Below, piece after piece: positions 1 to 64,000 of a stretch of 64,000 nucleotides of DNA (the first letter of the stretch is position 1; every line of letters begins with the position of its first letter). The stretch lies in the NCBI RefSeq assembly GCF_018882085.1, contig NZ_JACVPB010000002.1:124425-188424 (forward strand), written 5' to 3'. Below the pieces are notes generated by a model that was given only the letters and a program-made list of their open reading frames with translations, was not told the origin of the DNA and did not search any database. A program made the translations under genes and the position numbers. Origin of the DNA: Polynucleobacter sp. AP-Reno-20A-A9. Its GTDB lineage: Bacteria > Pseudomonadota > Gammaproteobacteria > Burkholderiales > Burkholderiaceae.

Positions 1-728
1 TCCTGAGCTCTTGCTTTAAGCTCTACCTCTGTCAAACTCAATCTGTCTGAAAAAGCGCTCAAGTTAGTCCGCAACATTTTTCTTCTTTGGGAGAAGGCGG
101 CAGCAACTACTTTTTCTAACGAATTCCATTGCGCATCCGTCAATGTGAAATCCCTTCTCGGGATCATCCGCACTACAGCTGAGTTCACTTTGGGCTGAGG
201 GTCAAAAGCTTCAGGAGGAACCTCTAGCACCAACTCCATATCGTAACGAGCTTGCAGCATGACCGACAGACGACTGAAATCTGAGCTTCCGGCCTTCGCA
301 ACCATTCTTTCCACTACCTCAGCTTGCAACATAAATACCTGCTCGTCAATTGAGGCTGCCGCAGAAACCAAATGGAACAACAAAGGTGATGAGATGTTGT
401 ATGGCAGATTGCCGACCACTTTACATAAGCCTTGCTTGGTCGATCTATTCTGAGCCCATGTCAAAAAGTCAAACTTGAGAGCATCGCCCTCAATCACTGT
501 GAGGCCTTTAAGATTTTTCTCATTCCAAAAAGCCACTAAATCACGGTCTATCTCTAAAAGATCCAAGTGATCAAGATTACTCAGCAAAGGAAGTGTTAGC
601 GCGCCTAGGCCAGGACCAATCTCAATGACATGCATATCCGCACTGGGATTAATAAGCGCAACAATGGAATAAATAATTCCGTTGTCCTGCAAAAAGTTTT
701 GGCCAAATCGTTTGCGAGCGCGATGCAT
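1..728 (-). CDS. rsmA: 16S rRNA (adenine1518/1519-N6,N6)-dimethyltransferase, 3' end cut off by window
   Basis: This gene runs off the left edge; about 242 codons are present and the C-terminus is missing. RsmA (KsgA) dimethylates two adjacent adenines near the 3' end of 16S rRNA late in 30S assembly, using SAM. The N-terminus reads [15 protein letters not shown], the family's usual opening. It is followed by the SAM-binding loop [10 protein letters not shown] (residues about 39-48), the acidic residue of EIDRD, and the catalytic motif [11 protein letters not shown] (about residues 107-117). The start ATG at 728 lies 3 bp after the pdxA stop. The arrangement lptD-surA-pdxA-rsmA on one strand is the standard proteobacterial cluster, so co-transcription is likely. 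Confidence 0.95.
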
Positions 729-731
729 GTA

Positions 732-1739
732 TTAGTCTTGCTTTCGTTGGTTCAGCGCTAACTCATAAGCTAGGCGTAAAGCCTCAAGCATACTGCCTGA
801 GTCAGCCACTCCTTTACCAGCAATATCCAAAGCGGTTCCGTGATCAACTGAGGTTCGGATAATGGGTAACCCCAAAGTGACATTGACGCCATTACCAAAA
901 GTAACGAACTTAAATGGCGCGAGTCCTTGATCGTGATACATCGCAACAAAAGCATCTACTTGTGCAATAGATTCTGGGTCGAACATCGTATCACCAGGAT
1001 AAGGACCGGAAACATGAATCCCCATCTTTTTAGCCGCTTCAATTGCTGGTGAGATGATGTCAATTTCTTCTCTACCCAAATATCCAGATTCACCTGCGTG
1101 AGGATTTAAACCGGCCATTCGAATAATCGGCTTAGTGATTCCGAATTTCTTCTGCAAATCTTGGTTAACGATTTGAATGGTTTCCAATATCAAGTCATAA
1201 CTCAGTGCTTGCGGAACACTTTTTAAGGGAAGATGGGTTGTGACAAGGGCAACACGCAAGTCTCTAGGTGCCTTGAGCCCCAAAAATCCTATGGGCAAAG
1301 GCGCGCACAACATCATCACCACATGAGAAACCTGGCAGCGCTGCGCTAGGTATTCTGTATGCCCTGTAAATGGTGTCCCAGCATCATTAATAATGCTTTT
1401 CTGCAGTGGCGCAGTCACCATGGCATCAAAACGCCCTTGCTGACAACCGTCAATTGCCTGATCTAAAAGATTCACTACATACTGTGCGTTTTGCGAATTC
1501 AAAGCCCCTGCAATGACAGGTGCTCCCAGTGGGATAGATTCAATTTGTAATCGACTAGACAGGTCTGGGCTAAGGCCCTTTGGCAATAACAATAGCTGAT
1601 TATTACCTAATAAAGTGATTCGAGCATCTGCATGCACACGTAGAAACTCAAGCGAAGCAGCTAAAGAAACTTCTGGTCCGATACCGGCTGGTTCGCCGGT
1701 AGTTACAACGAGATTAACGAGGTGCGCTACTTGCTTCAT
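732..1739 (-). CDS. pdxA: 4-hydroxythreonine-4-phosphate dehydrogenase
   Basis: PdxA oxidises 4-phosphohydroxy-L-threonine with NAD(P)+ in the DXP-dependent route to pyridoxal 5'-phosphate. The 335-residue length is normal. The N-terminal TTGEPAGIGPE segment (residues 13-23), the FTGHTEYLA segment with a conserved His (about 123-131), and the metal-binding His region MYHDQGLAPFK (about 267-277) are all present. The start overlaps the last 26 bp of surA, so the two are probably translationally coupled. It sits in the minus-strand unit lptD-surA-pdxA-rsmA. Confidence 0.97.
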   Translation of the reverse strand: MKQVAHLVNLVVTTGEPAGIGPEVSLAASLEFLRVHADARITLLGNNQLLLLPKGLSPDLSSRLQIESIPLGAPVIAGALNSQNAQYVVNLLDQAIDGCQQGRFDAMVTAPLQKSIINDAGTPFTGHTEYLAQRCQVSHVVMMLCAPLPIGFLGLKAPRDLRVALVTTHLPLKSVPQALSYDLILETIQIVNQDLQKKFGITKPIIRMAGLNPHAGESGYLGREEIDIISPAIEAAKKMGIHVSGPYPGDTMFDPESIAQVDAFVAMYHDQGLAPFKFVTFGNGVNVTLGLPIIRTSVDHGTALDIAGKGVADSGSMLEALRLAYELALNQRKQD

Positions 1740-3174
1740 CTTCCACGTTCAGAATTTTTACAGTTGCGTTATCACGGAGCTCACGCATCCACTCTTGATA
1801 AGCTTGATCAAACTTTCTCTCACGGATCGCTGCTCGTGCAAATTGACGTTGCTTCTCAACGGTAAGCTGACCTTCGCGACGGTCCAATACCTGAATCAAG
1901 TGCCAACCAAATTCTGATTTAACAGGGTTACTAACCTCACCAATTTGCAAGCGATTCATGGCTTGCTCAAATTCGGGAACCAAATCTCCAGGACTCATCC
2001 AACCTAGCTCACCGCCATTTGGTGCAGATCCATCTTCGGAATATTTTTTTGCAAGCTCTGCAAAGTCTGCAGTCTTTGCCCGCACCTGATCACGGTAGCC
2101 TTGCAAGCGTCTCTCTGCATCTTGATCGCTTAAACCAGCACGACTGCGCAATAAAATATGGCGAGAAAGGGTTTGTGTAATTGGAATATTTTGCGGTGTA
2201 GGTGAGCCAGCATCAGTCGCTGCAGCCTGCTGCGGGGGCGCACTTGCTCCAGCTGCACGGCGATCCAAAACTTTAAGCACATGGTACCCAGCCGGACTTT
2301 TCACAACCGTATTGGCAACCTGTCCCCCACCAGTATTACGAATAGCTTCATAAAATAATTGCGGCAAACGGTCGGGAGTGCGATAACCCAACTCTTGAAA
2401 CTTAATCTTTGGATTCTCTTTTGCAGCCATTGCACCTAACTGCAAGAAGTCAACATCCCCACGAGCATCTTTCAATAGTGTATCTGCCTTCTTTTTTGCG
2501 TCAGCTTGAGCACCCGCTCCTGCGCCAGCATCAACAGGAATAAAAATTTGGGCTACATCGATTTCTTCAGGCTCACCTTTGGCGGCTGGTGCTGACCGCG
2601 GAGCTCCAGCACCAGCACCAGCAATTGCCCGCGTACGCTCAGCAATGAAGTTATCAATCTCAGCATCTGAGATTTTGAGCTTACCTTCCACTTCTCTTTC
2701 GCGATAGCGGGTGATCATGACATCATCGCGCAATAGCTGCTTATAGCGCTCAAATGTAGTGCCAGAGGCCGTTACTTTTGCCTTGAACTCAGCAACCGAC
2801 AGCTTATTTTTTGCTGCAATATCGCCAATAATCTTGTCTAATTCTTTGTTACTTACAGCAACACCTTCTTGCTCAGCATTCTGCAGTTGAATTTTTTCAA
2901 GAATGAGTCTATCCAGAATGGTTTTACGCACAGTGCCATCTTCCGGCAATTTCACACCTTGTTTTTTAAGTGCGGCAATTCTGTCATCAATTTCTTTACG
3001 TGTTACATAGCCTGTATTGACGACTGCAGCCACGCCATCGATGTTGCGAATTTTGCTTTCTGAAATAGCATTCGCTTTTGTAGCATCCTGAGCAAATGCA
3101 ATATTCACAAATAATCCAATACCAATCAAGATGGCATAAACACTCATTTGTTTAAAACGTTTCATACAAAGCAT
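1714..3174 (-). CDS. surA: periplasmic chaperone / peptidyl-prolyl cis-trans isomerase SurA
   Basis: SurA escorts unfolded outer-membrane proteins, including LptD, through the periplasm to the BAM complex. A signal peptide occupies roughly the first 29 residues, with cleavage after NIAFA. A SurA N-terminal chaperone domain follows, then two parvulin domains; the second carries SRHILLRS and GGELGWMSPGDLVPEF. At 486 residues it is longer than the enterobacterial protein because of Gly/Ala/Pro-rich inserts around residues 186-225. The start ATG shares its A with the lptD stop (TAATG), favouring the first Met, although the ATG at 3165 (MKRFKQM) is also possible. The neighbouring substrate gene lptD fits its role. 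Confidence 0.96.
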   Translation of the reverse strand: MLCMKRFKQMSVYAILIGIGLFVNIAFAQDATKANAISESKIRNIDGVAAVVNTGYVTRKEIDDRIAALKKQGVKLPEDGTVRKTILDRLILEKIQLQNAEQEGVAVSNKELDKIIGDIAAKNKLSVAEFKAKVTASGTTFERYKQLLRDDVMITRYREREVEGKLKISDAEIDNFIAERTRAIAGAGAGAPRSAPAAKGEPEEIDVAQIFIPVDAGAGAGAQADAKKKADTLLKDARGDVDFLQLGAMAAKENPKIKFQELGYRTPDRLPQLFYEAIRNTGGGQVANTVVKSPAGYHVLKVLDRRAAGASAPPQQAAATDAGSPTPQNIPITQTLSRHILLRSRAGLSDQDAERRLQGYRDQVRAKTADFAELAKKYSEDGSAPNGGELGWMSPGDLVPEFEQAMNRLQIGEVSNPVKSEFGWHLIQVLDRREGQLTVEKQRQFARAAIRERKFDQAYQEWMRELRDNATVKILNVEDEASSAPR

Positions 3175-5696
3175 TATTGATAGTTCTCGTATGTTGAGGG
3201 TGGTATAGGCTTAGAAGTAGGCATATATCCAGGAACATTAAGCTTCATGATATCAACTGGATTGCTTCCAGCGCTACCAAAGCCCCTAAATTCGACCTGA
3301 AAGAGTACCTGGGTGGTGGTTATTTGAGAAGTATTTAAGACCTGAGAGTAAGCGCCACGGAAAGTCCAGCAGTCCCTGCTCCACTCCAATGCCACCAAGC
3401 TATTTAAAGTCTTAGTGGTCAAAGCATCATATCCCCAACGCCCCAAAACCGAAATTTCCCGAGTAATTGGCCACTGCCCTGAAATATTGTATTGATCCGT
3501 TGTGGTGGAGGAAGGCACGAATGCTTGGTTATTTTGAATAGATGCCTGTACCGGCGGAGACCAAACGTTACGGTAGCCAAAATTTAAACTTCTACCCTGC
3601 GTTGGCCGCCAACTTCCGCCAATCGTAGTTTGAACAAATTTATTTAACTGCGTGTTGTATTGGCCAAATACATCCGCACTGAAATTACCAAGCAAGCGAA
3701 CCGAACCAGAACCCAGAGTATCTGAATAAGTAGTGGGATTCACAATCTTGCCGTTCAAACCAACTCGCTGTCCAGTGAACTGCTGCTTTTGGGCAACGGT
3801 TACAGTGGCGCGCTCTGCTCCAGTGCTGGCTTCGATCATACGACTCGTTAAACCAAGTGTGGCTGCATTGTTATCTGCCACACGGTCATTACCAATGAAA
3901 GTATTTTCACTAAAGATCTGCGAAACGCCGAAGCCCGCATCAGCGGTATCAAACAAAGGTGTTTGTGATTGATTTTGATAAGGTGTGTAAACATAAAAAG
4001 CGCGAGGCTCCATAGTTAACAACATGTCTCGACCGTAGAAGCCTTTCAATTCAGCTGCATCTCTTTCAAATGCCAATCCAGAATCCAAACTGAATGTAGG
4101 GATGGTGAAGCCTTGCGCTACAGGCGCGCCACCAGTTGCAAAAGGGGTGGCGTTATACGTGTTCGACTGAAAGCTCATCTTTGGGGTGATGTAATAGCCC
4201 GGTGTGATCTGAGGCAACGCCATCGCGCCTTTAACGACTGTTCGATCAGCCTGACTGTAAACACCAGGCGCAGTAGAAGCCAAGTTACCGCCAATGTTGT
4301 ATGAGAACCTTGTGTAATCTGTAGAGAATGTGGTTGCCGGTCCAGTAGGCAAAGTAACGTACTTACCGCTGGTATCAGCCACTGCCGGAGTCAGGCGGTT
4401 GTTATAGGCGGCTGTAATGTTTGGCAATACGTTGTATGGGGCTTGAACTAACGCAGTTGGATCTGGTTGCAAAGTTTGGAATGTTAAGGCTCTAGCGGAC
4501 ACATTCCAATTGCTCAAGCTACCAGTCAATCCTTTGGTGGTTCCCACCTCTTGGCGATACTGACTCGTAACCGCTCCAGCAATACTTTGTGAGAAATCGG
4601 TCGGATACAAATTATCCGATACCCGCGACATATTGGCGTAACCGGTCCAAGAGCCCGGGAGCGGTATTCCGCCTGGAGCGACGCCACCACTAAATACTTG
4701 TCGCTGCTGCCAGTCATAACGCCAACGGTCAGTTCCGGTCTTATTGTCATGCGCAAGATAGTCGCCACCCAAGCTACCGGTGTACTTGCTTTCCATAAAT
4801 CGGTAGCTTGCACCCACCTGCAGGCCTCGCTCACTCATATAACGTGGAAGAATGAGCAAATCTCTATTGGGCGCAATATTGACGTAATAAGGCTGCGTAA
4901 TGTCAAAGCCATTATTGGAGTTGTATCCAGCCACCGGCGCCAAGATACCCGAACGACGCTCATTGGAAGTAGGGGCAGTAAAGTAAGGAACATATGCAAT
5001 AGGCACGTCAAAGAAGCGCATCACGCCATGGGTACCAACCATCTCTTTTTGCTCATTATCAATTTCTAAAGTACTGGCCGAAAAATACCAATCCATATTT
5101 TGCGGTGTACATGTCGTGTACGTTGCCTTATCAAAAACAAAAATATCTGAGTTTTCAATAGTGAGTTTTCTGGCTGTGCCATTTCCGCGCGTATCCCGCA
5201 GTTCATACGAAGGCATTTCCATTTCACCCTCACGTGCATCTACTTTAAATTTGGCAGCTGGCCCCTTAAAAGTAGTATTGCCTTTAGTTAACTCTGCGTT
5301 ACCTACGAGATCGGCAATATCAGTATCAGGGTCATAAATAATCTCATCAGCTTTAATCACTCCGCCATTACGACGCATTTGTGCGCGACCTTTGAGCTTC
5401 ATCTTTCTATCAACGACACCATCAATAGAGTCACTTGAAGTAAAAGTGAGTGCCTTACTATCATCTAGCGGAAGCCCAACTCGCAGTTGATCATCCAACT
5501 TTAAAACGGTGACATTGCCACGATCTGGCAATAAAACGGCATTAGCATTAGCTTGTGCATTTGCGGGCAAAGGAGCAGGCGCTTGAGCATGCCCATTGAG
5601 GGCAAATTGAAGCAATGCCACCCCCATCATTACGCGCAGGGTTACATGCAAAAAAAGAGGGGCGCAAAGGCCAGCGCAACGGCGATAATGACTCAT
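3174..5696 (-). CDS. lptD: LPS-assembly outer membrane protein LptD
   Basis: LptD, with the lipoprotein LptE, inserts lipopolysaccharide into the outer leaflet of the outer membrane. The protein has a signal peptide ending near residue 38 (NGHAQA). An OstA/LptA-like jellyroll domain follows at about residues 85-180 (KGRAQMRRNGGVIKADEI, DTDIADLVGNAEL), then a large C-terminal beta-barrel. Only two cysteines are left after signal removal, in TTCTPQ and RDCWTF, so at most one disulfide can form; E. coli LptD uses four cysteines. At 840 residues it is in the family range. It heads the minus-strand unit and is divergent from amgK across 33 bp. Its transport partners LptC, LptA and LptB are encoded near 52-54 kb. 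Confidence 0.97.
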   Translation of the reverse strand: MSHYRRCAGLCAPLFLHVTLRVMMGVALLQFALNGHAQAPAPLPANAQANANAVLLPDRGNVTVLKLDDQLRVGLPLDDSKALTFTSSDSIDGVVDRKMKLKGRAQMRRNGGVIKADEIIYDPDTDIADLVGNAELTKGNTTFKGPAAKFKVDAREGEMEMPSYELRDTRGNGTARKLTIENSDIFVFDKATYTTCTPQNMDWYFSASTLEIDNEQKEMVGTHGVMRFFDVPIAYVPYFTAPTSNERRSGILAPVAGYNSNNGFDITQPYYVNIAPNRDLLILPRYMSERGLQVGASYRFMESKYTGSLGGDYLAHDNKTGTDRWRYDWQQRQVFSGGVAPGGIPLPGSWTGYANMSRVSDNLYPTDFSQSIAGAVTSQYRQEVGTTKGLTGSLSNWNVSARALTFQTLQPDPTALVQAPYNVLPNITAAYNNRLTPAVADTSGKYVTLPTGPATTFSTDYTRFSYNIGGNLASTAPGVYSQADRTVVKGAMALPQITPGYYITPKMSFQSNTYNATPFATGGAPVAQGFTIPTFSLDSGLAFERDAAELKGFYGRDMLLTMEPRAFYVYTPYQNQSQTPLFDTADAGFGVSQIFSENTFIGNDRVADNNAATLGLTSRMIEASTGAERATVTVAQKQQFTGQRVGLNGKIVNPTTYSDTLGSGSVRLLGNFSADVFGQYNTQLNKFVQTTIGGSWRPTQGRSLNFGYRNVWSPPVQASIQNNQAFVPSSTTTDQYNISGQWPITREISVLGRWGYDALTTKTLNSLVALEWSRDCWTFRGAYSQVLNTSQITTTQVLFQVEFRGFGSAGSNPVDIMKLNVPGYMPTSKPIPPSTYENYQ

Positions 5697-5713
5697 AGTT
5701 CCAGACCCGCCTT

Positions 5714-5719
5714 ATTATA
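5714..5719 (-). promoter_or_regulatory. candidate -10 element of the lptD operon
   Basis: On the minus strand the hexamer is a perfect TATAAT, 17 bp upstream of the lptD start codon. Transcription would begin near 5707. No good -35 match is found at 16-18 bp, and any -35 would have to lie inside the first codons of amgK. Inferred from sequence only. Confidence 0.45.
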
Positions 5720-5729
5720 CGAATCGACC

Positions 5730-6731
5730 ATGACTGACCCACGCTTAAATACCCTCCGTAACTGGCTAAAAGCCCTAGAAGCAAGCTGGCAATTAGATCT
5801 CGACTCTTTGGCGCCGGCCTCGGCTGATGCCAGCTTTCGACGCTATTTTCGAATTGAGTCCAAAAACCCCAATTTTGGGACTTTGATCGTGATGGATGCC
5901 CCGCCCCAACATGAGCCTTTGGACGCCTTCATAAAAGTCGATTTATTGCTTTCAGAGGCAGGCTTAAATGTGCCAAAAATCCTAGAGAAAAATCTTGCTG
6001 AAGGCTTCTTGCTCTTAAATGATTTGGGTACCAAAACCTACTTAGCTGAACTTAACAATGAGACGGCTGATCATCTTTATAAAGATGCGACCCATGCTCT
6101 CGTGCTCATGCAATTGGCGAGTAAACCAGATGTATTGCCCAATTACGATGAGGCTCTTTTGCAAAGAGAGTTAGATTTACTACCTGAGTGGTATTTAAGG
6201 AAGCATCTCAATATTGCACTTAATGAGCAGCAAACAGAACAGCTCAAAAAATCTTTTGAACTCATTATTGAGAATAACCTAGCGCAAGCCAAAGTGTATG
6301 TTCACCGCGACTACCATTCTCGTAACTTGATGGTGACTGAAAAAAATAATCCTGGAGTGATTGACTTTCAGGATGCAGTTTATGGGCCCATTACTTATGA
6401 TGCCTCTTCACTGTGGCGCGATGCTTATATTGCATGGCCAGAAGAACGTGTGATTGACTGGGTGATTAAATTTTGGGAAGAAGGTCGCAAAGCAGGATTG
6501 CCAATGCCAAATGATTTTGGACAGTTTTATCGTGATTTTGAATGGATGGGTTTACAGCGCCACCTTAAAGTCTTAGGTATTTTTGCAAGACTCTTTCATC
6601 GCGATGGCAAGGATGGCTATCTTAAGGATATCCCGCTCGTACTGGAGTACGCTATTGCGACCGCTAATCGTTATATTGAATTAAAACCATTGGCCCGAAT
6701 TTTGGAATCTACCCGTATTAATCAAACGTAA
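5730..6731 (+). CDS. amgK: N-acetylmuramate/N-acetylglucosamine anomeric kinase (AmgK)
   Basis: AmgK phosphorylates MurNAc (and GlcNAc) at the anomeric carbon to give MurNAc-alpha-1-phosphate, the substrate of MurU. It belongs to the aminoglycoside phosphotransferase fold: the catalytic motif HRDYHSRNLM (about residues 192-201) and the metal-binding VIDFQDA (about 210-216) are intact. The start is placed at the ATG at 5730 (MTDPRLNTL), since the frame is open upstream but that part overlaps lptD antisense. The protein is then 333 residues, typical of the family. It is followed by murU after 10 bp. The lptD / amgK-murU divergent arrangement is the same as in Pseudomonas putida, where this recycling route was described. 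Confidence 0.93.
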   Translation: MTDPRLNTLRNWLKALEASWQLDLDSLAPASADASFRRYFRIESKNPNFGTLIVMDAPPQHEPLDAFIKVDLLLSEAGLNVPKILEKNLAEGFLLLNDLGTKTYLAELNNETADHLYKDATHALVLMQLASKPDVLPNYDEALLQRELDLLPEWYLRKHLNIALNEQQTEQLKKSFELIIENNLAQAKVYVHRDYHSRNLMVTEKNNPGVIDFQDAVYGPITYDASSLWRDAYIAWPEERVIDWVIKFWEEGRKAGLPMPNDFGQFYRDFEWMGLQRHLKVLGIFARLFHRDGKDGYLKDIPLVLEYAIATANRYIELKPLARILESTRINQT

Positions 6732-6741
6732 TTCACAAGCC

Positions 6742-7458
6742 ATGAGTCAGCTTAAACCCATACCTTGTTTTTTACTAGCGGCTGGACGCGGTGAGCGCAT
6801 GCGGCCTCTTACGGATGAATTACCCAAGCCTTTACTCAGTATTCAAAAAAAATCTTTGCTGGAGTGGCATTTGGAAGCGCTGGCAAAGGCAAGGATTCAG
6901 GATGTCGTCATTAATCATGCTTGGTTGGGTGAAAAAATTGAGGCAGCCCTAGGTAATGGAGAGCAATTTGGTCTTCGCATTCAATACTCCCCCGAAGGCA
7001 GCGCCCTGGAAACCGCGGGGGGCATTTGCAAGGCACTCCCCATCATTGCACCAGAAGACTACTTCTTAGTCATTAATGGGGATGTATTTAGCCCGAACTT
7101 ACCGATTGCCCAGTTATTGGAAACAGCCTCCAAAATGCGCATGGATGCCAGCAGGCCTTTGGCACACCTATTAATGGTCCCCAACCCAGTCCAGCACCCC
7201 GAGGGTGATTTTTATCTCCAAGGCACATCCGTTAGTAATACAGGGTTCAGCGGCGCTGAAAAGCTCACCTTTTCGGGAATAGGGATTTATCACAAAGCTT
7301 TATTTAAAGGCCTGGTATTCGGGGCTCCAGCCAAGCTCGCGCCCCTCTTAAGAACTGCAATGGAGCAAAATAAAGTGTCTGGTGAAAAATATCTCGGTCC
7401 ATGGCACGATGTAGGCACACCACAACGCTTACGAGAGCTTAATGCAGCATATGAATAA
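6742..7458 (+). CDS. murU: N-acetylmuramate-alpha-1-phosphate uridylyltransferase (MurU)
   Basis: MurU converts MurNAc-1-phosphate and UTP to UDP-MurNAc, bypassing de novo synthesis and therefore the fosfomycin target MurA. The N-terminal nucleotidyltransferase signature LLAAGRGERMRPLTDELPKP (residues 11-30) is complete. VINGDVF (about 109-115) supplies the metal-binding aspartate, and the C-terminal WHDVGTPQRL matches the sugar-1-phosphate nucleotidyltransferase family. Length 238 is normal for MurU and shorter than glucose-1-phosphate thymidylyltransferases. It lies directly after amgK and its end overlaps the start of pepP. Confidence 0.92.
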   Translation: MSQLKPIPCFLLAAGRGERMRPLTDELPKPLLSIQKKSLLEWHLEALAKARIQDVVINHAWLGEKIEAALGNGEQFGLRIQYSPEGSALETAGGICKALPIIAPEDYFLVINGDVFSPNLPIAQLLETASKMRMDASRPLAHLLMVPNPVQHPEGDFYLQGTSVSNTGFSGAEKLTFSGIGIYHKALFKGLVFGAPAKLAPLLRTAMEQNKVSGEKYLGPWHDVGTPQRLRELNAAYE

Positions 7459-8818
7459 AACGAATATTTATCAGCTTCGTAGAAACCAATTAGCAGAGCA
7501 AATCTTTACCAAGACTGGCGGAGGCATTGCCGTCATCTCAACAGCCCCTGAGCTTGCTCGCAACCGTGACAGTGAGTTTCCTTATCGCCACGATAGTGAC
7601 TTTTACTACTTAACGGGTTTTGAAGAGCCAGGCGCAACACTCGTCATGAAGGTTGGAGGCAATGGAAAAAACTTCCAACTGCAATCCTACTTATTTTGCA
7701 GGCCCAAAGATTCTGAACGAGAAATTTGGGACGGTATCCGCCTTGGCCCTGAAGCAGCACCAGAAGCTTTGGGCATTGAATACGCTCATAGCAATCAAGA
7801 GCTAGACCAAAAACTGGGTGACCTATTAGCCGATCAAGATGCAGTCTATATTCGCCTTGCTGAGAGTGCTGAAGCAGATAGACGTCTGCGTCACTGGATG
7901 AAACAAGTGCGTGGACAAGCGCGTTCTGGGGTAAATCCACCATCAGAATTTCATGATGTTGAGACACTGATTCATGAAATGCGTTTATTTAAAGATGCGC
8001 ATGAAATTGACATCATGCGTCGCGCCGCGGCCATCTCTGCTCGTGCCCATATCCGCGCCATGCAAATCTGTAAGCCTGGCATGTGTGAATATCAACTTGA
8101 AGCTGAATTACTTCATGAGTTCCGTAATAGTGGTGCGCAAAGCGTTGCGTACAACAGCATTGTTGCTGGTGGCGCAAATTCTTGCATTCTTCACTATCGC
8201 GCCGGCTCAACCGAATTACGTAGTGGCGAGCTTTGCCTGATTGATGCGGGATGTGAACTTGATGGCTATGCATCAGATATCACACGCACCTTCCCGGTCA
8301 ATGGAAAATTTACAGGGCCTCAACGCGCCTTGTATGACATCACATTAGCTGCACAAGAAGCCGCAATTTCTCTGACTAAACCTGGCAACACATTTATGCA
8401 GCCACATGAGGCAGCACTTAAAGTGCTTACCCAAGGCCTGCTGGATGAAAAGCTATTGAAGCTTTCAGAGGTAGGATCGCTTGATAGCGCTATTGAAACG
8501 GGCGCCTATCGTCGTTTCTATATGCACCGCACCTCCCACTGGTTAGGCATGGATGTTCATGATGTGGGCTCCTACCGTGAAGCTAGCCAAAATTCATCAA
8601 GTGAAGAAAAGCCTTGGCGCATTCTGAAGAGTGGCATGGTGATTACGGTGGAACCAGGCCTATACGTCAGACCTGCAGATGATATTGATGAGGCATTTTG
8701 GAATATTGGCATTCGCATTGAAGATGACGCTGTCATCAATGATTCAGGATGTGAGTTAATTTCTCGTGGCGTACCTGTCAATGCCGATGAAATTGAAGCA
8801 CTCATGAAGAATGCTTAA
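7442..8818 (+). CDS. pepP: Xaa-Pro aminopeptidase P
   Basis: This metallopeptidase removes N-terminal residues preceding proline. An AMP_N domain spans about residues 8-140 (RDSEFPYRHDSDFYYLTGF), followed by the pita-bread catalytic domain. The metal ligands are visible in order: Asp in LIDAGCELDGYASDITRTF, His in HRTSHWLGMDVHDVG, Glu in ITVEPGLYV and Glu in GIRIEDDA. The first ATG (7442) overlaps murU by 17 bp and has a GAGAG a few bases upstream; an ATG at 7451 (MNKTNIYQL) is a possible alternative. Length 458 is near the 440 of the E. coli enzyme. In Burkholderiales it often precedes a UbiH-like gene, as here. Confidence 0.95.
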   Translation: MQHMNKTNIYQLRRNQLAEQIFTKTGGGIAVISTAPELARNRDSEFPYRHDSDFYYLTGFEEPGATLVMKVGGNGKNFQLQSYLFCRPKDSEREIWDGIRLGPEAAPEALGIEYAHSNQELDQKLGDLLADQDAVYIRLAESAEADRRLRHWMKQVRGQARSGVNPPSEFHDVETLIHEMRLFKDAHEIDIMRRAAAISARAHIRAMQICKPGMCEYQLEAELLHEFRNSGAQSVAYNSIVAGGANSCILHYRAGSTELRSGELCLIDAGCELDGYASDITRTFPVNGKFTGPQRALYDITLAAQEAAISLTKPGNTFMQPHEAALKVLTQGLLDEKLLKLSEVGSLDSAIETGAYRRFYMHRTSHWLGMDVHDVGSYREASQNSSSEEKPWRILKSGMVITVEPGLYVRPADDIDEAFWNIGIRIEDDAVINDSGCELISRGVPVNADEIEALMKNA

Positions 8819-9992
8819 GGTCGCTCCAATAAAAATGAATCCATCTAGTTGCGATATCTTGATTCAGGGTGGCGGCCCGGTTGGGCTCGCCTGTGCCGCA
8901 TGGACCTTGCAGAAATTTCCTGAAGCAAAGATTATTTTGCTTGATCGTAATCCGGTAAACGATGAGGATCTTGCAGCTGCTGACACTAGAGGCATTGCTC
9001 TCTCCCACGGCAGCAAACTCTTACTTGATACGATTAATGCATGGCCAAAAGAGTTCGCTGAAATTCATCGGGTACATGTTTCACAAACGGGCCGCTTTGG
9101 CCGCGCACTCATGACGCGTGAAGAGCTCAAGCAAGATGCATTGGGACACATCATTCGCTATCGCGATATTCATATAACGCTACGCCAAGCCTTGCGGGCC
9201 ATTCAAGCAAAGAGCCCCAACTTCGTTTGGCAGCACATCAATAAAGACACTGAAGAACATCATATCCACGCCAAATGCATAGTGCATGCTGAAGGTGGTT
9301 TATTTAAGACCCAAGACTGGGTTGAATCTGGACGGGACTATGGGCAGTCAGCCCTCGTAGGCTTAGTTGAAGTTGAGAATGCGGTACCTCATCAAGCTTG
9401 GGAGCGCTTTACTGCCGAAGGCCCTTTAGCAGTTTTACCAAGTCACTATGGATCCAATATTTTGAATCTGATTTGGTGCGGCTCACCAGAATCGTCGCAG
9501 CATCGTTTGCAATTGAGTGAAGCCAATTTCTTAGTGGAACTACAAAAAGAATTTGGTTCACGTATAGGTCGCTTTCTAAAAATTCAAGATCGTCGTTTAT
9601 ATGAACTGGGCTTGAACTATCGCAAAGAAATTACAAAAGATAATGAAGTTTGGATTGGTAATGCCGCTCAAACTTTGCATCCTGTAGCAGGCCAAGGTTT
9701 GAACTTGGGATTACGAGATGCCTTCTTACTGTCAGAGAAGTTAGTTGAGGTATTTTCTGGGGCCGCAGAGAAACAATCCCCAGCAGATGTCCAAAATACA
9801 CTGCAGAGTTATGCGCAAAGTCGCAAAGTGGATAGAAAAACCACAATTGGTCTTACAGACTTTATGGCTAGAGTATTTACATCCAATTTAGCTCCAGTTG
9901 TTGCAGCCCGTGGATTGGCTTTAAGCGCCCTTCAGTGGTTTCCACCAGTCAAGACGGCCTTAGCTCGCCAGATGATGTTTGGTAGGCGCTAA
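8811..9992 (+). CDS. ubiH: FAD-dependent UbiH/UbiF/COQ6-family hydroxylase
   Basis: A flavin monooxygenase of the ubiquinone-biosynthesis hydroxylase family, probably acting on an octaprenyl-phenol intermediate. The dinucleotide-binding glycines ILIQGGGPVGLAC lie near the N-terminus. DTRGIALSHGS (about residues 62-72) is the family's second motif, and IGNAAQTLHPVAGQGLNLGL (about 281-300) is the FAD ribityl-binding motif, with Asn-Ala in place of the usual Gly-Asp-Ala. The start is uncertain: the ATG at 8811 overlaps the pepP stop by 8 bp, while the ATG at 8835 (MNPSSCDIL) gives the more usual short lead before the glycine motif. Which ring carbon it hydroxylates cannot be read from sequence, so the symbol is by best resemblance. 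Confidence 0.85.
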   Translation: MLKVAPIKMNPSSCDILIQGGGPVGLACAAWTLQKFPEAKIILLDRNPVNDEDLAAADTRGIALSHGSKLLLDTINAWPKEFAEIHRVHVSQTGRFGRALMTREELKQDALGHIIRYRDIHITLRQALRAIQAKSPNFVWQHINKDTEEHHIHAKCIVHAEGGLFKTQDWVESGRDYGQSALVGLVEVENAVPHQAWERFTAEGPLAVLPSHYGSNILNLIWCGSPESSQHRLQLSEANFLVELQKEFGSRIGRFLKIQDRRLYELGLNYRKEITKDNEVWIGNAAQTLHPVAGQGLNLGLRDAFLLSEKLVEVFSGAAEKQSPADVQNTLQSYAQSRKVDRKTTIGLTDFMARVFTSNLAPVVAARGLALSALQWFPPVKTALARQMMFGRR

Positions 9993-10046
9993 AGGGCTTA
10001 AATTGCCCCCAAAACATAAGCATTCTCCGTTTGATCTGTAACAAGC

Positions 10047-10071
10047 AATCTGCCTAAAAAATAGGCAGATT
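10047..10071. promoter_or_regulatory. perfect inverted repeat with Fis-consensus core upstream of dusB-fis
   Basis: A 10-bp perfect inverted repeat (AATCTGCCTA / TAGGCAGATT) flanks five adenines. The central 15 bases, 10052-10066, fit the Fis consensus G-N2-YR-N2-W-N2-YR-N2-C at every position, with an all-A centre. It lies about 12 bp before the candidate extended -10 of dusB-fis, so a bound protein would overlap the -35 region. It could instead be a weak terminator of the ubiH transcript, but only three Ts follow the hairpin. Confidence 0.5.
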
Positions 10072-10083
10072 TGGGTCTGACTG

Positions 10084-10092
10084 TGCTAAAGT
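10084..10092 (+). promoter_or_regulatory. candidate extended -10 promoter of dusB-fis
   Basis: TGCTAAAGT fits an extended -10 (TG-N followed by TAAAGT). It would place the transcript start near 10099, about 22 nt before the dusB ATG. No clear -35 is present, which extended -10 promoters tolerate. Inferred from sequence only. Confidence 0.35.
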
Positions 10093-10120
10093 GTCATGCT
10101 TCCCGCACATGCCCTTTTAG

Positions 10121-11137
10121 ATGAACATTGGTCCTCACCTCCTCGCAAATAAGTTATTTGTGGCCCCTATGGCTGGGGTAACGGATCGCCCATTTAGACA
10201 GCTTTGTAAGAAGCTGGGTGCCGGGTATGCAGTTTCTGAAATGGTGGCCTCAAATGCCCTGCTTTGGAAAAGCGAAAAGACACAACGTCGCGCGAACCAT
10301 GTTGGTGAATTCAAGCCGATTGCCGTTCAAATTGCCGGCGCTGATCCAGCAATGATGGCGGCAGCGGCAAAAATCAACGTAGATCACGGTGCCCAGATTA
10401 TCGATATCAATATGGGATGCCCTGCAAAGAAAGTTTGTAATGTTGCAGCTGGCTCTGCATTGCTGCGCGATGAACCTTTAGTGCAACAAATTCTAGAAGC
10501 AGTTGTGAATGCTGTTGGCATCGGACCAGATGCAGTACCAGTTACTTTGAAAATTCGTACGGGCTGGGATCGCGAACATAAGAATGCTATTGAAATAGCG
10601 CGCCTTGCAGAAAAATCTGGAATCTCCATGTTGACGGTCCATGGCCGTACGAGAGCAGACCTGTACCACGGTGAAGCAGAGTACGAAACCATTACCGCAG
10701 TCAAAAATAGTGTGGGCATTCCGGTGGTGGCTAACGGCGATATCACCAGCCCAGAAAAGGCAGAGCAAGTATTAAAGATTACTGGTGCCGATGCCATCAT
10801 GATTGGTCGCGCTGCTCAAGGTCGCCCTTGGATCTTCCGTGAAATCAATCACTATCTTGAAACTGGTGGCAAGCTGCCAACCCCTGAGATCAATGAGATC
10901 CAGGCAATCATGAACGCCCACCTTTTAGATCACTACGAGTTTTATGGGGAGCACATTGGCCTTCGTACCGCCCGCAAACATATTGGCTGGTACTGCAAAG
11001 GTTTGCGTGACTCTCATGCGTTTCGCCAGCGCATGAATACCGCCGATGACTGCAAAACCCAACTTCAAATGGTCAATGCTTATTTTGACGAGATGAAATC
11101 CCATTCCGACCGCTTGTTATTTTTAGAAGCGGCGTAG
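10121..11137 (+). CDS. dusB: tRNA-dihydrouridine synthase B
   Basis: DusB reduces a uridine in the tRNA D-loop to dihydrouridine using FMN and NADPH. The TIM-barrel start VAPMAGVTDRPFR (residues about 14-26) and the catalytic cysteine motif INMGCPAKKVC (about 97-107) are intact. VHGRTRADLYHGEA and GADAIMIGRAAQGRPWIF, which bind FMN and RNA, are also intact. Length 338 is typical. As in most gamma- and betaproteobacteria, it is the first gene of an operon with fis, which follows after 59 bp of T-rich sequence. Confidence 0.97.
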   Translation: MNIGPHLLANKLFVAPMAGVTDRPFRQLCKKLGAGYAVSEMVASNALLWKSEKTQRRANHVGEFKPIAVQIAGADPAMMAAAAKINVDHGAQIIDINMGCPAKKVCNVAAGSALLRDEPLVQQILEAVVNAVGIGPDAVPVTLKIRTGWDREHKNAIEIARLAEKSGISMLTVHGRTRADLYHGEAEYETITAVKNSVGIPVVANGDITSPEKAEQVLKITGADAIMIGRAAQGRPWIFREINHYLETGGKLPTPEINEIQAIMNAHLLDHYEFYGEHIGLRTARKHIGWYCKGLRDSHAFRQRMNTADDCKTQLQMVNAYFDEMKSHSDRLLFLEAA

Positions 11138-11196
11138 TTCTAACCTTATTTAGTTTTCTTATTTTTACTTTTTAGTTTTTGCATTGATAGATTTTT

Positions 11197-11436
11197 ATGA
11201 CCAATAAGCACCCGATTACCGAATGTATTGAAACCCAACTGCAGGGATACCTGAATGACCTCAAAGGAACGGCGCCGACTGATATCTATGACATGGTATT
11301 GGCTGTTGTTGAAAAACCAATGTTGGAATTAGTAATGCAGCATGCCAAGCAAAATCAATCACTGGCAGCGCAGTATCTGGGCATTAATCGCAACACCCTT
11401 CACAAGAAGTTGGTTGAGCATCAACTACTGAAGTAA
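11197..11436 (+). CDS. fis: DNA-binding protein Fis
   Basis: Fis is a small nucleoid protein that bends DNA and activates rRNA and other growth-related promoters. The 79-residue product is shorter than E. coli Fis (98) because the N-terminal arm is reduced, as is usual in betaproteobacteria. The C-terminal helix-turn-helix NQSLAAQYLGINRNTLHKKL (about residues 52-71) is well conserved. It is co-oriented with dusB and probably shares its promoter. The inverted repeat at 10047-10071 could make expression autoregulated. purH follows after 52 bp. Confidence 0.95.
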   Translation: MTNKHPITECIETQLQGYLNDLKGTAPTDIYDMVLAVVEKPMLELVMQHAKQNQSLAAQYLGINRNTLHKKLVEHQLLK

Positions 11437-11488
11437 ATATCAGCAACAAAACAACAAAGTCATTTTCTAATTAAATCCTCCGAAAACT

Positions 11489-13069
11489 ATGATCCGTACA
11501 GCACTCCTCTCCGTCTCCGATAAAAATGGCATCGTGCCTTTTGCTAAAGCTCTCCACGAACAAGGCATTAAGCTCATTTCTACTGGCGGCACAGCAAAAC
11601 TCTTGGCTGAAAACAATCTGCCTGTTGTCGAAGTTTCTTCCCTAACGAAATTTCCGGAGATGCTAGATGGTCGCGTAAAGACGCTTCACCCTATGGTGCA
11701 TGGCGGCTTATTGGCTCGTAGAGATTTTCCGGAGCATATGGCGGCCTTGAAAGAGCATGGTATTGATACTATTGATATGCTCGTCATTAATCTTTACCCC
11801 TTCAATCAGACTGTTGCCAAGGAAAGCTGCTCATTCGAAGATGCCGTTGAAAACATTGATATCGGCGGCCCAGCGATGTTACGTGCAGCAGCTAAAAATC
11901 ACCAGGACGTTACGGTATTGATCTCACCAGAAGATTACGCTCCTGTCTTAGCCGAAATGAAGGCCAACAAGAATGTCGTTTCTTACAAAACCAATTTGGC
12001 CTTAGCGAAAAAAGTATTTGCCCATACCGCACAATACGATGGTGCGATTGCTAACTATCTCTCAGCATTAGGTGATGATCTCGATCACAAAGCCCGTTCT
12101 GCCTATCCCGAAACTTTGCACCTTGCCTTCGAAAAAGTCCAAGAGATGCGTTACGGCGAGAATCCACACCAGTCTGCAGCGTTCTACAAAGATATTTACC
12201 CAGTCGATGGCGCACTAGCCAATTACAAGCAGTTGCAAGGGAAAGAACTCTCTTATAACAATATTGCTGATGCAGACTCTGCTTGGGAATGCGTTAAGAG
12301 CTTTACCGGCAACGCCGGTGGCGCTGCAGCCTGCGTCATTATTAAGCACGCCAATCCTTGTGGCGTAGCTGTTGGCGCCTCAGCCCTTGAAGCCTATCAA
12401 AAAGCCTTCAAGACTGATCCAAGCTCTGCATTTGGCGGCATCATTGCCTTCAACGTACCTTGCGATGGCGCAGCCGCTGAAGCCATCTCTAAACAGTTTG
12501 TCGAAGTATTGATCGCCCCCAGCTTTAGCGATGAGGCGAAAGCGATCTTTGCGGCCAAGCAAAATGTACGCCTTCTAGAAATTCCATTGGGTACTGCATT
12601 TAATGTCTTTGATTTCAAGCGCGTTGGCGGTGGTTTGCTCGTGCAGTCCCCAGACGCTAAAAATGTTCTAGAAAGTGAAATGCGCGTTGTCAGCAAACGT
12701 CTACCAACCCCAAGCGAGATGCACGACATGATGTTTGCATGGCGTGTTGCTAAGTTTGTTAAATCAAATGCGATTGTGTATTGCGCGAACGGTATGACAC
12801 TCGGCATCGGCGCAGGGCAAATGAGCCGCGTAGACTCTGCGCGTATGGCTAGTATCAAGGCTGAGAACGCTGGTTTAAGTCTTAAAGGCTCAGCAGTAGC
12901 AAGTGATGCCTTCTTCCCATTCCGCGATGGCTTAGATGTCGTTGTGAATGGTGGCGCCAGCTGCGCTATCCAACCGGGCGGCAGCATGCGTGATGATGAA
13001 ATCATTGCGGCAGCAAACGAACATGGCATTGCCATGATTTTTACTGGCACACGTCACTTCCGTCACTAA
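11489..13069 (+). CDS. purH: bifunctional AICAR formyltransferase / IMP cyclohydrolase
   Basis: PurH carries out the last two steps of de novo IMP synthesis. The N-terminal MGS-like cyclohydrolase domain (about residues 1-145) has [11 protein letters not shown] and [20 protein letters not shown]. The C-terminal AICAR transformylase domain has [14 protein letters not shown], the catalytic KHANPCG (about residues 289-295), and [11 protein letters not shown]. Length 526 is standard. It lies between fis and ruvCAB on the plus strand; a 26-bp gap to ruvC suggests read-through. Confidence 0.98.
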
Positions 13070-13095
13070 GAAAATAAGAGGTTATAAACAAACTC

Positions 13096-13614
13096 ATGCG
13101 CTGGATAGGAATCGACCCAGGTTTACGGACTACCGGTTTTGGAGTCATCGATGTCGATGGCCAAAAACTGACTTATGTAGCCTCTGGGACGATTGAGAGC
13201 GGTGATCCAGCCAAAGGCTTGCCTGAACGCTTAGGCGCCCTTTACGCAGGCGTTAAAGAAGTTTTAGAGACCTATCACCCAGAGTCTGCCGCGATCGAAG
13301 AGGTTTTCTTAAACGTTAATCCCCGCTCTACGCTGATGTTGGGCCAAGCTCGGGGTGCAGTCATTGCCTCCCTTGTTTCTGAAAAACTCCCAGTAGCTGA
13401 GTACAGCGCCTTAAGAGTCAAGCAGTCCATTGTTGGCACTGGCAGAGCATCCAAGCCTCAGGTCCAAGAAATGGTAAAGCGCCTCCTGAAACTCAATCGC
13501 GCCCCAGGTACTGACGCCTCTGATGCACTAGGTGTTGCCATTTGCGCTGCTCATCACGCACAAATACCAAAAGCAATTACTGCTGCCTTGGCTCCCAAGA
13601 AACGTAGCAAGTAA
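13096..13614 (+). CDS. ruvC: crossover junction endodeoxyribonuclease RuvC
   Basis: RuvC resolves Holliday junctions by symmetric cleavage. The RNase H-like acidic catalytic residues are visible: Asp in [15 protein letters not shown] (N-terminus), Glu in [13 protein letters not shown] (about residue 68) and the pair in [16 protein letters not shown] (about 138-153). Length 172 is typical. It heads ruvC-ruvA-ruvB, all in one direction with gaps under 30 bp. Confidence 0.97.
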
Positions 13615-13643
13615 AAATACACATCACAGGTTAAGATCTCCAC

Positions 13644-14225
13644 ATGATTGGTCGCATTCAAGGTACTCTCGTTTCAGTTCACCCTCCTCGTCTTTTGGTC
13701 GATTGCCAAGGGATTGGTTATGAGGTGGATGTACCCATGAGCACGCTGTATCAATTGCCTCAGGCTGGTCAAAAAATCACTCTTCTAACGCACTTCCAAG
13801 TACGTGAAGATGCGCAGCAACTTTTTGGTTTTGCCACCGAAACTGAACGTGAAGCATTTCGACAGCTCATTAAAATTAGTGGTGTTGGCTCGCGCACAGC
13901 ACTAGCAGTTCTTTCCGGCATGAGTGTTAATGAACTAGCCCAAGCCATTGCGCTTCAAGAAGCTGGGCGTCTTACTCAAGTACCCGGCATTGGTAAGAAA
14001 ACAGCTGAGCGCCTTTGCTTAGAGCTCAAAGGCAAGCTAGCTCCAGACCTAGGCATTACAGGTGACAAGCCTCAAGCGATTGAAGCCAGTAGCGAAGTAT
14101 TACAAGCACTCTTGGCTCTAGGCTACTCAGAAAAAGAAGCGCTTTTAGCACTCAAGCAAATTCCACCCGATACCAGTGTTTCCGATGGCATCCGTATGGG
14201 ATTGAAGTATCTATCTAAGGCTTAA
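13644..14225 (+). CDS. ruvA: Holliday junction branch migration protein RuvA
   Basis: RuvA is the junction-recognising subunit that loads the RuvB motor. The N-terminal OB fold begins [20 protein letters not shown]. Two helix-hairpin-helix motifs follow, [18 protein letters not shown] (about residues 75-92) and [20 protein letters not shown] (about 110-129). The C-terminal RuvB-binding domain (about 148-193) contains [13 protein letters not shown]. Length 193 is normal. Confidence 0.97.
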
Positions 14226-14251
14226 TAGCCAAACAGCACTAAACTCTCAGC

Positions 14252-15322
14252 ATGGCAATTCATACAGACGACCTCAGCTCTATCCCGGAAGATTTACCAG
14301 AGAATAATGACCGCATTGTGAGCGGTTCAGCAGGCAATGCCGAGGCCGTCTTCGAAAGAGCCCTACGACCCAAACAACTCGATGAGTATGTTGGCCAAAC
14401 TAAGGCCAGAGCACAATTAGAGATTTTTATCAGCGCTACGAGGGCACGCCAAGAGGCTTTGGATCACGTTCTTTTATTTGGGCCTCCTGGACTTGGTAAA
14501 ACCACTCTTGCTCATATCATTGCAAGAGAACTTGGCGTAAATCTTCGTCAAACTAGCGGCCCAGTGCTTGATAGGCCAGGCGATCTTGCAGCCTTACTCA
14601 CCAACCTAGAAGAAAACGATGTTCTCTTCATTGATGAGATTCATCGCCTATCTCCAGTAGTAGAAGAAATTCTTTATCCGGCACTTGAGGATTACAGCCT
14701 AGACATCATGATCGGCGAAGGCCCTGCAGCACGCAGCGTAAAGATTGATCTCAAACCATTTACTTTGATTGGCGCGACTACTCGTGCCGGCATGCTCACC
14801 AATCCATTGCGCGATCGCTTTGGTATTGTGGCCAGACTCGAGTTCTACACAACTGAAGAGCTCACCAAAATCATTAATCGCTCAGCTAGCTTACTTAAGG
14901 CTGATATCGATCCAGAAGGCTCCGTAGAAATTGCCAAACGGGCTCGTGGCACTCCTCGTATTGCCAATCGCTTACTCAGAAGGGTGCGCGACTACGCAGA
15001 AGTCAAAGGCACTGGCACGATTACTAAAGCCATGGCTGATGCAGCACTGAAGATGCTGGACGTGGATCCAAGTGGCTTTGATGTGATGGACAGAAAACTC
15101 TTAGAAGCGATCTTGCACAAATTTGATGGTGGCCCAGTAGGTATCGATAACTTGGCAGCAGCGATTGGCGAAGAGCGTGACACCATTGAAGATGTGCTGG
15201 AGCCCTACCTCATTCAGCAAGGCTACCTACAAAGAACCTCAAGGGGCAGAGTAGCAACTCGCCAGGCCTATGAACACTTTGGGTTAACTCCACCCAGTGG
15301 AAGTGCTAGCCTGGACTTGTAA
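14252..15322 (+). CDS. ruvB: Holliday junction branch migration ATPase RuvB
   Basis: RuvB is the hexameric AAA+ motor that drives branch migration. Walker [13 protein letters not shown] (about residues 78-89), Walker [12 protein letters not shown], sensor 1 [18 protein letters not shown] and the C-terminal winged helix with [17 protein letters not shown] are all intact. Length 356 is typical. It ends the plus-strand unit and faces the convergent autotransporter gene after 25 bp. Confidence 0.98.
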
Positions 15323-15347
15323 TTAAGTAAGTCTATATTTTTAAGGG

Positions 15348-17723
15348 TTAGAACTTAAATCTGAGTTCTGCACCACCACCGTATTCATGACCATAAGTGT
15401 TATAGGAGGCCACTGCACCAATACGTGCAGATATCTCTTTGGTGATTCCACCTTGAATACCCAATCCCACCATGTTGGAAACTGGTCCCATATTGGCGCC
15501 AACCTGTGCGAATGATTGAGTACTTCCACTGAAAGAGGTGGTTGCGGTAACTGTATGGGCTGAAGCACTATTGGCATACCAGTCATAACCGAACTTATAG
15601 AAACCAATTAATGACAATAGATCATTGGTTCCTTTGAGTAGTGGATAGATAAAATCTGCGCCCGCAAACGTCACAGCAGTGTAAGCAGTTGCTGAATTTA
15701 TGCCGTAGTTAAACGTATTACCACCCTGCTCACTCGCTCCACCCATCCAGAGTTGAGAATATGATGCGCCCACGAATGGTGAAACAGTGAAATTTTCCGC
15801 TTGATACGCTTTTGCTAGCTTTGCAGCTGCATATACGCCATTGGACTTAAAGGAGCTGGTTGCGTTTCCACCAACCAAATCCCCCACATTAGGAGTGCTT
15901 CTATTGGCATTCGTGCTGCCATACATATAACCCAGTGCGCCAGAAAGCTTAACCTGCTCTGCAAAGTTACGCGCTCCATACAAACCAGCATAAAAGTTGT
16001 TAGTGTTGAAGTTTTGTGTGACTTGCTGGCTCTCAGTCATCGAGGTGGTGCCCGTTCCAGCAAATACACCAAAGCCACCATCTTTAGATCGTTTAATGTC
16101 ACCACCGATAATGATGTCGTATAGGTTGTAACCAAAGCCAGCCAGGTTGTTGTAATTATTGACAGTGCCTCGTACAGCTGCAGCATCTGCCCATAAATAA
16201 CGACCTTCATCATCTTGATAAACCTTGGTAGAAGGCGAGGCACTCATAGGCGCATGAATACGATCCATGACTGTATTGGTAATGTGCGCCATCTGCTCAA
16301 GGCCAATGGTCATGTTAGAGGAGTAACCTTCAGCGTGAACTTGAGATAAGTTCTGAGCTTGCGCCGCAGTTAAGCCACTCACCGCTGCACCAATTGATAT
16401 GCCGTTAGATTGCAATGTTGTATTACTGGCTTGACTGGCCAAAACAGAAGCTACGGCTGTACCTGCGCTACTACCAGCCACAGCAAATGAAGGATTAACT
16501 GTCTTGGTTGTCAATAAATCCCAAGAAGTGCCGCCCGATGGGTTATATAAAAGCCAAGCTGTTGTTACTAGAGCACCGCCACCAAATGTACCGCTTGTAG
16601 TGGATGAATTAATGTTTGCAGCTGTAAGCCCAGTAAAAACTGAGCTGTAGGTAGTTGTATTGAGCGGAATGATGGAGCGAGTTATATCAATACCAAAATT
16701 AGTTTGTGTACCTGTAGTTAAAGAAGAAGCAATCAATCCTCCATAACTAGTTGGGCTATTAATAATGATGTTGTAATTACTAGGTAAATTTCCAGAATAG
16801 GTCAAAGCGCTTTGAAGGTTGTTCAGCGTACTGATTGTTCCCGTAGTGCTATTGATAATCCCATAGCCACTGTTACCAGTATTACCGCTTGTTAGATTGC
16901 CTAAGTTGTTAATTGTCCCAATACTACCCCCATTATTTTCAATAGCGGCATAGCAGGTGCCCCCACTACAAACGCTGTGATCAATTGTTCCCGTATTGGT
17001 AATGGTGCCAATAGAGTTAGCTACACCTAGTACGATTGCACTGGCGAAAGTAGAAGAGCCTGAGCCATTAACTCCACCCTGAATAGCTCCTGAATTTATT
17101 AAAGTATCAATCCTGGAGCTAAAGGCTGGTTGGAAATAAATTGCATTGTTCTGCGCAGAAATAGTGCCTGAATTATTCAGCGTACCAATATGACCGTTTT
17201 GTTGTATGGCGTAAGCTCCGTTACCCCCCATGCCGACTGTAGCTGAAATGGTGCCAGAGTTATTTAGCGTACCAATTTGATTGTTATTAACTATGGCGCC
17301 GTAGCTATTTCCACTTGCACCAGAATTGATGGTGCCGGTATTGGTTAATGTTCCTATATTTCCACTGTTAATCAATCCACTTCGAGAACTACTAGTAATG
17401 ACCCCTTGGTTCTGAAGTGTGTTAATCACGCCGTTATTTACCAAACCATTCCAGTAAATTCCGTTGCTAATCGTTCCTAAGTTAAGAAATGTATTGGTTA
17501 CATTGCCTGAGGTTCCAATATTGATTGCATCCGTAGCAAAGAATGCGCTTACAGTCGCGCCTGAGGCGATCGTTACACCAGAGACCGTATTATTAATACT
17601 CAAGTCTTCGCAACTACTAGTGATGCTGATTGGGTCTCCAGTATTGCTGCATGCGCCAAATGCCTGATTAAAAGCCAGCAATACTGCAACCAACGAAAAA
17701 GCCTTTAGGCATCTATTTTTCAT
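15348..17723 (-). CDS. autotransporter with Asn/Thr/Gly-rich repeat passenger
   Basis: A 791-residue type V secreted protein. A signal peptide (MKNRCLKAFSLVAVLLAF, cleavage near residue 23, AFGA) is followed by a low-complexity passenger (about residues 25-330). This is built from about nine irregular copies of a unit like IGTLNNSGTI, spaced 20-35 residues apart, consistent with a beta-helix. A linker follows, then a beta-barrel autotransporter domain over roughly the last 290 residues, ending in FKF with a terminal Phe as expected for BAM recognition. No protease or other catalytic motif is seen, so an adhesin-like or surface-layer role is only a guess. The start codon overlaps the upstream lipoprotein stop (TAATG), implying translational coupling. 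Confidence 0.82.
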   Translation of the reverse strand: MKNRCLKAFSLVAVLLAFNQAFGACSNTGDPISITSSCEDLSINNTVSGVTIASGATVSAFFATDAINIGTSGNVTNTFLNLGTISNGIYWNGLVNNGVINTLQNQGVITSSSRSGLINSGNIGTLTNTGTINSGASGNSYGAIVNNNQIGTLNNSGTISATVGMGGNGAYAIQQNGHIGTLNNSGTISAQNNAIYFQPAFSSRIDTLINSGAIQGGVNGSGSSTFASAIVLGVANSIGTITNTGTIDHSVCSGGTCYAAIENNGGSIGTINNLGNLTSGNTGNSGYGIINSTTGTISTLNNLQSALTYSGNLPSNYNIIINSPTSYGGLIASSLTTGTQTNFGIDITRSIIPLNTTTYSSVFTGLTAANINSSTTSGTFGGGALVTTAWLLYNPSGGTSWDLLTTKTVNPSFAVAGSSAGTAVASVLASQASNTTLQSNGISIGAAVSGLTAAQAQNLSQVHAEGYSSNMTIGLEQMAHITNTVMDRIHAPMSASPSTKVYQDDEGRYLWADAAAVRGTVNNYNNLAGFGYNLYDIIIGGDIKRSKDGGFGVFAGTGTTSMTESQQVTQNFNTNNFYAGLYGARNFAEQVKLSGALGYMYGSTNANRSTPNVGDLVGGNATSSFKSNGVYAAAKLAKAYQAENFTVSPFVGASYSQLWMGGASEQGGNTFNYGINSATAYTAVTFAGADFIYPLLKGTNDLLSLIGFYKFGYDWYANSASAHTVTATTSFSGSTQSFAQVGANMGPVSNMVGLGIQGGITKEISARIGAVASYNTYGHEYGGGAELRFKF

Positions 17724-18097
17724 TATTCATTCTTATAAACATTAACTGTGCCACCACAAGCGGCAAAACACTGTCTATAGGATTCGTCGCAGTTCCAGTA
17801 ATTTGGATTTGCAGAACAGTACTGCGGATTGGGATTACATTTCTTCACATCATCGTGGCTTTGCGCACGATTAACGCAGGCTTGATAGCTATAACTATTT
17901 TGCTGATGACAAGCATTCACATTGGTCTGGGCTTGAGCCTGTGCGCCGTTGTAACAAACATTCTTAGTGCTCATGCAATGAATAGCGCATGTTTTACCGC
18001 TTTCAGTGGGCGGGGCAATATATTCATATCGGTATGTGGTGCAAGAACTGATGCAAAGAATTGCAAAACAAGACAGGATAAGTGACTTAAGATTCAT
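17723..18097 (-). CDS. cysteine-rich putative lipoprotein, upstream of and coupled to autotransporter
   Basis: I do not recognise a named family. The 124-residue protein starts with a lipoprotein signal (MNLKSLILSCFAILCISSC, lipobox ISSC, lipidated Cys at residue 19). The mature part has ten further cysteines, spaced through Asn/Gln/Tyr-rich sequence (GKTC, AIHC, KNVC, NAC, QAC, KKC, QYC, WNC, RQC, AAC), suggesting several disulfides. Its stop codon shares a base with the autotransporter start, so the two products are probably made together. A role as accessory or surface anchor for the autotransporter is inference from context only. Confidence 0.7.
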   Translation of the reverse strand: MNLKSLILSCFAILCISSCTTYRYEYIAPPTESGKTCAIHCMSTKNVCYNGAQAQAQTNVNACHQQNSYSYQACVNRAQSHDDVKKCNPNPQYCSANPNYWNCDESYRQCFAACGGTVNVYKNE

Positions 18098-18133
18098 ACG
18101 GATATATCATTATTGGAATTATTAATATTTTAT

Positions 18134-18466
18134 ATGTTCAGAGCTCTTATCACCCTATTTATATGCCTTTCTATGCCGGTCAGCGCTATAGAGAAGCCAG
18201 AAGGTGTTGTTTATTGCCATGGCAAGACTGTTATTGAATATCGCCTAGTCAATCCCGAGAAGAATGGAACTGCCTCGGATGTTGATTTAACTGTGAATGG
18301 CAAGACTATCCGGGTGATGACAGCCTACTCTTGGTTTGGCTCAAACCAAGCCACTCCAAAAGGATTTAAGTTTGCCATTCTGGGAGAAAAGCAATTCGAT
18401 CCGCTACTAGTATTTGATAGCTATCTTCTGGATGCCAAGAAACGCAAATACACCAAGTGCAATTAA
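18134..18466 (+). CDS. small exported protein of unknown function
   Basis: A 110-residue product beginning [18 protein letters not shown], a clear Sec signal peptide with cleavage near residue 18, followed by about 92 periplasmic residues. The frame extends upstream to a TTG at 18113, but the ATG at 18134 places the signal peptide correctly. Two mature cysteines (VVYCHG and the penultimate KCN) could form a disulfide. No family is recognised. It is divergent from the cysteine-rich lipoprotein across 36 bp, and its last 4 bp overlap the end of tyrS. Confidence 0.6.
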
Positions 18467-19695
18467 GCTAGTGCGACTTTCGCAAACTTACGTTTGCCTA
18501 CCTGCACTACATAAGTACCGGCTTCAACCTTTAATTGCTTATCAGCAACGGTTACACCATCAATCTTTACGCCGTTTTGCTCAATATTGCGATTCGCTTC
18601 TGATGTTGATGGTGCCAAGCCTGCAGCCTTCAAGAGACTAGCGATTTGCATTGGCGCTCCAGAAAGATTTACCTCTGGAATGTCGTCAGGCACGCCACCT
18701 TTAGCACGGTGGTTAAAGTCCTCTAATGCTTTCTCTGCTGCAGCTTGTGAATGAAAGCGTGCAACGATTTCTTGAGCGAGCAGTACTTTGCAATCTTTTG
18801 GATTTCTGCCAGCAGCAACTTCTTGCTTCATGAGATCAATTTCAGCCATTGGTCGGAATGACAGCAACGTGAAGTAATCCCACATTAAATCATCCGAAAT
18901 ACTTAAGAGCTTGCCAAACATATCGCCAGCAGGCTCGCTGATACCAATGTAATTGCCCTTAGACTTACTCATCTTCTCAACGCCGTCCAGACCAACTAGT
19001 AATGGCATCGTCAAAATACATTGAGGCTCTTGGCCATATTCACGCTGGAGTTCACGACCAACCAGAAGATTGAACTTCTGATCTGTACCACCCAACTCTA
19101 AATCACTCTTGAGCGCAACAGAGTCATAACCCTGCATCAGTGGATATAAGAACTCATGAATCGAAATGGGTATGCCATTGCGATAGCGCTTAGTAAAGTC
19201 ATCACGCTCCAACATACGCGCAACAGTATGTTTAGCAGCCAACTGAATCATGCCGCGCGCACCCAAAGGGTCGCACCACTCACTGTTGTAACGCACTTCA
19301 GTCTTTGAGGGATCGAGCACCATACTCGCTTGACGATAGTAAGTCTCTGCATTGACGGCAATTTCTTCTGCGGTCAATGGAGGACGGGTAGCGTTACGGC
19401 CTGATGGATCACCAATCATGCTGGTGAAATCACCAATCAAGAAAATAACGGTATGACCTAAATCTTGTAACTGGCGCAACTTATTCAATACAACGGTATG
19501 GCCAAGATGAATATCTGGAGCTGTTGGATCTAAACCCAATTTAATCCGCAATGGCGTCTTGGTAGCTTGGCTACGAGCCAGTTTCTGAACCCAGTCCGCC
19601 TCAACCAATAGCTCATCGCAGCCACGTTTGGTGACTTCAAGCGCCGCAAAGACTTCGGGGGTCAAAGGATATTTTTGTTCTGGTTTAGCCGTCAT
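18463..19695 (-). CDS. tyrS: tyrosyl-tRNA synthetase
   Basis: Class I synthetase charging tRNA-Tyr. The HIGH-like motif HLGH is in [15 protein letters not shown] (about residues 36-50), and the KMSKS loop reads [12 protein letters not shown] (about 224-235). A C-terminal S4 RNA-binding domain (about 340-410) contains [10 protein letters not shown]. The start is set at the ATG at 19695 (MTAKPEQKY); the frame runs 21 codons further but those residues do not resemble the family. The 410-residue form is of the TyrZ-like type common in betaproteobacteria. It is divergent from anmK, with 76 bp between starts. Confidence 0.96.
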
Positions 19696-19771
19696 GCTGA
19701 TTCGGATTGCTGATTCAGTTAAATTAGTAGTTAAATTGCTAAAGCATAATTGTCGCATTCCTGAGAGCTAC

Positions 19772-20899
19772 ATGAACAAACACCACTCCCTCTATATCGG
19801 CCTGATGTCCGGCACCAGCCTGGATGGGATAGATGCCGTTCTGGCCAAGATTGGCCCCAATGGGGAAGCTAGCGCTCTAGAGGCAATTAGCACCCCCTTC
19901 TCTCCAGAGCTCCGCCAGGCCCTATCTGAGCTTCAAAGTCCTGGCTCAAATGAACTCCATCGCGAGAAACAGGCAGGCAATGCCTTGGCCCTGGCGTATG
20001 CAGAAGCCATTGGTCAGCTGCTCAAAAAAGCAAATCTAAAGCCTTCTGAAATCTCCGCCATCGGTGCACATGGACAAACGATTCGCCACCAACCGCATCT
20101 TGGGGACATGGCCTATACACATCAAACACTCAACCCAGCCCTCTTGGCCGAAAAAATCGGAATTGATGTGATTGCGGATTTTAGAAGTCGGGATTTGGCT
20201 GCGGGTGGGCATGGTGCGCCTTTAGTCCCCGCGTTTCATGCACAGCAATTTGTAGAAGATAAAAATTTAGCCATTCTCAATATTGGTGGCATTGCTAATC
20301 TCACACTGCTTCCAAAGAATGGTGAAGTCACCGGTTTTGATTGTGGTCCTGGAAATATGTTGATGGATGCCTGGATATACGAGCACCAAGGCAATACCTT
20401 TGATGAAAATGGTAATTGGGCATCGCAGGGTGAAGTCAATGAAGCATTACTTGAGAAAATGTTGTCTGATTCTTTCTTTGTAAAAGCTCCACCCAAGAGC
20501 ACTGGTAGAGACGACTTTCATATTGCTTGGTTGCAAGAAAAAATAGGTGCTAATAATTATCTTTCCGAAGATGTGCAAGCTACATTGCTGCACCTCACTG
20601 CCCACTCAGCCCTCGAAGCTTTAGCACGTCATGCCCCGCAAACCCAAAAGCTGATTATCTGTGGGGGCGGCGCCAGAAATAATGCCTTGATGAATTTATT
20701 CAAAGTGCAGTCGCAGAATTTTTTCAAAAAGCCCCTAGAAATTTCTACAAGTGAGTCCGCAGGAATTGATCCACAGCTAGTAGAGGGCCTTGCCTTTGCA
20801 TGGCTTGCATGGGCCCACAAAGAAAAACGGCCAGCAAATTTGCCGGCCGTTACGGGAGCGAAGGGTCCTAGAATTCTAGGTGCTTACTATCCCGCTTAA
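19772..20899 (+). CDS. anmK: anhydro-N-acetylmuramic acid kinase
   Basis: AnmK opens the 1,6-anhydro ring of recycled anhMurNAc and phosphorylates it to MurNAc-6-phosphate. The start at 19772 gives MNKHHSLYIGLMSGTSLDGID, the family's ATP-binding opening. GAHGQTIRHQP (about residues 93-103), LNIGGIANLTLL and TGFDCGPGNMLMDAW follow, with the catalytic Asp in FDCGPGN. Length 375 is typical. It feeds the AmgK/MurU route encoded at 5.7-7.5 kb, provided a MurNAc-6-phosphate phosphatase (MupP) is present elsewhere. The 3' end contains a hairpin that works as a terminator on the other strand. Confidence 0.96.
   Translation: MNKHHSLYIGLMSGTSLDGIDAVLAKIGPNGEASALEAISTPFSPELRQALSELQSPGSNELHREKQAGNALALAYAEAIGQLLKKANLKPSEISAIGAHGQTIRHQPHLGDMAYTHQTLNPALLAEKIGIDVIADFRSRDLAAGGHGAPLVPAFHAQQFVEDKNLAILNIGGIANLTLLPKNGEVTGFDCGPGNMLMDAWIYEHQGNTFDENGNWASQGEVNEALLEKMLSDSFFVKAPPKSTGRDDFHIAWLQEKIGANNYLSEDVQATLLHLTAHSALEALARHAPQTQKLIICGGGARNNALMNLFKVQSQNFFKKPLEISTSESAGIDPQLVEGLAFAWLAWAHKEKRPANLPAVTGAKGPRILGAYYPA
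20823..20851 (-). terminator. erpA intrinsic terminator, embedded in the anmK 3' coding end
   Basis: On the minus strand a 26-nt imperfect palindrome (7-bp outer stem, one mismatch, then the GCAAATTTGC core) is followed directly by five Ts. It lies 67 bp past the erpA stop codon and entirely inside the last codons of the convergent anmK gene. Confidence 0.6.
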
Positions 20900-20918
20900 A
20901 TCATTAAATTTTTTTTAG

Positions 20919-21293
20919 TTATGCAGAGAAGGAAGATCCGCAACCACAAGTAGTTTGCGCATTCGGATTCTTAATCACAAATTGTGATCCATTGATATCT
21001 TCTTTGTAATCAATCTCAGCGCCAACTAAATATTGGAAGCTCATTGAGTCCACTAACAAAGTAACACCATTCTTTTCAAAGAGGGTGTCATCTTCATTCA
21101 CAGCATCATCAAATGTGAAGCCATACTGAAAACCTGAGCAACCACCGCCTTGTACGAATACGCGCAGCTTCAATTCTGGATTGCCTTCTTCAGCAATCAA
21201 GTCCGCCACTTTCGCAGCAGCGCTATCCGTGAACACCAATGGGGTTGGTGGCTCGGCTAAATCTTGTGCAGGTTGTGTAGCTAGTTCGGTCAT
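20919..21293 (-). CDS. erpA: iron-sulfur cluster insertion protein ErpA
   Basis: A-type carrier that delivers Fe-S clusters to apoproteins, including the isoprenoid enzymes IspG and IspH. The three ligand cysteines are present: [11 protein letters not shown] (about residue 52) and the C-terminal TTCGCGSSF (about 116-118). Length 124 is usual for betaproteobacteria. A terminator follows inside the convergent anmK gene. It is downstream of argC on the same strand, separated by 68 bp. Confidence 0.96.
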
Positions 21294-21361
21294 GATTTAC
21301 TCCCAATTCAAAAGGCAATATCTTATTTTAGGCTTTTAATGCCCAGCTTGCTGAAGGGTCA

Positions 21362-22420
21362 TTATGGGGAAACGGCGATCTGGGTAAGGCCTGTAGTCTC
21401 CGGCAACCCAAACATCAGGTTCATACACTGCACACCCTGGCCTGAAGCACCCTTCACCAAATTGTCTTCAACCACCAAAATAACCAAAGTATCACCACCG
21501 CCTGGGCGATGAATCGCAATCCGAATGCCGTTGCTACCCCGTACAGAACGCGTCTCTGGATGACTACCTGCTGGCATGACGTCGACAAACGGCTCATCCT
21601 TATAGAAATTCTCATACAGCTTTTGGTAATCAACATCTTTACCAGCCTCAGTCAAGCGGACATACAGTGTCGAATGGATACCTCTAATCATCGGGGTTAA
21701 ATGCGGCACAAAGGTCAAACCGATCTGATCATGGCCAGCGATTGCTTTTAAGCCCTGCTCGATTTCAGGGAGATGACGATGTCCTTTAACACTATAGGCC
21801 TTAAAGTTGTCGCTTGCTTCAGACAATAGCGTGCCGATCTCCGCTTTCCGGCCAGCACCAGAAGTACCTGACTTTGAATCAGAAATAATATGCGTGCCAT
21901 CGATGAGGTGTTTACCACCAGTCGATCTAGGCGACAGTAAAGGAGCAAGGCCAAGCTGCACTGAGGTTGGGTAGCAGCCCGCCAAACCAACTACGCGCGC
22001 CTTCTTAATGGCCTCACGATTAATCTCCGCCAAACCATAAACTGCTTCAGCCAAAATTTCTGGGCAGGTATGCTCCATCCCATACCACTTTGCAAATTCT
22101 TTGACATCCTTCAAACGAAAGTCTGCAGCAAGATCCAAAATCTTCACATTGTTAGCGAGCAACTCTTTTGCTTGTGCCATCGCAACACCATGTGGGGTTG
22201 CAAAGAACATCACATCACATTCATTGAGCTTAGCTTCATCAGGCGTCGTAAATTTCAGAGATACGCGGCCACGTAAAGATGGAAACATGTCCGCAACTGG
22301 CATGCCAGCTTCTGTGCGAGAAGTAATTGCGGTGAGCTCTACCTCGGGATGCTGTGCCAATAAACGCAACAACTCCACTCCGGTATATCCAGTGCCGCCT
22401 ACGATACCAACCTTAATCAT
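21362..22420 (-). CDS. argC: N-acetyl-gamma-glutamyl-phosphate reductase
   Basis: ArgC reduces N-acetylglutamyl phosphate with NADPH in arginine synthesis. The start is placed at the ATG at 22420 ([18 protein letters not shown]), which begins the Rossmann glycine motif. The catalytic cysteine is in [14 protein letters not shown] (about residue 155), and HRHLPEI supplies the conserved histidine. Length 352 corresponds to the longer ArgC form. It is downstream of rplM-rpsI on the minus strand but separated from it by a terminator at 22488-22514. Confidence 0.96.
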
Positions 22421-22487
22421 GCCATTCTCCAAAATACCGATCATGAGAAGTTTCTTTTAAAACTTCTGAATACCTCAATTGTAGAAA

Positions 22488-22514
22488 CAAAAAGGGCCGC
22501 TTGCGCGACCCTTT
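22488..22514 (-). terminator. intrinsic terminator of the rplM-rpsI operon
   Basis: On the minus strand AAAGGGTCGC pairs with GCGGCCCTTT (one G-U pair) around a GCAA tetraloop, followed by TTGTTTC. It begins 26 bp after the rpsI stop codon and separates this operon from argC. Confidence 0.75.
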
Positions 22515-22540
22515 CGATAAAACTTGAGCGACTGAAAGAA

Positions 22541-22942
22541 TTAGCGCTTGCTGAACTGCTTACGACGACGCGCGCCGTGCAGACCAACTTTTTTACGCTC
22601 AACTTCACGAGCATCGCGAGTTACCAAACCTGCTTTAGACAGAGCTGGCTTCAAAGCGTTGTCGTAGTCGATCAATGCACGAGTAACACCGTGACGAACT
22701 GCACCAGCTTGGCCAGTTTCACCGCCACCAGAAACGTTTACTTTGATATCAAAGGTCGTTAAGTGGGCTGTGAGAGCCAAAGGCTGACGAGCGATCATGC
22801 GTGATGTTTCACGAGCAAAATAAGCATCGATAGGCTTACCATTAACAATGATTTCGCCTTTGCCAGATTTAATAAATACACGCGCCACAGAACTCTTGCG
22901 ACGACCAGTACCGTAATTCCAATTTCCGTAATTAATAGCCAT
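22541..22942 (-). CDS. rpsI: 30S ribosomal protein S9
   Basis: S9 binds the head of the 30S subunit; its C-terminal tail reaches the P-site tRNA. The motif [15 protein letters not shown] lies near the N-terminus, [19 protein letters not shown] is in the middle, and the basic tail ends RRRKQFSKR. Length 133 is typical for Burkholderiales, with a short N-terminal extension ([10 protein letters not shown]). It follows rplM after 9 bp in the usual L13-S9 operon. Confidence 0.98.
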
Positions 22943-22951
22943 TTGGGTTCC

Positions 22952-23380
22952 TTAAATCTCTAACGCTTTTGGCTGTTGAGCCGCATGCGGATGACTGGCG
23001 TCGCCGTAGACTTTTAATTTCTTAATCATGGCATAACCTAGTGGGCCTTTTGGCAACATACCCTTCACAGCCTTCTCTAAAGCACGACCTGGGAAACGGT
23101 CTTGCATCTTGTCGAAGTTAGTCGAGCTAATACCACCTGGGTATCCGCTGTGACGGTAATAAATTTTGTTCAAGCCTTTTGTGCCTGTGACACGGAGCTT
23201 AGAAGAATTGATAACGACAATAAAGTCGCCAGTATCAACGTGTGGGGTGTATTCAGGCTTGTGCTTGCCGCGTAGACGGAGTGCCACTTCACTGGCGACA
23301 CGACCGAGGACTTTGTCCGTAGCGTCAATCACGAACCATTCATGCACTACCTCATGGGATTTTGCAGAAAAAGTTTTCAT
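22952..23380 (-). CDS. rplM: 50S ribosomal protein L13
   Basis: L13 is an early-assembling 23S rRNA-binding protein. [20 protein letters not shown] (about residues 16-35), [16 protein letters not shown] and the C-terminal [18 protein letters not shown] are conserved. Length 142 matches the family. It is the first gene of rplM-rpsI, with a candidate promoter at 23444-23473 and a leader of about 57 nt. Confidence 0.98.
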
Positions 23381-23443
23381 GATTTCTCAAATTGTTATAG
23401 TCAAAAAAATTACTCCAATCAAATTACGTCCACCTTGGCCCTG

Positions 23444-23473
23444 CTTATATTTGCAAGCTCGCAGATTCTGCAA
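23444..23473 (-). promoter_or_regulatory. candidate rplM-rpsI promoter
   Basis: On the minus strand TTGCAG (23473-23468) and TATAAG (23449-23444) are 18 bp apart. The transcript would start near 23437, giving a 5' leader of about 57 nt before rplM. This is the best sigma-70-like match in the 160 bp between rplM and the upstream small-RNA terminator. Confidence 0.45.
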
Positions 23474-23539
23474 TTTACTTGGTACAACAAATTACCGCTG
23501 ACCGGCTCGGTAATTCAGTAAAGCCTTGAATTGTAACCT

Positions 23540-23568
23540 AAAAAAAACCCAGGAACGAGTCCTGGGTT
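23540..23568 (-). terminator. strong intrinsic terminator of the candidate small RNA
   Basis: On the minus strand AACCCAGGA and TCCTGGGTT form a 9-bp perfect stem with loop CTCGT. The stem runs into eight consecutive Ts (23547-23540, partly within the stem). No protein-coding gene precedes it on this strand, so it must end a non-coding transcript or an unrelated read-through. Confidence 0.8.
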
Positions 23569-23641
23569 GGAATCCACCTATGTTTGGGTGGAGGAGACAC
23601 TGGGAGGTAAGTCGCAGTCTTATACAAGACTGACTACCAAT
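23540..23641 (-). ncRNA. candidate ~102-nt small RNA with CCUCC motifs
   Basis: The 409-bp stretch between rplM and the OsmC-like gene holds an independent minus-strand transcription unit. A promoter (TTGCGT, 17 bp, TACAAT) would start RNA near 23641, and an intrinsic terminator ends it at 23540. Between them are a 7-bp hairpin CAGTCTT/AAGACTG (23615-23632), a single-stranded CCTCCC (23607-23602), CTCCTCC (23596-23590), and a second hairpin TCCACC/GGTGGA (23573-23592). No convincing open reading frame with a ribosome site is present. The CCUCC motifs match the anti-Shine-Dalgarno sequence, so pairing with ribosome binding sites of mRNAs is a reasonable guess. It might belong to a known betaproteobacterial sRNA family, but that could not be searched. 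Confidence 0.65.
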
Positions 23642-23647
23642 ATGGTT

Positions 23648-23676
23648 ATTGTATCCATATGCATGGTGCAACGCAA
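23648..23676 (-). promoter_or_regulatory. promoter of the candidate small RNA
   Basis: On the minus strand TTGCGT (23676-23671) and TACAAT (23653-23648) are separated by exactly 17 bp. It is among the best sigma-70-type matches I found in an intergenic region of this window. The start point would be near 23641. Confidence 0.6.
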
Positions 23677-23704
23677 GAAAATTGACCAAAATCAATATTT
23701 TTAT

Positions 23705-23720
23705 GTTGCTATGCAGCAAC
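23705..23720. repeat. inverted repeat upstream of the OsmC-like gene
   Basis: GTTGCT and AGCAAC form a perfect 6-bp inverted repeat around ATGC, 69 bp before the OsmC-like start codon and 29 bp behind the small-RNA -35. It could be an operator for either transcript. A GATAAT at 23750-23755 is a possible -10 for the OsmC-like gene but lacks a good -35. Confidence 0.3.
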
Positions 23721-23789
23721 TTGATTTCCCATAAAATAGGTAAACTATTGATAATATTGATTAATTTAGTAAGTTAAGGGTCACTAATA

Positions 23790-24212
23790 ATGGAATGTCG
23801 AGTAAGTTGGTTGGGTAATGGCGGCATGGCTTTTTCCGCAGAAACTGGCAGCGGCCACCTCGTAAACATGGATGGCGCCCCTGAAGCTGGTGGCAAAAAC
23901 CTCGCTCCGAGGCCAATGGAGCTGCTTTTAGCAGGTGCCGGCGGTTGCTCTGCATTTGATGTGGTTTTAATCCTACAAAGGGCTCGTCAGGCCATTAGTG
24001 GCTGTGAAGTGGCTCTCCAGGCTGAGCGAGCGACAGAAGACCCTAAAGTCTTCACTAAGATCAATTTGCACTTTACGGTCAAAGGAAAAGGCTTGGATCA
24101 GGCAAAGGTAGATCGCGCCGTAAAGCTCTCACATGAAAAATATTGCTCAGCTACGACCATGCTGGCTAAAACTGCGGAACTGACTTACAGCGTCGAAATC
24201 ATTGGGGAATAA
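23790..24212 (+). CDS. OsmC/Ohr-family peroxidase-like protein
   Basis: OsmC-family proteins reduce organic peroxides using two cysteines. Both are present: GAGGCSAFDVV (about residue 53) and HEKYCSATTML (about residue 117). The 140-residue length and the N-terminal MECRVSWLGNGGMAFSAETGSG place it in the YhfA-like branch of the family rather than classical Ohr. It stands alone between the candidate small RNA and rnpB. An AAGGG lies 9-13 bp before the ATG. Confidence 0.85.
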   Translation: MECRVSWLGNGGMAFSAETGSGHLVNMDGAPEAGGKNLAPRPMELLLAGAGGCSAFDVVLILQRARQAISGCEVALQAERATEDPKVFTKINLHFTVKGKGLDQAKVDRAVKLSHEKYCSATTMLAKTAELTYSVEIIGE

Positions 24213-24523
24213 GTGCAGAGTCAATCGATAAGCCGGATTCTGTCGCCTAGATTTGCATCTAGGGGCAATCATTCCTCTAGGCCGGCAGTTACCTGACGGC
24301 TCAAGCTCCCTACCCGCAGACTCAGCGGGACGCCTCATCGCCTGCTTACTTGGGATTGCTCCAGGTGGAGGTTACCGCGTTTCACCGTAACTAAATACGC
24401 TCGTCTCTGTGGCCCTATTCCTCACGTCGCCGTGGATGGCCGTTAGCCATCACCCTTCCCTATGGAGTCCGGACTTTCCTCCCCCTCAATAAAGAGGCGG
24501 CGATTGCCCAATTGACTCTGCGC
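24213..24523 (-). ncRNA. rnpB: RNase P RNA component, class A
   Basis: The catalytic RNA of RNase P, which trims tRNA 5' leaders. On the minus strand the conserved GAGGAAAGTCCGGACTCC lies near the 5' side (about 24485-24468), and AGAATCCGGCTTATCGATTG lies near the 3' end. Helix P1 is visible as an 11-bp perfect pairing of 24215-24225 with 24511-24521. The ends are set just outside P1 and are accurate to a few bases. It follows pyrC on the same strand after about 55 bp and abuts the stop codon of the convergent OsmC-like gene. Confidence 0.95.
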
Positions 24524-24578
24524 CTGCAGTCTAACGCAGTCAGGCCAATTTGGCTAAGAAAGTAATGATTTGCGTTTT

Positions 24579-25637
24579 TTAAACGAGTGACCAGGCAATG
24601 GTTTCGCCGGCGCGCAGCGGAACAATAGTGGCATCACCTAATGGCAATTCAGCAGGGATACTTTGCGCTTGCTTTACTAAGGTGATTTTTTTGCTATTGC
24701 GTGGTAATACATAGAAGTCAGAGCCAAAGAAACTCGCAAAGCCTTCTAGCCGATCTAACTTGCCTACGCTCTCAAATGCTTCTGCATATAGGCCTAAGGC
24801 ATTAAAGGCGCTGTAACAACCTGCACAACCACAAGCCGCCTCCTTAGCGCCCTTTGCATGAGGCGCACTATCCGTACCCAAGAAGAAACGAGAGTTGCCA
24901 CTAGTTGCAGCCTCCAATAAAGCGACGCGATGTTCTTCACGCTTAAGCACAGGCAAACAATAATTGTGTGGACGAATGCCGCCAGCAAAGATGGCATTGC
25001 GATTCATGAGTAGATGCTGCGGAGTAATCGTGGCTGCAATCGTATTCTTTCCACCCGTTGCGGCATCACGCACATAGTGAGCTGCTTGCTTGGTAGTGAT
25101 GTGCTCAAACACAATCTTGAGCTCAGGAAAATTTTTACGAAGAGGCTCTAAAACCGTATCAATGAATACCGCTTCACGATCAAAGATATCGATTTCAGAA
25201 CTGGTTACTTCACCATGAACTAAGAGGGGCATACCAACAGCCTGCATCACCTCTAATGCACCATGGCAATGTTTGAGGTCACTGACTCCTGCGTCGCTAT
25301 TCGTAGTTGCACCTGCGGGATACAGCTTGAATGCAGCAATGCCTGCAGTCTTAGCCTTACGAACTTCGTCTGCAGAAGTGTTGTCAGTGAGGTACAAAGT
25401 CATTAAAGGCGTGAAGTCACTGACCCCCAGAGACTTTAAATTCGATTCAATGCGAGATTGATAGGCCTGAGCCAAAGCTACAGTAGTGACTGGTGGCTTG
25501 AGGTTCGGCATGATGATCGCACGCGCAAATTGACGCGCAGTATCTGCCAACACATCCCTCATGACTTCGCCATCACGAATGTGTAAATGCCAATCGTCTG
25601 GCTGAATCAGTTGAATTTGTGTAGGTCTATTAGACAT
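24579..25637 (-). CDS. pyrC: dihydroorotase
   Basis: PyrC closes carbamoyl-aspartate to dihydroorotate in pyrimidine synthesis. The start is set at the ATG at 25637 ([13 protein letters not shown]). The zinc ligands appear in [10 protein letters not shown] (about residues 15-24), VHGEVT and [19 protein letters not shown] (about 257-269) holds the catalytic Asp. Length 352 fits the class II type. It follows the glycerate kinase gene after 1 bp. Confidence 0.97.
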
Positions 25638-25638
25638 A

Positions 25639-26991
25639 TTATTTTTCGAGCAAGATGATGCGGAAATCATTCACATTAGTAAGTGTAGGGCCAGTTTCCA
25701 CTAAAGCGCCTAATTCTGCAAAGAAGCCATAGCAATCATGCGCTGATAAGAATTTCTCTGGCAAAAGACCCTTGTCCTGACCTGACTGACGCACAGCATT
25801 ATCAAACCAGGCGCCAGCGTTCTTTTCACTACCGTCAATTCCATCCGTATCCGCAGCCAAAGCAGCTATTCTTGGCAAATCAGAGCTAGCAGCCAAAAGC
25901 GAGAGCAGGTATTCACTGCAACGACCACCGCGACCTTTGACACCCTCAGGAATCGTCACATTACATTCGCCGCCAGAGATCAGGGCTAGGGGTTTATCAA
26001 CTCCCTTAGCAATATAGTCACGCACTAACGCGGCCTGCTTAATACCCACTTCTTGAGCTTCTCCAGTAATGGTATCTCCTAAAACAGTAGGCTCGTAACC
26101 CTGAGTGCGGACATACTCGGCGGCAGCCTCCAAACTTTTGTAGGCAGTTGCAATCACATGGTTGGCTACTTGAGCAGAAATTAAATCAGAATCTTTCAGA
26201 GTCTCTGGCTTTTCACCAGCCAAACCTTGTTTGAGATGATTCAATACGGACACAGGTATAGAAGGTGTATCCAAGTCATACTTTTGCAAAATATTGAGTG
26301 CATCTAAATACGTGGAGTAATCAGCAGCACACGGACCGCTAGCAATATCTGCCGGCGAATCACCAGTGACATCAGAGATTAATAAAGCCTCTACTCGTGC
26401 GCCACGGGCAATAGCTACTCTAGCTAAATTGCCACCCAAGATTGCAGATAAATGTTTACGCACCACATTCATTTCTTCGATAGGTGCGCCACTACGTAAG
26501 AGTGCTTCTGTAGTCTTGCGCATATCATCAATCGAGATGCCTTCTTGTGGCAGGGTAAGAAGGCTTGATCCACCGCCAGACACTAGGGCGATCAATACAT
26601 CGCCCTTCTCCAATTGATTGCTTAATGCTAAAACTTTTTTAGCCCCATCCATACCAGCCTGGTCAGGCACTGGATGTCCTGCCTCAACAATATTAATATG
26701 GGTAGTTGGCGAGCTATGACCGTAACGCGTTAGCACAACACCTTCTAATTTCGCATCTGGCCAATGCACTCTTGCATAAGCCTCTAACGCGCTAGCCATA
26801 GAAGCGCTGGCTTTACCTGCACCCACTACCAAGCATCTCCCCTTGGGCTCTTGCCCGGCTGGAAATATCTTTGCCAAGTGCTGGGGAACAATGACCTGTG
26901 GATCAGCAACCGCAACTGCGGCAGCAAAAGCGTTTTTAAGAATTGCTTCTTTACTTGCTGCCATAGAAGGTGAAGAACTGTTTAGAGTCAT
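25639..26991 (-). CDS. glycerate 2-kinase of the TtuD/GckA (MOFRL) type
   Basis: Phosphorylates D-glycerate to 2-phosphoglycerate in glyoxylate and tartronate-semialdehyde metabolism; older annotations call it hydroxypyruvate reductase TtuD. The N-terminal DUF4147 part contains [12 protein letters not shown] (about residues 55-66), GHPVPD and VSGGGSSLL. The C-terminal MOFRL domain has [13 protein letters not shown] and [17 protein letters not shown]. Length 450 is usual. It lies in a compact minus-strand run with pyrC and the ABC transporter. Confidence 0.9.
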
Positions 26992-27000
26992 CCAGCTATT

Positions 27001-28827
27001 CTAATCAACCGTGGCACGCTCTTGCATCTGCCACATCTCCGCATACCTTCCTTGGGCTGCAAGTAACTCTTCGTGAGTTCCTCGCTCCACGATCTGCCCA
27101 CGGTCCATGACTAAAATTTGATCGGCATGAATAATCGTTGATAGTCGATGCGCAATGATGAGTGTCGTGCGGTTCTTGGCCAAACTAAGCAGCTCCTCCT
27201 GAAAAGCACGCTCTGTTTTGGAATCTAGAGCTGAAGTGGCTTCATCAAAAATCAACATAGCTGGTTTCTTGAGGAGCGTTCTCGCAATCGCCACACGTTG
27301 TTTCTCGCCCCCAGAAAGCTTTAAACCCCTCTCGCCCACTTGAGTGTCATAGCCGTCTGGCAAGCGCTTAATAAAGCCATCGATTTGAGCTGCTCTAGCC
27401 GCCTCCTGTACCTCTTCAATTGTTGCGGAAGGATCGCCATAGGCAATGTTGTAACCAATCGTGTCATTGAATAAAACGGTGTCTTGCGGAACGATGCCGA
27501 TTGCTTTGCGTAAGCTAGCCTGCGTCACATCTTGAATATTCTGCCCAGCGATCAGTATCTCACCAGACTGCACATCATAAAAACGGAATAGCAATCTTGC
27601 GAGAGTGCTTTTACCAGCGCCACTTTGGCCCACTACCGCAGTAATAGTTCCAGCAGGGATGGTGAAACTAACATCACGCAGAATTTCACGCTTCGCGTCA
27701 TAGTGAAACGATACATGTTCAAACTTTACGTCCGGACCATGTCCCTGGTCATGAACTTGCAGCGGCCTTGCATCTGGAGAATCAGCAATCTCTTTATCGG
27801 TATTCAGCAGAGAAAACATCCGATCCATATCGGTTAATGACTGCTTAATTTCACGATATATCACCCCCAAGAAATTAAGCGGAATATAGAGCTGAATCAT
27901 TAAAGTATTTACCAGCACCAGGTCGCCTAAAGTCATCGTGCCATTAACAACACCTACGGTAGCGCGCCACAGAATCAACATTAAGCCAGTGGCAATAATG
28001 ATCTGCTGGCCAAGATTTAATACGGCTAAGGTCTTTTGTGACTTTACTGCCGCGGATTGATAGCGCAGTAAGTTTTCATCGTAACGATTAGCCTCAAAAG
28101 CTTCATTACCAAAATACTTCACTGTTTCAAAGTTCAATAAAGAATCAATAGCCTTTTGATTGGCTTTTGAATCCATATCATTCATAGTGCGGCGGTAATG
28201 GGTGCGCCACTCAGTAACTACAACCGTAAAGACAATATAGAGGACTAAGGCTATGAATGTAATTGCGGCAAACCAAATATCGTATGAATAGGCAAGGTAG
28301 CCCAGTACCAAACAAAACTCAATTACTGTTGGCAGGATGCTATAGAGCGAGTACGAGATGAGAGACTGAATACCACGGGTGCCACGCTCGATATCTCGAC
28401 TGACGCCACCAGTCTGACGGGCCAGATGAAAGCTCAGCGCGAGTGAATGTAAATGCTCAAATACCTGAAGCGCAACTTTGCGCACTGCATTCTGGGTGAC
28501 CTTGGCAAATAAGGCTTCCCGCAATTCCGTAAACAAGGATGCTGAAATTCTTAATAAGCCGTAGGCCAGAATAATTCCCAATGGAACAACTAAAAGGGCT
28601 TGATCAGAACTTGCTTTGATATCCAAAGAGTCTATTAACTCTTTCATCACAATCGGAATACCGAGATTAACCACCTTAGCGGCAATCAAACAACTCAGGG
28701 CAATAATTACCCGAAAGCGATACTCCAGGAGATAAGGTAGGAGATCGCGAATAACGCGCCAGTCACCCCTTTGAGATGTTTTTGAATCTGCGCTACCGTG
28801 ATGATGTCCTGATGAATGTCTCATCAC
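27001..28827 (-). CDS. Atm1/ABCB7-type ABC exporter (fused permease-ATPase)
   Basis: A half-transporter of the heavy-metal / glutathione-conjugate exporter group related to mitochondrial Atm1. A His-rich N-terminus (MRHSSGHHHGS) precedes about six membrane helices (residues about 35-320). The ATPase domain has Walker A GQSGAGKSTLARLL, the signature LSGGEKQRVAIARTLL, Walker B AMLIFDEATSALD and the switch histidine in LIIAHRLSTI. Length 608 is typical. The substrate is likely a glutathione-linked metal or sulfur compound, from family knowledge. It is followed by the glycerate kinase gene after 9 bp. Confidence 0.9.
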   Translation of the reverse strand: MMRHSSGHHHGSADSKTSQRGDWRVIRDLLPYLLEYRFRVIIALSCLIAAKVVNLGIPIVMKELIDSLDIKASSDQALLVVPLGIILAYGLLRISASLFTELREALFAKVTQNAVRKVALQVFEHLHSLALSFHLARQTGGVSRDIERGTRGIQSLISYSLYSILPTVIEFCLVLGYLAYSYDIWFAAITFIALVLYIVFTVVVTEWRTHYRRTMNDMDSKANQKAIDSLLNFETVKYFGNEAFEANRYDENLLRYQSAAVKSQKTLAVLNLGQQIIIATGLMLILWRATVGVVNGTMTLGDLVLVNTLMIQLYIPLNFLGVIYREIKQSLTDMDRMFSLLNTDKEIADSPDARPLQVHDQGHGPDVKFEHVSFHYDAKREILRDVSFTIPAGTITAVVGQSGAGKSTLARLLFRFYDVQSGEILIAGQNIQDVTQASLRKAIGIVPQDTVLFNDTIGYNIAYGDPSATIEEVQEAARAAQIDGFIKRLPDGYDTQVGERGLKLSGGEKQRVAIARTLLKKPAMLIFDEATSALDSKTERAFQEELLSLAKNRTTLIIAHRLSTIIHADQILVMDRGQIVERGTHEELLAAQGRYAEMWQMQERATVD

Positions 28828-28861
28828 TCTATCTTATTCCTAAATGACTATTTGGCTTGAC

Positions 28862-29314
28862 TTAGTTCGGTGAAAATAATTTCAGAATAGCCTCACCATT
28901 GCTGGGAGAAAAACATTTTTTAGCAGCATCTTCATATGGCAGCCACTCGTAAGCTACATGCTCTCTTGGGGATAGCGTAACTTGAGTGTTATTAGCAACC
29001 TGTAATGCAAACCAATGCTCAATATTCCGTGTGACACCCGGGGCATAACGAAAGCGCCACTCGGGATAGATTTCATAGTCAATTTGATGATGCATGTTTT
29101 GCATTGCATCCTTTGGCAATTGATCTACCGCAATACCTGTTTCTTCTAAAACCTCACGGGCAGCTGCAAAAGCCAGATCTTCATCCAGAGCATCGAGACT
29201 ACCAGTCACCGACTGCCAAAAGCCAGAGCGATCAGCGCGCTCTATCAATAAAACATCCCTATTCGATTTGTAGATAACTACTAAAACCGAAATAGGGATT
29301 TTCAAGGTAGGCAC
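28862..29314 (-). CDS. nudB: dihydroneopterin triphosphate diphosphatase (Nudix)
   Basis: NudB removes pyrophosphate from dihydroneopterin triphosphate, an early step in folate synthesis. The Nudix box is present at about residues 38-61: GSLDALDEDLAFAA followed by REVLEETGI. The Gly-to-Glu spacing is six residues instead of five, a one-residue insertion; the REVLEETG helix is intact. Length 150 matches NudB, and its place next to aspS is the common proteobacterial arrangement. Confidence 0.9.
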   Translation of the reverse strand: MPTLKIPISVLVVIYKSNRDVLLIERADRSGFWQSVTGSLDALDEDLAFAAAREVLEETGIAVDQLPKDAMQNMHHQIDYEIYPEWRFRYAPGVTRNIEHWFALQVANNTQVTLSPREHVAYEWLPYEDAAKKCFSPSNGEAILKLFSPN

Positions 29315-29327
29315 TACTTAAATTAAT

Positions 29328-31127
29328 TTAAGCAGCAGGAGTGGCTTGACGCAAACGGATATGTAACTCACGTAACTGACGCTCGTCCACTGGGCTTGGC
29401 GCTTGAGTTAACAAACATTGTGCGCGTTGTGTTTTAGGGAAAGCAATCACATCACGAATCGACTCTGCACCAGTCATCATTGTCACGATGCGATCCAAAC
29501 CAAAGGCAATACCGCCGTGAGGAGGCGCGCCATACTGAAGTGCATCCAATAAGAAACCAAACTTAGCCTGCGCTTCTTCCGCATTAATCTTTAATGCGCG
29601 GAATACCTGGCTTTGAACCGCTTCTTGGTGGATGCGGACTGAGCCCCCACCAATCTCACTACCGTTCAACACCATGTCATACGCTTTAGCTAAACACTTG
29701 CCAGGATCGGACTCCAGATACTTCATGTGCTCGTCTTTAGGGCTTGTAAACGGATGATGGCAAGCCACCCAACGTGCTTCGCCTTCATCGTAGTCAAACA
29801 TTGGGAAATCCACCACCCACAATGGCTTCCAACCCTCAGTAAAGAGACCATGTTCTTTACCCCAAGCGGATTGACCAATACGTAAACGTAAATTACCAAT
29901 CGCATCGTTTACTACTTTTTCTTTATCAGCGCCGAAGAAAATAATGTCGCCATCTTTAGCACCTGTGCGCTTCAAGATGCCTTCGATCGCTGCATCATGT
30001 AAATTCTTCACGATTGGTGACTGCAAACCATTGCGGCCTTCAGCAACAGAATTCACCTTAATCCAGGCCAAGCCTTTAGCACCGTAGATGCTGACGAACT
30101 GGGTGTAGTCATCGATTTCGCTACGGCTAATTTCGGCGCCGCCAGGCACGCACAAGCCCACGACACGGCCACCCACTTGGTTAGCAGCACCGGAGAACAC
30201 CTTGAAATCAACGTCTTTCATCAAATCCGTTAATTCCGTGAATTCAAAGTTCACACGTAAATCTGGCTTATCAGAGCCAAAACGCGCCATTCCCTCTGAA
30301 TAAGGCATGGTCGGGAATGGGTTAGGAAGCTCAACATTCATCGTCTTCTTGAAAATATGACGAATCATGTTTTCAAACAAATCACGAATTTCTAACTCGC
30401 TTAAGAAAGCAGTTTCACAGTCGATCTGAGTAAATTCAGGTTGACGATCTGCGCGTAAATCTTCGTCGCGGAAACACTTAGTAATTTGGTAGTAACGATC
30501 AAAGCCGGCAACCATCAATAATTGCTTAAACAATTGCGGTGATTGCGGTAATGCAAAGAACTGACCGTCATGCACACGGGATGGCACTAAATAATCACGC
30601 GCGCCTTCTGGGGTGCTTTTTGTCAACATTGGCGTTTCGATATCGATAAAGCCAGCGTCATCTAAATAGCGACGGCACTCCATCGCTACGTTGTAACGCA
30701 AACGCAAATTCTTTTGCATTTGTGGACGACGCAAATCTAATACACGATGAGTTAATCGCGTAGTCTCCGACAGATTCTCATCATCAATTTGGAACGGCGG
30801 GGTTACAGAAGCATTCAGAATCACCAAGCTATGACAGAGGATCTCTACTTTTCCACTGACCAAATCAGTGTTCTCAGTACCAGCAGGACGCGCACGTACA
30901 AGACCTTTAATCTGAATGCAGAACTCGCTACGAACTTGCTCAGCAAGAGCAAACATCTCTGGGCGATCAGGATCACAAACAACCTGCACAAAACCTTCGC
31001 GGTCACGCAAGTCAATAAAGATCACGCCTCCGTGGTCACGGCGGCGGTTAACCCAGCCTGATAGTGTGACTTCTTGACCAATCAGTGAATCGTTTACCTG
31101 GCCGCAGGTATGGCTTCGCATTGACAT
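29328..31127 (-). CDS. aspS: aspartyl-tRNA synthetase
   Basis: Class IIb synthetase with an N-terminal OB-fold anticodon domain ([20 protein letters not shown]). Motif 2 reads [18 protein letters not shown] (about residues 217-234). An insertion GAD domain follows, and motif 3 is [13 protein letters not shown] (about 535-547). Length 599 is typical of bacterial AspRS. Whether it is strict for Asp or also charges tRNA-Asn cannot be decided here. It is followed by nudB after 13 bp. Confidence 0.98.
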
Positions 31128-31143
31128 AACAATTTCCTATAAA

Positions 31144-31797
31144 TCAAAAATGGTGTGGCAACTGGGATGCAGTTAAACCACTAGAACTATTGGGAGGAAC
31201 AGAGCCCATTGAAACAATGTGTTTCAGAGCCTCTTCCACACTCATCTCTAATTCAATCGTTTGTGCACGTGGCACGATCATGAAAAAACCAGAGGTTGGG
31301 TTTGGGGTTGTCGGGAGAAATACATTAACGTAATCTTCACCTAATTTGGCAGTCACTTCTCTTGCAGGGATGCCAGTTTGAAAAGCGATTACCCAAGAAT
31401 CAGCATGGGGATAGCGAATCAACAAGGCTTTGCTAAAAGCCTGTCCACTCCCAGAAAATAAAGTGGATGAGACTTGCTGAACGCTGGAATAAATTGAGCG
31501 AACAATTGGTATGCGATTAACAAATTTATCCCAGACCTTTAACCACCACTGTCCTGCAAAATTAATAGCAGTCAATCCAGTGAGCAGGATGACCACAATC
31601 ACAATCAATACTCCTACGCCTGGGAGGTCGCGAAAATGCTGTAAATCTCTGGCAGCGTCTTCTGGGAGAACCACAATAATGGCGTGCATGACAGAGCCAA
31701 AAACACCGTCGAGCAAACCCAAACCCCAAGCAATCACCCATATGGTGATCGACAATGGTGCCCAAACGAGGATGCCAGCGATAAAGTATTTTTTCAT
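31144..31797 (-). CDS. DUF502 family membrane protein
   Basis: A 217-residue inner-membrane protein of the DUF502 family, function unknown. Two hydrophobic segments are visible at about residues 5-30 (FIAGILVWAPLSITIWVIAW) and 58-80 (GVGVLIVIVVILLTGLTAI). VNRIPIVRSIYSSVQQVS is the family's hallmark, followed by a soluble domain with VFLPTTPNPTSGF. In betaproteobacteria it commonly lies upstream of aspS, as here (16-bp gap). A hairpin precedes its start codon. Confidence 0.88.
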   Translation of the reverse strand: MKKYFIAGILVWAPLSITIWVIAWGLGLLDGVFGSVMHAIIVVLPEDAARDLQHFRDLPGVGVLIVIVVILLTGLTAINFAGQWWLKVWDKFVNRIPIVRSIYSSVQQVSSTLFSGSGQAFSKALLIRYPHADSWVIAFQTGIPAREVTAKLGEDYVNVFLPTTPNPTSGFFMIVPRAQTIELEMSVEEALKHIVSMGSVPPNSSSGLTASQLPHHF

Positions 31798-31807
31798 GTG
31801 TTCTGCC

Positions 31808-31830
31808 TAACCCGCTATTTTAGCGGGTTA
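31808..31830. repeat. perfect hairpin between ubiB and the DUF502 gene
   Basis: TAACCCGCTA and TAGCGGGTTA form a 10-bp perfect inverted repeat with a three-base loop, ending 10 bp before the DUF502 ATG. No T-run follows on either strand, so it is not a standard terminator. It may stabilise or separate the ubiB mRNA end, or affect initiation of the DUF502 gene. Confidence 0.5.
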
Positions 31831-31849
31831 GCAGCCAATCAGCGAGATA

Positions 31850-33436
31850 CTAATAAATGCCTAGGCCGGTGATCAAAATTCCGGCCAAAAACCCGCCAGC
31901 AAAGAGTAAAGCGCCCGCCAAAAGACGATGAGTACGTCTTTCTTGCAACAAAAGGGCCTTTAAGACCTCTAATTCACCATTTTGGTCTTTTATAGGGGAG
32001 CGGGCCTGCGCTAAGCTATCAGCAATCAAACGTGGCAATGTTGGCAGAATTTTGGCCCAAGTAGGCGCCTCTTCCTTGATGCCATCAATGAGGCCACGCC
32101 ATCCCAACTGCTTGCTTACCCATTTTTCCAGAATCGGCTTAGCCGTTTTCCAAAGATCCAGATCGGGATCGAGCTGACGGGCCAGGCCCTCGACATTCAA
32201 GAGGGTTTTTTGTAGCAAGGTGAGTTGCGGCTGAATTTCCACCTTAAAGCGACGTGAGGTTTGGAACAAACGCATCAGCACGATACCTAAAGAAATTTCT
32301 TTCAGAGGGCGATCGAAATACGGTTCGCAAACAGAACGTACAGCACCTTCCAATTCTTCAACGCGGGTATTCGCCGGAACCCAACCTGATTCGATGTGTA
32401 ACTCAGCAACGCGACGGTAATCGCGATTAAAAAATGCCAAGAAGTTCAAGGCTAAATAATTTTTATCGGATTCGCTTAATGCGCCAACGATTCCAAAATC
32501 TAGAGATATGAAACGGCCAAATGTTTCTGGTTCTAGGCTAATCATGATATTGCCAGGATGCATATCTGCGTGGAAGAAACCATACTCAAACACTTGGGTA
32601 AAAAATATTTCTACGCCATCAGAAGCCAGCTTCTTAAAGTCAACACCCGCTTCTCTGAGTGCTGCAGTTTTACCAATGGAGATGCCATACATTCTCTCCA
32701 TGACAATCACATTGGTGTGACATAAATCCCAATACATCTCAGGAATCATTAATTTATTCGAATCCGCAAATTGCCTACGTAGCTGACTCGCATTAGCAGC
32801 TTCGCGCATGAGATCTAGCTCATCATGAAGATAGGTATCAAACTCTGAGACGTTTTCACGCGGCTTTAAACGACGGCCATCTTCGGAACTTTTTTCAATT
32901 ACCTTAGCTAAGTCGTACATCAAGGCCAGGTCACCATCAATCACCGGCAGAATGCCAGGGCGTAAGACCTTGATGGCTACCGAACGACCCTCCCACTCAG
33001 GGTGCTTATCTGTGCCACGCAAAACGCCGAAGTGCACCTGTGCAACTGAAGCGCTAGCAACCGGCGTTGCATCAAAGCTAACAAATATTTCCTCAATTGG
33101 CTGACCCAGATCCACTTCAATCAAGCGACGAGATTCTTCATTTGAGAATGGCGGTACCTGATCTTGTAATTTAGCCAACTCATTGGCAATATCTTCTGGC
33201 AATAAATCACGACGAGTAGAAAGCACTTGACCAAACTTCACAAAAATAGGGCCTAGTGCCTCTAGCGTCAATCGAATACGCTCACCTCTAGGTAAATGAC
33301 TGCCTGGAGACATCCAACAAAGCACGGATAAGCAACCGCGACGAATGCCTGGCTTTAGAAGATCGCGTAGCAGTGGCAACAAACCATAACGCCATGCAGT
33401 AAAGAAGATGAAAAAGAGGCGGGTAATTCGACGCAC
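31850..33436 (-). CDS. ubiB: ubiquinone biosynthesis ABC1/ADCK atypical kinase UbiB
   Basis: UbiB is a membrane-attached ATPase of the protein-kinase-like UbiB family needed for ubiquinone synthesis. The KxGQ motif is present ([15 protein letters not shown], about residues 71-85). [10 protein letters not shown] carries the nucleotide-binding lysine, and [11 protein letters not shown] plus LDFGIVGAL are the catalytic and metal-binding loops. Two hydrophobic helices at the C-terminus ([20 protein letters not shown]) anchor it. Length 528 is normal. It follows ubiJ after 3 bp. Confidence 0.97.
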
Positions 33437-33439
33437 GAT

Positions 33440-34060
33440 TTATTTAGCCTTTTGCTCTAGAAGTTGAATACGTTTTTCCATACGATCTACAGATTCACGT
33501 AATTCACTTAATTCGGTTTTACGGACCATAAAGTCTCGTTTATTTAAAAGTATTTTCTTTTCTTCACTGACATATTCCACTACATTGTCCAGCAAATCGG
33601 TTGCAGCAGAGCGCGTGGCAGACGCAAACTTTTTACCCTGCCGCACAGCAAAGTTTGCGGGCGCATCACCCACTAGGCGAGCTAAATCTTCCTCGTACTC
33701 CCAGCGCAACTGCCCTGCGAGACGGCCCAATAATTGGGCCAAGTCTGCATCACCAGTGATCTTGACCGCCTTAAAAGCCTGCTCTCGCAAAGAGCCAGTG
33801 CTGCCAGCTAAGTCGCTCAAAGCCTTGGCAGAAACCTCTAAGGTTAGTGAAGGTGCCTCAATCTCTTTCAGGCTAGCCAATAAACCATCTGACTTGATCT
33901 CAAAACACAGGTTACCCAGGGGTAGTTGCAACAAAATTGTTTTGCTGGCATGACGAGCCAACTCAGTCGATGCCCATGGCTCACTGCTCAAAACGTGATT
34001 AATCCCCCGGCAAGCTGCGCCAGAAGCAATCGTATGGGTAGTCGAAAAATGTCTGTTCAT
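33440..34060 (-). CDS. ubiJ: ubiquinone biosynthesis accessory factor UbiJ (SCP2 domain)
   Basis: UbiJ binds lipid intermediates through an SCP2-like domain (about residues 35-130, KITGDADLAQLLGRLAGQLR) and helps organise the Ubi enzyme complex. The C-terminal half ends in a coiled coil (ELSELRESVDRMEKRIQLLEQ). Length 206 is typical. The gene order ubiE, ubiJ, ubiB is standard, but here a Tim44-like gene lies between ubiE and ubiJ. The ATG has no recognisable Shine-Dalgarno and is only 6 bp after a terminator. Confidence 0.9.
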   Translation of the reverse strand: MNRHFSTTHTIASGAACRGINHVLSSEPWASTELARHASKTILLQLPLGNLCFEIKSDGLLASLKEIEAPSLTLEVSAKALSDLAGSTGSLREQAFKAVKITGDADLAQLLGRLAGQLRWEYEEDLARLVGDAPANFAVRQGKKFASATRSAATDLLDNVVEYVSEEKKILLNKRDFMVRKTELSELRESVDRMEKRIQLLEQKAK

Positions 34061-34066
34061 GAGTGT

Positions 34067-34092
34067 AAAAAACCCGCACTAGTGCGGGTTTT
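34067..34092 (-). terminator. intrinsic terminator after the Tim44-like gene
   Basis: A perfect 24-bp palindrome (34069-34092; arms AAAACCCGCACT and AGTGCGGGTTTT) continues into six Ts on the minus strand. It ends 6 bp before the ubiJ start codon, so any ubiJ-ubiB promoter must overlap it or the pair must depend on read-through. Confidence 0.75.
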
Positions 34093-34113
34093 CCGACGGA
34101 AAGTACCTAAAGC

Positions 34114-35022
34114 TTAAACCAACTGGGAGATACCCGCCAGTACCCAGCCGCCAGGACCTTCCACAGGCTTACTTAAATTCCAGATTTCGGAGAAGTCGCT
34201 AGCTGGAGCACCCTGTTGCTCACGAATCATGCCGGTGAACTGAACACTACAGAAATAGTGAGCATCTGCTGTCTCAACCCCCAAAAGCTGAGCATTGATG
34301 GTCACAACGTCGGTTTGATTGCTACCATCAGTTCTACCAGCTAAATCTTGTTGAATCGTGGCAAACATGTCGGGAGTTGTAAATTCACGTAAGGACGCGA
34401 GATCACCTTGATCCCAAGCTTTTTGCAAAGTCACAAAATATTGTTTTGCATTTTCCAAGAAGGTTTGTTGATCAAAACCAGGAGGCAAGGTTGACTGAAA
34501 TACTTCAGGCTCTGCACTCACCCCACCGAATGCATTTGCAGCAGGAGTAAATGCAGGCTCCTGTCTTGGAGACTCAACATTATTGCGCTGCATACCTTGT
34601 GATGGAACATTTGAGTTTTGACCTGCACCAGACATTGCCGGCAATAATCTACGGATCACAAACATGATGACAAAGCCTGCCAACATTGCGATCAGTAAAC
34701 CAGTAATCAATGAAGAAGCTGCTTCACCCAAACCAAAATGGGATAAGAGGTAGCCGATTCCCAAACCAGCTGCTAAGCCGCCTAAAATTCCGCCCATGCC
34801 GCCAAAACGACTAGGTGCAGGTGCCTGAGGAGCTGGGGCTGGAGCAGTCGGCTGCGCTTGCTGAACCGGCTTTTGAACAGGTGCAGCCTGACGTTGCATT
34901 GGTGCACTTGGCGCTCGGCCAAGACTTCTACCGCCACCTAAGCGAGCAGCATCAACTTGGCCAACCATTGCAATGATCAAAGTAAAACTCAAGAGCACTG
35001 CTTTAAAAAAATGTTTATTCAT
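34114..35022 (-). CDS. Tim44-like domain protein, exported or membrane-bound
   Basis: A 302-residue protein with a signal peptide (MNKHFFKAVLLSFTLIIAMVGQVDA). A Pro/Gln/Ala-rich linker follows (about residues 40-75), then a glycine-rich hydrophobic stretch and a membrane helix (LITGLLIAMLAGFVIMFVI, about 109-127). The C-terminal Tim44-like domain spans about 170-300. Function in bacteria is unknown. The start at 35022 has a GGGGTGG 6-12 bp upstream; an in-frame GTG at 35034 is less likely. Followed by a strong terminator. Confidence 0.82.
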   Translation of the reverse strand: MNKHFFKAVLLSFTLIIAMVGQVDAARLGGGRSLGRAPSAPMQRQAAPVQKPVQQAQPTAPAPAPQAPAPSRFGGMGGILGGLAAGLGIGYLLSHFGLGEAASSLITGLLIAMLAGFVIMFVIRRLLPAMSGAGQNSNVPSQGMQRNNVESPRQEPAFTPAANAFGGVSAEPEVFQSTLPPGFDQQTFLENAKQYFVTLQKAWDQGDLASLREFTTPDMFATIQQDLAGRTDGSNQTDVVTINAQLLGVETADAHYFCSVQFTGMIREQQGAPASDFSEIWNLSKPVEGPGGWVLAGISQLV

Positions 35023-35092
35023 TTTTATATCCACCCCTTTTGATAACTACTCAACTTCTTTAGTTTTTAAGACTTTAAAAACTATACGACTA

Positions 35093-35836
35093 TTAGTATT
35101 TAATACCAATATGTAAGGCAACAATACCCCCAGTCATCCTGTGGGTTTCTACTTCATCAAAACCGACCCCCAGCATCATTTCTTTGAGAGCTTCCGCATC
35201 AGGATGCATACGAATAGATTCCGCTAGATAGCGATAGCTTTCTGAATCTTGCGCAATCTTCTCACCCAACCAAGGCAAAACCTTAAATGAATAAGTGTCA
35301 TATACGGGTTGCAAAAAGGCATCAGGCTTAGAGAACTCAAGCACCAGAACACGGCCGCCTGGTTTGATCACACGACACATTTCACCTAAAGCGATCTCTT
35401 TATGCGTCATATTACGCAAACCAAAAGCAACAGTCACCACGTCAAAATGACTATTCGGAAAAGGAATTTTTTCAGCATCAAACTGTACGCAAGGTAAAGC
35501 CATGCCGCGATCCAATAGACGGTCACGCCCAACGCCCAACATAGAAGCGTTAATATCACTTAACCAAACTTGAGCATCTGGGTTGCGCCCCCAATCAGCC
35601 GCTTTTGCAAAAGCCGCGGCTAAATCACCAGTGCCGCCGGCAATATCTAAGATCTTTTGGCCAGGACGAACATTTGCGCGAGCAATCGTCACTTTTTTCC
35701 AAATACGATGTAGTCCGAATGACATGAGGTCATTCATAACGTCGTACTTGCTAGCTACCGAATGAAATACTTCAGCAACCTTGCCGGCTTTTTCAGCTTC
35801 ATCAACACTTTGATACCCGAAGTGCGTTTTACTCAT
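35093..35836 (-). CDS. ubiE: ubiquinone/menaquinone C-methyltransferase UbiE
   Basis: UbiE methylates the quinone ring precursor with SAM. SAM motif I is [18 protein letters not shown] (about residues 64-81). The family signature [23 protein letters not shown] (split by about residue 35) and [17 protein letters not shown] are present. The start is the ATG at 35836 (MSKTHFGYQ), which shares a base with the DUF971 stop (TAATG). The resulting length of 247 is normal. Confidence 0.96.
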
Positions 35837-36234
35837 TAATGACTTCCACAAGAATGGCCTGATGCACCGCCTGGCTGATTCATCGGTGTATCGCGATCTA
35901 AACCGGCAGCAGCCAATTTATCCAAATGCTCTTTCCATAACTGCTCCTGGTTCTCACACAGAAACAATAGGTAGTCCCACGTAAACAGGCCCGAATCATG
36001 CCCATCAGAAAAGCTAGGCTTGAGTGCATAGTGCCCAACAGGTTCAATGTTGGCAATCAAAACATCGCGCTTACCAGTCTGCAATGTTTCCTGCCCTGGC
36101 CCATGGCCCTGAACTTCAGCAGAAGGAGATAAAACCCTTAACAACTCAAAAGGCAAACGATAGGTATTGTTATTCTCATACGAGAGCTCCAACACCTTGG
36201 ATTGCTGATGCACAACAATATTGCTTGGAATCAT
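35836..36234 (-). CDS. DUF971 domain protein
   Basis: A 132-residue protein of the DUF971 (GBBH-like N-terminal) family, with [20 protein letters not shown] at about residues 14-33 and [16 protein letters not shown] at about 78-93. Function unknown. The C-terminus ends GHSCGSH, a possible metal-binding tail. It overlaps the genes on both sides by one base (TAATG junctions with ubiE and with the large oxidoreductase), implying one coupled transcript. Confidence 0.85.
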
Positions 36235-39200
36235 TAAACGAGAACCCTCTCAATGCCACCTTGGTTAGCCTTAGCTACATAATCTTGCATCCAGTCTTTA
36301 CCTAGCAGCTTCTGAGCCATTTCAACAACGATGTAATCGGCTGTAGTGTCGCTATCTGAATCAAAACGGGTCAGGCCTTGCAAGCATGATGGGCAGCTAG
36401 TTAACACTTTGACATCGCCAGTGAAATCATCTTTGCGCAATTCAGTCGCGGCTTTTTCCATCTCAATCTGTTTACGGAAACGTACTTGAGTAGAAATGTC
36501 AGGCCGTGTGACGGCCAATGTGCCAGACTCACCGCAGCAACGATCATTCTTTGCAATCGCTTTACCGTCTTCGAGTTGAATTAACTCATTCACAGTCTTC
36601 AGGGGATCTTGTAACTTCATTGGGGAGTGGCAAGGATCGTGATACAGATACTTCACACCCGTTACACCAGAGAGCTTAACGCCCTTTTCTGCCAAGAACT
36701 CATGGATATCAATAATGCGGCAGCCAGGGAAAATCTGTTCGAACTGGTAGCCCGCCAATTGGTCATAGCAGGTACCACAAGAAACAACCACGGTCTTGAT
36801 ATCTAAGTAGTTCAGAGTATTGGCAACGCGATGGAATAACACACGGTTATCCGTAATCATCTTTTCGGCTTTATCGAAGTCGCCATTACCCCGCTGTGGG
36901 TAGCCACAACACAAGTAGCCTGGAGGCAATACAGTTTGTACGCCTACATTCCACAACATGGCTTGAGTAGCTAAGCCAACTTGCGAGAACAAACGCTCAG
37001 ATCCGCAACCAGGGAAGTAAAACACCGCCTCAGTATCTGCTGAAGTTGTCTTAGGATCACGAATGATCGGAACGTAGTTCGCATCCTCAATATCTAACAA
37101 AGCACGCGCTGTTTTCTTAGGAAGATTGCCAGGCATCTTCTTATTTACAAAGAAGATCACTTGCTCTTTAACACTCGGCTTTCCTACTGTTGCAGGCGGG
37201 TGGGCAGTTTGTTGTTTTGCAAACTTACGCAAGACATCATTACCCAAGCGTTGCAACTTATAACCCCAACCAATCATCATCTTGCGAGCGAGATTAATAG
37301 ATTCTGGGCTGGTTGCATTCAAGAAGAACATGGATGCTGCAGTTCCAGGATTGAAGCGCTGCTGACCCATCTTACGCAAAAGATTGCGCATATTCATGGT
37401 CACATCACCAAAGTCGATATTGACCGGACATGGAGTTAAACACTTATGACAAACAGTGCAATGCGCAGCGACATCATCAAACATTTCCCAATGGCGAATC
37501 GAAACACCACGTCGAGTTTGCTCTTCATATAAGAAGGCTTCAATCAATAGTGATGTTGCTAGGATTTTGTCGCGCGGGCTGTAAAGCAAGTTTGCACGTG
37601 GTACATGAGTCGAGCAAACAGGCTTGCATTTACCGCAGCGTAAACAATCTTTTACGCTATCGGCAATCGCACCAATATCGCTTTGCTGCATGATGATCGA
37701 CTCATGGCCCATCAAGCCAAAGCTTGGTGTGTAGGCCATACTCAGGTCAGCATGCGGCATCAACTTGCCTTTATTAAAGCGACCTTCCGGATCAACGCGA
37801 TTCTTATAGCTACGGAAGTCTTTGAGTTCGGCTTCAGTTAAATACTCTAATTTAGTAATACCAATGCCATGCTCGCCAGAAATTACTCCGTCTAATGAGC
37901 GGGCTAATTTCATGATCCGATCTACGGCGCGATGCGCATCTTGCAACATCTCATAGTCATCAGAGTTCACAGGAATATTGGTATGAACGTTCCCATCACC
38001 AGCATGCATGTGCAAGGCGACGAATACGCGCTTGCGCAAAATATTTTTGTGAATTGCTTCTAACTCGGCCAGAATCGGCTCAAATGCCAAACCGCCAAAA
38101 ATGATGCGCAATTCAGAGCGCACCTCTTCTTTCCAAGAAGCGCGCAGACTGTAATCCTGTAGGCGCGGGAAATAAGAGTCCATTTCAATGAGCCATTCAG
38201 CCCAACGTCCACGCACCTTGGCAATCAGCTCTAAAGCTTGCTGAACACGATCACCCAAGATTTCTGCCGTCGGAATTTCATACTCAGCATCGCTCTTACC
38301 CAGTGGTAATGCGCTCTTTTTCAAGAAAGTTTCAAGCCCATCGAGTACTTGCAACTTATTCTTGAGGGAGAGCTCAATATTAATGCGATCGATACCATCG
38401 GTGTACTCGCCCATACGCGGCAAGGGAATCACGACGTCTTCATTGATCTTAAAAGCATTGGTATGACGGGCAATCGCCGCTGTGCGCGCACGATCAAGCC
38501 AGAACTTCTTACGGGCATCAGCGCTTACTGCAACAAAGCCTTCACCAACTCGCAGATTCGCCATCCGCACTACTTCACTAGTAGCTGCAGCAACAGCCTC
38601 TTCATCATCACCAGCAATGTCGCCAATCAACACCATCTTCGGCAAACTATTGCGCTTAGATTTAGTGGAATAACCCACTGCTCTTAAATACCGATCATCC
38701 AAGTGCTCAAGACCGGCCAAGATTGGGCCACCTTGCTTGCTTAAACCATCTAAGTAAGCTTTGATTTCCACAATACTCGGAATTGCTTCTCGCGCTTGAC
38801 CAAAAAACTCTAAGCAAACAGTGCGCATGAATTTAGGCATGCGATGCAATACCCAAGTTGCGCTAGTAATCAAACCATCGCAACCTTCTTTTTGCACGCC
38901 AGGTAAACCTGATAAAAATTTATCAGTAACATCCTTACCTAAACCTTCTTTGCGGAAACGTCTGCCTTCAACCTCTAATAATTCTGTTTTGAGAATACGT
39001 TGACCTGGCTCACTATTTCCATCAGACCAAGTCAACTGAAAACGAACAGTTTCCACATCATGGATCTTGCCCATATTGTGTTCAAGACGCTCGATATCCA
39101 ACCAATTGCCTTGCGGATCCACCATGCGCCAGCTAGCAAGATTATCTAAAGCAGTTCCCCAAAGAACCGCTTTCTTACCACCAGCATTCATAGCAATATT

Positions 39201-40073
39201 GCCGCCAATACAGCTTGCATCGGCAGAAGTAGGATCAACAGCAAACACAAGACCAGCATGCTCTGCAGCATCAGATACGCGACGGGTCACAACACCTGCA
39301 CCAGTAAAGATGGTAGATACTTCGCGATCCAACCCTGGTAGTTTTTTAGCTTTTACGCCGCCAATATCTTGTAACTTCTCAGTATTAATCACTGCAGACA
39401 TTGCATACAGCGGAATAGCGCCGCCGGTATAACCAGTACCGCCTCCACGAGGAATGATCGTGAGGCCTAATTCAATACAAGCTTTAACTAAACCGGGGAT
39501 TTCAGATTCGTAATCCGGCTTTAGAACAACCAGCGGAAACTCAACTCGCCAGTCTGTTGCATCCGTAACGTGAGCGGCGCGAGACACACCATCAAAACAA
39601 ATATTGTCTGCAGCAGTATGGCGACCTAACTCTTTACGAGCACGCTTACGAATGACTTCAACTTCTTTAAATCCGTTTTCGAAATTTTCGATTGCGCGAT
39701 AAGCAGCGCTTAATAGAATTTCCACTTGGTCAGCAGAATCGCCACTATTGCGCTTCTTCACTTCGCCCAAGCGATGCCAGAGTGCATCGATTAATTGTTT
39801 ACGGCGATTGGGGCTATCTAGCAAATCATCTTGCAAGAAAGGGTTGCGCTGAACTACCCAAATATCACCCAGAATTTCAAACAACATACGAGCGGAACGG
39901 CCTGTACGGCGAACACCACGCAAGTTATTGAGAACGCGCCATGATTCCTCGCCCAATAAGCGAATCACAATCTCTCGATCAGAAAAGGAGGTGTAGTTGT
40001 AGGGAATTTCGCGAAGACGGGGGGAGCCCGCCTCAGCATCCAACAACTGGTTCAAAGCTAATGGTGCGTTCAT
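36234..40073 (-). CDS. large FAD/FMN-binding oxidoreductase with Fe-S and CCG domains (DUF3683 type)
   Basis: A 1279-residue fusion related to glycolate and D-lactate dehydrogenases. After an N-terminal DUF3683 region (about residues 1-150) comes the FAD-binding domain ([12 protein letters not shown], about 202-213; [20 protein letters not shown], about 270-289). The FAD-oxidase C-terminal domain follows, with the His-rich [15 protein letters not shown]. Two 4Fe-4S motifs ([11 protein letters not shown] about 804; [12 protein letters not shown] about 872) and two CCG-type cysteine domains (FPGCGSERL about 1017; HDPCHSP about 1144; RCCGESG about 1177) complete it. It combines in one chain what GlcDEF-type enzymes split. 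The substrate is probably a 2-hydroxy acid but cannot be fixed. Confidence 0.88.
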
Positions 40074-40207
40074 AGCGACATATTTGATAAATAAGCATTT
40101 TAATTGAGTGAACCTGATAGTGGCAGGATTCCGAGAAAGTTGCTCCCCAAAGGAATAAACCCTTGCAAATCTAAGGGCTTAGGAGCCATCCGTGGTACGC
40201 TCATCGG

Positions 40208-41728
40208 ATGGCAACGAACTATTTAAAGAAAATTTTATCGGCTCGCGTCTATGACGTAGCCAGAGAAACCGAACTTCAGGTCGCCCCAGAACTGACTAGG
40301 CGTTTGGGCAACCAGGTCTTACTCAAAAGAGAGGATAACCAGCCGGTTTTCTCCTTCAAACTCCGTGGTGCCTATAACAAAATGGCCCATTTGCCTCTTG
40401 AAGCCCTAAAACGCGGGGTTATTGCGGCTTCCGCAGGCAATCATGCCCAGGGTGTAGCGCTTTCGGCAGCCAAAATGAAGTGCAAAGCCGTCATCGTGAT
40501 GCCAGTCACGACTCCGAGCGTCAAAATCGATGCGGTAAAGGCCAGAGGTGGATCCTGGGTAGAAATCATCCTTCATGGTGAATCCTATAGCGATGCCTTT
40601 AAACATTCCGAGATTCTCGGTAAAAAACGGGGTTTAACTTTTGTTCACCCCTTTGATGATCCCGACGTTATTGCAGGCCAAGGAACAATAGCCCACGAGA
40701 TCTTTACTCAATACGAAAAACCGATTGATGCAGTTTTTGTAGCCATTGGTGGTGGCGGCTTAATTTCCGGCATTGGCGAATACATCAAAGCCGTTAGCCC
40801 GAAGACAAAAGTGATCGGCGTTCAAGCTTCTGACTCAGATGCCATGAATCAATCACTCAAAGCGAATAAACGCATTGAGATGAGGGATGTTGGATTATTT
40901 TCTGATGGTACTGCCGTCAAATTAGTTGGCAAAGAAACATTTCGCATCTGCAAGAAAGTAGTAGACGAAATCGTCACCGTTGACACAGATGAAATCTGTG
41001 CAGCTATCAATGATGTATTTACCGATACGCGTAGCATTCTTGAGCCTGCTGGCGCACTTGCCATTGCGGGCATGAAGAAGTATGTCGAGAAAAAACGTAT
41101 CAAGAAGAAAACCTTGGTGGCTGTGGCTTGCGGGGCGAATATGAACTTTAGCCGCTTGCGCTTTGTGGCTGAACGCGCAGACGTTGGTGAGTTCCGCGAA
41201 GCCGTATTTGCAGTCACCATTCCAGAAGAGCGTGGCTCTTTTAAACGCTTTTGCGAATTACTCGGCAAACGTAATGTGACTGAATTTAACTATCGTATTG
41301 GCGATCAAAGTGAAGCCCATATTTTTGTTGGCATCAGCACACTAAAATCCGGCGATAGCGAAGCGATTGCAAAGCATTTCCGCAAAGCAAAGTTCGCAAC
41401 GATTGATCTCACGCATGATGAGTTAGCAAAATCGCATTTACGTCATATGGTTGGCGGACATTCTGCGCTTGCTAAAGATGAGTTGCTCTACCGTTTTGAA
41501 TTTCCAGAGCGCCCAGGCGCATTGATGAAGTTTTTAACCAGTATGGCGCCCAACTGGAATATCAGTCTGTTCCACTACCGTAACCATGGGGCTGACTATG
41601 GCCGCATTCTGATTGGTCTTCAAGTTCCCAAGAATGAACAAAAGAAATTCCAGAGCTTCTTGGCAACCTTGGGCTACCCGCACTGGGATGAAACCAATAA
41701 CCCCGCCTATCGCCTGTTCCTCAAATAG
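40208..41728 (+). CDS. ilvA: threonine ammonia-lyase, biosynthetic
   Basis: IlvA deaminates threonine to 2-oxobutyrate, the first step to isoleucine, using PLP. The PLP lysine is in VFSFKLRGAYNKM (about residue 51). ASAGNHAQGVALSA (about 75-88) and the phosphate-binding GGGGLISG follow. Two C-terminal ACT-like regulatory domains (about 325-500; VTIPEERGSFKRFCELLG and FEFPERPGALMKFL) indicate the isoleucine-inhibited form. Length 506 is typical. It is divergent from the large oxidoreductase across 134 bp, in which I see no attenuator. Confidence 0.97.
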   Translation: MATNYLKKILSARVYDVARETELQVAPELTRRLGNQVLLKREDNQPVFSFKLRGAYNKMAHLPLEALKRGVIAASAGNHAQGVALSAAKMKCKAVIVMPVTTPSVKIDAVKARGGSWVEIILHGESYSDAFKHSEILGKKRGLTFVHPFDDPDVIAGQGTIAHEIFTQYEKPIDAVFVAIGGGGLISGIGEYIKAVSPKTKVIGVQASDSDAMNQSLKANKRIEMRDVGLFSDGTAVKLVGKETFRICKKVVDEIVTVDTDEICAAINDVFTDTRSILEPAGALAIAGMKKYVEKKRIKKKTLVAVACGANMNFSRLRFVAERADVGEFREAVFAVTIPEERGSFKRFCELLGKRNVTEFNYRIGDQSEAHIFVGISTLKSGDSEAIAKHFRKAKFATIDLTHDELAKSHLRHMVGGHSALAKDELLYRFEFPERPGALMKFLTSMAPNWNISLFHYRNHGADYGRILIGLQVPKNEQKKFQSFLATLGYPHWDETNNPAYRLFLK

Positions 41729-41743
41729 GATATAAGCCGCAAG

Positions 41744-42652
41744 ATGTCATACACACTCACTGGAAAACTCGTCGTTGCGATTTCATCGCGCGCCCTGTTT
41801 GATTTCGAAGAAGAAAATCGCATCTTTGAATCAACCGATGACAGCGCTTATATGAAGTTGCAGCTGGAGCGCCTGAGTGAGGCCGCCCAAAAAGGGGTGG
41901 CATTCCCCTTGGTCAAGAAACTCCTCGCTTTTAATGATGAGGGTGAGCAGCGTGTCGAAGTAGTCATTCTTTCTCGTAACGATCCAGTCAGTGGTTTGCG
42001 CGTGTTCCGCTCCGCCGAACATCATGGCCTGCATCTTGAGCGTGGCGTATTTACAAGAGGCAGGCCACCGTATCACTACCTACGTTCCTTACACGCGAAC
42101 CTCTTCTTGTCCGCAAATGAAGATGATGTACGAGCAACGATTGATGCAGGTTTTCCTGCAGCACGCGTGTATCCAGAGTCCAGCAAAACTGCTGAGTCTC
42201 ATCCCAATGAAATCCGCATCGCATTTGACGGAGACGCAGTCCTTTTCTCCGATGAAGCCGAACAAGTCTTCCAGAAAAAGGGCCTTGAGGCTTTTGTTGA
42301 TCACGAAAGTAAGAAGGTTGATATTCCCTTGCCTCCTGGCCCATTCAAGCCCTTACTAGAAGCGCTCCACAGACTACAGCGCTCCACCAGTGAAAACGGT
42401 ATGCGCATTCGTACCGCATTAGTGACTGCACGCTCAGCACCGGCCCACGAGCGAGCTATTCGCACCCTGATGGCATGGGGTATTGATGTAGATGAGGCGA
42501 TGTTCTTGGGTGGCCTCTCGAAGAGCGAGTTCTTACGAGAATTCGAGCCAGACTTTTTCTTTGATGATCAAACCGGCCACTGCCAATCAGCCGCTTCTGT
42601 AGCTCCAACCGGACATGTTGTATCGGGCGTTTCAAACAAACCCAAGAACTAA
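41744..42652 (+). CDS. 5'-nucleotidase (NT5C1-like family)
   Basis: Resembles the cytosolic 5'-nucleotidase family related to eukaryotic NT5C1A/B. LVVAISSRALFDFEEEN opens the protein, FDGDAVLFSDEAEQVFQ (about residues 165-181) supplies the HAD-like Asp-x-Asp, and PDFFFDDQTGHC is the acidic C-terminal motif. It should remove phosphate from nucleoside monophosphates. Length 302 fits. It is 15 bp after ilvA and probably cotranscribed with it and with queF. Confidence 0.8.
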   Translation: MSYTLTGKLVVAISSRALFDFEEENRIFESTDDSAYMKLQLERLSEAAQKGVAFPLVKKLLAFNDEGEQRVEVVILSRNDPVSGLRVFRSAEHHGLHLERGVFTRGRPPYHYLRSLHANLFLSANEDDVRATIDAGFPAARVYPESSKTAESHPNEIRIAFDGDAVLFSDEAEQVFQKKGLEAFVDHESKKVDIPLPPGPFKPLLEALHRLQRSTSENGMRIRTALVTARSAPAHERAIRTLMAWGIDVDEAMFLGGLSKSEFLREFEPDFFFDDQTGHCQSAASVAPTGHVVSGVSNKPKN

Positions 42653-42681
42653 ACACTAAACAAAATTTAAAAAAGTATTTC

Positions 42682-43509
42682 ATGGCAACGCTTCCACTCG
42701 GACAATCAACACAATACCCAGATCAATATGATCCGAGCTTGTTGTTTCCCATCCCAAGATCTGAGAACAGAAAGAAACTCGGCATTAAAGAGGGTCAGTC
42801 CTTACCGTTTGTAGGCGTTGATATTTGGAATGCCTTTGAACTGAGCTGGCTCAATCAAAAGGGTAAGCCACAAATTGCTTTGGCAGAGTTTCAGATTCCT
42901 GCAGACTCACCGAACATGATTGAGTCTAAATCTTTCAAGCTTTATCTCAATAGCCTTAACAGTGCACGCTTTGAAGATGAGAATGCAGTTAAAGAGCGGC
43001 TCATTACCGACTTATCCGCAGTTGCCGGCAGCAAGATTACCACCCGCATCAACCCCACTGAAGCAGTCTCCAAAAAGGGGATGCAAGAAATGGGCGGCAT
43101 TTTGATGGATCGGCTCGATATCGAGATTGATCCAAACTTGCCCGCAGACCCAAGCATGCTAGGTGTTAATGAATCCTTTGGCCCCATAGAACAATGCCTG
43201 GTTTCGCATCTATTGAAATCCAACTGCCCAGTTACTGGCCAGCCAGATTGGGCGAGCGTACAGATTCGTTATCAGGGCAGGCCAATCCTTGAGGAAGGCT
43301 TATTGCGCTATCTGATTGGCTTTAGACAGTTAGGTGAGTTCCACGAACATTGTGTGGAAACGATCTTTACTGATATCAAACGTCAGTGCAAACCGGAGAA
43401 ATTATCTGTGTATGCCCGTTATACAAGACGCGGCGGTTTAGATATCAACCCATTCCGCACAGATCACAATTCGCCCTGGCCAGATAATATTCGGCACGCC
43501 AGACAGTAG
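42682..43509 (+). CDS. queF: NADPH-dependent preQ0 reductase (7-cyano-7-deazaguanine reductase)
   Basis: QueF reduces the nitrile of preQ0 to preQ1 in queuosine synthesis. The 275-residue length indicates the bimodular type. The NADPH motif ESKSFKLYLNSLN is at about residues 80-92, the catalytic cysteine is in LKSNCPVTGQPDWASVQI (about residue 182), and the following FHEHCVE supplies the conserved His/Glu region. It closes the plus-strand unit and is followed by a bidirectional terminator. Confidence 0.96.
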   Translation: MATLPLGQSTQYPDQYDPSLLFPIPRSENRKKLGIKEGQSLPFVGVDIWNAFELSWLNQKGKPQIALAEFQIPADSPNMIESKSFKLYLNSLNSARFEDENAVKERLITDLSAVAGSKITTRINPTEAVSKKGMQEMGGILMDRLDIEIDPNLPADPSMLGVNESFGPIEQCLVSHLLKSNCPVTGQPDWASVQIRYQGRPILEEGLLRYLIGFRQLGEFHEHCVETIFTDIKRQCKPEKLSVYARYTRRGGLDINPFRTDHNSPWPDNIRHARQ

Positions 43510-43515
43510 GCAAAT

Positions 43516-43551
43516 AAAAACCCCTTGTAGGAAATCCTAGAAGGGGTTTTT
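43516..43551. terminator. bidirectional terminator between queF and ssb
   Basis: AAAAACCCCTT and AAGGGGTTTTT pair perfectly. Between them TAGGA/TCCTA forms an inner stem with a two-base loop, with one mismatch between the stems. Both strands end in five Ts, serving the convergent queF and ssb genes. Confidence 0.85.
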
Positions 43552-43586
43552 GCTATTACGGTAATTACCGCACTAGTTGTTATTGC

Positions 43587-44042
43587 TTAAAACGGAATAT
43601 CGTCGTCCATTGCACCTAATGATGCCGCGTTTGATGCTGCTGGGGCAGACTGCTCAGCCGGCCTTGAACGGCTGTAGCTCTCGCCACCATCACCACTTCC
43701 GCCTACTGGTTTGCCGCCAAGCATCTGCATGGTTTCTGCAACGATCTCTGTGGAATACTTTTCTTGGCCACTAGCGTCAGTCCATTTGCGTGTACGCAAA
43801 CGACCTTCAACATAAACCTGTGAACCTTTTTTAAGGTACTGACCAGCGATTTCTGCAAGCTTGCCAAAGAATGCAACACGGTGCCATTCTGTGGTTTCTT
43901 TCATTTCGTTAGTTTGTTTATCTTTGTAGCGATCAGATGTTGCTACTGAGATGTTTGTAACTGCGTCGCCGCTTGGCATGTAACGCGTCTCTGGATCACG
44001 TCCTACGTTACCTACGATGATGACCTTATTTACCGAAGCCAT
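43587..44042 (-). CDS. ssb: single-stranded DNA-binding protein
   Basis: SSB coats single-stranded DNA in replication and repair. An OB fold covers about residues 1-110 ([52 protein letters not shown]). A Gly/Ser-rich linker and the acidic protein-binding tip DDDIPF follow. Length 151 is typical. The order ssb, MFS transporter, uvrA is common in Burkholderiales. Confidence 0.98.
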
Positions 44043-44122
44043 GTTGTCTCCCGAAGAAAAATACTGCTGTTATTACTGCTAAAAATAAACTGCTCGCTTT
44101 AATTTAATCAATGAAGCTGCGG

Positions 44123-45307
44123 TTATGTCGTTGTGCTTATATCCTTGGAATCTATTGCTCTTGTTGGCATTTCACCCATCGACCAAGCAATTATAAGCCA
44201 GCAAACCAGGAGTGCTGCGCCCATAGCAAAGACCGATAAATCACCATGGCTATCCATCAAATAACCGCCAATAACTGCTCCAGAGAACAAGCCAATGGAT
44301 TGCGTAGTGTTGTAAACACCTAATGCGGTACCTTTAGATTCTTTAGCAAAACGAGACACCAAAGAGGGTTGTAAGGCTTCGAGTAGATTGAAGCCTACAA
44401 AATAAACCAGTAGCGCAGATGCAATCGTCATGACTGAATTCGCTTGCGTAAAGATCAATTCTGCAACCAGCAATAAAACAATCGCGACTAACAAAATAGT
44501 TCTTAGCTTCTGCTTCTTTTCGCCGTAAATAATTGCGGGAGCCATGAAGACAAAAGATAGCAGCACCACAGGAAGATAAATTTCCCAATGGGAGGAAAGT
44601 GGTAATCCTGCCTGCACTAATAATCTGGGCACTACCAAGAACATGGCGACTTGAGTTGCATGCAATACATACACACCAAGATTCAAACGCATCAACTCTG
44701 GTCGAAAGAAAACTTCTTTCAATGAAGCTTGTTGAACTTTTGCCTCAGGCTTACTCGTTGGCAAAACGTAATAAGTAACAAACATCGCAATCACACCCAA
44801 CGCCGCCAGAACAATAAAAATTCCACTCAGACTAATCGCACGATAAATCGGTGCAGCAATGACTAAGGACAGCGCAAATGAGAGAGCAATACTGCCGCCA
44901 ACCAATGCCATAGCTCGGGTGCGAACCTGTTCACGAGTCAAATCCGCTACCCAGGCAGAAATCGCAGCAGAGACCGCCCCAGCACCCATAATCCCGCGGC
45001 CAAGGGCAATCCATAGCAAGTCATCCTTGGCTGCACAAATCAATGCTCCAGCCACAAACAGGGATAAGCCCCATAAAACAACTGGTTTACGGCCAATACG
45101 GTCTGATAAACGGCCCAAAGGGATATAAAAACAGGCCTGAACAATATTAAAGATCCCAAGGGTCAAGCCGACCCAAAGTGCATGTTCACCACCCGGCAAG
45201 CCACGCGCATGGATGCTGAAGATGGGCAATAGCAAGAATAGACCCAGCATACGGAGGCCAAAAATGCCTGCTAAGGCCAGAGTGGAGCGAAGTTCAGAAG
45301 GATTCAT
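44123..45307 (-). CDS. MFS transporter (DHA1-like)
   Basis: A 394-residue permease with about twelve membrane helices. The loop 2-3 signature is seen as PLGRLSDRIGRKPVVLWG (about residues 62-79), and WVADLTREQVRTRAMA follows helix 4. The substrate is unknown; family resemblance is to drug-type exporters. It lies between ssb and the divergent uvrA, with 37 bp separating the start codons. Confidence 0.88.
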   Translation of the reverse strand: MNPSELRSTLALAGIFGLRMLGLFLLLPIFSIHARGLPGGEHALWVGLTLGIFNIVQACFYIPLGRLSDRIGRKPVVLWGLSLFVAGALICAAKDDLLWIALGRGIMGAGAVSAAISAWVADLTREQVRTRAMALVGGSIALSFALSLVIAAPIYRAISLSGIFIVLAALGVIAMFVTYYVLPTSKPEAKVQQASLKEVFFRPELMRLNLGVYVLHATQVAMFLVVPRLLVQAGLPLSSHWEIYLPVVLLSFVFMAPAIIYGEKKQKLRTILLVAIVLLLVAELIFTQANSVMTIASALLVYFVGFNLLEALQPSLVSRFAKESKGTALGVYNTTQSIGLFSGAVIGGYLMDSHGDLSVFAMGAALLVCWLIIAWSMGEMPTRAIDSKDISTTT

Positions 45308-45344
45308 GGGAAAGAGCTATATTAACAAGTTACGCTAAAAAATC

Positions 45345-48251
45345 ATGAATAACGAAATCAAGATCCGCGGTGCCCGCACCCACAACCTCAAAAACATCAA
45401 TCTAGACATCCCTAGAGAGAAACTCGTCGTCCTTACTGGCTTATCTGGCTCAGGCAAAAGCTCATTGGCTTTTGACACTCTGTATGCAGAAGGTCAACGC
45501 CGCTACGTGGAATCTCTATCAGCTTATGCCCGTCAGTTTTTGCAACTGATGGAAAAGCCAGATGTCGATACGATTGAAGGGCTTTCTCCAGCGATTTCGA
45601 TTGAGCAAAAAGCCACCAGTCATAATCCACGCTCCACCGTTGGTACTGTGACTGAAATTCATGATTACTTGCGTTTGTTATTTGCACGCGCAGGCACACC
45701 ACATTGCCCAGATCACGATCTTCCACTAGAAGCGCAAAGCGTTTCTCAAATGGTCGACACCGTATTGTCAATGCCAGAAGATACAAAGCTGATGATTCTG
45801 GCTCCAGTGGTGAGCGAGCGCAAAGGTGAGTTTGTTGATCTCTTTCAAGACCTGCAGGCACAAGGCTTTGTACGATTCCGCGTGCGCTCTGGCGGTGGCA
45901 CAGCAAACGTAGCAAAAGCAGAAATTTTTGAAGTTGATCAATTACCAGCACTCAAGAAAAACGACAAGCACTCCATTGAAGTAGTGGTTGATCGCATCAA
46001 AGTGCGTCCTGATATTCAGCAACGTCTTGCCGAATCTTTTGAGACAGCATTGCGCCTTGCTGATGGCAAAGCCATGATCGTTGACATGGATACTGGCAAA
46101 GAGATGATCTTCTCTAGTAAGTTTGCTTGCCCAGTTTGCTCATACTCCCTACAAGAATTAGAGCCGCGCCTCTTCTCCTTTAATAATCCAATGGGCGCCT
46201 GCCCATCTTGTGATGGCCTGGGCCATCAGTCTTTCTTTGATCCAAAGCGCATCGTTGCCCATCCCGATTTATCACTCGCCTCCGGCGCCATTAAAGGCTG
46301 GGATCGCCGCAATCAGTTCTACTTCAAACTTCTTCAGACCCTGGCCAAACATGGCGGCTTTGATGTGGAGAAGCCATTTGAAACTCTAAATAAAAAGCAA
46401 CAAGATCTGCTTCTCTTGGGGTCTGGTGATGTCACCATTCCTTTTGAATACATCAACGAGCGTGGCAAGAATAGTATTCGTGAACATGCCTTTGAAGGCA
46501 TTGTTGCCAACTTTGAAAGACGTTATCGCGAAACGGATTCCATGACAGTTCGCGAAGAACTATCACGCTATCAGAATGTGCAAACTTGCCCAGAATGTAA
46601 TGGCAGCCGCTTACGTAAAGAAGCACGCTTTGTCAAAGTAGGCGAGAAGAAACAATCGCGCGCCATTTACGAGATCAGTGCCCTACCGCTGAAGGAAGCG
46701 AAGGAATATTTCGAGACGCTTGAACTCAAAGGTGCTAAACGAGAAATCGCTGACAAGATTGTCAAGGAGATTGGCGCACGTCTACGCTTCTTAAATGACG
46801 TAGGTCTGGACTACCTTTCACTCGAGCGCAGTGCCGACACTCTCTCGGGCGGTGAAGCCCAACGTATTCGCCTGGCGAGCCAGATTGGCTCTGGATTAAC
46901 TGGCGTGATGTATGTCTTAGATGAACCTTCGATTGGCCTGCATCAACGCGATAACGATCGCCTGATTGGCACCCTGAAGCACCTGCGTGATTTAGGCAAT
47001 AGCGTTTTAGTCGTTGAGCATGATGAAGATATGATTCGCGCCTCTGACTGGGTGATCGATATCGGCCCTGGTGCTGGCGTTCATGGTGGTGAAGTGGTTG
47101 CTCAAGGCACGCCTGCCGAAGTAGAAGCAAACCCGAATTCCTTAACTGGTGCTTACCTTGCTGGCCGTGAAGCAATCGCAGTTCCAGAAATACGTATTCC
47201 TGTAAATGATCGCTTTTTAGAAATCATTGGTGCGCGTGGCAATAACTTGCAATCTGTTCACGCAAAAATTCCAGTCGGCTTGTTAACTTGCGTTACCGGT
47301 GTATCAGGCTCGGGTAAATCCACCTTAATCAATGACACCCTGCATCATGCAGTTGCTCAACACTTTTATGGCTCTAATGCAGAGCCTGCAGCACATGATG
47401 CAATCAAAGGATTAGAGCATTTCGATAAAGTAATTAGCGTTGACCAATCCCCGATTGGCAGAACGCCGCGCTCTAACCCAGCAACCTACACAGGACTATT
47501 TACCCCGATTAGAGAACTCTTCGCGGGTGTTCCGGCATCACGTGAACGAGGCTATGAAGCGGGTCGCTTCTCCTTTAACGTTAAAGGCGGGCGCTGTGAT
47601 TCCTGTGAAGGTGACGGTGTGCTCAAAGTAGAGATGCACTTCCTGCCAGATGTCTATGTTCCTTGTGACGTTTGTCATGGCAAACGCTATAACCGTGAAA
47701 CTTTAGATATTCGCTACAAGGGTAAGAATATTCATGAAGTGCTGTCGATGACCATCGAACAAGCCCATGAGTTCTTCGAAGCAGTGCCCGTTGTTAAGCG
47801 GAAACTCAAAACATTGCTCGATGTTGGTCTGGGCTACGTGAAGCTTGGACAAAGCGCAACCACCTTATCTGGCGGCGAAGCACAACGCGTCAAACTCTCG
47901 CTTGAGCTCTCTAAGCGCGATACCGGCAGAACTTTATATATCCTAGATGAACCTACTACTGGTTTGCATTTCCATGACATCCAGTTGCTGCTAACCGTGA
48001 TTCAAACACTCAAGAAACAAGGCAACACAATTGTCATCATTGAGCACAACCTCGATGTCATTAAGACTGCGGATTGGATTATTGACTTAGGACCTAAAGG
48101 CGGCGCTGGCGGTGGACAAATCATTGCTACCGGCACACCAGAAGATGTTGCCAAAAATGAATTGAGTTTTACAGGTCACTACTTGGCGCCTTTGCTGACT
48201 CGAAAAGCTCCTACTCCTGTAGCTAGTAAAAAGAAAAAAGTGGCAAGCTAG
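45345..48251 (+). CDS. uvrA: excinuclease ABC subunit A
   Basis: UvrA recognises bulky DNA lesions and loads UvrB. Two ABC ATPase halves are present: Walker [20 protein letters not shown] (about residues 31-49) and [15 protein letters not shown] (about 649-663). Signatures [16 protein letters not shown] and [15 protein letters not shown], and zinc-finger cysteines (CPVCSYSLQ..., [11 protein letters not shown]...CDVCHGKRY) are also present. Length 968 is typical, with a basic C-terminal tail. Confidence 0.98.
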
Positions 48252-48267
48252 CAATCTAATATTGCTA
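48249..48267. repeat. weak hairpin at the uvrA stop codon
   Basis: TAGCAAT and ATTGCTA (7 bp, five-base loop) form an inverted repeat beginning with the uvrA TAG stop, between the convergent uvrA and antiporter genes. No T-run follows on either strand, so termination is doubtful. Confidence 0.3.
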
Positions 48268-48279
48268 CCTTCATCGATC

Positions 48280-50262
48280 TCAGAGTAATTTAGCTTCAGC
48301 TAAATCAGTTGCCTCTGAATTGCCTGAGATCACCAAAATATCGTTGGCCTCAAGACTGAGGTCGGGAGTGGGATCCAACTTCACATAATCTGCGTTTCGA
48401 CCCTTGCGACGCACCGCCTGAACATTGACACCTTCTTTCTCCAGGTCAAGCTCGCCAAGAGTTTTACCAATCGCCTGTGAATGGGGCAGCAGCGTAATGG
48501 CATGTAAACGCCAAGAATCATTTGAACCAAAGTCATCGTCCGCAGACCCACGGAAGTAACCTCTCAATAGGCTATATCGCTCTTCCCTTGCTGTCGTGAT
48601 GCGTCGTACTACTTTACGCATTGGCACGCCCATGATCAAAAGAACATGGGAGGCAATCATCAAGCTACCCTCAATGAGCTCGGGTACCACTTCAGTTGCA
48701 CCAGCCGCCTGTAGCTTTGCGATGTCAGCATCATCTCTAGTACGCACCAATACAGTCATACCTGGACGCAAGCGTTCTACTTGGCGGAGAACACGCATAC
48801 TTGCTGCAGTATCGGCATAAGTAATGACAACTGCCTTTGCTCTTGAGAGGCCCGCCGCCGCCAAATAGTTTTCACGACTTGCATCGCCATAAACCACATT
48901 GTCCCCAGCAGCCGCAGCTTCTTTAACTCGATCAGGATCCAAATCCAAAGCAATGTACGGAATTTTTTCTTGATCAAGCATGCGCGCCAAACTTTGACCC
49001 GAACGACCAAAACCACAAATGACCACGTGATTTTCATTGCGAACACTCTTGGCAGCAACACGAGTTAACGCAAGCGATTGCAGGAGCCATTCATTACTAG
49101 CGAATCGCATTGCAATGCGATCGCTGTATTCAATCAGGAATGGTGCGCAGAACATCGAGATCAACATCGCTGCCAATACTGCTTGGCTCAGGATGGGGTC
49201 AATTAAATCCAAGCCATCTATTTGATTGAGCAGCACAAAGCCAAATTCACCCGCTTGAGCTAAGCACAAGCCCGTTCTAATGGAAATCCCGGGGCTTGAA
49301 CCAAATACTCTTGATAACAAGGCTATGAGGCCAAACTTAAAGATGAGTGGGCCGACCAGTAAAACCAAAACCAATAACCACTGTTCACGAATGACATTGA
49401 AATCCAGCAACATACCAATCGTTACAAAGAAAAGGCCAAGCAAAACATCACGAAACGGCTTGATATCCTCTTCTACCTGATGGCGATAAGGCGTTTCAGA
49501 AATCAACATGCCTGCCAAGAATGCGCCGAGCGCTAAAGACAAGCCAAAGTGCTCGGTTAACCCAGCCATACCCAATACGATCAGCAAGAGGTTGAGCATG
49601 AACAACTCTTGTGAGCGCAACTTAGCAACCAACTTAAACCAATGACTCATTAAGCTTTGGCCAATGAAGAAAATCAATACCAGGGCGACGGTGATTTTGA
49701 TAGACGCTGCAGTTAATGCAACAAACAAGTCAGAAGGGTTTTTTCCAAGGGACGGCAATAAGATCAACAGGAAAACAACCGCTAAGTCCTGGAACAACAA
49801 AATACCCACGACATTGCGGCCATGCTCTGTCTCCAACTCAGCGCGATCAGAAATCAGCTTGGTCACGATTGCGGTAGATGACATTGCTAGCGCGCCTCCC
49901 AAAGCAATAGCCGCATGCCATGAGATGGGATAAATCCAATTCATTAGCAAACTGGCAGGGATTGCTAAAAGCATTGTCAGAATGACTTGGCTGCCACCAA
50001 GGCCAAATACGATAGACCGCATTGCCCTTAATTTATGCAGGTTAAATTCCAGGCCAATCGAGAACATCAAGAAAACCACGCCAAATTCAGCCAAATACTT
50101 CACTGTGGCTGAATCATTTGCCAAGCCCAGGGCATTGGGTCCAATCAGCATACCAATAGCCAAATAGCCCAAAATAGGGGGTAAACCAAAATAGCGGAAA
50201 ATAACCACTCCGGCCACACCCGAGGCCAGGAGAATGAGGGTTAATTGAAGGACTGACGGCAT
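48280..50262 (-). CDS. CPA2-family monovalent cation:proton antiporter, KefB/YbaL-like
   Basis: A 660-residue inner-membrane antiporter. A Na+/H+ exchanger domain with about twelve helices fills residues 1-385 (LGYLAIGMLIGPNALG; GGALAMSSTAIVTKLI). A TrkA-N NAD-binding domain follows (VVICGFGRSGQSLARML, about 413-429), then a TrkA-C regulatory domain (about 575-655). The likely role is K+/H+ exchange gated by nucleotide or glutathione adducts, from family knowledge. Its start codon is only 11 bp from the divergent kdsD start. Confidence 0.9.
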   Translation of the reverse strand: MPSVLQLTLILLASGVAGVVIFRYFGLPPILGYLAIGMLIGPNALGLANDSATVKYLAEFGVVFLMFSIGLEFNLHKLRAMRSIVFGLGGSQVILTMLLAIPASLLMNWIYPISWHAAIALGGALAMSSTAIVTKLISDRAELETEHGRNVVGILLFQDLAVVFLLILLPSLGKNPSDLFVALTAASIKITVALVLIFFIGQSLMSHWFKLVAKLRSQELFMLNLLLIVLGMAGLTEHFGLSLALGAFLAGMLISETPYRHQVEEDIKPFRDVLLGLFFVTIGMLLDFNVIREQWLLVLVLLVGPLIFKFGLIALLSRVFGSSPGISIRTGLCLAQAGEFGFVLLNQIDGLDLIDPILSQAVLAAMLISMFCAPFLIEYSDRIAMRFASNEWLLQSLALTRVAAKSVRNENHVVICGFGRSGQSLARMLDQEKIPYIALDLDPDRVKEAAAAGDNVVYGDASRENYLAAAGLSRAKAVVITYADTAASMRVLRQVERLRPGMTVLVRTRDDADIAKLQAAGATEVVPELIEGSLMIASHVLLIMGVPMRKVVRRITTAREERYSLLRGYFRGSADDDFGSNDSWRLHAITLLPHSQAIGKTLGELDLEKEGVNVQAVRRKGRNADYVKLDPTPDLSLEANDILVISGNSEATDLAEAKLL

Positions 50263-50267
50263 ATACT
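50262..50267 (+). promoter_or_regulatory. candidate -10 element of kdsD, possibly leaderless
   Basis: TATACT (5 of 6 to TATAAT) ends 6 bp before the kdsD ATG, so the transcript would start at or next to the start codon. The gap between the divergent start codons is only 11 bp, so any promoter must overlap coding sequence. No strong -35 is seen. Confidence 0.35.
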
Positions 50268-50273
50268 TACTCG

Positions 50274-51266
50274 ATGATAGCTAAGACTCGTGAACGTACC
50301 CTAAAGCTTGCGCGCGACACCCTCACTATTGAGGCTGCTGCACTGCAAACCATGCGTGATCGCCTGGAGGGCGCCAACGCTGACGCCCTCGTGCTGGCGG
50401 TTGAGCTTTTGCATGGCTGCAAAGGCAGAATCGTCGTGTCTGGAATCGGTAAATCGGGTCATATTGCCCGCAAAATTGCTGCCACCTTTGCCTCCACCGG
50501 TTCCCCGGCATTTTTTGTTCATCCTGCTGAAGCTAGCCATGGTGACTTAGGCATGGTCACAAGGGATGATGTTTTTGTCGCCCTTTCTAACTCTGGCGAG
50601 ACCGACGAACTTTTAACGATTGTTCCGATCGTGAAGCGTACTGGTGCAAAACTCATTGCCCTCACTGGCGCCCCAAATTCTTCTCTTGCCAAATTGGCAG
50701 ATGCGCATCTAGATACCAGCGTTGAAAAAGAGGCTTGTCCTTTAAACCTTGCTCCTACTACCAGCACCACAGCTGCATTAGCTATGGGTGATGCATTGGC
50801 CGTTGCTTTACTAGACGCTCGAGGTTTTGAAGCTGAAGACTTTATTCGTTCGCATCCTGGTGGCAGATTAGGTCGTAAGCAATTGATGCATGTCAGCGAA
50901 GTGATGCGCAGCCTTGCAGACACACCTAAGATCTCCATCGATGCATCACTCCAAGATGCCTTGCTAGAAATGACCTCAAAGCGCATGGGTATGGTGGTAA
51001 TCCTAGATGCCAACAAAAAAGTATTTGGCATCTTGACCGACGGTGACTTGCGTCGCCTCCTGGAAAAAACTACCGACCTTGGAGGCATCAAACTCGAGAG
51101 CGCAACCACTGCCGATCCTCGCACTATTCCAGCAGAGCTGCTTGCCGAAGAAGCGATCGAAATGATGGAGAAACACCGCATCAATCATCTAGTAGTCACA
51201 GATATCCAAGGTCATTTATTGGGCGCATTAAATCTGCATGATTTATTTGCAGCCAAAGTCATTTAA
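50274..51266 (+). CDS. kdsD: D-arabinose-5-phosphate isomerase
   Basis: KdsD turns ribulose-5-phosphate into arabinose-5-phosphate, the first step to KDO. The SIS domain has GIGKSGHIARKIAATFASTG (about residues 57-76), HGDLGM and ALSNSGETDELL. Two CBS domains fill the C-terminus (about 205-330; MGMVVILDANKKVFGILTDG). Length 330 is normal. It begins a unit kdsD-kdsC-lptC-lptA-lptB that links KDO supply to LPS export. Confidence 0.97.
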   Translation: MIAKTRERTLKLARDTLTIEAAALQTMRDRLEGANADALVLAVELLHGCKGRIVVSGIGKSGHIARKIAATFASTGSPAFFVHPAEASHGDLGMVTRDDVFVALSNSGETDELLTIVPIVKRTGAKLIALTGAPNSSLAKLADAHLDTSVEKEACPLNLAPTTSTTAALAMGDALAVALLDARGFEAEDFIRSHPGGRLGRKQLMHVSEVMRSLADTPKISIDASLQDALLEMTSKRMGMVVILDANKKVFGILTDGDLRRLLEKTTDLGGIKLESATTADPRTIPAELLAEEAIEMMEKHRINHLVVTDIQGHLLGALNLHDLFAAKVI

Positions 51267-51294
51267 TTTCTATTAGCAATCGAGCTGCCCCTTT

Positions 51295-51867
51295 ATGCCT
51301 AGTGCTTTTAATACCCATAACACCAATCCTCTAGCTCAATATCCACAAGCCTGGGAGCGTGCAGGTCAAGTAAAACTTTTGGTATTGGATGTTGATGGCG
51401 TATTAACAAATGGACAAGTTTGGATTGGCGCCGACGGCAAAGAATCGTTAAAAGCTTTTGATATTCAAGACGGCTTAGGCATCAAATTATTAGAGCAGTG
51501 CGGCATTCCGACCGCCATCATTACTGGCAGAAATTCCAAAATGGTTTTAGCGCGCTGTGAAGAGCTTGGCATAAAACATGTTCATATGGGTGTTGAAAAC
51601 AAAGCTATTGCCTTGAAAGAGGTTGTTCAATCTCTAGGGCTGACTACTGCCGATTGCGCCGTTATGGGTGATGATTGGCCAGATATGCAAATGATGAAAA
51701 ATGCAGGCTTTCGAATTTGCCCAGCACAAGGTCATGAAGCTGTTCAAGAATTTTCCCATTTAGTGACAACTCGCAATGGTGGCAATAGTGCAGTACGTGA
51801 AGTATGTGACCTGATTCTCAAAGCCCAAAATCGCTACGAAGAATTACTTCTTAAAGCTTGTAGCTAA
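51295..51867 (+). CDS. kdsC: 3-deoxy-D-manno-octulosonate 8-phosphate phosphatase
   Basis: KdsC removes phosphate from KDO-8-phosphate. It is a small HAD phosphatase: the nucleophile motif LLVLDVDGVLTNGQVW is at about residues 25-40, AIITGRNS (about 75-82) is motif II, and AVMGDDWPDMQMM (about 122-134) holds the Mg-binding aspartates. Length 190 matches. lptC follows after 3 bp. Confidence 0.96.
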   Translation: MPSAFNTHNTNPLAQYPQAWERAGQVKLLVLDVDGVLTNGQVWIGADGKESLKAFDIQDGLGIKLLEQCGIPTAIITGRNSKMVLARCEELGIKHVHMGVENKAIALKEVVQSLGLTTADCAVMGDDWPDMQMMKNAGFRICPAQGHEAVQEFSHLVTTRNGGNSAVREVCDLILKAQNRYEELLLKACS

Positions 51868-51870
51868 GCA

Positions 51871-52512
51871 ATGCAGTTAAAGCCTCAGCAAATTAAAGTT
51901 GGTATCGGTCGCGCCCTGTTGCGCCTGCTGCCCTTGATTTTGATGGGGGCACTCACGCTGGCAACTTTTTGGCTGGTCCAAAAAAATACTCCGCCAGAAA
52001 AATCCCCTCTAGAGCGCGTCCGCTTACATGAGCCTGACTACACCATTAAAGATGGTGCACTATCCGCCCTAAATGAATTGGGTAATACCAAATACCGTGT
52101 TTTAGGCGTCAAAGTCACTCACTACGATGACGATGCATCTATTGATATCCTGACGCCTCGCATGCGTCTGTTCCAAGCTGAAAAAGCACCAGTAACCGTT
52201 AAGTCAGATACCGGGCACATCGATGGTGATCTCACCATTCTCGATTTATACGATAACGCCAGTATCTTTCGCCCGGCTCAAGAAGCAACTGCATCACAGC
52301 CGGCGACTTTAAGAATGTTGGCCAGTTCAAGCTATTTCAAAGTACTCATTAACGATGACATTATTGAAACGAATCGACCAATTACCCTTGAGCAGGGAAT
52401 GTCAATCATGAACTCCACTGAAGGTGGCGTATTTAACAACGTCGAACAAAGTATGGTCCTCAGCGGCCAAGTCAAAGGACGTATTGAGCGTGCTCCGCGG
52501 GGCCAGCAATAA
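51871..52512 (+). CDS. lptC: LPS export system inner-membrane protein LptC
   Basis: LptC is a bitopic protein that receives LPS from the LptBFG complex and passes it to LptA. One N-terminal membrane helix (LLPLILMGALTLATFWLV, about residues 19-36) is followed by a periplasmic jellyroll domain (YTIKDGALSALNELGNTKYR; SDTGHIDGDLTILDLYDNA). Length 213 is typical for betaproteobacteria. It is one base from the lptA start. Confidence 0.93.
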   Translation: MQLKPQQIKVGIGRALLRLLPLILMGALTLATFWLVQKNTPPEKSPLERVRLHEPDYTIKDGALSALNELGNTKYRVLGVKVTHYDDDASIDILTPRMRLFQAEKAPVTVKSDTGHIDGDLTILDLYDNASIFRPAQEATASQPATLRMLASSSYFKVLINDDIIETNRPITLEQGMSIMNSTEGGVFNNVEQSMVLSGQVKGRIERAPRGQQ

Positions 52513-52513
52513 A

Positions 52514-53077
52514 ATGGCATCGATGAAAATTTTATTTGTTCGCCTTGCGCTCTTGAGCCTCGGACTCTCCATTGCATCTTTGTCGTTCGCGGAAAAAGCA
52601 GACCAAGATAAACCCGTCATTTTGGAAGCAGAGAAAGTTTCTGTAAACGACGTTAAGCAAATCTATGACCTCAATGGTCAGGTGCTACTCATCAAAGGCA
52701 GCATTATTGTTACTGGCGAGGATAGCCATATCGAAGTGGATTCACAGGGTTATGAGTTTATCGATGTCGTGGGCACTCCCGAAGCGGTAGCGAGCTTTAG
52801 ACAACGTCGTGAAGGCCTTGCAGATGAATTCATGCAAGGACGTGGCGCCCAGGTTACTTATGACGCCAAGACAGAGTATCTGACGCTGACAGGCGACGCC
52901 AGCTTGAAGCGTTTGCTCAATATGCAAATGCTTGATCAATTAAAGGGCTGGAAAATTGAGTACGATGATGTAAAGCAGTACTATCGTGTCACGCCCCCTA
53001 AAGATGCAAAACCGGATGATCTGCCCTTAGCAAGAGCCATTCTTTCACCAAGACGAAAAGCAACCCTAGAGAAATGA
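52514..53077 (+). CDS. lptA: periplasmic LPS-bridge protein LptA
   Basis: LptA polymerises into the periplasmic bridge that carries LPS to LptD. The signal peptide ([23 protein letters not shown]) begins at the ATG at 52523; the ATG at 52514 adds three residues and is drawn here because it follows the lptC stop by one base. The OstA domain covers about residues 32-150 ([40 protein letters not shown]). Its last 4 bp overlap the lptB start (ATGA). Confidence 0.93.
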
Positions 53078-53841
53078 CTGAGGATTTAACCCACATCGAT
53101 AACGCGCCCACACTAAGTGCCCATAACCTACAAAAACGTTATGGCACTAGAACCGTAGTTCGCGACGTATCCGTACAAGTCAGATGTGGTGAAGTTGTAG
53201 GTCTACTAGGTCCGAATGGAGCTGGCAAAACCACTTCCTTCTACATGATTGTTGGGTTGGTCCCGCTCGATGGTGGAAACATTGTTTTAGATGGCGCAGA
53301 TATTACGCATTTACCTATTCATGAGCGCGCCCGAATGGGGCTCTCTTATTTGCCGCAAGAAGCCTCTGTATTTCGAAAGCTCAATGTCGCTGAAAATATT
53401 CAGGCAGTCCTAGAGCTTCAAGCTCAAGGTGGCAAGCCTCTGACTAAAGCCGAAATTGCCAACCGCCTAGATGAACTTTTAGGTGAACTCCAAATTAGTC
53501 ATCTGCGCAATAACCCAGCCCTATCCCTATCGGGTGGCGAACGGAGGCGGGTAGAAATTGCTAGGGCCCTAGCTTCCCAACCAAAATTTATCTTGCTAGA
53601 TGAGCCCTTTGCCGGTGTTGACCCTATTGCCGTTGGGGAAATCCAGCGCATTGTGCGCTTCCTGCGGGACCGCCAAATTGGAGTGCTCATTACCGACCAC
53701 AACGTCCGCGAAACCCTGGGCATCTGTGACCACGCTTACATCATCAGCGAAGGTAGCGTATTGGCCGAAGGTAAGCCTGATCAGATTATTCAGAACGATG
53801 CTGTCCGTAGAGTCTATCTGGGCGAAAACTTCCGGATGTAA
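53074..53841 (+). CDS. lptB: LPS export ABC transporter ATP-binding protein LptB
   Basis: LptB is the ATPase that drives LPS extraction with LptF and LptG, which are not in this window. Walker [19 protein letters not shown] (about residues 46-63), signature [17 protein letters not shown], Walker [14 protein letters not shown] and the switch His in [12 protein letters not shown] are intact. Length 255 is slightly over the usual 240, from an N-terminal extension. In many proteobacteria rpoN follows; here the next gene is hpf. Confidence 0.97.
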
Positions 53842-54034
53842 GCCAATCAAGGTTTCGCGCTTCTAAAGTAATAAAAATTGCACTTCCCTATTGGTTTTCA
53901 GCACATTCACTGATACGCTGGAGGTTCATGGTTTATTTTCCAAAAAAAACAGCACAAAAAATTTCAGGGGCTTGCTGCGCACCCCAGGCATGATCATGCG
54001 CACGCATCTATAGCATCTATAAAAGGAGTCGCTA
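53842..54034 (+). promoter_or_regulatory. 193-bp gap between lptB and hpf, with a palindrome and tandem 9-bp repeat
   Basis: No gene is seen here. It contains a perfect 12-bp palindrome GCATGATCATGC (53988-53999) and a tandem repeat of GCATCTATA (54004-54021) just before the AAAGGAG ribosome site of hpf. The hpf promoter is probably here but I could not pick a convincing -35/-10 pair. Confidence 0.35.
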
Positions 54035-54358
54035 ATGAATTTAAAAATTAATAGCCGTCATGTGGAAGTTACCCCTGCCATGCGCTCTCATCTTGAGGCG
54101 GGGCTAGCCAAAATTCGTAAGCACTTCGATCACGTCATTGATGCGTCTGCATTCCTGGTAGTGGACAAGGCCAAAGAGAAGGACCTCCGTCAAAGCGCCG
54201 AGATCACCATTCATCTCAAAGGGAAAGATCTGTTCGCTGAAGCACACAATGCCGACCTTTATCACGCTATGGATGCAGTGGTTGATAAGCTAGAGCGTCA
54301 AGTTGTTAAACACAAAGAAAAGATCCAAGATCATCATCACGAAAAGCATTTTGAGTGA
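54035..54358 (+). CDS. hpf: ribosome hibernation promoting factor, short form
   Basis: Hpf binds the decoding site of the 30S subunit and helps form inactive 100S ribosomes in poor conditions. The 107-residue product has the single S30AE domain (MNLKINSRHVEVTPAMRSHL; ITIHLKGKDLFAEAHNADLY) and a His-rich tail (DHHHEKHFE). It lacks the dimerising C-terminal domain of long-form Hpf. It has a good ribosome site (AAAGGAG). ptsN follows after 33 bp. Confidence 0.95.
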   Translation: MNLKINSRHVEVTPAMRSHLEAGLAKIRKHFDHVIDASAFLVVDKAKEKDLRQSAEITIHLKGKDLFAEAHNADLYHAMDAVVDKLERQVVKHKEKIQDHHHEKHFE

Positions 54359-54391
54359 TGAAGTTTGTCAGGACACCTATAATCAATTCAC

Positions 54392-54853
54392 ATGAATGCC
54401 CTGACCAATCTTTTTACTCCCGACTGCATTGCATTGGACGTCTCTGCCACAAGCAGGGCTGATGCATTTGCAGCCGCTGGAGAACTGTTTTCTAAACAAA
54501 CAGGAATCACAGCCAACTCCGTTATAGAGTTCCTCAATGCTCGTGAAGATCTAGGCTCCACCGCCCTCGGCGCAGGTGTAGCCATCCCTCACGGTCGCGT
54601 GAAAGGCTTAAAGCAACCAAGTGCAGCTTTTATGCGGCTGCAAAACCCAATTGAGTTTGCAGCTCCGGATGGTGAAGCGGTGTCCATCTTGATTTTCTTG
54701 CTGGTGCCTGAAAAAGCCACCCAACAACATTTAGAAATTTTGTCTTCGATTGCTCAGCTACTGTCAGATGCTGATGCTCGCCAGACCTTATCGTCTACTG
54801 CAGACCCCTTAAAGGTTTGTGAACTCTTACAAAACTGGGGTACAGCAAAATGA
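54392..54853 (+). CDS. ptsN: nitrogen-PTS enzyme IIA (EIIA-Ntr)
   Basis: PtsN is a regulatory phospho-acceptor of the nitrogen PTS that affects potassium transport and stress responses. The phosphorylated histidine is in [12 protein letters not shown] (about residue 68). The flanking [14 protein letters not shown] and [16 protein letters not shown] are family motifs. Length 153 is normal. It overlaps hprK by 4 bp (ATGA), consistent with joint control of the PTS by HprK. Confidence 0.95.
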
Positions 54854-55836
54854 CTCAGCCATTACTCCTAGAGGGAGTAACTGCTCAGCAGATTTTTGAT
54901 GACAACGTTTCAGAATTAAAGCTGTCCTGGATCGGCGGTCTCGAAGGCGCAGACCGCACCTTCCCGCCAGAAGCTGTAAAAGTCGCAGCAGCCAGCTCAG
55001 ACTTAGTGGGTCACTTAAACCTCATTCACCCAAGTCGTATTCAAATCTTCGGTGAACAAGAGATTGAATATCACGCAGATCTAGAACCAAAACAAAGGCA
55101 AGAGCAAATTGCCAGCTTGATCTCCAAGATGCCTCCTTGTGTCATTGTGGCTGATGGTAAGAGCGCAGATCCAGACTTACAACTATTCTGCCAGCGATCT
55201 TCAACACCGCTATTCACCACTGCAATTTCTGCTGCGGAAGTAATTGATCATTTACGAATTTACTTAACCAAAATTGGTGCACCTCAAATTACCATGCATG
55301 GTGTCTTCATGGACATTCTGGGCTTGGGTGTACTCCTCACTGGTGAATCAGGCCTCGGCAAAAGTGAACTAGGCCTTGAACTCATTTCTCGTGGGCATGG
55401 ATTGGTAGCCGATGATGCGGTTGACTTTGCACGCCTTGGGTCCGATTACATTGAGGGTCGTTGCCCCGTTATATTGCGGAACTTGCTTGAGGTGCGTGGA
55501 CTGGGATTGCTGGATATTCGGACCATCTTTGGTGAAACAGCAGTGCGCCGTAAATTAAAACTACGCCTCATTGTTCAGCTCGTTCGCAGAACCGATGGCG
55601 AATTCGAACGCCTACCCCTTGAAGCCCAACATATTGATGTACTGGGTGTTCCCATTCGCACAGTCAAAATTCAGGTGGCTGCTGGTCGCAACTTAGCCGT
55701 ACTAGTTGAAGCCGCTGTACGCAATACTATTTTGCAATTGCGCGGTATCGATACCTTAAAAGAGTTTATTGAGCGTCAACGTGTTCAGATGAATGCTGAG
55801 TCAGAATCCTCAAAGTCTCAAGGGCGCCTACTCTAA
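54850..55836 (+). CDS. hprK: HPr kinase/phosphorylase
   Basis: HprK phosphorylates and dephosphorylates HPr on a serine. The C-terminal kinase domain has the P-loop [14 protein letters not shown] (about residues 162-175), DDAVDF (the catalytic Asp), and the HprK signature [10 protein letters not shown] (about 213-222). An N-terminal domain covers about 1-130. Length 328 is typical. In betaproteobacteria it sits with ptsN and rapZ, as here. Confidence 0.96.
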
Positions 55837-55839
55837 ACC

Positions 55840-56730
55840 ATGCAGATCAATCTGATTACCGGAATCTCAGGCTCAGGTAAATCAGTAGCCCTGAGGGCTT
55901 TTGAAGACGCGGGCTATGACTGCGTAGACAATCTTCCCGTCTCGCTTCTAGAAAACCTTATTTCTACTCTTGAAAAAGAAAAGTGTGAGCAAGTTGCAGT
56001 TGCCATAGACGCTCGTCGTGGGCAATCCATTGCAAACTTACCGTCCATTCTGGAGAACTTGCGCAAAAATCATCAGGTAAGAGTAGTTTTCCTGAATGCC
56101 GATACCAATACCTTGGTGCAACGCTTCTCGGAAACCCGTCGCCGCCATCCTTTATCTACCAATGCCAAGCAGCCTCAATCAGCAACTCTGATTGAGGCAA
56201 TCGATAAAGAACGTAATTTGCTAGAGCCTTTGCGCGCCCAAGCGCACAGCATTGATACCAGCAATCTGCCTGCGCATGCATTGCGCTCCTGGATTCAGGA
56301 TCTTCTCAAAGACAAGCCTGTAGGCCTTACCGTAGTATTTGAATCCTTCGGCTTTAAAAAGGGTGTGCCCAGCGAAGCGGACTTAGTGTTTGATGTGCGC
56401 TGTCTACCAAATCCTCACTATGACAAAATGCTCAGGCCGCTCACTGGCAATGACAAGCCTGTGAAGGAATTCTTAGAAAAAATTCCAGAGGTCATGAGCA
56501 TGGAATCAGACATCACCCAATTTATTAACAAGTGGTTGCCTCATTACATTGCTGACGGCCGCAGTTATTTAACAGTTGCCATTGGCTGCACTGGCGGGCA
56601 ACATCGCTCCGTCTATCTCGTAGGCCGCCTGAGCGAACACTTTCGCGCCCAAAAAGATCTCATTGACTTGCAGCTTAATTTTTTAGATCGTCACCGCGAA
56701 CTAGATTCAATCCCTGTAGCAAAAGCTTAA
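55840..56730 (+). CDS. rapZ: RNase adapter protein RapZ
   Basis: RapZ is a P-loop protein that, in enterobacteria, senses glucosamine-6-phosphate and directs RNase E to the sRNA GlmZ. The P-loop GISGSGKSVALRAFEDAGY (about residues 8-26), CVDNLPVSLL, and the C-terminal TVAIGCTGGQHRSVYLV (about 246-262) are conserved. Length 296 is slightly long. Its 3' end overlaps the convergent mutY by 56 bp. Confidence 0.94.
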   Translation: MQINLITGISGSGKSVALRAFEDAGYDCVDNLPVSLLENLISTLEKEKCEQVAVAIDARRGQSIANLPSILENLRKNHQVRVVFLNADTNTLVQRFSETRRRHPLSTNAKQPQSATLIEAIDKERNLLEPLRAQAHSIDTSNLPAHALRSWIQDLLKDKPVGLTVVFESFGFKKGVPSEADLVFDVRCLPNPHYDKMLRPLTGNDKPVKEFLEKIPEVMSMESDITQFINKWLPHYIADGRSYLTVAIGCTGGQHRSVYLVGRLSEHFRAQKDLIDLQLNFLDRHRELDSIPVAKA

Positions 56731-57820
56731 TCGGCTGCGGCAAGCCATAGCGCCCTAGCTGAGTCAAGGGTACCCACTTCAGATCTGGATTTGAGAAAGC
56801 CGACTCTTTCGGAGTGTTTGCCTGCCATATCTGCATCCATAAACGTCTGTGCGTAAAGACATGCTTAATTTCTTCGGCCTGCTTTATGGATTGACATACC
56901 TTTGCAAGCGCTGCAAATTTTTCTTCAGGCAATGTAGCTGCAAATAATTCCTGCGGGCTTATCTGGACATCTTTAGCACTAGACACTCTAGGGGTCCACG
57001 ACCCTTCAGGCAAAGACCAAAGACCGCCCCAAATGGCTTTACTTGGCCGCTTTTGCAAGAGGATGGAATTACCCGAGCGCATTAACAACATATTGCAATT
57101 AAATTCTGGGGACTTTGTCTTCTTGGTTTTTTGCGGAAGCGAAAGCACTTGATCGCTTAAATTGGCTTGGCAGTCTTTTGCGAAGGGGCATTTTTTTTCA
57201 GACCCCAAACACACCGGTTTGCGCGATGTGCACCAAGTAGCTCCAAAATCCATCAGAGCCTGGGTGTACACCGGCATATCCGTAGGCTTAGTTGGTAGTA
57301 AATCAACCGCTAAATCCCATAGACGATCATTGACCCGCTTATCTTGTATTGCGCCTTCAACTCCGAATAAACGCGCCAGAATGCGTTTCACATTAGCATC
57401 CAAAATAGGAGCACGCTCATGAAAAGCAAAAGCAGCAATCGCACCTGCAGTAGAGCGGCCGATACCTTTCAACTGCTCAAGCAAGATAGGATCACGTGGA
57501 AACTTTCCATCGAACTCTGTCATGACTTGCTTTGCGCAAGCGTGTAGATTTCTAGCTCGCGAGTAATAACCTAAGCCTGCCCACTCAGCCAATACTTCGT
57601 CAATGTCAGCAGTGGCTAATTTTTTAACCGTTGGAAAACGTTTCATAAAACGTGGGTAGCGCTCTAAGACAGTGGCTACCTGAGTTTGTTGCAACATGAT
57701 TTCTGAAACCCACACTGCATAAGCGTCGCGATTGCCTTGCCAAGGCAATCCTGAGCGCCCACTGACCGCATGCCAAGCAACGAGCTTTGTTGCAAATGTG
57801 TTGGTCAGCGTTTTTGACAT
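56675..57820 (-). CDS. mutY: A/G-specific adenine glycosylase
   Basis: MutY removes adenine mispaired with 8-oxoguanine. The catalytic Glu is in VSEIMLQQTQVATV (about residue 41), the helix-hairpin-helix and catalytic Asp in LKGIGRSTAGAIAAFAF and PILDANVKRIL, and a C-terminal Nudix-like domain recognises 8-oxoG. The four Fe-S cysteines are present but spaced C-x6-C-x6-C-x5-C (CTSRKPVCLGSEKKCPFAKDC without its ends), where C-x6-C-x2-C-x5-C is usual. An eight-A homopolymer encodes part of the extra loop. Length 381. It overlaps rapZ at the 3' end by 56 bp and mutM at the 5' end by 16 bp. Confidence 0.95.
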   Translation of the reverse strand: MSKTLTNTFATKLVAWHAVSGRSGLPWQGNRDAYAVWVSEIMLQQTQVATVLERYPRFMKRFPTVKKLATADIDEVLAEWAGLGYYSRARNLHACAKQVMTEFDGKFPRDPILLEQLKGIGRSTAGAIAAFAFHERAPILDANVKRILARLFGVEGAIQDKRVNDRLWDLAVDLLPTKPTDMPVYTQALMDFGATWCTSRKPVCLGSEKKCPFAKDCQANLSDQVLSLPQKTKKTKSPEFNCNMLLMRSGNSILLQKRPSKAIWGGLWSLPEGSWTPRVSSAKDVQISPQELFAATLPEEKFAALAKVCQSIKQAEEIKHVFTHRRLWMQIWQANTPKESAFSNPDLKWVPLTQLGRYGLPQPIKLLLQGLNLVRGDDLKN

Positions 57821-58641
57821 TGAGCGCAGAAATAGGTGGAACGTTGACCCTGCACTATCTGACTAATGGGTGACTTACAAACCTTACACGGCAGGCCTTT
57901 GCGGTCATAGACTTTGGTCTGAACCATAAAGTGTCCAGGATCACCATTGCTGTTCACAAAATCTTTCAAACTACTACCTCCGGCTGCAATGGCTTTTTTC
58001 AAAATCAATCTTACCGCTTCAGCCAGACGAGAACATTGTGGCTTGGTCAGCTTTCCTGCGGCTTTAGCTGGATGAATACCCGCCTCAAATAAACTTTCAG
58101 AACAATAAATATTGCCGACACCGACAACCGCTTGCCCCGCCAAAAGAAACTGCTTTACAGCAACACTGCGCTTACGTGACGCTTGATACAAAATGTCTGC
58201 GCCCAACTCACCCGCAAATTCTGGAGAAAATGGCTCAACTCCTAGCTTTTGCAATAGCGCAAACGTTTCAATAGGACCTTTTGATTTGGGGTGCCATAAG
58301 ACTGCGCCGAATTTTCGTGGGTCATGCAGACGCAAACTCAACTTACCAAACTCCAGCGTTACTCGATCATGAATCTTGAGAGGATCTGAGCTTGGGAGGA
58401 CACGCAAAGTTCCCGTCATCCCTAAATGAATCAACAAGTAGCCCGTATCCATTTCTAATAAAAGATACTTCCCCCGCCTCTCAATGGCGTGCACTTTTTG
58501 CCCAGGTAAGCTTTTAGAGAGGCTTGCAGGTACTGGCCAACGCAAACGTCCATCAATAATTTTGACGGCACTGACCTTACGCCCCTCCAGATGGGGGGCG
58601 ATTCCTAATCGGGTGACTTCTACTTCTGGAAGTTCTGGCAT
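57805..58641 (-). CDS. mutM: formamidopyrimidine-DNA glycosylase
   Basis: MutM (Fpg) excises 8-oxoguanine and cuts the abasic site. The mature N-terminal Pro nucleophile and Glu are in MPELPEVEVTRLGI. The conserved lysine is in ERRGKYLLLEM (about residue 59), VGNIYCSESLFEAGIHP is the helix-two-turn-helix region, and the C-terminal zinc finger carries CKVC and CAQC. Length 278 is typical. It pairs with mutY, which repairs the same lesion at a later stage. A TACAAT hexamer lies 6 bp before its ATG. Confidence 0.97.
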   Translation of the reverse strand: MPELPEVEVTRLGIAPHLEGRKVSAVKIIDGRLRWPVPASLSKSLPGQKVHAIERRGKYLLLEMDTGYLLIHLGMTGTLRVLPSSDPLKIHDRVTLEFGKLSLRLHDPRKFGAVLWHPKSKGPIETFALLQKLGVEPFSPEFAGELGADILYQASRKRSVAVKQFLLAGQAVVGVGNIYCSESLFEAGIHPAKAAGKLTKPQCSRLAEAVRLILKKAIAAGGSSLKDFVNSNGDPGHFMVQTKVYDRKGLPCKVCKSPISQIVQGQRSTYFCAQCQKR

Positions 58642-58676
58642 AAATGGATTGTAGATTCGCGGATTAGAATGTGCTT

Positions 58677-60164
58677 ATGAGTAAATTCACACTGAAACCC
58701 CTTTTAAAGGGTTTATTCCTGGCGGCCTTGGCTGGTGGAGTCATTTCATCAGCCCATGCCCAGACCCAGGCAAATGGATTACAAACCGGTGAGGCCGTCT
58801 TTGAGGTACTCGCCTCCGAAATCGCCCTGCAGCGGGGTGAGGCTGGCCTGGCTTACAACACCTATTTGGAGATGGCGCGGCAATACCAGGATCCAAGACT
58901 TGCTCAAAGAGCCATGGAAATTGCGATTGCAGGAGGCTCCCCAGACTTAGCCATGCAAGCAGCTAAAACTTGGGATGAACTCTCGCCAACCTCAGACACC
59001 AAACCTAAAGAAGTCCTAGTAACACTGCTGATCTTAAGTAACCGTTGGTCTGATGCTATCAAGCCCGCAATTGCCTTATTGCGCCAACAAACTCCCACTG
59101 AACAAGAAAACACTCTTTTGCAATTACAAACATTGCTTGCTAAAGCAAAAGATGAGTCAGACGCCTTGCGCGCTTTTTATGAAATCGCATCGACTGTCAA
59201 GATTCCACTTAAAGATCCTGGCCTGCTTTACACCTATGCCATGTCTGCTGAAAAAGTAGGTCGCATGGATGTGATGGAAAAAACCTTGCGTGACATTTTG
59301 CGCAAGAACCCAAACGATGTGAATTCTCTTAATGCTCTCGGCTACTCACTAGCAGATCGCAATATGAAATTGCCAGAAGCATTTGCACTCATCAGCAAAG
59401 CACATCAACTGTCTCCAAAAGATAGTTTTATTTTGGACAGCTTAGGCTGGGTGAATTTTCGTCTTGGTAAAAACGCCCTTGCGTTAGAGCAATTACAACA
59501 AGCCTTCGCTATGAAACCAGAAGCTGATATTGCTGGTCATACTGGTGAAGTATTGTGGGTCATGAATCGTCGCGCTGAAGCTGAAGATATATGGCGTCAG
59601 GGACAAAAATTAGACGCTAATAATCCAACCCTGAAAGAAACCTTACAGCGCTTAAAGCCAGACTGGACAAGAGATGATCAATCCTCTAAAGGCTCATGGG
59701 ATGGACGTTTTGCCGTCAAAGTCATTGGTCTAACCGAGTCACAAAACCAAGGCGGCTCCGGTGGCTTCACCTTAACCCAAGAAGCTTTAAAAGATGTTTT
59801 AGAGATACGCAATCCTATGGGTGGATCGATTGCAAAAATTACGATTACGCCCGGTGAAGCCACTCTTGAAAGTGATGGCAAAGTAATTACTGCAATTGAT
59901 GCAGATACCTTGATGCAAAACACATTGGGCCTACCACTTCCTGCGCGCGGATTATCAAACTGGTTAAGAGGTGAAGTACGCCCAGGAAGTGAAGCAAGCG
60001 TTGATAGAAACGCGAAGGGCCAAGTGAACAAAATTAGTCAGGATGGCTGGGACTTGGTATACACATGGAGCAACACCAATCGTCTCGAAAAACTCACCAT
60101 GACACGCAGCTCGAATATCGGCTCGATTGATATTCGCCTCGTGTTTGACCGCCCGAATGACTAA
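58677..60164 (+). CDS. TPR repeat protein fused to a LolB-like lipoprotein-insertion domain
   Basis: A 495-residue exported protein. A Sec signal peptide (residues 1 to about 29, cleaved after SSAHA) is followed by a tetratricopeptide region (about 35-310; NPNDVNSLNALGYSLADRNM, SPKDSFILDSLGWVNFRLGK). From about residue 332 a LolB-like domain follows: GSWDGRFAVKVIGL, LEIRNPMGGSIAKITITPGE, and TLGLPLPARGLSNWLRGEV match LolB's beta-sheet and helix pattern. LolB normally is a separate outer-membrane lipoprotein; here no cysteine follows the signal peptide, so no lipid anchor is expected. A GTG at 58671 could extend the start. In Burkholderiales separate TPR and lolB genes often precede ispE. Confidence 0.82.
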   Translation: MSKFTLKPLLKGLFLAALAGGVISSAHAQTQANGLQTGEAVFEVLASEIALQRGEAGLAYNTYLEMARQYQDPRLAQRAMEIAIAGGSPDLAMQAAKTWDELSPTSDTKPKEVLVTLLILSNRWSDAIKPAIALLRQQTPTEQENTLLQLQTLLAKAKDESDALRAFYEIASTVKIPLKDPGLLYTYAMSAEKVGRMDVMEKTLRDILRKNPNDVNSLNALGYSLADRNMKLPEAFALISKAHQLSPKDSFILDSLGWVNFRLGKNALALEQLQQAFAMKPEADIAGHTGEVLWVMNRRAEAEDIWRQGQKLDANNPTLKETLQRLKPDWTRDDQSSKGSWDGRFAVKVIGLTESQNQGGSGGFTLTQEALKDVLEIRNPMGGSIAKITITPGEATLESDGKVITAIDADTLMQNTLGLPLPARGLSNWLRGEVRPGSEASVDRNAKGQVNKISQDGWDLVYTWSNTNRLEKLTMTRSSNIGSIDIRLVFDRPND

Positions 60165-60175
60165 GCAAAATATCA

Positions 60176-61054
60176 ATGGCGAAACTCGATTCTTTATCTC
60201 TTCGTTCGCCCGCTAAGCTCAATCTTTTTTTGCACATCGTCGGACGTAGAGCAGATGGCTATCACCTACTCCAATCCGTCTTTCAACTGATTGATTGGTG
60301 CGACACCATCCACTTAAAAAGAATTTCTGAAAATGAAGTGCGCCGCATTAATCCTATTCCCGGAGTTCCGCCCGAACAAGACTTAGTGGTTCGCGCAGCA
60401 AACTTACTAAAAGATTTTTGCAAGATTGAGGCTGGGGTTGAAATCGATCTTCACAAAGAAATTCCGATGGGTGCAGGCATGGGGGGCGGGTCCTCTGACG
60501 CAGCAACCACATTGATTGGTCTAAACGCCCTTTGGAATCTTCAGCTTTCTAAAGAAACGCTTTGCACCCTAGGACTCAAGCTCGGGGCCGATGTCCCCTT
60601 CTTCATTTTTGGAAAAAATGCCTTTGTTGAAGGCATCGGGGAGAAAATTCAAGAAATTTCCCTCCAAACCCCTGATTTTTTGGTGATATTTCCCAATCAA
60701 GGGATTGCGACTGCTAGCATTTTTCAAGACTCGGAATTGACCCGAGATCACGCTCAGATTACAATTGATGGCTTTCTTGCATCGCCATTGTTATATCAAT
60801 CGAATGATTGTCAGGCGGTAGCGATGCGGATTTGCCCTGAAGTGAAGCAAGCTTTGGATTGGATTACCCAGGCAGTACCGGGCTCACAGCCCCGAATGTC
60901 TGGTTCTGGAAGTAGCGTTTTTGCAGTCTTAGACCCTAAGACTGATACCGCAAAACTAGAAAATCTTCTGCAAAATCTTCCTGAAGGGTGGGTAGGTCGG
61001 GTTGTTCGGGGGCTAAATAAAAATCCCGCTTACAATTTGATTTCTTCAGATTGA
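60176..61054 (+). CDS. ispE: 4-diphosphocytidyl-2-C-methyl-D-erythritol kinase
   Basis: IspE phosphorylates the fourth intermediate of the MEP isoprenoid route. It is a GHMP kinase: LRSPAKLNLFLHIVGRRADG (about residues 8-27), the ATP motif IPMGAGMGGGSSDAAT (about 96-111), and the C-terminal RMSGSGSSVFAV (about 240-251). Length 292 is normal. It follows the TPR-LolB gene after 11 bp and precedes tRNA-Gln. Confidence 0.97.
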   Translation: MAKLDSLSLRSPAKLNLFLHIVGRRADGYHLLQSVFQLIDWCDTIHLKRISENEVRRINPIPGVPPEQDLVVRAANLLKDFCKIEAGVEIDLHKEIPMGAGMGGGSSDAATTLIGLNALWNLQLSKETLCTLGLKLGADVPFFIFGKNAFVEGIGEKIQEISLQTPDFLVIFPNQGIATASIFQDSELTRDHAQITIDGFLASPLLYQSNDCQAVAMRICPEVKQALDWITQAVPGSQPRMSGSGSSVFAVLDPKTDTAKLENLLQNLPEGWVGRVVRGLNKNPAYNLISSD

Positions 61055-61059
61055 CCTGT

Positions 61060-61136
61060 AGGGGAATCGCCAAGCTGGTTAAGGCACTGGATTTTGATTC
61101 CAGCATGCGAAGGTTCGAATCCTTCTTCCCCTGCCA
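61060..61136 (+). tRNA. tRNA-Gln (anticodon TTG)
   Basis: A full cloverleaf with encoded CCA. The acceptor stem is AGGGGAA/TTCCCCT, D stem GCC/GGC, anticodon stem CTGGA/TCCAG with loop TTTTGAT, and T stem GAAGG/CCTTC with loop TTCGAAT. The discriminator base is G. Anticodon TTG reads CAA and CAG. Located between ispE and prs, the usual betaproteobacterial position. Confidence 0.97.
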
Positions 61137-61189
61137 AGTACTGTAGAAACGATAAAGATAACCTTTTGACCTCACAAAACCCTAAGACT

Positions 61190-62155
61190 ATGTCCTCCAC
61201 AAACGCAGATTTATTGACTCTTTTCACAGGCAACGCAAATCCCGTTTTGGCTGAGGCTGTAGCCAAAGAACTTAAACTCCCCATGGGAAAAGCCTTTGTT
61301 GGCAGATTCTCTGATGGTGAGATTCAAGTAGAAATTCAAGAGAACGTCCGCGGCAAGAATGTCGTGGTGATCCAATCAACCTGTGCACCTACAAATGACA
61401 GCTTGATGGAACTCATGATCATGATTGATGCCCTGAAACGAGCCTCTGCAAGCCGTATAACCGCAGTGATTCCTTACTTCGGCTATGCCCGTCAAGACCG
61501 CCGCCCTCGCTCTGCTCGCGTAGCTATTTCGGCTCGCATTGTGGCCAACATGCTTCAGTCAGTTGCTGGCATTGAGCGCGTTTTGACAATGGATCTGCAT
61601 GCCGACCAAATTCAGGGTTTCTTTGATATTCCGGTAGATAACATCTATGCCTCTCCAGTTCTTTTAGCTGACCTAGAAGCGCAAAAAACCAAAAAAGATC
61701 TGATCATTGTGTCCCCAGACATTGGCGGCGTAGTACGCGCCCGTGCAATGGCCAAGCAATTAGGCACTGATTTGGCGATTATTGATAAACGCCGCCCTAA
61801 GGCAAACGTATCCGAAGTAATGCACCTCATTGGCGAAGTAGAAGGCCGCCATTGCGTCATCATGGATGACATCATTGATACCGGCGGAACCCTCTGTAAA
61901 GCCGCTGAAGCACTTAAAGAGCGTGGTGCTAAGGGCGTTACCGCCTACTGTACTCATGCAGTGCTCTCAGGCGGTGCTGTGGCCCGTATTGCTGCTTCTG
62001 AATTGGATGAGCTCGTCGTCACCGACACCATCCCTCTGACCGCAGAAGCAATGAAAGTGTCCAAAATTCGCCAATTGACCGTAGCCCCGCTACTAGCTGA
62101 AACTCTTTCCCGTATTAGCAAGGGTGATTCAGTGATGTCAATGTTTGCTGAATAA
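61190..62155 (+). CDS. prs: ribose-phosphate pyrophosphokinase
   Basis: Prs makes PRPP for purine, pyrimidine, histidine and tryptophan synthesis. The start is the ATG at 61190 ([14 protein letters not shown]); the frame is open further upstream only because it runs through the t[15 protein letters not shown] (about residues 38-49), [10 protein letters not shown], and the PRPP-binding loop [18 protein letters not shown] (about 222-239) are intact. Length 321. It is 53 bp after tRNA-Gln and may share its transcript. Confidence 0.97.
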
Positions 62156-62194
62156 GCCAAAAAATACCGTTTTACCCCGGTTTTTGGCAGTTTT
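62156..62194 (+). terminator. probable prs terminator, weak
   Basis: GCCAAAAA pairs with TTTTTGGC and, inside a bulge, CCG with CGG. A short run of four Ts follows at 62191-62194. It lies directly after the prs stop and before the rplY promoter. Confidence 0.5.
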
Positions 62195-62229
62195 AAGTCT
62201 TTTGTAGGCGAAAACATCCTTTCCCACGA

Positions 62230-62235
62230 TATAAT
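62230..62235 (+). promoter_or_regulatory. candidate -10 element of rplY
   Basis: A perfect TATAAT placed 55 bp before the rplY ATG, giving a leader of about 49 nt. The -35 region is poor. It lies after the prs terminator, supporting independent transcription of rplY. Confidence 0.45.
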
Positions 62236-62290
62236 TGAAGGCTTTTCTGTTTGGTCGCGAACGGAAATTAACCTTAACTAGGAAATCATC

Positions 62291-62935
62291 ATGAAAGTAG
62301 TTGCCTTTGAAAGAAGCGTACAGGGAACGGGTGCGAGCCGCCGTCTGCGCAATTCCGGAAAAACTCCGGGAATCGTTTACGGTAGTAAAGATCCAGCCTT
62401 GGTCATCGAGTTAGACCACAACGCATTGTTCCATGCTCTCCGTAAGGAAGCATTCCACTCATCCATTTTGGATTTGGAAATTAGCGGCAAGACACAAAAA
62501 GTGTTGTTGCGCGATTACCAGATGCATCCATTTAAGCCATTGGTATTGCACATTGACTTCCAGCGCGTATCCGCGACTGAGAAGGTTCATATGCGCGTTC
62601 CATTGCACTTCACAAACGCTGACACTTCAGCTGCTGTGAAATTGCAAGGCGCTGTTATTAGCCACATCCTCACCGAACTCGAAGTTTCTTGCTTACCAGC
62701 AGACTTGCCTGAGTTCATTGAAGTGGACTTGGCGAAGATTGAAGTTGGACACGGTATTCACGCTAAAGACATCGCATTGCCAAAAGGCGTTACCTTGGTA
62801 TTGCATGTTGAGCAAGAGAATCCAGTACTTGCTAACGCACGTATCCCAGCAGTTAAAGGTGCTGAGCCTACAGACGCGCCTGCTGCACCAGCAGCCGCAG
62901 CCTCTGCAGCTGAGGCGCCAAAAGATAAAGCTTAA
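62291..62935 (+). CDS. rplY: 50S ribosomal protein L25/general stress protein Ctc
   Basis: L25 binds 5S rRNA. The product is the long Ctc form (214 residues): an N-terminal 5S-binding domain (about 1-95; [24 protein letters not shown]) and a TL5-like C-terminal domain. The tail is Ala/Pro-rich ([20 protein letters not shown]). An AGGA lies 7-10 bp before the start. The order prs, rplY, pth is standard in proteobacteria. Confidence 0.97.
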
Positions 62936-62961
62936 TTATTTAGCTCAATCGCTTGTACAAG

Positions 62962-62987
62962 AAGGCCTGCGCAAGCGGGCCTTTTTT
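62962..62987 (+). terminator. rplY intrinsic terminator
   Basis: AAGGCCTGC pairs with GCGGGCCTT (one T-G wobble) around a GCAA tetraloop, with six Ts at 62982-62987. It ends the rplY transcript, so pth probably uses its own promoter. Confidence 0.85.
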
Positions 62988-63046
62988 ATTGCCCTAAGTT
63001 TTCACTCTTTTTTGGCGAAATACTTTTATATCTTTAAACTCTCAAC

Positions 63047-63637
63047 ATGACTAAATTAATTGTTGGCCTAGGCAATCCTGGAGATGAGCATAAAGAAGAT
63101 CGGCACAATGCTGGCTTCTGGTTTGTTGACGTCTTGGCAAAACAACTAAGCACTCGTTTTGAATCTGAAAAACGCTTTCATGGCAAAGTAGCTAAAGCTA
63201 AATGGGAAGGCGAAGATCTTTACTTACTCAAGCCAAGCACTTACATGAACCTGAGTGGGCAATCGGTTGGCGCGCTATGCCGCTTTCACAAAATCACTCC
63301 TGCGGATATTTTGATAGTCCAAGATGAACTGGATTTGAAGCCTGGTACTGCACGACTGAAGTTAGGTGGCGGCACTGGCGGTCACAATGGCTTGAAAGAT
63401 ATCCAAGCGCATTTAAGTACCCCAGATTATTGGCGCTTACGCTTAGGCATTGGCCACCCCAGAGATTTAGCTGGTGATGGACGCCCGATGGATGTTGCAG
63501 ATTATGTATTGCGTAGACCTCAATTGGACGAGCAAAAACTTATTGATATCAGCATTGAAAATAGCCTGCAAATTTTGCCGCTCTTTTTAAAAGGCGACAC
63601 TCAAAACGCTATGATGGAGTTGCACTCCAAGGGCTAA
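63047..63637 (+). CDS. pth: peptidyl-tRNA hydrolase
   Basis: Pth recycles tRNA from prematurely released peptidyl-tRNA. IVGLGNPGDEHKEDRHNAGF (residues 5-24, with the catalytic His), KPSTYMNLSGQSVG (about 64-77) and the LVQDELDLKPG-like stretch IVQDELDLKPGTARLKLGGG are conserved. Length 196 is normal. Confidence 0.97.
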   Translation: MTKLIVGLGNPGDEHKEDRHNAGFWFVDVLAKQLSTRFESEKRFHGKVAKAKWEGEDLYLLKPSTYMNLSGQSVGALCRFHKITPADILIVQDELDLKPGTARLKLGGGTGGHNGLKDIQAHLSTPDYWRLRLGIGHPRDLAGDGRPMDVADYVLRRPQLDEQKLIDISIENSLQILPLFLKGDTQNAMMELHSKG

Positions 63638-63658
63638 TTACTGAACTAAGCTGCTCAG

Positions 63659-63928
<270 letters not shown>

Positions 63929-64000
63929 TTACTCGCCAAATTTCATTTGGTCACTCTTTATTCTGAGTGCCTGAAGCAATTTTTCTGACGAGCCATTTTT
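63929..64000 (-). CDS. possible C-terminal end of an upstream gene, cut by window
   Basis: On the minus strand a frame is open from the window edge to a TAA at 63929, 3 bp before the ferredoxin start; it encodes about 23 residues ending DQMKFGE. The tight spacing suggests a real upstream gene (coaD is common in this position in relatives), but the fragment is too short to recognise. Confidence 0.3.
   Translation of the reverse strand, partial: KNGSSEKLLQALRIKSDQMKFGE

Follow-up and report, generated by a model that had tools for sequence, protein, structure and literature searches.

A conserved, predicted RF02278 sRNA of Polynucleobacter with a PhaR-site match over its predicted promoter and candidate uptake-gene targets

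Described relatives and PhaR control

Rfam family RF02278 carries the name "Betaproteobacteria toxic sRNA", which is said to come from growth inhibition in E. coli, reportedly in work by Kimelman et al. in 2012. Among the closest described systems, S17 of B. pertussis represses at ribosome-binding sites (RBSs), and its pairing with BP2158 was shown by compensatory changes (PMC11722255). Loss of S17 raises 92 genes by the count of the abstract and 91 by that of the Results, and this set includes 32 transporter-related genes or operons. E. coli grew unimpaired in exponential phase with S17, and the authors speculate on a repressor acting at the S17 promoter (PMC11722255). In B. cenocepacia, overexpression of ncS27 slows growth and its silencing speeds growth; ncS03, ncS05 and ncS27 are raised 4- to 8-fold in glucose medium, and an upstream motif is common to three homologues, with PhaR unnamed in the main text (PMC5688073).

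A second set of likenesses concerns control. S. meliloti MmgR is under negative PhaR/AniA control (PMC8401924, PMC12542648). For Ralstonia eutropha PhaR the palindrome YTKNTGCRNYGCANMAR is given, with up to 3 mismatches accepted, and PhaR can activate too, as at phaP3 (PMC12849132). TG-N-TGC-N3-GCAA was found and footprinted for Herbaspirillum PhbF (PMC3206438). Features of relatives described in these papers are RBS pairing, slower growth on overexpression, and PhaR repression relieved by PHB. The main texts of PMC11722255, PMC5688073 and PMC4603805 contain neither phasin, polyhydroxy nor PHB, and PhaR is not used there as a gene name; in PMC7011215 the single occurrence of PHB is among the references. 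No description of an RF02278 link to PhaR, or of a role as nutrient-uptake brake, was found in these texts or among the titles of the open-licence papers listed.

Locus, family and anatomy of the RNA

The window is the whole stretch of 64,000 nucleotides that was analysed. An sRNA of about 103 nt is predicted at 23539..23641 (minus strand) from sequence and fold (z = -4.6), its start being placed from the promoter. The fold of -35.3 kcal/mol was equalled by 0 of 200 shuffles. The initial annotation had described a minus-strand promoter and terminator here, and both elements are present: -35 TTGCGT (23671..23676, minus strand) and -10 TACAAT (23648..23653, minus strand) are spaced by 17 bp, and an intrinsic terminator with a 9-bp stem followed by eight Ts lies at 23546..23568 (minus strand). 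The -35 shares only 3 of 6 bases with the sigma-70 consensus, and a promoter scan did not list the TTGCGT/TACAAT element. The stable, terminator-ended fold was likewise recovered, with three hairpins in total (5' hairpin, hairpin 1 and terminator) and not two. The CCUCCC and CUCCUCC motifs of that annotation are both found in the RNA. ORFs of 55 aa (plus strand) and 75 aa (minus strand), both with TTG starts, overlap the sRNA stretch.

The suggestion that the RNA might belong to a known betaproteobacterial family was borne out by the Rfam search. The core of Site 1, hairpin 1 and terminator (23539..23599, minus strand) matched RF02278 in cmscan at 52.8 bits, above the gathering score of 50 (E = 9.4e-8), and was the sole RF02278 match found in the source genome. 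The anatomy of the family (a CUCC element as Site 1, a hairpin and a terminator hairpin) is present, and membership is near certain. Since the gathering score is exceeded and the locus is conserved in the genus, it lies beyond chance; a chance promoter and terminator around no functional RNA is a reading of negligible probability, against which the Rfam match, the conservation and the compensatory changes described below all speak. Two other models scored under their cut-offs: anti-hemB RF02837, which is similarly CU-rich with a hairpin and terminator (33.8 bits, cut-off 49.5), and the alphaproteobacterial ar14 RF02344 (17.7 bits, cut-off 58.8). No model named MmgR or alpha-r8 was among the Rfam scan matches at E <= 1.

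Site 1, UGUCUCCUCC (23590..23599, minus strand), is the putative pairing element; its complement together with a start codon marks uptake genes. Positions 2-10 were invariant in 36 aligned copies, which were largely picked by the same motif. Within the RNA, UCCCAGUGUCUCC is predicted to be unpaired (0.93-1.0 per base), and the remainder of CUCCUCC lies inside hairpin 1 (23573..23592, minus strand). The loop of this hairpin is without the CCUCC called Site 2. Of the 24 copies that alignment A2 holds from other genera, 22 have the loop CCUCC, and some other subclades of the genus keep it partially; the window lineage has ACCCAAACAUAGGU in this region. Consensus folding of A2, which covers the order, missed the terminator because of misalignment. 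CCUCC in the hairpin 1 loop, with Sites 1 and 2 identical, defines the S17 subgroup, so that the window RNA is not filed as S17 type, and its working may be S17-like.

Upstream of Site 1, the linker UCCCAG (23600..23605, minus strand; unpaired probability 0.93-1.0) forms the end of an extra CCUCCC element and is variable in the genus. It is preceded by a lineage-specific 5' hairpin (23606..23638, minus strand), whose 3' arm ends in the ACC of ACCUCCC. The 5' hairpin and linker CCUCCC are mostly missing from other genus subclades. In 23 sequences, three pairs of the outer helix of the hairpin were changed on both sides. Cells changed on both sides numbered 10 in the whole structure (9 in the outer helix) against a shuffle mean of 2.2, a count reached by 0 of 500 shuffles, the structure having been derived from the same alignment as was tested (A1, the 5'-hairpin class, with L061 and L018 left out). 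Slid controls gave 0-3 such cells. By the weaker measure of pairs changed on both sides, 4 were found against a shuffle mean of 1.9, and this was reached by 19 of 500 shuffles. In the window lineage the loop anti-SD of the family is gone, and a 5' hairpin that shows compensatory changes has been added. Conservation of the sRNA in the genus, proposed earlier as a check, was found. CCUCCC itself is not invariant; variants in the genus are ACCACCC, ACCGCCC, CCUUCC and UCUCCC.

Compared with described RNAs, Site 1, hairpin 1 and the terminator are as in B. cenocepacia ncS03, ncS05, ncS27 and ncS62 (PMC5688073, PMC4603805); ncS27, too, is a longer RNA (92 nt), and it is processed. Unlike these double-hairpin RNAs, the window RNA is single copy, has lost Site 2 and has gained the 5' hairpin and CCUCCC. 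With S17 (PMC11722255) the likeness lies in Site 1, RBS pairing (predicted for the window RNA), a sigma-70-type promoter with TTGC at -35 and transporter genes among the known or candidate targets; S17 differs in being a 190-nt RNA processed to 67 nt, in its place by coq7 and in keeping Site 2. MmgR (alpha-r8) is likened by the proposed control, not by sequence: PhaR controls this sRNA negatively, and PHB metabolism is in turn subject to feedback from it (PMC8401924, PMC12542648). It is alphaproteobacterial, and the reported effect is on phasins and PHB.

Within the genus, RF02278 was matched in 55 of 61 genomes (source genome included) and in 50 of 51 good assemblies, with 38 above cut-off; two of the 55 (G032 and G056) have a weak divergent copy only. 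The sRNA is followed on the same strand by rplM (ribosomal protein L13; 22952..23380, minus strand; TIGR01066, 195 bits) and has a divergent OsmC-family neighbour (23790..24212, plus strand; PF02566, NF008009). At all 30 genus loci tested (L001-L030) the sRNA is flanked by rplM and osmC, one to either side. An RNase P RNA adjoins osmC (window 24213-24519, minus strand; RF00010, 240.9 bits). Between the sRNA and rplM (window 23381-23538, minus strand), conservation in 34 loci is 0.90-0.94, nearly the level of the sRNA, and the fold of the stretch before rplM is no better than shuffles (z = -0.38). Six genus genomes (L084-L089) carry a second, divergent RNA that contains TGTCTCCTCGGTACC, has a CCCCCGC terminator and matches RF02278 weakly (29-31 bits).

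RF02278 matched 99 of the 150 genomes of the order sample, and 94 of these are represented among the places listed. The counts rest on 147 of 150 such places, three weak ones (G077:C2, G164:C27, G171:C68) being left out. Among the matches listed, 44 of 94 order-sample genomes have a copy on the rplM strand, 72-430 nt upstream of that gene; for genomes with an above-cut-off copy the figure is 37 of 59, again among the matches listed. The place next to rplM is common to several families, and further copies lie elsewhere in many genomes. Paired RF02278-like copies a few hundred bases apart were seen at L198 (G103), L131 (G067) and L182 (G115). This shared place and strand, together with the conserved stretch up to rplM, would fit an RNA that does not act in trans and belongs to the rplM operon, as its 5' leader or as an attenuator product. 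Such a reading is very improbable: a terminator stands between the two, copies elsewhere are frequent, rplM was found in 7 of 120 stretches of a collection scan (among the matches listed, some stretches being short or ending near the match), and pairing with the rplM start region is weak (-4.2 kcal/mol).

PhaR-site matches at the predicted promoter

A match to the published PhaR palindrome with 2 mismatches, TTCTTGCGTTGCACCAT, lies at 23663..23679 (minus strand) over the predicted -35, which falls inside it; this is within the up to 3 mismatches to YTKNTGCRNYGCANMAR at a promoter that delimit the PhaR regulon (consensus from PMC12849132). The -10 begins 10 nt behind TTGCGTTGCACCA. A second match with 2 mismatches, TTGCTGCATAGCAACAT, is found 40 bp upstream (23703..23719, minus strand) and is not conserved through the genus. 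Sites of 2-mismatch grade number 8 in the 64 kb, two of them at this locus. The source genome encodes PhaR (PF07879, 105.8 bits; TIGR01848, 160.9 bits, cut-off 109.45), with phaB and phaR adjoined by the end of a PHA synthase gene. Two PhaR sites lie upstream of phaR, and 2 of 5 phasin genes have an upstream site at up to 2 mismatches (3 of 5 with TTGCRNTGCANCA). TGC-N3-GCA at the promoter, as in the window, is known from phaP1 and phaR (R. eutropha, PMC12849132; H. seropedicae PhbF, PMC3206438); these differ in being protein genes, and the term 'sRNA' is absent from the available text of PMC12849132. Two relatives were looked at in the comparison with S17. In L048 a PhaR-site match with 1 mismatch overlaps a promoter-like element at a distance similar to that in S17; in L039 the best match has 3.

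The published 17-mer was searched at up to 2 mismatches in the 150 nt upstream of each RNA copy. It was used because the shorter TGC-N3-GCA is raised downstream of the RNAs too (23 of 113 in PhaR-bearing genomes, among the matches listed) and has a high base rate (36 of 360 windows). A site was found upstream of 57 of 113 copies in PhaR-bearing genomes versus 3 of 34 in PhaR-less ones, among the matches listed; the controls gave 9 of 360 background windows (outer flanks of L031-L060) and 18 of 1470 shuffles of single letters. With the best copy per genome, the counts were 44 of 69 versus 3 of 25, and for copies next to rplM 29 of 37 versus 1 of 7, both among the matches listed. Since related genomes are not independent, a count by family is also given: 23 of 28 PhaR-bearing families have a site versus 0 of 9 PhaR-less families, among the matches listed, with the mixed family f43 set aside (its site sits in a PhaR-less genome) and a single f30 site counted that may fall in coding sequence. 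At 3 mismatches the figures were 78 of 113 versus 9 of 34 among the matches listed, with a background of 65 of 360. Families with PhaR and no site, among the matches listed, are f17, f19, f23, f38 and f46, f23 having the phasin-linked form described below. Of the three site-bearing PhaR-less genomes, G102 is complete, whereas the other two are 85-87% complete and have genus mates with PhaR.

The genus scan comprised 52 loci, without L083 (near a contig end, motif not found) and the weak, divergent L084-L089. A site at up to 2 mismatches was present at 42 of these, mostly at -80/-81 from Site 1. Its mean pairwise identity in 34 loci is 0.88, between variable neighbours of 0.51 and 0.58. The collection scan sought the site together with Site 1, a pattern that requires the site. 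TANNNT followed the site after exactly 10 nt in 106 of the 120 matches listed, as in the window, the spacing being free over 31 values. Paraburkholderia, Massilia, Zoogloea, Janthinobacterium and others are represented among the matches listed; of 80 titled ones, two are not Betaproteobacteria by title and one is named only Pseudomonadota.

Overlaying two separate searches placed RF02278-like RNAs behind phasin genes in five genomes of two families, f23 (G128, G171, G082) and f30 (G176, G134). These matches are weak (33-40 bits, under the RF02278 cut-off), start 0-66 nt behind a phasin-type stop codon and have phaR about 1 kb or less away. Phasin identity is above the Pfam cut-off in G128, G171, G082 and G176 and just under it in G134 (23.4 vs 24.9). 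In f42 (G186) the RNA is divergent to phaR, behind a PhaR-site match.

The same RBS-occluding RNA might instead be made without PhaR control, TTGC...GCA being the -35 of a constitutive or otherwise regulated promoter. The overlap of TTGC with the -35 fits this, as do the 10 of 52 genus loci whose upstream 150 nt contain no site at up to 2 mismatches (9 of the 10 genomes have PhaR) and the presence of TGC-N3-GCA upstream of 7 of 34 copies in PhaR-less genomes among the matches listed. Set against it are the skew of the 17-mer towards PhaR-bearing genomes and families, the phasin-linked copies, and TGC-N3-GCA itself, found upstream of 62 of 113 copies in PhaR-bearing genomes where composition-matched palindromes were found upstream of 1-7 of 113 (among the matches listed). 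We regard an sRNA without PhaR control as unlikely, and PhaR control of the window sRNA as supported by comparative evidence that is separate from the target evidence. PhaR, the PHB regulator, is a likelier cue than the OsmC and ribosomal-protein genes next to the sRNA.

Between the two PhaR-site matches lies a conserved dyad, TTGATTTTGGTCAA (23682..23695, minus strand), in a region with a mean pairwise identity of 0.875 in 34 loci. Its shape is presumably that of a CRP/FNR site. A regulator of this type acting here as the main input, with PhaR minor or absent, is improbable: the conservation and a symmetric change in L026 (TTGACCGCGGTCAA) are in its favour, but the dyad was seen in part of the genus.

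Uptake-gene complementarity and the proposed brake

In the genus, GGAGGAGACA followed by ATG after 1-9 nt gave 91 matches in 36 of 61 genomes, equal to 89 sites as variable gaps allow repeat matches of one site; the reversed control gave 2, and 25 of the 61 genomes were without a match. Among all 16 SWSW tetramers at the corresponding place, GACA accounted for 91 of 266 matches (expected 1 in 16; reversed control for all, 125), a share lowered by repeats of one GGAGGAGTCT site per genome. Fifty of the 91 matches were read: 44 were followed by an ORF of at least 60 aa and 6 were not, one of these (L238) being the strand opposite the genome's own sRNA. Of the 44 ORFs, 34 encode uptake receptors or permeases (21 TctC, 11 Peripla_BP_6 and 2 amino-acid permeases). 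The other ten are 4 molybdopterin-dehydrogenase flavoproteins, 2 molybdopterin oxidoreductases, 2 TPP enzymes, 1 2Fe-2S protein and 1 RNA methyltransferase. As a control, 5 of 20 other SWSW matches had an ORF of at least 60 aa (4 of at least 100 aa); one (L265) is uptake receptor-like by eye, and one (L279, with GGAGGAGACT) is, as are some of the targets, a flavoprotein gene. Independent gains are fewer than the target count because many of the targets are orthologous.

The source genome has six copies of the 9-mer GAGGAGACA, which alone shows no excess over the reversed control there (6 vs 6); the excess of the complement emerges once the start codon is included. Two occurrences are RBSs, one for a Peripla_BP_6 receptor gene and one for a TctC receptor gene; the predicted sRNA-RBS duplexes have 11-12 bp, at -20.7 and -22.4 kcal/mol. 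One is opposite the sRNA itself, one lies inside a gene, one is before a terminator, and one is in what we take by eye to be 23S rRNA. Target prediction by duplex energy in the window alone separated weakly (median -11.3 vs -9.9 kcal/mol for shuffled seeds, 64-kb start regions) and was set aside. Outside the window, at L226 (~1470-1512, minus strand), a 13-nt complement of the sRNA, TGGAGGAGACACT, lies directly before a terminator between two genes; it is possibly a 3'-UTR site or a sponge.

Targeting of uptake genes is supported by comparative evidence separate from that for PhaR. The initial annotation had proposed anti-SD pairing with the RBSs of many mRNAs. RBS occlusion by the relatives agrees with this, but pairing is likely to be more selective than mimicry of 16S rRNA, because, in the sample that was read, RBSs with the longer complement GGAGGAGACA belong mostly to uptake-receptor genes.

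Together these observations suggest a PhaR-repressed RF02278 sRNA that would be released by PHB and shut uptake genes. PhaR would repress the sRNA from the site over the predicted -35; PHB granules would titrate PhaR, and the sRNA would be derepressed. It would then pair through UGUCUCC(UCC) with the RBSs of solute-uptake genes and block their translation. Import of carbon and amino acids would in this way be coupled to the carbon in store, the sRNA serving as a carbon-satiety brake. From sequence we infer transcription at this locus, PhaR binding here with its sign, and repression of the named targets. The mechanism as a whole is probable, if slightly less so because some PhaR-less genomes carry TGC-N3-GCA at the -35.

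More broadly, and with belief that only somewhat outweighs doubt, RF02278 sRNAs may, throughout the Betaproteobacteria, make up the RNA arm of the PHB regulon. PHB granules would titrate PhaR off the -35, or a phasin transcript would give rise to the RNA at its 3' end, and the RBSs of carbon and amino-acid uptake receptors would then be closed by the RNA; PhaR would be the missing S17 repressor, and 'toxic' would describe a starved-uptake phenotype. A 2021 review states that the role of riboregulation in Cupriavidus necator PHB metabolism remains undeciphered (PMC8401924); if the proposal is true, such riboregulation would be supplied for Betaproteobacteria. The S17 repressor would become directly testable, with a bearing on PHB production strains, and the widespread "toxic sRNAs" would gain a physiological cue and a purpose, the feedback of stored carbon on carbon uptake.
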